Below, piece by piece: positions 1 through 34,564 of a DNA stretch of 34,564 bases. The DNA lies in assembly GCA_009787745.1 (NCBI GenBank), contig WQST01000003.1, forward strand, positions 1 through 34,564, written 5' to 3'. A program made the translations under genes and the position numbers. Under the pieces are notes generated by a model, which was given only the letters and a program-made list of their open reading frames with translations, made no database searches and was not told where the DNA came from. This DNA comes from Lachnospiraceae bacterium. GTDB taxonomy: Bacteria > Bacillota > Clostridia > Lachnospirales > Lachnospiraceae. Numbering within the stretch: the stretch's first letter is position 1; each line of letters begins with the position of its first letter.

Positions 1-280
1 CAACGGAGTTCCAAAGCGTTGCGCGGTTAGCATATTCTTTGGGCGTATCTTGCGGCAACATGATTTCGGTGTGAACTACGCCGCGCTTGAAAGTATAGTT
101 GTGCGTTATGCCGTCACGCTCGTTTTGCAAATTCTCGCCCGACCGATAGGCGGCGGCATTTACAGCGTTTGAATAGCGGTTGTCGTGCAGTTTTTCGGCG
201 GCACGATAAGCAGCAGCGGCAACTGCCGACCGCCCTGTTTTGCGGCTGATTATGCTAACGTGCAAGTGATAAATTGCCAT
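1..280 (-). CDS. MobA/MobL (MobQ-type) relaxase, N-terminal part, truncated by window edge
   Basis: Reverse-strand translation from 280 begins MAIYHLHVSIISRKTGRSAVAAAAYRAAEKLHDNRY, typical of MobA/MobL relaxase N-termini (SAVAAAAYR). Confidence 0.85.
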   Translation of the reverse strand, partial: MAIYHLHVSIISRKTGRSAVAAAAYRAAEKLHDNRYSNAVNAAAYRSGENLQNERDGITHNYTFKRGVVHTEIMLPQDTPKEYANRATLWNSV

Positions 281-328
281 GCGCTCACCTCGTTACAAGG
301 TATGCGCCAACGGCTTGGCTTGTTGACA

Positions 329-360
329 ACATTGCGAAGCAATGTATAAGTGCGCCCTTA
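329..360 (+). other. oriT: Candidate oriT: inverted repeat ACATTGC-GAA-GCAATGT followed by TATAAGTGCGCCCTTA
   Basis: TAAGTGCGCCCT matches the nic-region core remembered for IncQ/RSF1010 and Gram-positive MobQ plasmids; adjacent hairpin; located just upstream of the relaxase start. Confidence 0.7.
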
Positions 361-512
361 TGTGGTTTGCGGGGTGGTCGGGCAAAATCGAAGGAGCAAC
401 GCGACTGTTGATTTTGGTCGGGCGCACACGCAAGCCACTTGCCGCAAGGCGGCAACACACAACGCAAAAAAACCGCCTAAAACTTGGCGGTGGGCAGATA
501 ATGTATTTGCGG

Positions 513-944
513 TTATTTCTTTGCTAACAAGCGGTTAATTGGTACGCTCGTTTTCTTTCGCTTGCATTTTCGCGTGACTTGAAACCGCCCTGCAAGGGGT
601 GTAAAAACTACGCTTTCGGCTTGGGCTTTTACAGCGGCGGTTAATGCGGTGATTTGGCTATCTTTTTGGCTTAGTTGTTCGCTTAAAGTGTTAATTGTGG
701 TGCGCAATATTTCTATTAAATTGCCGTCAAGTGAAGCGTTTTCTTTTGACGGTTTAAAATTTGAGCGACTATCATTAAACGCCTGTTTTATCAGCTTTTC
801 ACCGTCAAGCGACACCGTCAAAATACCGTTTTCTTTTGACACTAAAGGCTGTAACGCAAGCAACAACGGTGGCTTGCTGATTTTATAAAAAACCGCTTGC
901 TTTGAAACGCCGATTTCTTTTGCTATCTGCCGAATGGTTTTCAT
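513..944 (-). CDS. HTH protein with C-terminal coiled coil, DUF536-like, mobile-element associated
   Basis: MKTIRQIAKEIGVSKQAVFYKI HTH followed by LSEQLSQKDSQITALTAAVKAQ coiled coil. Confidence 0.65.
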   Translation of the reverse strand: MKTIRQIAKEIGVSKQAVFYKISKPPLLLALQPLVSKENGILTVSLDGEKLIKQAFNDSRSNFKPSKENASLDGNLIEILRTTINTLSEQLSQKDSQITALTAAVKAQAESVVFTPLAGRFQVTRKCKRKKTSVPINRLLAKK

Positions 945-1075
945 GCTTTCAACCCCTTTTGATTTTTGACACCTTTTCGTCTTATGCTTTAGGGTTGGGC
1001 GGAGTGACAGAAATTGACTAATGAAAAATTAAAATAAAACAAAAAAGTTTCTAACAAAAAAATTTCGCAAGGGGG

Positions 1076-1104
1076 TTGACATACACACCATTTATGTGTA
1101 TACT
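1076..1104 (+). promoter_or_regulatory. Sigma-A type promoter TTGACA-17-TATACT with internal palindrome ATACACA/TGTGTAT
   Basis: Near-consensus -35/-10 with 17-nt spacer, upstream of tRNA-Phe. Confidence 0.65.
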
Positions 1105-1214
1105 ATAAAAGTCCTCGGTTCTAAGTGCCGAAAATCCTCGTGTCTATGAGGTCAGAAAGAAAATCAAAACGGCCAAAACCCTTGAAAATAAAGGAATTTG
1201 CGTGTTGCTATTTT

Positions 1215-1287
<73 letters not shown>

Positions 1288-1468
1288 TGTTTTTATTGTT
1301 CGAGAAATGCCATCAATATCTTTCAGATTAAGATTTCGCTATAGACGGGCTATTGTCTTTTTTTAAAAATCATGTTATTTCATTTTTGAAAATCCCCAAA
1401 CTCTTTATACATAAGGGATGAAGCTAAATTTAATTCAAAAAATGGGGAAACTCAAAATATTTGAAATA

Positions 1469-1504
1469 TTGATATTTTCGTTTTTTCGTGATACAATATG
1501 TATC
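1469..1504 (+). promoter_or_regulatory. TA promoter (TTGATA-17-TACAAT) with overlapping palindrome GATACA-ATA-TGTATC
   Basis: Palindrome 1490-1504 overlaps the -10 box 17 bp before the antitoxin ATG. Confidence 0.55.
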
Positions 1505-1520
1505 ATCAGGAGGTAAAATT

Positions 1521-1805
1521 ATGTTCTCAACTCATGTAAAAGCTGTTCGCGACTTAAGAAATAACTATCCCGAAGTGGCTTCACTCATAAAAAATCGCGA
1601 CCATGTTATCATAACAAATAATGGTAAAAGTGAAGCAGTTTTAATATCATATGAGGAATTTGCAAAATATGAAGATTTTTTACACATTCGTTATGTTAAA
1701 GAAAAATTAGCAGAAGCGGAGTTAGTGGCTGACAATCCCGATGAATGGCTTAGTATTGATGAACTTTTTAAAGAATGGGATAGTTGGGATGCGGTAAAAT
1801 TATGA
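1521..1805 (+). CDS. Type II antitoxin, Phd/YefM family
   Basis: MFSTHVKAVRDLRNNYPEVASLIKNRDHVIITNNGKSEAVLISYEEF; SD AGGAGG before 1521; ATGA overlap with toxin ORF. Confidence 0.85.
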   Translation: MFSTHVKAVRDLRNNYPEVASLIKNRDHVIITNNGKSEAVLISYEEFAKYEDFLHIRYVKEKLAEAELVADNPDEWLSIDELFKEWDSWDAVKL

Positions 1806-2092
1806 AACTTGTAATACTAAAATTAGCTAGAAATGATTTAAAAGAAATACATGAATATCTGTCAGAGTTTGGCGAAAGTCCAAACAGAAAGTTTCGGGCA
1901 AGTTTTGAAGAGTTTTGTATTCAAATAGTGAATACGCCATATATGTTCAATAAATATGAGCATAATCCTAATTTCCGAAAAGCAGCTATTATATTCGAAT
2001 ATTTAGTTTTTTATCAGGTCGATGACAAAACTAAAAAAGTAAAAATCTATCGTGTCCTACATGGGAAACAAGATATTAGGTCAATGCTATAA
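1802..2092 (+). CDS. Type II toxin, RelE/ParE family
   Basis: MKLVILKLARNDLKEIHEYLSEFG...VYQVDDKTKKVKIYRVLHGKQDI-like RelE/ParE pattern; overlaps antitoxin stop. Confidence 0.85.
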   Translation: MKLVILKLARNDLKEIHEYLSEFGESPNRKFRASFEEFCIQIVNTPYMFNKYEHNPNFRKAAIIFEYLVFYQVDDKTKKVKIYRVLHGKQDIRSML

Positions 2093-2290
2093 GTGCATGT
2101 ATTCTGCATGTAAATACCGTCAGATGCATCAGATGATTTTAATATACATTTGTTGTTATTTAGTATATCATATAGGTTAAGATAACCTTTAATAAAAGAA
2201 AAGCAAATTGACTTTACTATAAAATGGTGCATTGCTTGGAGAAATGAAAGAAAACATACATTTTAGAAAGCGTGAAGGAGGGACGAAAGA

Positions 2291-2737
2291 ATGATTATTA
2301 GAAAAGCAACTCCTGCTGATGCTGAGTCTCTACACGACCTATATCAGAACCATTTGACCGCAAATCCTTCGAGAGAACCGCAAGATATGAATGTTTGGCG
2401 GGAGAGAATTGCACAGTTTATGAGCAACCCTTTTTATCATTTGCTTGTCGGTGATGTTGAAGGTTTAATAAAATCCTCTGTGACGTTAATCGTGATTGAA
2501 AACTTGACCCACAATCTTCGTCCTTATGCGGTGATTGAAAATGTCGTCACCCATTCCGATTATCTCGGTAAACATTACGCTACTACGCTTATGAATAAAG
2601 CAAGCGAGATAGCAAAGGATTTAGGTTGTTACAAAATCATGTTGCTTACCGGCTCAAAAAATGACAGCACTTTGAAATTCTACGAAAAATGCGGTTTTAA
2701 TAAAAATGGCAAAACTGCTTTTATTAAATGGCTGTGA
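2291..2737 (+). CDS. GNAT family N-acetyltransferase
   Basis: MIIRKATPADAESLHDLYQ...SDYLGKHYATTLMNKASEIAKDLGCYKIMLLTGSKN...FYEKCGFNK. Confidence 0.88.
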   Translation: MIIRKATPADAESLHDLYQNHLTANPSREPQDMNVWRERIAQFMSNPFYHLLVGDVEGLIKSSVTLIVIENLTHNLRPYAVIENVVTHSDYLGKHYATTLMNKASEIAKDLGCYKIMLLTGSKNDSTLKFYEKCGFNKNGKTAFIKWL

Positions 2738-2740
2738 GGT

Positions 2741-3229
2741 ATGCTAATGCAATTCAACGTACGGACAATAGAATTACCTGATGAAAAAACGGCGATTACA
2801 TTAAAAATCATGCATTCACTTCCCGCATGGTTCAGTCCGCCGGAAGATATAGATAAAAAAGCAGTAACACATAGGGAATATCCCTTTTTCGCAGCATATG
2901 ACGACGATGTACCGATAGGTTTTGTCGCCTTGAAAATCCACAATCAGTACACCGCCGATATTTTCAACCTTGGAGTTTTGGAGCCGTATCAGCGGCAAGG
3001 AATTGGTCATAGCTTGCTGGAAATCGCCGAGCGGTATTGCGTTGAGAAAGGTTATTTGTTCTTGACGGTTAAAACACTGGATTCATCGGCGAAATATGAG
3101 CCATATGAGCGGACACGGGCGTTTTATCAAAATATGGGATTTATTCCACTTGAAGTGTTCACCACATTCTGGGATGAAGAGAATCCGTGTTTGTTTATGG
3201 CTAAAGGGGTTGGAGACAAAGGAGCGTAA
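2741..3229 (+). CDS. GNAT family N-acetyltransferase
   Basis: LGVLEPYQRQGIGHSLLEIAERYCVEKGY...TRAFYQNMGFIPLEVF; acetyl-CoA binding QRQGIG motif. Confidence 0.88.
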   Translation: MLMQFNVRTIELPDEKTAITLKIMHSLPAWFSPPEDIDKKAVTHREYPFFAAYDDDVPIGFVALKIHNQYTADIFNLGVLEPYQRQGIGHSLLEIAERYCVEKGYLFLTVKTLDSSAKYEPYERTRAFYQNMGFIPLEVFTTFWDEENPCLFMAKGVGDKGA

Positions 3230-3279
3230 ATTATGAGAACACTTGAGAGAATTACGACCGTTGACGTGGAGTCAAAAAA

Positions 3280-3393
3280 ATGATTTATCTTAAAACAAAA
3301 CGCCTTATAATCCGTGACCCAAAACCGACCGACTTGTATTATTCAAATATGTATAACGAGGAAGTCCGTAACATCAATACTTTATCTATCTAA
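3280..3393 (+). pseudogene. Truncated GNAT acetyltransferase N-terminus (37 aa)
   Basis: MIYLKTKRLIIRDPKPTDLYYSNMYNEEVRNINTLSI*; RimJ/RimL-type N-terminus only. Confidence 0.5.
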
Positions 3394-3493
3394 TTTTTCA
3401 TGAGCCTCGTTAAACTATTAAATGTTTAACGAGGCGATAAACAGCGTGTTTATGCGATCTTCAAATAATTCTCCGTTAAACCATTCCGGGAAC

Positions 3494-4210
3494 TTAGGTA
3501 TTAAGCTTTAATGCTTCATACAACTCAGCATTAGTCAATTGTTGGTAAGGGTTTACATAGAAAATCGTGAGGATGAAACAAGTAAATAAACCTAAGATAT
3601 GCCAGCCGAGAAATGATAAGTCTAGCACAAAGGCATTCCATTTATGACCCGTCATCATTTCTCTTGAGCGGTTAAAAGCTTCGACTGAACTAATCTCTGG
3701 ATTTTCCGCCAAAATGTAAGGTATCATACGGTATTCCAATCCTTTGATAATCCCCGGGATAATAAATAGCAAAGTCCAGCCCAGGGTAAACAAACCGCGT
3801 AAAAACTGTATTTTCACAATATTCATGTAAGCCTTTTTGAATGCAAATGATAATTGTGATAAATTACCGGGAGCGGTACGAGCGAAAATAAAGAAACGGC
3901 GGCAGCTAACTTCAAGCGGTCCGAAAACAAAAATTGCCAGTCCTAGCGTGAGCGCTAAAATCGCCAAAACAATCCCCAGTATCATAAAAATCACTAATGG
4001 AGGTGCTATTCCGACATGATTGTCTGATGCTCCGCCGGAAAAAGAAGAACTGCCGGAACTGCTGGAACTGCCGGAACCACTGCCAAAGCCACCGGTTGAA
4101 ATAGTTGTTAAAATAGCTACAAGAACACTTTTCCAATAATTTTGACTAAAAACAATCTTCGCATTATTCTTTAACTCGACACGTGTCCACATAAAATTGT
4201 CCCACATAAA
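3494..4210 (-). CDS. DUF975-like multi-pass membrane protein with Gly/Ser-rich loop
   Basis: VELKNNAKIVFSQNYWKSVLVAI...; ORF extends to 4240; start uncertain because Met codons lie in a 15-bp tandem repeat. Confidence 0.65.
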   Translation of the reverse strand, partial: FMWDNFMWTRVELKNNAKIVFSQNYWKSVLVAILTTISTGGFGSGSGSSSSSGSSSFSGGASDNHVGIAPPLVIFMILGIVLAILALTLGLAIFVFGPLEVSCRRFFIFARTAPGNLSQLSFAFKKAYMNIVKIQFLRGLFTLGWTLLFIIPGIIKGLEYRMIPYILAENPEISSVEAFNRSREMMTGHKWNAFVLDLSFLGWHILGLFTCFILTIFYVNPYQQLTNAELYEALKLNT

Positions 4211-4449
4211 ATTGTCCTTTCCACACCAAATGCTACCCACTTTTCATCTGCTTCAATTCTATCGTTTTTTTAGCGAAAGGGCAAGATATTTATAACTAGT
4301 TTTCCGATTTCCGATTTTTAATCAAGGTTGGTCAATAAAACAAAATCTACCGCCATTAATCGGTCGGTTAAAAAATAAGTTGCAATTTTTGACAGGGTAA
4401 TACATAATTACGATATATGATGGAGGGGAAATATTAAAAGGGTATAATA

Positions 4450-5700
4450 ATGAAATTATTTAGCAAGCTTAAACTTCAACATGAGAACGAGGTTGATTTT
4501 TCTGAATGGAGTAAAAAACTTATCCGAACGTATTGGTATGTTGCTCTAATTATAACTGTTGCGGCGGCTTTTCTTTTGATTGGGCTGATTCTGAATAATG
4601 AGTATGAAATTAAGTTTGAAGGTGTGAGCTATTTTCAGTATATACTTACATATCTGATTTATCCATTTCTTATGATTGCGGTATGTATTATATTATCATC
4701 AATTGGGATAAAGATATTCGGTGAAAAAAGATTATATACGATGCAGGCTTTTATCTGTTTGCTGTGTCTTACAATGATGTCGTCAATCGCAACGATTACA
4801 CATTATACGGTTAACGGAATTTATATGTCTTTTTCTTTTGTTTGCTTTATATCGTTGATTTATATTGACCGAAAGCTGGTTATTTTCGCCGCAATAATTA
4901 GCGGATTAACTTATCTTTTGATAGCGGTATTTTTCCTTATGGAAAAATCAGCAACGGGAGAAATTAAACATGGGGTAGAAGAGATTTTCACGACTCTTGC
5001 CTTAATTAGTACCGCGGCGGCGATTACGATGCATATCTTAAGCCGAAAGCAAATCCTAATATCTAATGTCGTTCAAATGAAAGACGGTATCTTATATACG
5101 ATGGCTGACCTTGTCGAAAATCGGGACAACAATACGGGCGGGCATGTTGAGCGGACGACAGTATATATGGAGTTGCTGACTAATGCAATTCAGGAAGCGG
5201 GGATATATGCTGATGATATGGATGATTGGGATTTGGATTCGGTTATTTCGTCGGCTCGTCTTCATGATGTCGGCAAAATAACTATTTCGGATGCTATTTT
5301 AAATAAGCCGGGACGGTTAACGGATGAAGAGTTTAATATTATGAAAACGCATACGACGGAAGGAGAACGAATTATTGAAAAAACCATTGAGCGGACAAGA
5401 AATGCTTTGTTCCTAAAGAATGCGAAAATAATTGCTGCATACCATCATGAGCGCTGGGATGGCAGTGGTTATCCATATGGTTTGAAAGATGTGGAAATTC
5501 CGCTGTTGGGGCGGTTGATGGCAATTGTTGATGTCTATGATGCACTGGTTTCAGAGCGTCCATACAAGAAAGCGTTTTCCCATGAAGAGGCAATGGATAT
5601 TATTAAAAAAGATGCGGGGAAACATTTTGATCCAATATTGGTAGGAGTTTTTCTGAGTATTGGCGCTCAAGTTGCGGCGGTTAGGGAAATTTATAAATAA
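4450..5700 (+). CDS. Membrane-anchored HD-GYP domain protein (putative c-di-GMP phosphodiesterase)
   Basis: N-terminal TM helices; HDVGK and HHERWDGSGYPYGL motifs; SD GGAGGGG. Confidence 0.88.
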   Translation: MKLFSKLKLQHENEVDFSEWSKKLIRTYWYVALIITVAAAFLLIGLILNNEYEIKFEGVSYFQYILTYLIYPFLMIAVCIILSSIGIKIFGEKRLYTMQAFICLLCLTMMSSIATITHYTVNGIYMSFSFVCFISLIYIDRKLVIFAAIISGLTYLLIAVFFLMEKSATGEIKHGVEEIFTTLALISTAAAITMHILSRKQILISNVVQMKDGILYTMADLVENRDNNTGGHVERTTVYMELLTNAIQEAGIYADDMDDWDLDSVISSARLHDVGKITISDAILNKPGRLTDEEFNIMKTHTTEGERIIEKTIERTRNALFLKNAKIIAAYHHERWDGSGYPYGLKDVEIPLLGRLMAIVDVYDALVSERPYKKAFSHEEAMDIIKKDAGKHFDPILVGVFLSIGAQVAAVREIYK

Positions 5701-5811
5701 GTGAAATGAAATTACCAACAAACTCCTATTGATTTAAGTATAAATATATCAGAAAATATACTAGTAATAAATCAAAAGTCTGTTCCTTACAGACAGAATG
5801 GAGTCTACATA

Positions 5812-6063
5812 ATGAAGATTTACAAGATCTATAGTTTGATGGGATTATGTTATGTTTATAGTATGAATCCTGTGGAAAATGAGTTAATGGAAGAAGTTTA
5901 TATTAAGTTGCCGGATGAATTTGCGGAAATCACCCGTAAGAATGGTATGCGGGGTATTGTTGGACCGGATGGTTTCATTGCAACAATGTTTTCAGGACCT
6001 GACCCAATGATTTTTAATCATCAATATGGCGGGGGAGAGAATCATACATTTCAAGTAGTTTAG
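5812..6063 (+). CDS. Small hypothetical protein (83 aa)
   Basis: Open frame followed by a terminator. Confidence 0.5.
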   Translation: MKIYKIYSLMGLCYVYSMNPVENELMEEVYIKLPDEFAEITRKNGMRGIVGPDGFIATMFSGPDPMIFNHQYGGGENHTFQVV

Positions 6064-6077
6064 TTTGAAAATTAATA

Positions 6078-6105
6078 TGAGTGCCGTCGCATGGCGGCAC
6101 TTTTT
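6078..6105 (+). terminator. Rho-independent terminator GTGCCGTCGCATGGCGGCACTTTTT
   Basis: GC-rich stem and T-tract. Confidence 0.8.
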
Positions 6106-6172
6106 GTTTGCAATTATTGGAATTTTATAGTATTTTAGTAATTGTTGGCTTATACTACTCAGAAAGATACAT

Positions 6173-6871
6173 ATGGAAAGATTCAGTCATTTTCGTTTCG
6201 CTTTTCGGCAAACGATTCCCATCATGTTAGGGTTTTTATTTCTTGGCACCGCTTTTGGCTTAATGCTATCCGATGCAGGGTATCATTTCTTGTGGGCTTT
6301 TTTAATCAGTATGGTCGTTTATGCGGGTAGTATGCAATTCGTAATGGTAACTTTATTTACTGCCGGAGCGGGGCTGCTTTATACGGCGATGATGACTTTA
6401 TTTATTAATGGGCGCCATATTTTTTATGGCTTGTCTTTGGTGGAAAAATTTAAAATAATGGGTAAGAGTTATCCGTATATGGTATTTTCTTTGACTGATG
6501 AAACATATTCGCTTTTGTGTCGGACGAAGGTTCCTGAGAAGCTCAGTGAAAAGAAAATTATGCTGTATATGAGTATGCTGAATCATAGTTATTGGGTGAT
6601 TGGATCGGTTTTTGGCGGTTTGGCAGGGCAGTTGATTAATTTTGATACAAATGGTATTGAATTTTCAATGACGGCACTCTTTATTGCGATTGTTATTGAG
6701 CAATGGCACGAGAAAGGTAATCGTTTATCAATTTTAGCCGGGGGAATTTCATCGGTGATTTTTTTGGTGCTTTTAGGTGCGGATCATTTTATAATGCCAT
6801 CATTATTTTTTACGGTTGGCTTCCGATTGCTTATGAAAAAATTTGATTTAAAAGGAGTAAAATTTGATTGA
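6173..6871 (+). CDS. azlC: AzlC family branched-chain amino acid export permease, large subunit
   Basis: FRQTIPIMLGFLFLGTAFGLMLSDAGYHFLWAFLISMVVYAGSMQFVMVTLF. Confidence 0.9.
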   Translation: MERFSHFRFAFRQTIPIMLGFLFLGTAFGLMLSDAGYHFLWAFLISMVVYAGSMQFVMVTLFTAGAGLLYTAMMTLFINGRHIFYGLSLVEKFKIMGKSYPYMVFSLTDETYSLLCRTKVPEKLSEKKIMLYMSMLNHSYWVIGSVFGGLAGQLINFDTNGIEFSMTALFIAIVIEQWHEKGNRLSILAGGISSVIFLVLLGADHFIMPSLFFTVGFRLLMKKFDLKGVKFD

Positions 6872-7208
6872 TATAACAAATACAATTGGAATAATTGCCG
6901 TAGTTACGTTATGTACGATTATTTTACGTGCCGCCCCTTTTATTGTCTTTGGCAGCAGAAAAACCGTGCCTGCGCAGATAGCTTATTTAGGGAAGGTGCT
7001 TCCGCCTGCGATTATGGTGACGCTGGTGTTTTATTGTTTGCGGAATATTGATTTTCTGAGTGTACATGGGTGGTTAGCGGAGATAATTGCATCGGTTTTG
7101 GTGGTAATCCTTCATTTATGGAAGAAGAATATATTATTGACTGTGGCAGTCAGTACGATTGCGTATATGTTGATGATACAGCTTAATGTTTTTGGATCTT
7201 TTATGTAA
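6864..7208 (+). CDS. azlD: AzlD family branched-chain amino acid transporter subunit
   Basis: Overlaps azlC end; RAAPFIVFGSRKTVPAQIAYLGKVLPPAIMVTLVFYCLRN. Confidence 0.88.
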   Translation: MIDITNTIGIIAVVTLCTIILRAAPFIVFGSRKTVPAQIAYLGKVLPPAIMVTLVFYCLRNIDFLSVHGWLAEIIASVLVVILHLWKKNILLTVAVSTIAYMLMIQLNVFGSFM

Positions 7209-7211
7209 AAA

Positions 7212-7250
7212 TATCAAGGAGACAGACAAATCTATCTCCTTGATAAAATT
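7212..7250. terminator. Hairpin TATCAAGGAGA/TCTCCTTGATA between convergent genes
   Basis: Perfect 11-bp stem. Confidence 0.7.
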
Positions 7251-7264
7251 TAAACTAATAATTA

Positions 7265-7840
7265 TTACAAACGATGCCCTTCGTGATTTACGCGATGACC
7301 TTCATTATTGATGCGATGCCCTTCGGCATTCAAGCGATGACCTTCATGATTTACACGATGTCCTTCATGGTTAATATAATGTCCTGCGGCATTCATTTTA
7401 TAGCCGGCGGCGATTGCTTTATCGTGTTCATGATGTTTTGGGGTATCTTTTTCAAGATATTTAACCGATAACCATGTTCCGGTATGCGCTAATGCCCATT
7501 TTCCGTCAGGGCTTAATTCTTTAATTTCTACTAAGGTATTTTTCTTAAGTGTACCAACTTTGTGATGTGAAACGCCGGGTCCGGTTCGCTCGTTAAGTTT
7601 TGCGGCGTTGACACGGTACATAACTTTTGTGTTTGCTTCCAATTCATGCATAATTGGGTGATTGACACCCTCGTGATATTTCTTTGTATGAGCAGTTGCA
7701 TGATTAGTGGTGTGGTGTGTACCTTCATGTTTAACTGCTTCATGGGAAGCAGCGCTTACCGGAACTGCTAAATTTACGAATAACATTGCACCTGCTAAGA
7801 AAGAAGTGCAAAATTTCGCACAATTACTTGATTTAATCAT
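7265..7840 (-). CDS. Secreted SH3-like domain protein with His-rich C-terminal heptapeptide repeats
   Basis: Signal peptide; SH3b-like VNAAKLNERTGPGVSHHKVGTLKKNTLVEI; six NxEGHRx-type repeats at C-terminus. Confidence 0.8.
   Translation of the reverse strand: MIKSSNCAKFCTSFLAGAMLFVNLAVPVSAASHEAVKHEGTHHTTNHATAHTKKYHEGVNHPIMHELEANTKVMYRVNAAKLNERTGPGVSHHKVGTLKKNTLVEIKELSPDGKWALAHTGTWLSVKYLEKDTPKHHEHDKAIAAGYKMNAAGHYINHEGHRVNHEGHRLNAEGHRINNEGHRVNHEGHRL
7268..7393 (-). repeat. 21-bp tandem repeat encoding six NxEGHRx heptapeptides
   Basis: MNAAGHYI-NHEGHRV-NHEGHRL-NAEGHRI-NNEGHRV-NHEGHRL. Confidence 0.9.
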
Positions 7841-7913
7841 TTTAGTCCTCCCTGAGTTTTAGTTAAATAAAAATATTCCTCATCAGTGATAAGAAATATT
7901 TTAATAATATTAT

Positions 7914-7960
7914 AATGTCAAATCTTGTTTTATTTATTCTCATAAACAAGATTTGACATT
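7914..7960. repeat. 17-bp perfect inverted repeat AATGTCAAATCTTGTTT/AAACAAGATTTGACATT, 13-nt loop
   Basis: Direct reading. Confidence 0.9.
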
Positions 7961-7986
7961 AATTAGAAAAAATGAAATTAAATGTT

Positions 7987-10422
7987 TTATCCCATAATAA
8001 CTTCTACACGATACACTTCTTTTCCGCTAACATAAGGAATCACAAATCCATCAATCTTTTGCCCGTCAATAATGATTTCGCGAACACCCTTTTCAACATT
8101 ATCGGGATTCGATACATTAATATGATATGTACCTTCGCGGAAACTGCGGGTAACGGTGAAATCGCCGAATCCTTTCGGAATACAAGGATTGACCGAAAGT
8201 CCTTTATGGGTCGGATAAATACCCAGAATATACTGAGAAATATTAACGAAAGTCCAAGCAGCAGTTCCGGTCAGCCAGCTATTTTTGGCTTCGCCGTGAT
8301 ACTTGGCGTCGCGTCCGGCGATCATTTGCGCATATACATAAGGCTCGGTTCGGTGGACTTCGCTGATTTCTTCATTATATGCCGGAGAAGTCTTACGATA
8401 AACGGAAAAAGCCCGCTCGCCGCGTCCGATAACAGTTTCGGCTATTGAAACCCACGGATTGTTATGGCAGAAAATCCCGGCATTTTCTTTGTATCCGGGC
8501 GGATATGAAGAAACTTCACCCAGTTCAAGATGGTATTTCGTATAGGCAGGCTGTAAAATCATGATGCCGTACTCGGTATCCAATTTTTCCTTAACGGAAT
8601 CAAGCGCTTTTTCAGCCAAACCTTCCGCCACGCCGACTCCTGCAAGTGAGCAAAAACCTTGTGATTCAATAAAAATCCGGCCTTCTTCACATTCTTTGGA
8701 GCCGATTTTTTGTCCATATGCATCGTATGCGCGAATGAACCACTCGCCATCCCAGCCGTCCTTTAAAATCGCGGCTTGCATAATCTTAACTTCATTGCGC
8801 GCACGCGCGGCTTCGGCTTCATCGCCTAATAACTCAGCCAACTCGGCATATTCTTCACCGTACTTAACAAACATACCGGCGATGAAAACCGATTCCGCAA
8901 CAGGACCTTGGCTTGGACCAAAAGTTTGAAATGATTCACCGGGATGTTCAGAGAAGCAGTTCAGATTAAGGCAGTCATTCCAATCAGCGCGGCCAATCAG
9001 CGGCAGGGCATGAGGTCCCTTATTATTAATGGTATAATCAAGTGAACGTTTTAGGTGATCCATCAAAGGGGTGGCAATCGATTCATCATTATCAAACGGA
9101 ACCATCTCATGAAGGATGGAAGTATCGCCTGTTTCGCGGACATACGCACTAGTTCCGGCGATTAGCCATAATGGGTCGTCATTAAAACCGCTGCCGATAT
9201 CAGAGTTGCCCTTTTTCGTCAAAGGCTGATATTGATGATAGGCACTGCCGTCAGGGAATTGTGTTGAGGCAATATCGATAATTCTCTCGCGCGCCCGTTC
9301 AGGAATCAAATGAACGAAACCGAGCAGATCCTGACAAGAGTCCCTGAATCCCATCCCCCGACCGATACCGGATTCATAATAAGAAGCGCTCCTTGACATA
9401 TTGAAAGTCACCATGCATTGATATTGGTTCCAAATATTAACCATCCGATCAACTTTTTCATCGTTTGATTTGACATTATATTTACCTAACAAACTTTGCC
9501 AGTAGTTGTTTAAGTCGGTGAAAGCGCTATCGATATCAGCATCGGTTTGATATTTCTTAAGCATCGCGTATGCTTTATCTTTATTAATGATACCGTCAGC
9601 TTCCCATTTATTTTCTTTTTCGTTTTCGATATAACCCAGAACGAAGATGTAGGAACTTGTCTCACCCGGTGCAATCGTCAAATTAATCTGATGAGAAGCA
9701 ATAGGCGACCATCCGCTGGCTAGGTTATTCTTAAGCTGACCTTCTTCGACGGCGTGAGGGCATTCAGGACCGCGGTAAGCACCTAAGAACTCGTCGCGGA
9801 TAGTTTCAAAGCCATCAATCGGAGCATTCACAGCATAGACTGCATAGTGGTTGCGGCGTTCACGGTATTCAGTTTTGTGGAAAATTGCGGATTCGATGAC
9901 TTCGACTTCGCCGATGCTTAGATTGCGTTGGAAATTTTTCATATCATCATCAGCATTCCAGAGGCACCATTCAACGTAAGAGAAAAGGGAAATCGTTTTG
10001 GCACAAGCGGAGTTGTTGGTTATTTTTAGTTGGGTGACTTCACAGGTATCGTTCATGGGAACGAAGGTAAGAACCTCGGCTTTGATGTCATTTTTTTGCC
10101 CGCTGAAACGGCTGTAACCGATTCCGTGGCGGCATTCATAGCTGTCTAACGCTGTTTTCGTCGGTTGCCAGCCGGGGTTCCAGACCGTATCGCCGTCTTT
10201 TATGTAAATATATTTGCCGTTATTGTCGGCGGGGACATTATTGTACCTGTAGCGGGTCAAACGTAAAAGTTTGGCGTCCTTATAGAAGGTATAACCTCCG
10301 CAGGTGTTGGAAATCAAGCTGAAAAAATCATTACAGCCTAAGTAATTAATCCAGGGAAGTGGCGTTTGGGGCGTCGTTATGACATATTCACGGTTTGCGT
10401 CGTCAAAATATCCAAATTTCAT
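7987..10422 (-). CDS. Cellobiose phosphorylase, GH94 (811 aa)
   Basis: [62 protein letters not shown] and [13 protein letters not shown], characteristic of GH94 phosphorylases. Confidence 0.93.
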
Positions 10423-10447
10423 AGGTTTACTCCTCTCATGGTTACAG

Positions 10448-10493
10448 CTAAAACGATTAAGTAAATTATATTAAATATTTATGATAAATGCAA
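10448..10493 (-). promoter_or_regulatory. GH94 promoter (TTGCAT-17-TATAAT) with LacI-type operator CTTAATCGTTTTAG just after the -10
   Basis: -35 at 10493-10488, -10 at 10470-10465; CG-centred imperfect palindrome 10461-10448. Confidence 0.6.
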
Positions 10494-10498
10494 GTTGA

Positions 10499-10593
10499 AA
10501 TCATGATATAATGACGTTAGTCATTATATCGGCGCGGCTTTAGTGCGCATCCCCCAGAGGGCATGATTTCTGAAGGAATCATGATATAATGTT
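10499..10593 (+). repeat. Palindromic interspersed repeat, copy A
   Basis: Contains GATATAATGAC-GTTA-GTCATTATATC and shares aligned sequence with 21481-21650. Confidence 0.85.
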
Positions 10594-10621
10594 CTAGACA
10601 ACAACTGTGAGGGAGGATAAA

Positions 10622-11203
10622 ATGAGCGAAATATTCAGATGCTTTGGAAACACCGAATTGTATGCAGATTACCACGATAACGAATGGGGCAGACCTGTTC
10701 ATGATGATAATAAGCTTTTCGAAATGCTGATCTTGGAGGGAGCGCAGGCAGGGCTTTCTTGGGAAACGGTACTAAAAAAGCGGGAAGCATACCGTGAAGC
10801 CTTCGATGGGTTCGACCCTAAGAAAGTCGCCTTATACGACGATGCTAAGAGAGCGGAACTACTGGCGAACCCGGGTATTATTCGTAACCGCCTAAAAATT
10901 AACGCCGCGATTATAAATGCCGAATTGTTTCTTGAAATCGTCAAAAAATACGGGAGTTTTGACAGTTTCATATGGGCTTATGTGAATAACGAGCCGATTG
11001 TCGGGCATTGGGAAAGCTTTGATTACATGCCGATTACGACCGAAATATCCGATAAAATAAGTAAAGATCTCAAAAAAATGGGTTTTAAATTCGTAGGTTC
11101 AACGATTATTTATTCATTTATGCAAGCCGTCGGGATGGTAAATGACCATCTAAAACCATGTTTTGTGTATCAACAAATAATAACGGAGGAGTCGGATTCA
11201 TGA
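10622..11203 (+). CDS. tag: DNA-3-methyladenine glycosylase I
   Basis: RCFGNTELYADYHDNEWGRPVHDDNKLFEMLILEGAQAGLSWETVLKKREAYR; SD GGGAGG. Confidence 0.95.
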   Translation: MSEIFRCFGNTELYADYHDNEWGRPVHDDNKLFEMLILEGAQAGLSWETVLKKREAYREAFDGFDPKKVALYDDAKRAELLANPGIIRNRLKINAAIINAELFLEIVKKYGSFDSFIWAYVNNEPIVGHWESFDYMPITTEISDKISKDLKKMGFKFVGSTIIYSFMQAVGMVNDHLKPCFVYQQIITEESDS

Positions 11204-12210
11204 CATCTATGAAAGATATCGCCGCCGCTTGCGGAGTTTCAATAGCAACAGTGAGCAAAGCTCTAAACGGGCATCACGATATCGGCGAGAAAACACGCGC
11301 CAGGATTAGGAAAGCCGCCGAAGAAATGGGTTACTCGCCTAATTCCTTTGCCAGCGCCCTAAAAACCAGAAAAAGCTATAATGTCGGTGTCCTTTTCGTT
11401 GATGAAGATGGTTCGGGGCTTACCCACGATCATTTTTCGCGGATTCTTGATAGTGTTAAAGTTTCTGTTGAATCAAATGGCTACGACTTGACATTTCTCA
11501 ACTGTAATAAGAATCGTGAAAAACGGCGTTCATATTTAAACCATACCCGCTATCGCGGTTTGGAAGGGATAATCATTGCTTGTATCGACTTTTCCGACCC
11601 CGAAGTAGCGGAGTTGATTGAAAGTGAAATTCCCGTAGTTACGATTGATTGCCTTTTCGATAATACGATGTGCGTCATGACCAATCAAGCTAAGGGTATG
11701 CGCGATCTGATGAATTATATCTATGAAATGGGGCATCGCCGTATTGCATATATTCATGGTACTGATTCGGCGGTCACACAGAGCCGCCTTAATGGATTTT
11801 ACCAAACAATCGAAGAACTTAAGCTTACGGTACCGAAAGAATATATCCGTGAAGTCGCCTATCGTGATAAGGGTGAGACTGAGCGCCTGACCAAAGAGCT
11901 ATTAAATCTCGAAACCCCTCCTACTTGTATTCTTTATCCCGATGATTATGCATCGTTTGGCGGAATAAAGGCGATTAAAGAAATGGGTTTAAAAATTCCT
12001 GAAGATATTTCGATTGCAGGTTATGATGGTATTGTGATTAGCCGTTTAATGGAACCGCAGCTGACAACGATCGATCAGGATGCGGAAAAAATAGGGCGCT
12101 GTGCAGGTGATGCGCTGATAAAGATTATCGAAAACCCGAAAACGACGATAATTGAAACAATTCGGGTTGACGGAAATTTAGTTATCGGTAATTCAGTTGG
12201 GAAAATCTAA
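11200..12210 (+). CDS. LacI family transcriptional regulator
   Basis: MTSMKDIAAACGVSIATVSKALNGHHDIGEKTRARIRKAAEEMGYSPN; ATGA overlap with tag. Confidence 0.95.
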   Translation: MTSMKDIAAACGVSIATVSKALNGHHDIGEKTRARIRKAAEEMGYSPNSFASALKTRKSYNVGVLFVDEDGSGLTHDHFSRILDSVKVSVESNGYDLTFLNCNKNREKRRSYLNHTRYRGLEGIIIACIDFSDPEVAELIESEIPVVTIDCLFDNTMCVMTNQAKGMRDLMNYIYEMGHRRIAYIHGTDSAVTQSRLNGFYQTIEELKLTVPKEYIREVAYRDKGETERLTKELLNLETPPTCILYPDDYASFGGIKAIKEMGLKIPEDISIAGYDGIVISRLMEPQLTTIDQDAEKIGRCAGDALIKIIENPKTTIIETIRVDGNLVIGNSVGKI

Positions 12211-12227
12211 ATTACTTTCTCATAGAA

Positions 12228-12253
12228 GTGCCGCCGCCCGCGGCACTTTTTCG
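12228..12253 (+). terminator. Rho-independent terminator GTGCCGC-CGCCC-GCGGCACTTTTT
   Basis: GC stem and T-tract just after LacI stop. Confidence 0.85.
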
Positions 12254-12268
12254 GCTTCCGTAAACAGT

Positions 12269-12376
12269 GTAATAGCCGATAGAGGGGCTATCGGCTATTA
12301 CGAGGGGAGTATAAATAATTAATATAAGGGTCCCTTGTAAGCAGAGATGATGAAGGGGTATCACTGCTTACTCTCC
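12269..12376 (+). ncRNA. Candidate structured RNA: 14-bp perfect hairpin plus second stem GTAAGCAG/CTGCTTAC
   Basis: GTAATAGCCGATAG-AGGGG-CTATCGGCTATTAC, then 8-bp stem 12337-12344/12364-12371; possible enclosing GGGGAGT/ACTCTCC. Confidence 0.3.
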
Positions 12377-12685
12377 AAGTATATTACATTATATAACAAA
12401 AAGCAATGCAACAATTTGACAAATTAAGCGGGGTTTAATGTAAAAAATATGTGCATATTTGCCACAAAGGAATCCTCATTTAGTAAATTATCACGAATTT
12501 CATGCCTAATAAATGTATTTTATGTATTACCATAGATATCTATTGTAACAAAAAAGCAAGCACAATCCGTAAAAATTAAAGCAATCAAGATTTTAAGCAA
12601 AAATTTTGCAGATTATGTATATTTTGCTTTAAATGAGAAATAATACAAATGTAGCAAAATTAAAACCTGTATAGGAGGAACTAAA

Positions 12686-12802
12686 ATGTCCAAGAACGAT
12701 TATAATCAGAGCGAAAACAACAGCAAGAACAACCAGGATAAGAATTCGAAGAACAACTCAAGAAACAATAGTTCAAGTTCGAGCAGCAGCAAAAGCGAGT
12801 AA
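12686..12802 (+). CDS. Asn/Ser/Lys-rich 38-aa small protein
   Basis: MSKNDYNQSENNSKNNQDKNSKNNSRNNSSSSSSSKSE*; SD AGGAGG; followed by terminator; absent from ORF track because short. Confidence 0.6.
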   Translation: MSKNDYNQSENNSKNNQDKNSKNNSRNNSSSSSSSKSE

Positions 12803-12821
12803 GTTACGTAGTATGAAACAA

Positions 12822-12849
12822 AAGGGGCGCCGCAAGGCGTCTCTTTTTA
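12822..12849 (+). terminator. Terminator GGGGCGCC-GCAA-GGCGTCTCTTTTT
   Basis: GNRA-loop stem and T-tract. Confidence 0.75.
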
Positions 12850-12896
12850 TGTAATTAAACTTGAAAATAATTTTTTGGTAAGCTATAATCATAGTT

Positions 12897-14045
12897 ATGA
12901 AAAGATACGAATTGATTGTTCCATGCCATTTTGGTTTAGAGACAGTCTTAAAAAGAGAAATCATTGATTTGGGTTATGATGTAACGGAAGTAAATGACGG
13001 ACGTGTCACATTTATCGGAGATGCCGAAGCAATTTGCCGGGCAAATATTTTTTTGCGGACAGCAGAGCGCGTTTTAATTAAAGTAACTTCTTTTCGGGCA
13101 GAAACTTTCGAAGAATTATTTCAGGGAACTAAGGCGGTAGGATGGGACGAATTTATCCCGGCGGATGGGAAATTCTACGTAACTAAGGCGGCCGGAATTA
13201 AAAGTAAACTCTTTAGTTCCTCTGATATTCAGTCAATCGTCAAAAAGGCCATTGTCGAGCGCTTAAAAGAATCCTATCATATAGAGTGGTTTAAAGAAGA
13301 CGGGGCGGCATATCCGTTGCGCGTTTTTATTTTGAAAGATGAAGTGACGATCAGCTTGGATACGACCGGTGAATCACTGCATAAACGCGGTTATCGTAAA
13401 TTGACCGCAAAGGCTCCGATTGCCGAAAATTTGGCGGCGTCACTAATTTTACTGACGCCCTGGAAAAGCGAGCGGATTTTAGTTGACCCTTTCTGCGGAA
13501 GTGGTACTATCCCGATTGAAGCGGCACTTATCGCCGCCGGAATCGCCCCGGGGGTTTCACGGACATTTACCGCCGTGGATTGGCCTAATCTTGTTCCTGT
13601 AAAGGAATGGCACGATATCCGTGAGGAAGCAAAAGAAGATGAGGATTTAACGGTCGAAACAGATATCCAAGCCTATGATATTGACGAAAAAATAATCGCC
13701 GCGGCACGTGAAAACGCGCGTTTAGCAGGGGTGGAAAAGCTTATTCATTTTCAAAAACGCGGTATTGATCAACTCCGCCACCCGAAGAAGTACGGTTTCA
13801 TTATCACGAATCCGCCATACGGTGAGCGAATCGAGGATAAAGAAAATCTTCCGGATATATATAAAAATTTGGGGAAACAATTTAAAAATCTTGATGCCTG
13901 GTCACTTTACATGATTACGGCTTATGAAGAAGCGGAGCGTGACATGAAATGTAAAGCAGAGAAAAACCGCAAGATTTATAATGGGATGATGAAAACATAT
14001 TTTTACCAATTTCCCGGTCCCAAACCGCCGAAAAGAGTAGTATAG
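12897..14045 (+). CDS. THUMP-domain class I SAM-dependent RNA methyltransferase (RlmL/YpsC family)
   Basis: DPFCGSGTIPIEAAL and TNPPYGERI motifs; N-terminal THUMP-like region. Confidence 0.92.
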   Translation: MKRYELIVPCHFGLETVLKREIIDLGYDVTEVNDGRVTFIGDAEAICRANIFLRTAERVLIKVTSFRAETFEELFQGTKAVGWDEFIPADGKFYVTKAAGIKSKLFSSSDIQSIVKKAIVERLKESYHIEWFKEDGAAYPLRVFILKDEVTISLDTTGESLHKRGYRKLTAKAPIAENLAASLILLTPWKSERILVDPFCGSGTIPIEAALIAAGIAPGVSRTFTAVDWPNLVPVKEWHDIREEAKEDEDLTVETDIQAYDIDEKIIAAARENARLAGVEKLIHFQKRGIDQLRHPKKYGFIITNPPYGERIEDKENLPDIYKNLGKQFKNLDAWSLYMITAYEEAERDMKCKAEKNRKIYNGMMKTYFYQFPGPKPPKRVV

Positions 14046-14057
14046 CATGGGAAGGTT

Positions 14058-15206
14058 ATGATGAATCAAAAACTGGTAAAAAAAACAGCTGTATTTAGTT
14101 TGCTTTATTCTGTTATCGTAATGGCAGCAGTATTTTTTGTAATGGAGAACAGAGTTATTTTCGCAGAAAATCGCCACGGTGATTATGCGGCGGAACTTGC
14201 TTTAAATGATATCGAAACAGAAATTCCCGATTTTGATATCCTGATTGATGATATTCATAATCAGGAAACGATACCCCGAACAGAAGGTCTGGATTCCGAA
14301 AATGATTTAAACAGTGATGCGGGTTTAAGTAGTTCGCTTATTTTTGAACTTGGAAGCGCGAACACTAATTTTTTGATTATTCCGCTCCCGCCCGGGACGA
14401 ATACTAATGACATTACGATTGAAAACCATTACCTTAATGAAGAGATGTGGATATTCATTAAAAATGCCGACGAAGATTTTTATGCTAACAACGTTATCTC
14501 CGGAAACCGGAAAAATATTACTTCGGGATTTTATGAAGGTACTGATAATGATGTTATTCTTAAATTTGCTTTGAACAATATTTATGAGTACCGTAGTATT
14601 ATGGAGGAAGAGACGATTTATGTGGAATTTGTCCCGCCTCGTGAAATGTACGACCGGATTGTTGTTATTGACCCGGCTTTCGGCGGAAGTGATTTCGGGA
14701 TTATCGCGAATGATCTGAACGAAAAAGACGTCACCTTAAATATTGCTCTTAAATTAAAGGAATTATTGGATCAAACCGATATCAAAGTTTATTTTACCCG
14801 CCTATTGGATAATAACTTGAATGAAGATAAGCGTGTCCGTGTTGCGAATAACACAAGAGCCGATATGCTCATTAGAATCGAATGCGATGGTGATGATGAC
14901 AGCCTTTTGAATGGCACGACCGCGATTTATAATGAAAACTTTTTTATTCCCCATTTCGGTAATGTTGAACTTGCGAATATTTTGGAAAAAGAAGTTGTCC
15001 TAAGTATTAGGGGAAAGGCGATTGGTTTAAAGCCCGCTTCGCAGACGGATTCAGTAATAGCTAATGCGACGGTTCCGGCGGCGGCGATTAGAGTCGGCTA
15101 TTTAACTAATGCTCAGGAAGCAATTTTGCTTAATAGAGAAGATTATATAGAAAAAGTTGCTGCGGGGATTTATAATGCGATTTTTGCGGCTTATGAAATG
15201 TATTAG
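14058..15206 (+). CDS. Amidase_3-fold protein with degenerate active site
   Basis: VVIDPAFGGSDFGIIANDLNEKDVTLNIALKLKELL...VYFTR...VGYLTNAQEAILLN; N-terminal TM. Confidence 0.8.
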   Translation: MMNQKLVKKTAVFSLLYSVIVMAAVFFVMENRVIFAENRHGDYAAELALNDIETEIPDFDILIDDIHNQETIPRTEGLDSENDLNSDAGLSSSLIFELGSANTNFLIIPLPPGTNTNDITIENHYLNEEMWIFIKNADEDFYANNVISGNRKNITSGFYEGTDNDVILKFALNNIYEYRSIMEEETIYVEFVPPREMYDRIVVIDPAFGGSDFGIIANDLNEKDVTLNIALKLKELLDQTDIKVYFTRLLDNNLNEDKRVRVANNTRADMLIRIECDGDDDSLLNGTTAIYNENFFIPHFGNVELANILEKEVVLSIRGKAIGLKPASQTDSVIANATVPAAAIRVGYLTNAQEAILLNREDYIEKVAAGIYNAIFAAYEMY

Positions 15207-15236
15207 TATTTGGTACATAATTCAGGGAGAAAAGAT

Positions 15237-15836
15237 TTGAATATTATTTTTGCAACCAATAATCAGGATAAGTATAATGAGATAAAAGAAATTATGCAGG
15301 AATTTCCTGTTGGGATTTTATCGATGCGAGAAGCGGGTATTGATATGGATATCGAAGAAAATGGCTTAACTTTTATGGAAAATGCGATTATTAAAGCAAG
15401 AGCGGTCTATGAGGCGGCTTCGGAAGGGATGCTGGTTATCGCGGATGATTCGGGCTTGGAAGTAGATTACTTGAATAAGGAACCGGGCATTTATTCCGCT
15501 CGTTATTTAGGGGTTGATACATCATATCGGATTAAAAATCAGAGTTTGATTGATCGGCTTTCGGGTGTCCCTGATGAGAACCGGACGGCTCGTTTCGTTT
15601 GTGCGATAGCGGCTATTTTACCGAATGGTGATTTGCTGACTAGTGAAGAAACGATGGAAGGGCGTATAGATTATCAGGAGAGCGGGGAAAATGGCTTTGG
15701 TTATGACCCGATTTTTTACCTGCCCGAATATAAAATGACCTCAGCTTCATTATCTAAAGAGGATAAAAATGCAATTAGCCATCGGGGAAAAGCTTTAAAA
15801 GTAATGAAGGAAAAATTGTCAGATTATATTAGCTAA
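15237..15836 (+). CDS. rdgB: RdgB/HAM1 family dITP/XTP pyrophosphatase (TTG start)
   Basis: NIIFATNNQDKYNEIKEIM...VIADDSGLEVDYLNKEPGIYSARYLG...SHRGKALK; SD CAGGGAG before TTG. Confidence 0.93.
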   Translation: MNIIFATNNQDKYNEIKEIMQEFPVGILSMREAGIDMDIEENGLTFMENAIIKARAVYEAASEGMLVIADDSGLEVDYLNKEPGIYSARYLGVDTSYRIKNQSLIDRLSGVPDENRTARFVCAIAAILPNGDLLTSEETMEGRIDYQESGENGFGYDPIFYLPEYKMTSASLSKEDKNAISHRGKALKVMKEKLSDYIS

Positions 15837-15846
15837 AGGATTTTAC

Positions 15847-16326
15847 GTGAGAATATTAATTGTCAGTGATACACATCGTCATATCGATGATTTTGAAAAA
15901 GTATATATGAGGGTGCTGCCGATTGATTTGGTGGTTCATTGCGGTGACGCGGAGTTGAGTGAAGAAGCATTTAAACGGATTATCGGGTGTCCTTTGATGA
16001 TGGTTTCCGGTAATAATGATTTTTTTGCCGACTTGCCGCGTGAGATAGAGTTTATGATCGGCCGTTATAAGGTGTGGTTGCTTCATGGCCATAATTATTA
16101 CGTTACTGTCGAGGGGAAAACAATTCGGCGTGAAGCCGAAAGAAGAAATGCTGATATCGTAATTTATGGGCATACGCACAAGCCGATTATTGATATAATG
16201 CCTGAGCTTATCGCGGTAAACCCCGGCAGTTTGTGTTATCCGCGTCAGGAAGGGCGGCGTCCGTCGTTTATTATTATGGAAATCGATAAAGAAGGCGAAG
16301 CGCATTTTACGATAAATTATTTATGA
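15847..16326 (+). CDS. YfcE/MJ0936 family metallophosphoesterase (GTG start)
   Basis: MRILIVSDTHRHIDDFEKV...VVHCGDAE...VSGNNDFF...WLLHGHNY...YGHTHKPII...NPGSLCYPR. Confidence 0.92.
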   Translation: MRILIVSDTHRHIDDFEKVYMRVLPIDLVVHCGDAELSEEAFKRIIGCPLMMVSGNNDFFADLPREIEFMIGRYKVWLLHGHNYYVTVEGKTIRREAERRNADIVIYGHTHKPIIDIMPELIAVNPGSLCYPRQEGRRPSFIIMEIDKEGEAHFTINYL

Positions 16327-16418
16327 TAACTGTGATGGGTTTTCATGCTAAGAATATAGCTTTTTTGGTGAGTTGGCAGAGGGATTTTAAATTTTTTGAT
16401 TTAAATTAAGAAAATTGA

Positions 16419-16447
16419 TTGACATAGAAGTTCGCATATTATATAAT
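16419..16447 (+). promoter_or_regulatory. Promoter TTGACA-17-TATAAT for the tRNA operon
   Basis: Perfect consensus hexamers, 17-nt spacer. Confidence 0.85.
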
Positions 16448-16494
16448 AACCCTTGCATGTGAAAAACAGATTAAATATCCTGTCCCACCAAGAG

Positions 16495-16569
16495 CGGGGT
16501 GTGGCTCAGCTTGGCTAGAGCGCCTGGTTTGGGACCAGGAGGTCGCAGGTTCGAATCCTGTCACCCCGA
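16495..16569 (+). tRNA. tRNA-Pro (TGG)
   Basis: CGGGGTG/CACCCCG acceptor; anticodon loop TTTGGGA. Confidence 0.95.
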
Positions 16570-16604
16570 TTGAAGTGAACAATGATAATTAAATAATAAA
16601 TTAT

Positions 16605-16675
16605 GCGGGTGTAGTTCAATGGTAGAACACTAGCCTTCCAAGCTAGATACGTGGGTTCGATTCCCATCACCCGCT
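16605..16675 (+). tRNA. tRNA-Gly (TCC)
   Basis: GCGGGTG/CACCCGC acceptor; anticodon loop CTTCCAA. Confidence 0.95.
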
Positions 16676-16744
16676 TCCGGGTTATGACGCCCGGCTTTAG
16701 CGGGGAATATCGCCCAGCTTTAAATTGGGATACCCTGTGCGAGT

Positions 16745-16818
<74 letters not shown>

Positions 16819-16916
16819 TCATGAAGATATTCCGATTCTGCTCCGCAGGCGGTTCATGACAGAAGAATGACACATAAATGTGCCATTCTTCATTGTTAGA
16901 TGAAGCTATTATATAT

Positions 16917-16991
16917 GGTGGATATAGCACAGTTGGTTAGAGCGTCAGATTGTGGTTCTGAAGGTCGTGGGTTCGAATCCCATTATCCACC
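16917..16991 (+). tRNA. tRNA-His (GTG), with G-1
   Basis: GTGGATA/TATCCAC acceptor; anticodon loop TTGTGGT. Confidence 0.95.
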
Positions 16992-17016
16992 TTGACCGGG
17001 AGCAGGTGAATAAATT

Positions 17017-17088
17017 TGGGCTATCGCCAAGCGGTAAGGCACAGGACTTTGACTCCTGCATTCGCTGGTTCAAATCCAGCTAGCCCAG
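17017..17088 (+). tRNA. tRNA-Gln (TTG)
   Basis: TGGGCTA/TAGCCCA acceptor; anticodon loop CTTTGAC. Confidence 0.95.
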
Positions 17089-17110
17089 TTGTCTTTTTGG
17101 GACAAAATAG

Positions 17111-17183
17111 GGGCGTGTAGCTCAGTTGGTAGAGCACTTGACTTTTAATCAAGTTGTCCGGAGTTCGAGCCTCCGCACGCTCA
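17111..17183 (+). tRNA. tRNA-Lys (TTT)
   Basis: GGGCGTG/CACGCTC acceptor; anticodon loop CTTTTAA. Confidence 0.95.
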
Positions 17184-17254
17184 GTAATTATTAAAATTTT
17201 CACCTTAAACTTGGACAAGCTGTTATAATTTCAACAGTTTGTCCAAGTTTATTT
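17147..17254 (+). repeat. Duplication copy 1a: tRNA-Lys 3' half plus terminator
   Basis: Aligns without gaps to 19653-19760. Confidence 0.92.
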
Positions 17255-17256
17255 TT
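17207..17256 (+). terminator. tRNA operon terminator AAACTTGGACAA...TTGTCCAAGTTT
   Basis: Long stem followed by ATTTTT. Confidence 0.85.
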
Positions 17257-17467
17257 AGCTAATTGGCAAATCTATATGCGTTGATTATTAAGAATATTTA
17301 AACCTTTTTCAAATAATCACCGCACCTAATATTCTATACTATCAATTAAGCGGTGAAGATTTTGCCGAATGTTTTTTCTCAGCAAAAAACTATCCGATCT
17401 TGACACGCTCAAAATCGCCAAAATAATGGGCTTTAGGTTCGGTGAAACGCTTTTATTAAACGAACTC

Positions 17468-17687
17468 TAATTAATTCAAAATTGACTTTTTGTTGATAAA
17501 TGGGTATAATGCCTTTAAGGGGAGTTGATTGAAATGGAAAATACCGTGAAGCCTTTACCATTAACAAAAGTAGAAATTGAAAAAGAGCGCGTTGCGTTGC
17601 ATGAATCTCTTTTGCCTTTAAGTGACTCCATGAAATCAAAACCATACAAAGAGGTTTTTGCAGAGATAAAAGAGAATGCAAACCTTT
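17468..17687 (+). repeat. Duplication copy 1b: promoter and small ORF
   Basis: Aligns to 19761-19978 with substitutions and two 1-nt indels. Confidence 0.92.
17482..17510 (+). promoter_or_regulatory. Promoter TTGACT-17-TATAAT for the 55-aa ORF
   Basis: Hexamers and 17-nt spacing read directly. Confidence 0.65.
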
Positions 17688-17701
17688 GTGTTTCGTTGTG
17701 A
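17534..17701 (+). CDS. 55-aa hypothetical protein
   Basis: MENTVKPLPLTKVEIEKERVALHESLLPLSDSMKSKPYKEVFAEIKENANLCVSL*; own promoter and SD; frameshifted copy at 19827. Confidence 0.5.
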   Translation: MENTVKPLPLTKVEIEKERVALHESLLPLSDSMKSKPYKEVFAEIKENANLCVSL

Positions 17702-17756
17702 AAGAAGCAATTCATGTTATTTTCTTCATTTCCGGGTTAAATTATTTTTAAATTGT

Positions 17757-17817
17757 TATAAAACACGCGAAATTTTGGATGGCTGAAGCACAGTTTAAAT
17801 TTCTTGCGTGTTTTATA
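17757..17817. repeat. Inverted repeat TATAAAACACGCGAAATTT / AAATTTCTTGCGTGTTTTATA
   Basis: About 19-bp arms with a 2-nt bulge, directly upstream of the GTPase. Confidence 0.85.
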
Positions 17818-17902
17818 TAAAAACGTTATAATCGAACATGAGAAAAGATTTGCGCGAAATTACATAGCTTAGATAATACTCATAAACTTAGAGGGAAAAT
17901 AC

Positions 17903-19063
17903 ATGGAAAGAGGAAATGTTTTAGTTATTGGTAATTCAGGTGTGGGTAAATCTACTTTGATCAACACCGTCCTCGGAGAAGATAAAGCGGAAACAGGTTG
18001 GGGTACAGAAGGTAGAACAGATAGATTAAATATATATGAAAGTAGTAAAATACCTTTTCGGATAATAGACACAGTTGGTTTTGAACCATCATTAATAAAA
18101 GAATATAAGGCTATTAGTGCTGTTAAAAAATGGTCGAAAAACAGCGCAAATGAAGGACATAATGATAATCAAATTAATGTTATTTGGTTTTGTGTAGATG
18201 GATGTTCTGCAAAGTTATTTCCGAATGTGATAAAAAATCTTTCAAAAGCAACATCTATGTGGAAAACAGTTCCAATAATTGTTGTTATAACTAAATCATA
18301 TGCTGTTCCCGATCGAGAAAAAAATATTGAAATGGTTAACAACGCATTTGCAAAGCAGAAACGTTCAAGCAATTTACGCAAAGTTATTCCCGTTATTGCG
18401 TCTATATTTGTATTAAATGATAGTGCTTATGCAGCACCGGAAGGGATTACTGAACTTATAGACGTTACAAATGAATTAATGCCGGAAGGGGTAAAAGCAG
18501 GTGAGGCAGACATTGCCGCTTTCAAATTGAAACGAAAAAGATTTATGGCACATGGAGTAATCGGGGGTTCAACTACAGCGGCAGTAGTAGTAGGAGCTGT
18601 TCCAGTGCCGTTTCCTGATGCATTGATACTCTCACCAATAGAAGTAGCCGAGGTTAACGCTCTTGCTCAAATATATGAAATTAATAAAAATGAAGGCTCA
18701 AAGCAATTGCTTAATACTATTGTTGAAGTTGGAACTGTAAGTATTGTGGCAAAACAAGCAATAAATGCATTAAAGGCAATTCCGGGAGTTAATTTGGGTG
18801 CAAGCGTTTTAAACGCAATAATTGCCGGAAGTATTGTAGCGGCTCTTGGTGAAGGAACAATATATATTTTTGAACAAGTATATTTGGGCAAAAAAAGTGT
18901 TTCAGATATTGACTGGGTAAAAAAGATATTGGAGTCAAAATTGACTTCACAATTAACAGACATTGTAAAAACTATTATAGAGAAGGTCAATCAGAATACT
19001 GATAGTAAAGCTGTTGCAAGCATTATATCAGATGTGTTCAAGGATTATTTTAGTAATAATTAA
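17903..19063 (+). CDS. P-loop GTPase with C-terminal hydrophobic domain (DUF697-like)
   Basis: G1 GNSGVGKS, G3 DTVGF, G4-like VITKSY; hydrophobic GGSTTAAVVVGAVPVPFPDALILSPIEVAEVNALAQIY. Confidence 0.85.
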   Translation: MERGNVLVIGNSGVGKSTLINTVLGEDKAETGWGTEGRTDRLNIYESSKIPFRIIDTVGFEPSLIKEYKAISAVKKWSKNSANEGHNDNQINVIWFCVDGCSAKLFPNVIKNLSKATSMWKTVPIIVVITKSYAVPDREKNIEMVNNAFAKQKRSSNLRKVIPVIASIFVLNDSAYAAPEGITELIDVTNELMPEGVKAGEADIAAFKLKRKRFMAHGVIGGSTTAAVVVGAVPVPFPDALILSPIEVAEVNALAQIYEINKNEGSKQLLNTIVEVGTVSIVAKQAINALKAIPGVNLGASVLNAIIAGSIVAALGEGTIYIFEQVYLGKKSVSDIDWVKKILESKLTSQLTDIVKTIIEKVNQNTDSKAVASIISDVFKDYFSNN

Positions 19064-19128
19064 GATATTTCTACTGGTGAGGAATTTTTATAAATCTTTA
19101 CGAAAATATCTCATCTTTCTTTGCATAG

Positions 19129-19174
19129 AAAAATCCCGAGAGTATTGGTTTATCACTAAAATCTCGGGATTTTT
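19129..19174 (+). terminator. Terminator AAAAATCCCGAGA...TCTCGGGATTTTT
   Basis: 13-bp perfect stem after the GTPase. Confidence 0.85.
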
Positions 19175-19250
19175 ATGTTGATTGATATCTGGTCGCGCCT
19201 GAACGGTAACTATATATCAGACGTTTAAATGAAAAGTTTTCGCGTTATTT

Positions 19251-19279
19251 TTGACAAAAGACACTATATATGATACTAT
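19251..19279 (+). promoter_or_regulatory. Promoter TTGACA-17-TACTAT
   Basis: Consensus-like hexamers; ACACTATAT direct repeats at 19261 and 19292. Confidence 0.65.
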
Positions 19280-19321
19280 TTAGTACAGAGAACACTATAT
19301 GAACGAATAGGTAGAGATGAT

Positions 19322-19495
19322 ATGAGCGAAAAAGAAATTCGTGAATTAAAAGAATCAATGGAACAAGAACTTGCCCGTCCAATAACACCCCAGGAAGCAA
19401 AAAGGAATTTGGTTGCTGTTGGTGTGTATACTCGGAATGGTAAACTCACCAAAAGAGGAAAAAGCACATTTCAATATTTTTCGCAGAGGTCATAA
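19322..19495 (+). CDS. 57-aa hypothetical protein
   Basis: MSEKEIRELKESMEQELARPITPQEAKRNLVAVGVYTRNGKLTKRGKSTFQYFSQRS*; own promoter. Confidence 0.6.
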   Translation: MSEKEIRELKESMEQELARPITPQEAKRNLVAVGVYTRNGKLTKRGKSTFQYFSQRS

Positions 19496-19652
19496 TTCTT
19501 GTATAATAAACTTCCCAATTTGATAATCGCCTTTCATGGATGCGATCAAACTACTTTACCACTTCAGGAATTAGATGAGCCTTTTATAGTATAAATAGGC
19601 AATAAAATATGGTTACTATTTGGTTACTGCTCAACCAAAAAGTTAATAAAAA

Positions 19653-19978
19653 AATCAAGTTGTCTGGAGTTCGAGCCTCCGCACGCTCAGTAATTATTAA
19701 AATTTTCACCTTAAACTTGGACAAGCTGTTATAATTTCAACAGTTTGTCTAAGTTTATTTTAATTAATTCAAATTTAACTTTTTGCTGATAAATGGGTAT
19801 AATGTCTTTAAAGGGAGTTGATTGAAATGGAAATACCGTGAAGCCTTTATCACTAACAAAAATAGAAGTTGAAAAGAGCGCGTTGCGTTGCATGAATCTC
19901 TTTTGCCTTTAAGCGACCCCATGAAATCAAAACCATACAAAGAAGTTTTTGCGGAGGTAAAAGAGAATGTAAACCTTT
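19653..19978 (+). repeat. Duplication copy 2: tRNA-Lys 3' fragment, terminator and decayed small ORF
   Basis: Matches 17147-17254 plus 17468-17687. Confidence 0.92.
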
Positions 19979-19980
19979 AG
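19827..19980 (+). pseudogene. Frameshifted copy of the 55-aa ORF
   Basis: Single-base deletion gives ATG GAA ATA CCG TGA; second 1-nt deletion downstream. Confidence 0.7.
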
Positions 19981-20246
19981 CGTTAATATGTCTGATATGT
20001 CAAAAAGTGATTTAGTCGAAATAAAGATTTACTTTTGCTTTTTAGCCGCTAAATTTCGGTAGCCGCTAAATTTCCGCTAAATTTCAAAAAAACTCCTTGC
20101 TATTCTACTCAAAGTATGCTACCATAAAATTCCGTGATATACAAGCATCTTAGAAAGTATCTATATCAAAAGTAGAATAAACTTCATCTAAATGCCATTC
20201 CTTGCTCCTTTTTATGGGGGCCAGAGACCAAAAGGAGGTAACCAGC

Positions 20247-20534
20247 ATGAACAAGTATGAATTATGCGTTGTTGTGAGTGCGAAAATCGAAGAGGAAGAA
20301 AGAGTTTCCACCATCAATAAGGTAAAAGAACTGATCGAAAGATTCGGCGGTCAAATTACCAATGTTGATGAATGGGGCAAGAAAAGATTAGCCTATGAAA
20401 TCCAGAAAATGAAAGACGGCTACTTTAATTTCATCCACTTTGATGCTGAAAGCACAGCGCCGATTGAAATCGAAAGCAGAATCCGCATTATGGATAATGT
20501 TATTCGCTTTTTGTGCGTACGGCAGGATAAGTAG
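20247..20534 (+). CDS. rpsF: 30S ribosomal protein S6
   Basis: MNKYELCVVVSAKIEEEER...RFGGQITNVDEWGKKRLAYEIQKMKDGYF; SD AAGGAGG. Confidence 0.97.
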   Translation: MNKYELCVVVSAKIEEEERVSTINKVKELIERFGGQITNVDEWGKKRLAYEIQKMKDGYFNFIHFDAESTAPIEIESRIRIMDNVIRFLCVRQDK

Positions 20535-20570
20535 CCGGGAAATTCCACGCATGATGGAATAGGAGAAGTT

Positions 20571-21029
20571 ATGAATAAAGTAATTTTAATGGGACGTTTA
20601 ACCAGAGATCCGGAAGTAAGGTATTCACAGGGTGAAGGCAGTATGGCAATAGCCAGATATACTCTGGCCGTAGATCGCCGTTTCAGCCGAAATAATGATG
20701 ATCAGACAGCCGACTTTATTGGTTGTGTTGCTTTTGGTAAAACCGGCGAGTTCGCGGAAAAGTACTTGCGTAAAGGTACTAAGATCGCTGTAACAGGCCG
20801 TATCCAGACAGGCAGCTACACGAACAAAGACGGGGTCAAAATCTATACAACGGATGTTGTCGTCGAAGACCACGAGTTTTGCGAGAGCAAAAATTCAGGC
20901 GGCAGTGAAGGCGGCAATTATTCAGGCGGCGGTTATTCAGGAAGTAGTTCCGGTCGCCAAGAACCATCAGCCGGTGACGGTTTTATGAATATCCCCGATG
21001 GGATTGATGAAGAACTCCCTTTCAACTAA
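20571..21029 (+). CDS. ssb: Single-stranded DNA-binding protein
   Basis: MNKVILMGRLTRDPEVRYSQG...; acidic C-terminus DEELPFN. Confidence 0.97.
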   Translation: MNKVILMGRLTRDPEVRYSQGEGSMAIARYTLAVDRRFSRNNDDQTADFIGCVAFGKTGEFAEKYLRKGTKIAVTGRIQTGSYTNKDGVKIYTTDVVVEDHEFCESKNSGGSEGGNYSGGGYSGSSSGRQEPSAGDGFMNIPDGIDEELPFN

Positions 21030-21063
21030 GAAGAGGATTAATATTATTTAGGAGGCAATGAAT

Positions 21064-21324
21064 ATGGCTTACAATAGAGGTGATAAACCCGATTTTCCCA
21101 AAAGAAAAGGCGGTCTTCGCAGAAGGAAGAAAGTTTGTATTTTTTGTGGGAAAGACAGCGTTATTGATTATAAAGATACCGGTAAATTAAAAAGATATGT
21201 TTCAGAGCGCGGTAAAATTTTACCTCGCCGCATCACAGGCAACTGTGCCAAACATCAAAGAGCTTTAACGGTCGCCATCAAACGGGCGCGTCACGTTTCA
21301 TTGATGCCATACGTGATGGATTAA
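21064..21324 (+). CDS. rpsR: 30S ribosomal protein S18
   Basis: [60 protein letters not shown]; alternative ATG 21058. Confidence 0.97.
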
Positions 21325-21480
21325 TTACGGCAAACACATTGTCAAAACAGCATTAACAGTTATCAGGCATCTGCTTGATAACTGTTTTATGCTATTAGAA
21401 ATTGCGTCTTATACAAACTCCGCGATAATTTACATGGCAGATACAAAAAATCATTGCAGTAAAAATTGTAAATATATGTA

Positions 21481-21650
21481 AATCATGATATAATGACGTT
21501 AGTCATTATATCTGCGCATCTTTAGTGCGCATCTCCCAGAGGGCATAATTTGCGTAGCAAATCATGAATAATGACGTTAGTCATTATATCTGCGCGTCTT
21601 TTAGTACGCATCCATAACCGCCTGACGGCGGCGGGAGGGCTATAATGTTG
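21481..21650 (+). repeat. Palindromic interspersed repeat, copy B (21481-21559) and partial tandem copy C (21560-21650)
   Basis: Same core as copy A; second unit restarts at ATCATGAATAATGACGTTAGTCATTATATC. Confidence 0.85.
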
Positions 21651-21722
21651 TTGTGTAAAAGGTTGCCCGCTTTTCGGGTTTTTACTATTAATAGTAAGCC
21701 TGTATTTTCAGGAGGTTGCCTT

Positions 21723-21746
21723 ATGAAAGATAATGGTCATATATGA
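21723..21746 (+). CDS. 7-codon leader ORF (MKDNGHI) overlapping the gdpP start
   Basis: SD AGGAGG 21710-21715, ATG 21723, TGA overlaps gdpP ATG at 21743 (ATGA). Confidence 0.45.
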   Translation: MKDNGHI

Positions 21747-23788
21747 GAAATACTATCAGGTTAAAAGGTAAGTTAAGAAGATATCTGCAAACCTCCATGT
21801 ACCTGGGTGTTTTGCTTGTGTTAGTAAATTTATCTATTTATCTGGTCAATGTATCATCGGGACTGATACTTACTTGTTTTATAATTTTTTATTTTGCAGT
21901 TATTATATCAACCTTGATTTATAACCGTCCTGTCATAATCAATGAATTGGTTTCGTTTGCCGCTCAATACGGTCAGATCCAAAAAGCTTTGCTTTACGAA
22001 TTGGAGTTGCCGTATGCGATTATTGATGATAGCGGGAAACTTATTTGGACGAATCAATCGTTTGAGCAGATTACCCAAAAGGGGAAGAATTACCGTAAAT
22101 CGATTACCACACTTTTTCCGACTTTGACATTGGACAGGCTGCCTGCGGAAGCAGATGAGGTTTCTTTGGAAATCGAACACTACGGGAGCATTTATTCAGT
22201 CGTGCTAAAAAAAGTTTCGATGAAAGAACTGGGTGAAAGCACTACCGTAGTTGATGCGGCGGAGTATGAAGGGTATTTAATTGCGATGTATCTGTTCGAT
22301 ACAACCGCATTAAGCATTGCTTTACAGGAAGTGGACGATCAAAGCTTGGCGCTGGGAATGGTTTATCTTGATAATTATGATGAAGCTTTGGAAAGTATTG
22401 AGGAAGTTCGCCGTTCGTTACTTATTGCACTGATTGACAGGAAAGTTAATAAATACATTTCGTCACTGGACGGTATTTGTAAAAAACTTGAAAAAGATAA
22501 ATATTTAATTATCCTTCGCAAGAAAGCATTAGAAGACCTTAAAGAACACCGCTTTGACCTTCTGGAAGATGTCAAAACGGTCAATATCGGCAATGAAATG
22601 AGCGTTACAATCAGTATCGGTATTGGTCTTGACGGTTTATCATATGCTCAGACTTACGAATTTTCCCGTAATGCCATCGATTTGGCACTGGGGCGCGGCG
22701 GCGATCAAGCAGTCGTAAAATCACCTGATAATATCAGTTATTTCGGCGGCAAAAGCCAACAAGTTGAACGTAATACCCGCGTAAAAGCAAGGGTTAAGGC
22801 ACATGCTCTGCGTGAAATTATTACAGGGAAAGAGCGCGTTCTCATTATGGGACATCGAATGACGGACGTTGATAGTTTCGGTGCGGCGATCGGTATTTAC
22901 CGAATTGCCACCATGCTTGAACGGAAAGCGCATATTGTTATTAATGAGGTAACGACCTCGGTTCACCCGTTGATTGACCTTTTTAAGAATAATCCTGAAT
23001 ATGAAGATGATATGATTATCGGTTGCCAGCAAGCAATTGATATAGCCGACAGTAACGTAGTGTTGGTAGTAGTTGATGTCAACAGACCGAGTATTACGGA
23101 ATGTCCTGAACTGCTTAAACTTTGTAAATCAATTGTTGTTCTGGATCATCATAGGCAGGGAACGGAAGTTATCGAAAATGCTACGCTTAACTATGTTGAA
23201 GTTTATGCTTCGTCTTCATGTGAGATGGTTTCCGAGATTCTCCAGTATATCGGCGACAATATTCGGATTCGCAATGAAGAAGCGGATTGCCTATACTCGG
23301 GTATTATGATTGACACTAATAATTTCGTTACGAAAACAGGTGTCCGTACTTTTGAAGCGGCGGCATTTCTAAGGCGGAGCGGAGCTGATGTAACAAGGGT
23401 CAGGAAGTTGTTCAGGGAAGATGCCCACGAATATAAAGCGAAAGCCGATGCAGTCAGTCAGGCGGAAATATATCGTAACGCATATGCTATTTCCACTTGT
23501 ACCAGCGAAGATATCCAAAGCCCAACGATTATTGGCGCTCAGGCGGCTAATGAACTGCTGAATATTAAAGGTGTTAAAGCCAGTTTTATCCTGACGGATT
23601 ATCAGAATTGCATTTATTTAAGCGCGCGTTCGATTGATGAAGTTAATGTTCAGATGATTATGGAGCGAATGGGCGGCGGCGGCCATATGAATGCCGCAGG
23701 GTGTCAGATAGAAGGTGTTTCCATCGACGAAGGAATTGGCGCTCTTAAACGAACGCTTGATAATATGATTGATGGCGGCGAATTATAG
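21743..23788 (+). CDS. gdpP: GdpP-type DHH/DHHA1 c-di-AMP phosphodiesterase
   Basis: Two TMs, PAS-like and degenerate GGDEF regions, MGHRMTDVDSFGAAIG, VVLDHHRQG, GGGGHMNAAGCQ; upstream of rplI-dnaB. Confidence 0.93.
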   Translation: MRNTIRLKGKLRRYLQTSMYLGVLLVLVNLSIYLVNVSSGLILTCFIIFYFAVIISTLIYNRPVIINELVSFAAQYGQIQKALLYELELPYAIIDDSGKLIWTNQSFEQITQKGKNYRKSITTLFPTLTLDRLPAEADEVSLEIEHYGSIYSVVLKKVSMKELGESTTVVDAAEYEGYLIAMYLFDTTALSIALQEVDDQSLALGMVYLDNYDEALESIEEVRRSLLIALIDRKVNKYISSLDGICKKLEKDKYLIILRKKALEDLKEHRFDLLEDVKTVNIGNEMSVTISIGIGLDGLSYAQTYEFSRNAIDLALGRGGDQAVVKSPDNISYFGGKSQQVERNTRVKARVKAHALREIITGKERVLIMGHRMTDVDSFGAAIGIYRIATMLERKAHIVINEVTTSVHPLIDLFKNNPEYEDDMIIGCQQAIDIADSNVVLVVVDVNRPSITECPELLKLCKSIVVLDHHRQGTEVIENATLNYVEVYASSSCEMVSEILQYIGDNIRIRNEEADCLYSGIMIDTNNFVTKTGVRTFEAAAFLRRSGADVTRVRKLFREDAHEYKAKADAVSQAEIYRNAYAISTCTSEDIQSPTIIGAQAANELLNIKGVKASFILTDYQNCIYLSARSIDEVNVQMIMERMGGGGHMNAAGCQIEGVSIDEGIGALKRTLDNMIDGGEL

Positions 23789-23802
23789 CAAGGAGAACAC
23801 AA

Positions 23803-24249
23803 ATGAAAGTTATACTTTTGCAAGATGTAAAAAGCTTGGGTAAAAAAGATGATCTGTGCGATGTCAATGACGGATATGCCCGCAATTATATAATTCCCAA
23901 AAAATTAGGCATTGAAGCGACGCCTAAGAATTTAAACGACCTGAAACTAAGAAAAGCAGGTGAGGAAAAAAACGCGAAAGAGCAATTGGAAGCCGCTAAA
24001 GCTTTCGCCGCGTCACTTTCAGAGAAGAAAATTATTCTGAGCATGAAAGCAGGTGAAGGCGGGCGCCCATTCGGTTCGATTTCGACGAAGGAAATCGGGC
24101 AGGCATATAAAGATCAATTCGATATCGAAATAGATAAAAAGAAGATTCGCATGGCGGAACCGATCAAAACATTCGGCATTCACCAGATTTCCGTTAAGCT
24201 TCATCCGCAAGTCACAGGCGAATTGACTGTAGTGGTCAAAGAGGCATAA
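23803..24249 (+). CDS. rplI: 50S ribosomal protein L9
   Basis: MKVILLQDVKSLGKKDDLCDVNDGYARNYIIPKKLG. Confidence 0.97.
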   Translation: MKVILLQDVKSLGKKDDLCDVNDGYARNYIIPKKLGIEATPKNLNDLKLRKAGEEKNAKEQLEAAKAFAASLSEKKIILSMKAGEGGRPFGSISTKEIGQAYKDQFDIEIDKKKIRMAEPIKTFGIHQISVKLHPQVTGELTVVVKEA

Positions 24250-24274
24250 GAGTAATATAAATTGGAGAAGTACC

Positions 24275-25621
24275 ATGGCTACAATGGAGGAAGCGCTGCT
24301 AAAACGGATTTTACCGCATAGCATTGAAGCAGAGCAATCGGTTATCGGTTCAATGATTATGGATCGCGAAGCGATTATCATAGCCGCTGAGATTATTACG
24401 GGAGAAGATTTTTATAGCCGCCAATATGCGGTTGTTTTCGAAGCGATGGTTGAGCTTAATGATGAAGGTAAACCCGTCGATATGATTACGCTTCAAAACC
24501 GGCTTAAGGAAAAAGACGTTCCGCCTGAAGTGGAAAGCCTGGAATTTATCCGTGATTTAATGACCGCCGCCCTGACATCGGCCAATATCAAATACTATGC
24601 GGGAATCGTCTCCGAGAAAGCCACGTTACGAAAGTTGATTAGGCTCAATGAAGAGATCGCGGGTACTTGCTATGCGGGTAAAGAAAGCCTTGATTTTATA
24701 TTAGAGGACACAGAGAAGCGCATTTTTGACCTGATCCAAAAGAATAATACAGGTGAATTCGTCCCTATTCGGCAAATAGTAATAAATGCTTTGGATAAGA
24801 TTGAGTTAGCCGCCAAGAATAAGGGCAATGTAACAGGTATCGCCACGGGATTCGCAGATCTTGATTACCGTACCGCAGGTTTGCAGCCGTCCGATTTCGT
24901 TTTGCTCGCCGCCCGTCCATCGATGGGGAAAACAGCGTTGGCGTTAAATATTGCTCAGCATGTGGCTTTTAAACTTAATCATTGTGTCGCCATTTTTAGC
25001 TTGGAAATGTCAAAAGAGCAGTTGGTTAACCGCCTTTTTTCAATGGAATCGCGGGTTGATTCGCAAAACTTAAGAACAGGGAAGCTTTCCGATACCGACT
25101 GGGAAAGATTGATTGAAAGTGCCGGAATGATCGGCAAATCGAATTTGATAATTGATGATACGCCCGGTATCAGTATCCCTGAACTTCGCTCGAAATGCCG
25201 TAAATATAAGCTGGAATATGGCCTTAAAATGATTATCATTGATTATCTCCAGTTGATGAGCGCGTCAAGCGGAAGAAACTCGGATTCAAGGCAGCAGGAG
25301 ATTTCGGATATATCCCGTTCGCTTAAAGCAATAGCCCGTGAATTAAATGTTCCCGTCGTCGCCCTGTCTCAGTTAAGCCGTGCGGTTGAACAGCGCCCCG
25401 ACCATCGTCCGATGCTTTCCGACCTGCGTGATTCGGGGGCTATCGAGCAGGATGCGGATGTAGTAATGTTCATCTATCGAGATGAATACTACAATAAAGA
25501 AACAGAAAAAAAAGGTATTACCGAAGTCATCATTGCGAAACAACGTAATGGTCCGATCGGTACTGTGGAACTGGTATTCCTTCCGGAGTACACGAGGTTT
25601 GCCAATCTCGCCCGAAACTAA
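24275..25621 (+). CDS. dnaB: Replicative DNA helicase
   Basis: LPHSIEAEQSVIGSM; ARPSMGKTALALNIA; IIDYLQLM. Confidence 0.97.
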   Translation: MATMEEALLKRILPHSIEAEQSVIGSMIMDREAIIIAAEIITGEDFYSRQYAVVFEAMVELNDEGKPVDMITLQNRLKEKDVPPEVESLEFIRDLMTAALTSANIKYYAGIVSEKATLRKLIRLNEEIAGTCYAGKESLDFILEDTEKRIFDLIQKNNTGEFVPIRQIVINALDKIELAAKNKGNVTGIATGFADLDYRTAGLQPSDFVLLAARPSMGKTALALNIAQHVAFKLNHCVAIFSLEMSKEQLVNRLFSMESRVDSQNLRTGKLSDTDWERLIESAGMIGKSNLIIDDTPGISIPELRSKCRKYKLEYGLKMIIIDYLQLMSASSGRNSDSRQQEISDISRSLKAIARELNVPVVALSQLSRAVEQRPDHRPMLSDLRDSGAIEQDADVVMFIYRDEYYNKETEKKGITEVIIAKQRNGPIGTVELVFLPEYTRFANLARN

Positions 25622-25698
25622 TACCGATTATAAAGAAACCAACTAAAGAGGACAAGCCGGCGTCGGCATGTTCTCTTTTGCTAAGGAAAGGAGCAAAA

Positions 25699-26409
25699 AT
25701 GAAACAAGAAACCCGTTATCTGATTTCGGATGCCGCCAAAAAAGTTGCTGTTGAATCACATGTCCTTCGTTATTGGGAGGAAGAATTAAAGTTGCCGATT
25801 AAACGGAATGAACTTGGGCATCGCTATTATACAGAAGATGATATCGTTCTCTTCAAGGACGTAAAAGCCTTAAAAGAGCAAGGTTTGCAGCTAAAAGCCA
25901 TTCGGATGATTCTGAAAGACGGGCGGATTAAGCCCTTTCCCGGCAGGGAAATCGCATCAGGTGCAGAAGTACAGGGAGGGATAAATAAATCTTTTAATAT
26001 TATGGATATTGATGAAAAGGATGGTGTAAATATGGAATCACATGATCTTGCAGGCAAACATGTTCTGATGGTAAATTCCAGTGATATTATGAATACGTCA
26101 TGCCCCGACAATTCATTAACGATGGGTAAAGAGGCAAAGAGCCTGAAACTTCAGCAATTACTTAAGCAAATGATCGCAGATGCCGTGCGTGTTAATAATC
26201 AGGAATTAATTGAAGATATCAAAGAGACTATGCTTAAAGAACTCGATTATCAATTCCGCTTACAGGAAGAGCGCGAAGAGAATTATATCAAAGAAAAAAT
26301 AAGCCGTGATGAAGCGCATTATCAAAGAATTGACGAAATGCTTCGCAAACGCAGCCAACGAAAAATAAAAGCGGAAGGCAAAGAAAAGAAATTCTTCAAA
26401 AAAAGTTAG
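25699..26409 (+). CDS. MerR-type HTH regulator with long C-terminal charged/coiled region
   Basis: YLISDAAKKVAVESHVLRYWEEELKLPIKRNELGHRYYTEDDIVLFKDVKALKEQGLQLKAIRMIL. Confidence 0.85.
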   Translation: MKQETRYLISDAAKKVAVESHVLRYWEEELKLPIKRNELGHRYYTEDDIVLFKDVKALKEQGLQLKAIRMILKDGRIKPFPGREIASGAEVQGGINKSFNIMDIDEKDGVNMESHDLAGKHVLMVNSSDIMNTSCPDNSLTMGKEAKSLKLQQLLKQMIADAVRVNNQELIEDIKETMLKELDYQFRLQEEREENYIKEKISRDEAHYQRIDEMLRKRSQRKIKAEGKEKKFFKKS

Positions 26410-26464
26410 CAGTATGAATAAATATCTTAGACACCGAAACATACCTAAGAATTGTTCAGGGCGA

Positions 26465-26539
26465 GTCACCGTCAAGCATCCGAACCGCAATCCCCGAAAA
26501 TTGGCACTTATATGGGGATAACGGGTCGGAACAGGTGAC
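26465..26539. ncRNA. Candidate structured RNA or element end: three nested stems GTCACC/GGTGAC, CCGAACCG/CGGGTCGG, ATCCCC/GGGGAT
   Basis: Nested complementarity read directly, between convergent MerR and ferredoxin genes. Confidence 0.35.
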
Positions 26540-26565
26540 GACTAAAATTAACTTACGCGATACAT

Positions 26566-26733
26566 TTACTGGGCGATAGCACCGACAGGACAAAGTCCTG
26601 CGCAGGCGCCGCAATCAATGCAGGTGTCAGGATTAATTTCATATTGCGAACTGCCTTCGCTGATTGCGTCAACGGGGCAAGAACCGCCGCAAGCACCGCA
26701 ATTAATGCAACTATTATTGATTACATAAGACAT
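26566..26733 (-). CDS. Small 2[4Fe-4S] ferredoxin (55 aa)
   Basis: MSYVINNSCINCGACGGSCPVDAISEGSSQYEINPDTCIDCGACAGLCPVGAIAQ*; two CxxCxxCxxxCP motifs; SD GGAGGG; missed by ORF track. Confidence 0.95.
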   Translation of the reverse strand: MSYVINNSCINCGACGGSCPVDAISEGSSQYEINPDTCIDCGACAGLCPVGAIAQ

Positions 26734-26822
26734 ATATTACCCTCCTAATAATAAAATATTTTCATATACATCTTAATACAACTTAATTACAATTACAAGC
26801 GAAATAATCATGATAAACAAGA

Positions 26823-26888
26823 TTATATCATTCTGAGCGTAAGCGTATTTAAGCATGAGAACCTTCGCTTGCGCTCAGAATGATATAA
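26823..26888. repeat. 23-bp inverted repeat TTATATCATTCTGAGCGTAAGCG / CGCTTGCGCTCAGAATGATATAA
   Basis: One mismatch, 20-nt loop. Confidence 0.9.
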
Positions 26889-26926
26889 GCCTTACCTAAT
26901 GTATTAGAAAAAGTACACATACTTGC

Positions 26927-26955
26927 TTGACCCCCATACCTACATAACATATAAT
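26927..26955 (+). promoter_or_regulatory. Promoter TTGACC-17-TATAAT upstream of the PFL locus
   Basis: Hexamers and spacing read directly. Confidence 0.7.
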
Positions 26956-27027
26956 ATAAGGGTACTGGTATTAAACATTATGAAATTAACCATAAATCCA
27001 CACATGTGAAAGATTTTTAAGGAGGAT

Positions 27028-29082
27028 ATGCTAATGAAACCTGAGTGGCAAGATTTTGTAGGAGGGAAATGGGTCGGTGAAGTTAATGTCCGTGACTTCA
27101 TTATGAAAAACTATCTCCCTTATGACGGGGACGATTCATTTTTAGCGGATGCAACACAGAATACCAAGGATCTTTGGGAACAGGTTCTTGAATTAAGTAA
27201 GAAAGAGCGTGATGCCGGAGGCGTCCTTGATATGGACACGAAAATCGCTTCGACCATCATTTCCCATGGCCCCGGCTACCTTGATAAGAATAAAGAAACG
27301 ATTGTCGGTTTTCAGACCGATAAACCCTTTAAACGTTCAATGCAGCCTTACGGCGGTATCAGAATGGCGGAAAAAGCTTGCTCTGATAACGGCTATGAAG
27401 TCGATCATGAAATCAGTGAGTTCTTTTCGACTCACCGTAAGACACATAATGCAGGATGTTTCGATGCATATAATGACGATATCCGCGCATGTCGTTCATC
27501 GCATGTTATCACGGGATTACCCGATGCTTACGGACGCGGACGCATAATCGGCGACTACCGCCGCGTTGCCCTTTATGGTATCGACCGTTTAATCGAGGAT
27601 AAAAACGAGCAAAAAAATTCGACAGGCCGTGTTATGACAGACGATGTTATTCGTTTACGTGAAGAAATCAGTGAACAAATCGTCGCCCTTAAGCATATGA
27701 AGCAGATGGCGGCTTCTTATGGCTGTGATATATCAAAACCTGCCGCCAATGTTCAGGAAGCGATTCAGGCTACCTACTTCGGTTATTTATCCGCGGTTAA
27801 AGAGCAGAACGGTGCGGCGATGAGCCTTGGCAGAACCTCAACTTTCCTGGATATCTATGCTGAACGCGATATTAAGAACGGAACATTTACAGAAGGTCAG
27901 ATACAGGAATTCTTTGACCACTTCATCATGAAATTAAGATTGATTAAGTTTGCGCGTACTCCTGAATATAACAGCCTATTCTCAGGCGATCCTGTTTGGG
28001 TTACCGAGTCGTTGGCGGGAGTTGGAATTGACGGACGCCATATGGTTACGCGGTCGACATTCCGTTTCCTTCATACCCTGACGAATCTCGGCGCGGCTCC
28101 CGAACCGAATATGACGGTTCTGTGGTCAACAAGATTACCTGCTAACTTTAAGAAATATTGTGCCAAGATGTCGATTTTGACTTCATCGATTCAATACGAA
28201 AATGATGATTTGATGCGCGTTACCCACGGTGATGATTATGCGATTGCTTGTTGTGTATCATCGATGCGGATTGGTAAAGAAATGCAGTTCTTCGGCGCTC
28301 GCGCCAATTTGGGCAAATGCTTGCTCTATGCCTTGAACGGCGGTGTTGACGAAAAGACCTTTAAGCAAGTCGGTCCGCGTTACCGCAAATGCGAAGGTGA
28401 TGTGCTTGAATACGATGACGTAATGGTGAAATTCACCGATATGATGGAATGGCTGGCGGATGTGTATGTCAATACATTAAATGTTATCCACTATATGCAT
28501 GATAAATATTGTTATGAGAGAGCGCAGATGTCTTTGCATGATCGTGATGTTTTAAGATATTTCGCCACAGGTATTGCCGGACTCTCTGTCGTCGCCGACT
28601 CTTTATCAGCGATTAAATATGCTCAGGTCAAACCTATCCGTGATGAAAACGGTTTGATTGTTGACTTTGAAACAACCGGCGATTTCCCGAAATACGGCAA
28701 TGATGATGACCGTGTTGACGATATCGCGAAAAGTCTTGTCAAACAGTTCATGACGATGATCAGACGCCATCATACTTACCGTAACGGTTTCCCGACGATG
28801 TCGGTTCTTACCATCACATCCAATGTCGTATACGGTAAGGCGACAGGTAACACACCTGACGGCCGTAAAGCAGGTCAGCCTTTTGCTCCCGGTGCGAATC
28901 CGATGCATGGACGTGACACTAAAGGGGCGGTAGCTTCATTATCATCAGTTACCAAGTTGCCGTTTGAACATTCGATGGACGGAATTTCTAATACATTCAC
29001 GGTCATTCCCGGCGCGCTTGGGAAAGAAGATAAGGTCTTTGTCGGCGATTTAGATATTGATCTTAGTAAGGTTGAACAATAA
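27028..29082 (+). CDS. pflB: Pyruvate formate-lyase catalytic subunit lacking the C-terminal glycyl-radical segment
   Basis: [40 protein letters not shown] active-site Cys-Cys; ends [28 protein letters not shown] with no RxSGYAV motif; alternative ATG 27034. Confidence 0.93.
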
Positions 29083-29091
29083 GGAGATTTT

Positions 29092-29292
29092 ATGGAACCC
29101 GGTAAGGTTGCAGATGCGATGATTGACGACATAGTTAATATGCTTGACGAGGGATTTAAAGACGGCGTTGGCCATGTTAATGTCGAAGTTAATGAAAACG
29201 AGCGAGAAATTAAGAATGTCGAAACACTGGGGTGTACGGATTGTGCCAAAACTCCACTAGCATGTAGCATCCCCACCATGTTAAACGATTAA
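29092..29292 (+). CDS. 66-aa protein resembling the N-terminal part of a glycyl-radical domain, with Cys-rich tail
   Basis: IDDIVNMLDEGFKDGVGHVNVEVNENE parallels [27 protein letters not shown] of the next ORF; tail CTDCAKTPLAC; SD AAGGAG. Confidence 0.75.
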   Translation: MEPGKVADAMIDDIVNMLDEGFKDGVGHVNVEVNENEREIKNVETLGCTDCAKTPLACSIPTMLND

Positions 29293-29308
29293 AAAATAGG
29301 AGGAAAAT

Positions 29309-29557
29309 ATGTCAAACGTAAATACAGCTCAAGTCGATAATTTAGTTTCTTTACTTGATGGCTACGCCGAAAAAGGCGGGCATCACTTAAATGTTAATGT
29401 TTTAAACCGTGATACCCTGATTGATGCCCAAAAGCATCCCGAGAAATACCCTCAGCTTACGATTCGGATTTCGGGATATGCCGTTAATTTCATCAAATTA
29501 ACCCCAGAGCAACAGGCGGATGTCATTTCCCGTACTTTCCACGATCAGTTAAGCTAA
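29309..29557 (+). CDS. Autonomous glycyl-radical domain protein (82 aa)
   Basis: [53 protein letters not shown] equals the canonical PFL C-terminus; SD AGGAGG. Confidence 0.93.
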
Positions 29558-29577
29558 ATTAATTAAATTTTATTACC

Positions 29578-29608
29578 AATCAGCGGTTTAACAAACCGCT
29601 GATTTTTT
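29578..29608 (+). terminator. Terminator AATCAGCGGTTT-AAC-AAACCGCTGATTTTTT
   Basis: Perfect stem and T-tract after the radical-domain ORF. Confidence 0.85.
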
Positions 29609-29801
29609 GGGGAAGAATGTAAAATATCTACAAAAATATCGCAGGCAAAGGCATCAAAGAATGTAATTTTTGCTAGGTTTTTGCCTCGATATGCTTATTT
29701 TATTGTATTTTAGCGATAATATAGTATACTAAGATTAATATATATGATGTAATTGGCTATCCTTCACTAAAAATGTGTATAATATATAAGGATAAACAAG
29801 G

Positions 29802-30593
29802 ATGGAAAGGATTGGTGAGATTATGCAGGGTAGAGTACATTCGATAGAAAGTTTTGGTACTGTTGATGGACCGGGAACCAGGTTTGTCGTATTTCTGCAA
29901 GGTTGCCCAATGCGCTGTAGTTATTGCCATAATCCCGATACATGGGCCATGGATGGCGGTAAAATGATGACGGTGTCAGAGATCTTCGAGCAATATGAAA
30001 GGAATCGCGGCTTTTACAAAGAAGGCGGTATTACAGTTACGGGCGGCGAACCTTTAATGCAAATTGACTTTTTGATTGAACTGTTTGATATGGCAAAAGA
30101 TAAAGATGTCCATACTTGCATCGATACATCCGGTATTGCTTTTAATCGTAGGAATACTGCGTTCTTAGAAAAACTGGATACATTGATGGAAGTTACAGAC
30201 TTGGTTATGATGGATATCAAACACATTAATCCGACCAAGCACATTGAACTTACAGGGCAGGAAAATGAAAATATTTTGGACTTTGTGGCTTATCTGAATG
30301 AACGTAATGTTGATGTTTGGATTCGGCATGTAATAGTTCCGGGTTATACCGATGATAATATCGACTTATATCATCTGGGATACTTTATCGGTCAGTTTTA
30401 TAATATTAAAGCACTTGATGTATTGCCTTATCATACAATGGGTGTGTCCAAATATGAGAAGCTGGGAATCCCTTACCCTTTAGAAGGGGTGCCGGAAATG
30501 GATCGCGATAGAATTTTGGAAAAGAAGCAAATGATTCTAGCAGGAATCAAAGAAAGAAGGAAAATCGTTACGCCAATTCATAATCATTATTAG
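29802..30593 (+). CDS. pflA: Pyruvate formate-lyase activating enzyme (radical SAM); possible start 29823
   Basis: MQGRVHSIESFGTVDGPGTRFVVFLQGCPMRCSYCHNPDTW; CxxxCxxC motif. Confidence 0.95.
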   Translation: MERIGEIMQGRVHSIESFGTVDGPGTRFVVFLQGCPMRCSYCHNPDTWAMDGGKMMTVSEIFEQYERNRGFYKEGGITVTGGEPLMQIDFLIELFDMAKDKDVHTCIDTSGIAFNRRNTAFLEKLDTLMEVTDLVMMDIKHINPTKHIELTGQENENILDFVAYLNERNVDVWIRHVIVPGYTDDNIDLYHLGYFIGQFYNIKALDVLPYHTMGVSKYEKLGIPYPLEGVPEMDRDRILEKKQMILAGIKERRKIVTPIHNHY

Positions 30594-30622
30594 TACGTTT
30601 ACTATTGGTATTGCTATAAATA

Positions 30623-30652
30623 AAAAACTGTCGCCGTGAGACGACAGTTTTT
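30623..30652. terminator. Terminator AAAACTGTCG...CGACAGTTTT
   Basis: 10-bp stem between convergent pflA and mecA. Confidence 0.85.
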
Positions 30653-30656
30653 ATGG

Positions 30657-31442
30657 TTAAATTTGTGCCAGTTCCTGAATAGCGTTATTGCGGATAAGCG
30701 GTTCGAAGTGTTCTTCGAGATATGCTTCGGAGGCATAAACCGTCTTTTCGGGGGTGCCGTATTCTGACAGGACATTACATACTTTGTTGAAACTACCGGG
30801 AGAAATATAACCTTTGGTAATTACTAAAACAAAGCGTTCGTCACGCGGTCTTTTATATAGAGAATTAACACCCTGAAAACTATTCACCAATACACGCGAT
30901 AAGCGGATAACGATATGCAATGAATCGAATGAATAAATCCGTGTTAAATCGTGTGAAGCCGGGGTCGTAATTCTCTTATCGGGCAGACGGGAGCGATCTA
31001 ATGATTTGCTCTTCGTACTGCTAAGAGTTTCATCGGTTTCAGGTAAATCGCTCAAATGCGTGCTTTGGATTTTTTTGAATAAATCAAGGACTTCATCGGC
31101 ACCTTCCGCCAGCGATTCCATCATATCTTCGAAATCACCGTTTTCATCATGTACAGATGGAGCAAACTTTGAAAAGCGCGTATCAAGCTCTTCGGGGTCT
31201 TCAACTTTCGTGATAATCAGGATAATGCATTCACTGCTTAAGGGGATGGCTTCAATCATAAGAGGAATATCCTCGGCTTCAAAACCGAACTCATACGAAG
31301 CTTGTTGCATCATATCACGGAAAAGGCTTTTCGCCTTTTCTGTGCCATAGGCAAGTTCGCTTAATTTCAATTCTCTATCTGCCAAATCTTCCCGCGTCAG
31401 CGTACATCGAATCTGATGATCATTAACTCGTTCTATTTTCAT
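30657..31442 (-). CDS. mecA: MecA family adaptor protein
   Basis: MKIERVNDHQIRCTLTREDLADRELKLSELAYGTEKAKSLFRDMMQQASYEFGFE. Confidence 0.9.
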   Translation of the reverse strand: MKIERVNDHQIRCTLTREDLADRELKLSELAYGTEKAKSLFRDMMQQASYEFGFEAEDIPLMIEAIPLSSECIILIITKVEDPEELDTRFSKFAPSVHDENGDFEDMMESLAEGADEVLDLFKKIQSTHLSDLPETDETLSSTKSKSLDRSRLPDKRITTPASHDLTRIYSFDSLHIVIRLSRVLVNSFQGVNSLYKRPRDERFVLVITKGYISPGSFNKVCNVLSEYGTPEKTVYASEAYLEEHFEPLIRNNAIQELAQI

Positions 31443-32161
31443 ATTAATCACATCCTTACTAATAAGATACTGCTTCTAAAAAAATTGGTTACAACAGCGT
31501 TTTGCGGTTGGAAATAAATTGTACACACAATATGCTAATAACAGCAATTTTGACATTTTACTTCACTTTTATCTTATCGCTTTAAAATAAAATAGTCAAG
31601 AGATTAGCGCTATTGTTTTCAAATTTTTTATATTCGCTACATAAAAATGGATATTATGGTAAAAAAATATAAAATATTCAAATTTGTGCTTGCATTATTT
31701 GGTATTATTATATTATAATAAATTTTGAAGGTGCTTATATTGCACAAATATTAGTAAGAAATAATAAATTATTATGTGAATATTTCTTAACGGATAATCT
31801 GTACCGAGAGGAGGGTTGGTCATTTTTTAAATTTTTTCTCAGACACATCAATATCTATATCTCAATGAAGTTCTTTATTAAGTCTTACAAGCGTCTAATA
31901 CGTGCTTGCCATTGATATCCGATATACCAATAATTCATCAAACCTAAACGGGGTTTATCAGCATTTTTTTGTACAATCCGTCACCTTTATATGTCTTTAT
32001 CCCGTCTATTAGCATTATTACAATAACAATCTATTTACTAGTATTGTCAATCTTTTTAAAACTATAAGCAATTTCCCTAAATTATCTTAGGTTATATTTC
32101 AATTTAATATATCACGGTGTCCTTATGGTCTTATTGAAATATAATCAGAAGGAGGAATTTT

Positions 32162-32377
32162 ATGACTACATCTGATCATAAAGCGCCGACAATTTTATCA
32201 AATTTAAAAGAAATCAGCAAATATGGAGTATCGCTTTACTTAGACGGAAAAGAAGCGTCGCCCGATGAGATCGCAGATCATTGTGTTAACGATGAAGCCG
32301 TATATATGCCTGATTATGTGATGAATGATAATGGGTCGCTTAAAGAAATCAGATATAACAAAGTGTTCAATCATTAA
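32162..32377 (+). CDS. Hypothetical protein (71 aa)
   Basis: MTTSDHKAPTILSNLKEISKYGVSLYLDGKEASPDEIADHCVNDEAVYMPDYVMND; SD AGGAGG. Confidence 0.6.
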   Translation: MTTSDHKAPTILSNLKEISKYGVSLYLDGKEASPDEIADHCVNDEAVYMPDYVMNDNGSLKEIRYNKVFNH

Positions 32378-32502
32378 AATTGGTAAAGGAAACACCCTTA
32401 TATGTACTTTGCTAATTAAGAAATCTATCGAAAAATGTAAAAAATGCTAATGACGTTATGAAGATGATGTGCTATACTTAAGAGCGTTGGAGGTAATTGC
32501 TA

Positions 32503-34194
32503 ATGAAGAGACTCATTCCGGTGATTATTGCCATCGCTCTTATTTTAGCGGTGGGCTACTTTGTCTTTTATCCTGAATTTAGGGAGCGTTACGAGTATTC
32601 GGAGGAACATGCCGATTTGATGGAATATTTCAATCTTACGAATGATACCGAAGCGGCAATTATCTTACAAGATACGGTCATTCCTGAGAAAGCCAGAATC
32701 TTCGACGGTACGTATTATTTTGATTTGGATACGGTATATAAGTATTTTAACACCCGTTTTTATGTCGATGAAAGAGAAGGGCTGGTTTTATATAGCCTTC
32801 CTGATTTTACGGTCAGAACCGTCATCGGTTCACAGATTATCGATAAAAAGAGCGGAGAAATCAATCGCCCTTATAAAGTTGCCCGATATGAACGTGATGT
32901 CCTATATCTGGCGGTTGATTTTGTCAGAGAATATACGAATTTTTCTTATGAGTCATTCGTGAATCCCGGTCGGATGCAAGTTTACACCGAGTGGAATGAT
33001 ATTAGGGTTGCCAAGATAAACAGAGATACACAGGTACGCTATCGCGGCGGAGTAAAAAGTGCGATCTTAACAGATATAGCAAGCGGCGGACGGGTCACTG
33101 TCCTTGAAGTTATGGAAACATGGGCGAAAGTAAAAACCGAAGATGGTTTTATCGGGTACGTCGAAAACCGCAGGTTAGGGGAAGCATATAGTGAACGTCA
33201 GTTACCCGTAATCAATTACGAAGAACCCGAGTACAAATCACAAACCAGAGATCACAAGATTAGTCTAGGTTGGCATTATATCGGCGGTATTGCCGGAAAT
33301 GATACTTTAACGGAGGTGACTAGGAATACACAAGGGCTTAATGTCATTTCGCCGACGTGGTTTTTCTTAAATGACGATGAAGGTAACTTTTTAAGCTTCG
33401 CGAGTTCATCCTATGTAAGCAATGCTCATGGAATGGGTCTGGAAGTGTGGGCTTTAGTTGAGAATATGACCAACAATGTCGATATGTTCGAGATATTATC
33501 ATCAACGACTAAGCGTACCCGTCTGATCGCGAATTTAATCGATGCTGCCCTTTTATATAATCTGGACGGAATCAATATAGACTTTGAAGAATTAAGGGCG
33601 AATACAGGTGTTCATTTCGCGCAGTTTATCCGAGAGCTATCGATTCCTTGCCGTGAACATGAACTCGTTTTATCGGTTGATAATTATGTCCCTTTCGGTT
33701 TTAATGACTTTTATAACCGCAAAGAGCAAGGTGTTTTTGCGGATTATGTCATTATAATGGGTTATGACGAGCATTACAAAGGGAGCGAAAAAGCAGGAAG
33801 TGTGGCTTCGATCAATTATGTTGAACACGGAATCAAGCGGACGGTCGAACAGGTACCGCCTCACAAAGTAATTAATGGCGTCCCTTTTTATACCCGTATC
33901 TGGGAAACAAAGGGGAGCAGTGTATCAAGTCAGGCGGTCGGGATGGAGTTGGCGCGGGATTGGGTAGCGAACCGGAACTTAACTCCGATTTGGGATGAAG
34001 AGACCTGTCAGAATTATGCGGAGCATATCGATTCAAGCGGCGCGCGCCATCAGGTATGGCTTGAAGATGCGGAATCGCTGAGAGTAAAATTTAATGTGAT
34101 GGAGAATTACGAGATAGGCGGTGTGGCTTTCTGGCAACTAGGTCAGGAGACGCCTGAAATTTGGGAGGTAGTTTTGGAATACCTTTCAAAGTGA
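32503..34194 (+). CDS. GH18-fold (YaaH/spore-germination-like) protein with copper amine oxidase-like N-terminal and SH3b domains
   Basis: LDGINIDFEELRAN (DxxDxE-type site); VEVMETWAKVKTEDGFIGYVENRRLG SH3b; N-terminal TM. Confidence 0.88.
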   Translation: MKRLIPVIIAIALILAVGYFVFYPEFRERYEYSEEHADLMEYFNLTNDTEAAIILQDTVIPEKARIFDGTYYFDLDTVYKYFNTRFYVDEREGLVLYSLPDFTVRTVIGSQIIDKKSGEINRPYKVARYERDVLYLAVDFVREYTNFSYESFVNPGRMQVYTEWNDIRVAKINRDTQVRYRGGVKSAILTDIASGGRVTVLEVMETWAKVKTEDGFIGYVENRRLGEAYSERQLPVINYEEPEYKSQTRDHKISLGWHYIGGIAGNDTLTEVTRNTQGLNVISPTWFFLNDDEGNFLSFASSSYVSNAHGMGLEVWALVENMTNNVDMFEILSSTTKRTRLIANLIDAALLYNLDGINIDFEELRANTGVHFAQFIRELSIPCREHELVLSVDNYVPFGFNDFYNRKEQGVFADYVIIMGYDEHYKGSEKAGSVASINYVEHGIKRTVEQVPPHKVINGVPFYTRIWETKGSSVSSQAVGMELARDWVANRNLTPIWDEETCQNYAEHIDSSGARHQVWLEDAESLRVKFNVMENYEIGGVAFWQLGQETPEIWEVVLEYLSK

Positions 34195-34301
34195 ATATGT
34201 CACGGCGGTACACTTGTTAATTAAATGATACCATATCAGTAATATTTGCTCCCGGTAAATCATATTTTATCGTGAAAGTATTTTTCATGATAGGGGGTCA
34301 A

Positions 34302-34564
34302 ATGCTAAAAAGACCGAATGTGATAATCGCAATCCTTTCCACGATCTTATTCATTTTGACAGCAATGTATATTGTTAATAATAAAGATGCTATCGCGACT
34401 TTATCCGGTCAGCTGTTAAATAAAGAGGCGGATAAAGCCGGTTTTCGGGTAGTGATTGATCCCGGACACGGGGGAATTGACCCCGGTAAAGTCACGATGA
34501 ATGGTATTTCGGAAAAAGATATAAATCTGGAAATCGCCCATAAACTCAGAAAATTTCTGGAAGC
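34302..34564 (+). CDS. N-acetylmuramoyl-L-alanine amidase, N-terminal part, truncated by window edge
   Basis: FRVVIDPGHGGIDPGKVTMNGISEKDINLEIAHKLRKFLE; intact Zn-binding His/Glu. Confidence 0.92.
   Translation, partial: MLKRPNVIIAILSTILFILTAMYIVNNKDAIATLSGQLLNKEADKAGFRVVIDPGHGGIDPGKVTMNGISEKDINLEIAHKLRKFLE

Follow-up and report, generated by a model that had tools for sequence, protein, structure and literature searches.

The tRNA-Lys(TTT) gene and its displaced 3' half

The window, which here denotes the whole stretch of 34,564 nucleotides analysed from a contig of a Lachnospiraceae bacterium, contains a conserved Pro-Gly-Arg-His-Gln-Lys cluster of tRNA genes with tRNA-Lys(TTT) as its final gene. 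ARAGORN places this gene intact on the forward strand at 17111-17183, with the anticodon at 17144-17146 (Rfam RF00005, 71.3 bits). From the first base 3' of the anticodon onwards, the sequence recurs downstream on the same strand with a start-to-start offset of 2,506 bp: positions 17147-17255 and 19653-19761 form a direct repeat of 109 bp with two differences (98% identity). Copy 1, on the side of the intact gene (attL), comprises 37 nt of tRNA-Lys and a further 72 bp including the intrinsic terminator of the tRNA operon, a 19-pair stem followed by a T run (17206-17251, forward strand). Copy 2 (attR) is a displaced 3' half of tRNA-Lys together with the terminator. An earlier note on this DNA had recognized that the repeat begins inside the tRNA, though its start lies in the anticodon loop and not, as was then stated, in the anticodon stem.

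A second repeated block of about 220 bp (block S) occurs at 17468-17687 and 19761-19978, both on the forward strand, with 92% identity, 15 substitutions and two single-A deletions. Its first copy carries a promoter-like site (TTGACT-17-TATAAT), a Shine-Dalgarno sequence and the start of a small open reading frame (ORF). In copy 1, the att repeat and block S are separated by 212 bp (17256-17467) that are missing from copy 2 in the alignment, where the att repeat passes into block S without a gap. The duplication up to 19978 was correctly noted before, but it is not continuous.

No third copy of the repeat exists in the assembly, and among the 14 tRNAs in 1.06 Mb of the genome, which was surveyed by stretches, a copy of the 3' half within 12 kb is confined to the two tRNA-Lys genes. 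Both copies lie downstream on the same strand and none was found on the opposite strand. The repeat at tRNA-Lys is therefore real and far beyond chance; nor is the block dispersed, an outcome that would have spoken for an origin unrelated to this tRNA. Among 397 genomes of the family, a tRNA-Lys 3' half with another preceding base was found in the window only, using a pattern that misses copies starting further upstream. Transitions account for 16 of the 17 substitutions between the repeat copies, a pattern more in keeping with drift following the duplication than with an error of assembly. The lower divergence of the att repeat was also considered as a sign that it is younger or older than block S, and this was rejected as the difference is not significant (p = 0.065).

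Gene content of the interval

The interval contains a small ORF of 55 aa counted from its ATG (17535-17701, forward strand), a GTPase of 386 aa with MMR_HSR1 and DUF697 domains according to Pfam (17903-19063, forward strand) and an ORF of 57 aa behind a promoter-like site, TTGACA-17-TACTAT (19322-19495, forward strand). The small ORF is open in copy 1 only and broken by two frameshifts in copy 2; the segment described earlier as a downstream small-ORF duplication is therefore duplicated as DNA, but not as an open frame. The G+C content of the variable segment is 30-35% compared to 40% in the flanks, and a search of the interval DNA against phages and plasmids gave no match. As previously noted, none of the ORFs between the att copies encodes a recombinase, and all five PF00589 matches of the assembly are located on other contigs.

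The GTPase is the sole identifiable cargo of the interval. Its closest relative (60% identity) is encoded on a contig that carries no tRNA (L079). The structural model has a pLDDT of 76, and its fold matches at E <= 1.4e-4 include IniA, Irga6 (IRG) and LeoA at TM values of just 0.28-0.34, while an EngB-type G domain superposes better. The whole-length likeness of the model to IRG or dynamin-like folds is weak. Assignment as a known defence gene was considered and rejected, since PADLOC returned only weak matches. In PHROGs, the two small ORFs had no match and the GTPase matched, beyond its P-loop, only families of unknown function; no significant relative of either small ORF turned up in any of the libraries or collections consulted.

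A doubled motif shared with prophage ends

Just upstream of att copy 2, the earlier note had pointed out a doubled GGTTAC motif, GGTTACTATTTGGTTAC (19611-19627), as compatible with integrase arm sites. In its 19-bp form, TGGTTACTATTTGGTTACT (19610-19628, forward strand), the motif has a period of 11 bp. By itself, the doubled GGTTAC was discarded as evidence, as 16 doubled 6-mers at similar spacing are present in the 3-kb region; it gains weight because the same 19-mer recurs at phage att ends. Three exact matches were found in IMG/VR. In one (L091), the 19-mer stands between the stop codon of a tyrosine integrase of 404 aa, which it directly follows, and a tRNA-Thr 3' half; in another (L092), it lies ahead of a tRNA-Thr 3' half at the end of a phage-like contig, and in the third (L090) it occurs with neither an integrase nor a tRNA 3' half. 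Within the 397 family genomes, the 19-mer is present once in the window, twice in genome G133 and nowhere else, and the reversed pattern gave no match.

The two sites in G133 belong to a single complete-looking prophage at tRNA-Thr(GGT) and mark its opposite ends. Its attL (contig C14, L103) shows the order tRNA, motif and tyrosine integrase; at its attR (contig C8, L102), genes of tail and lysis type come first, followed by the motif and the tRNA 3' half. The 119-bp att repeat of this prophage has 100% identity between its copies; it takes in the terminator and ends 75 bp beyond the tRNA. Consequently, the overrun of 72 bp in the window is usual for integrases of this group. The earlier suggestion of repeated integration or segmental duplication, made from the homology past the terminator, applies to block S but not to the terminator part. 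As the same anatomy is found at independent prophage ends (G133, L091 and L092), both the att-site reading of the repeat and the arm-type reading of the motif made in the earlier note are borne out. The arm-type role is inferred from position, and the motif could alternatively represent an excisionase site; excisionase sites can likewise take the form of direct repeats spaced by one helix turn (PMC7498355). In annotated phage records the doubled motif matched at chance level only, and a relaxed form yielded four further IMG/VR contigs with one shared coding sequence and no detected integrase. The exact att sequence of the window, by which the earlier note had proposed to look for integrase-encoding elements, was not found in IMG/VR.

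Spacing between motif and core

Taking as end points the end of the doubled motif and roughly the base that follows the anticodon, the distance to the tRNA core is 122 bp in G133 and L091, 121 bp in L092 and on contig C18 of the same genome as the window, and 120 bp on its contig C10. This suggests a testable rule, in which an arm-like repeat lies 120-122 bp ahead of the tRNA core at five att sites with differing motifs and tRNAs. On C10, the motif is TATTTGACTACTATTTGACTACTA and the core a tRNA-Pro-like 3' half. The window departs from the spacing of the integrase subfamily of C10 and G133, as its motif is present but lies only 24 bp from the core, and about 97 bp would appear to have been lost in between. 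Furthermore, a tandem-repeat scan detected no left arm motif on the attL side, which includes the 212-bp segment specific to copy 1.

The C10 integrase (L086, 4439-5656) is the only member of the G133 subfamily found in the assembly. It shares 40-41% identity with the G133 integrase in a match that stops at the catalytic tyrosine; the ORF itself ends a few residues past this tyrosine and adjoins serine recombinase genes. Further along the same contig (L126, 1503-1647), an arm repeat is located 120 bp before the tRNA-Pro-like 3' half.

Parallel scars at tRNA-Lys(CTT)

The other tRNA-Lys gene of this genome with a repeated 3' half is tRNA-Lys(CTT) on contig C18 (L089, 4100-5874), where the repeat lies 1,701 bp downstream and an 11-bp-period repeat, TTTGACTACC, precedes the second 3'-half copy. 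The interval encodes a Cro/C1-type regulator and also contains a disrupted Gp157-like ORF, but no integrase. In a congener (G003, contig C6; L108, minus strand, 5328-8213), the 3' half of tRNA-Lys(CTT) is found again about 2.8 kb downstream. Here, the interval contains a restriction-modification (R-M) pair, formed by a MutH-domain (Sau3AI-like) endonuclease of 454 aa and a C5 methylase of 416 aa, again without an integrase, and a spaced 7-mer scan revealed no convincing arm repeat. These cases show that tRNA-Lys genes have been used repeatedly, which does not imply mobilization in trans. A role of the tRNA-Lys genes of the genus as docking places for small cargo cassettes without an integrase, such as the GTPase here and the R-M pair in G003, which trans-acting integrases would swap between strains, appears improbable.

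The locus in relatives

The arrangement was found in none of 60 relatives, so that it is not the common feature of the group that would have told against an integrated island. Five congeners have kept the tRNA cluster that closes with tRNA-Lys, with four tRNAs in the stretch of G004 and all six in the rest. Synteny with these congeners breaks directly after tRNA-Lys, and the downstream content varies by relative. The rpsF block that follows in the window lies elsewhere in those relatives in which it was located and never adjoins tRNA-Lys. Since the two blocks are not adjacent in relatives, none of these offers an empty tRNA-Lys/rpsF site for the comparison that the earlier note had proposed. 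Homologues of the genes upstream of rpsF in G005 are present in the genome of the window on other contigs. The tRNA cluster is joined to the rpsF block (17183-20117) in none of the 60 relatives. A dispersed repeat of about 90 bp, shared with congeners, occurs in the window at 10503-10592 and 21485-21601 and also at 4621-4713 (L036), 5132-5265 (L042) and 11177-11276 (L081), and a palindromic ATAATGACGTTAGTCATTAT forms part of it at window positions 21487-21590.

Origin of the interval

The segment 17147-19652 is very probably what remains of an element that a tyrosine integrase placed in the anticodon loop of tRNA-Lys(TTT). This reading is supported by the start of the repeat at the base after the anticodon, by complete prophages that carry the 19-mer and a matching anatomy at their ends, including the 119-bp att repeat of G133, and by the lower G+C content of the segment and the lack of the arrangement in 60 relatives. 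According to this model, a tyrosine integrase would have inserted a phage-like element at the anticodon loop, and the element would have supplied its own tRNA 3' half and terminator, thereby leaving the tRNA whole at attL, while the original 3' half would have been pushed downstream to form attR at 19653. The integrase end and the left arm would have been deleted later, leaving the GTPase as cargo. Several observations stand against this reading. Neither a phage gene nor a recombinase has survived in the interval, the left arm is missing, no empty site serves for comparison, block S is not explained by one integration and the motif could be bound by an excisionase instead of an integrase.

Indeed, block S is beyond what one clean integration explains. 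It may have arisen from a second, truncated tandem integration of an element with a similar left end, of which 19653 to about 20100 would be the remnant. Alternatively, copy 2 may be the original flank of tRNA-Lys and copy 1 may have been captured by the element. The tandem and the flank-capture readings stand at about even odds, with flank capture perhaps somewhat behind. It is favoured by the direct contact of block S copy 2 with att copy 2 and by the extended att homology that is also seen in G133, whereas block S is absent from all 60 relatives. A second element would predict a second arm-like repeat. At 20046-20085 (forward strand), CCGCTAAATTTC occurs three times, with an 11-bp offset between two of the units, as putative arm sites; the surveyed 1.06 Mb of the genome contain 9 long runs of this kind, this one included. 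It sits just ahead of the conserved rpsF flank and is missing from the rpsF loci of congeners (L041-L043). The CCGCTAAATTTC repeat would fit a second element, but it is not followed by a tRNA core.

The relic reading has to be weighed against a live cis-mobilizable island, whose attL and attR would still work and from which an integrase acting in trans, or supplied by an incoming element, would excise a circle of 2.5 kb. In its favour, the att repeats share 98% identity, one of the motif pairs has stayed intact and there is precedent in cis-mobilizable elements (CIMEs; PMC5704250) and in ssrA islands without an integration module (PMC3146451). However, the distance of 24 bp between motif and core in place of 120-122 bp, the missing left arm and the early end of the C10 integrase next to serine recombinase genes make such an island unlikely. 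Of the two states suggested in the earlier note, decayed or trans-mobilized, the former therefore appears much more likely, since the integrase and left arm are lacking and the spacing has collapsed.

If illegitimate or RecA-type recombination had simply duplicated the tail of tRNA-Lys together with its flank, with no integrase involved, this would account for the continuation of homology through block S, for which the att core alone is insufficient. Yet such a segmental duplication leaves unexplained why the repeat starts in the anticodon loop, why an att-associated motif lies beside copy 2, why tRNA-Lys(CTT) shows the same anatomy both here and in G003 and why 12 other tRNAs were seen without such copies, and it is judged very unlikely. 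Least credible is a binning or assembly chimera joining tRNA-Lys to rpsF. The source assembly is a draft (310 contigs, 82.88% complete), the junction occurs in no relative and repeats can produce false joins. Against a chimera stand the 17 substitutions, the two single-base deletions and the 212-bp indel that set the copies apart, and the position of the whole interval well within the 34.5-kb contig.

Relation to known systems

The locus is of a known kind, a tRNA-bounded remnant or CIME-like island. It is an ordinary relic, yet unusually readable, as both junctions are legible and one is damaged; what had been a tentative att scar can now be read base by base. tRNA fragments left by element integration are common (PMC9897764). 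The Islander study describes tRNA islands as a tRNA with a displaced fragment, comprises 2,083 anticodon-centred sites and rejects integrase-less candidates (PMC4383910). Like its islands of the anticodon-loop subsite, the window shows an intact tRNA and a displaced 3' fragment downstream on the same strand, with the crossover at the anticodon loop. Its 2,506 bp between repeat starts exceed the required length of at least 2 kb, but no PF00589 match is present on the contig, while a tyrosine integrase is demanded. As this filter drops such cases, small cargo at tRNA genes may be undercounted.

The closest counterpart in anatomy, the tRNA-Thr(GGT) prophage of G133, has the same 19-mer and likewise includes the tRNA 3' half and terminator in its att repeat (119 bp versus 109 bp in the window). 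In contrast to the window, it keeps its integrase, phage genes, motifs at both ends and a spacing of 122 bp instead of 24 bp. CIMEs have lost their integration and transfer genes while attL and attR are kept (PMC5704250), and in Dehalococcoides 15 ssrA islands lack an integration module (PMC3146451). The relic resembles CIMEs in its lack of integration and transfer genes, in its att copies on both sides and in its hints of a tandem; it keeps the repeats, but with the left arm missing and the spacing collapsed, attR looks damaged. In Oenococcus oeni, tRNA genes harbour prophage remnants with degenerate attR sites and tandems, some of which carry R-M or superinfection-exclusion (Sie) cargo (PMC8074189). 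The relic is similar to these as a reduced element at a tRNA site, although the O. oeni remnants span 5.2-19.5 kb with recognizable phage genes, compared to 2.5 kb and none of these genes here.
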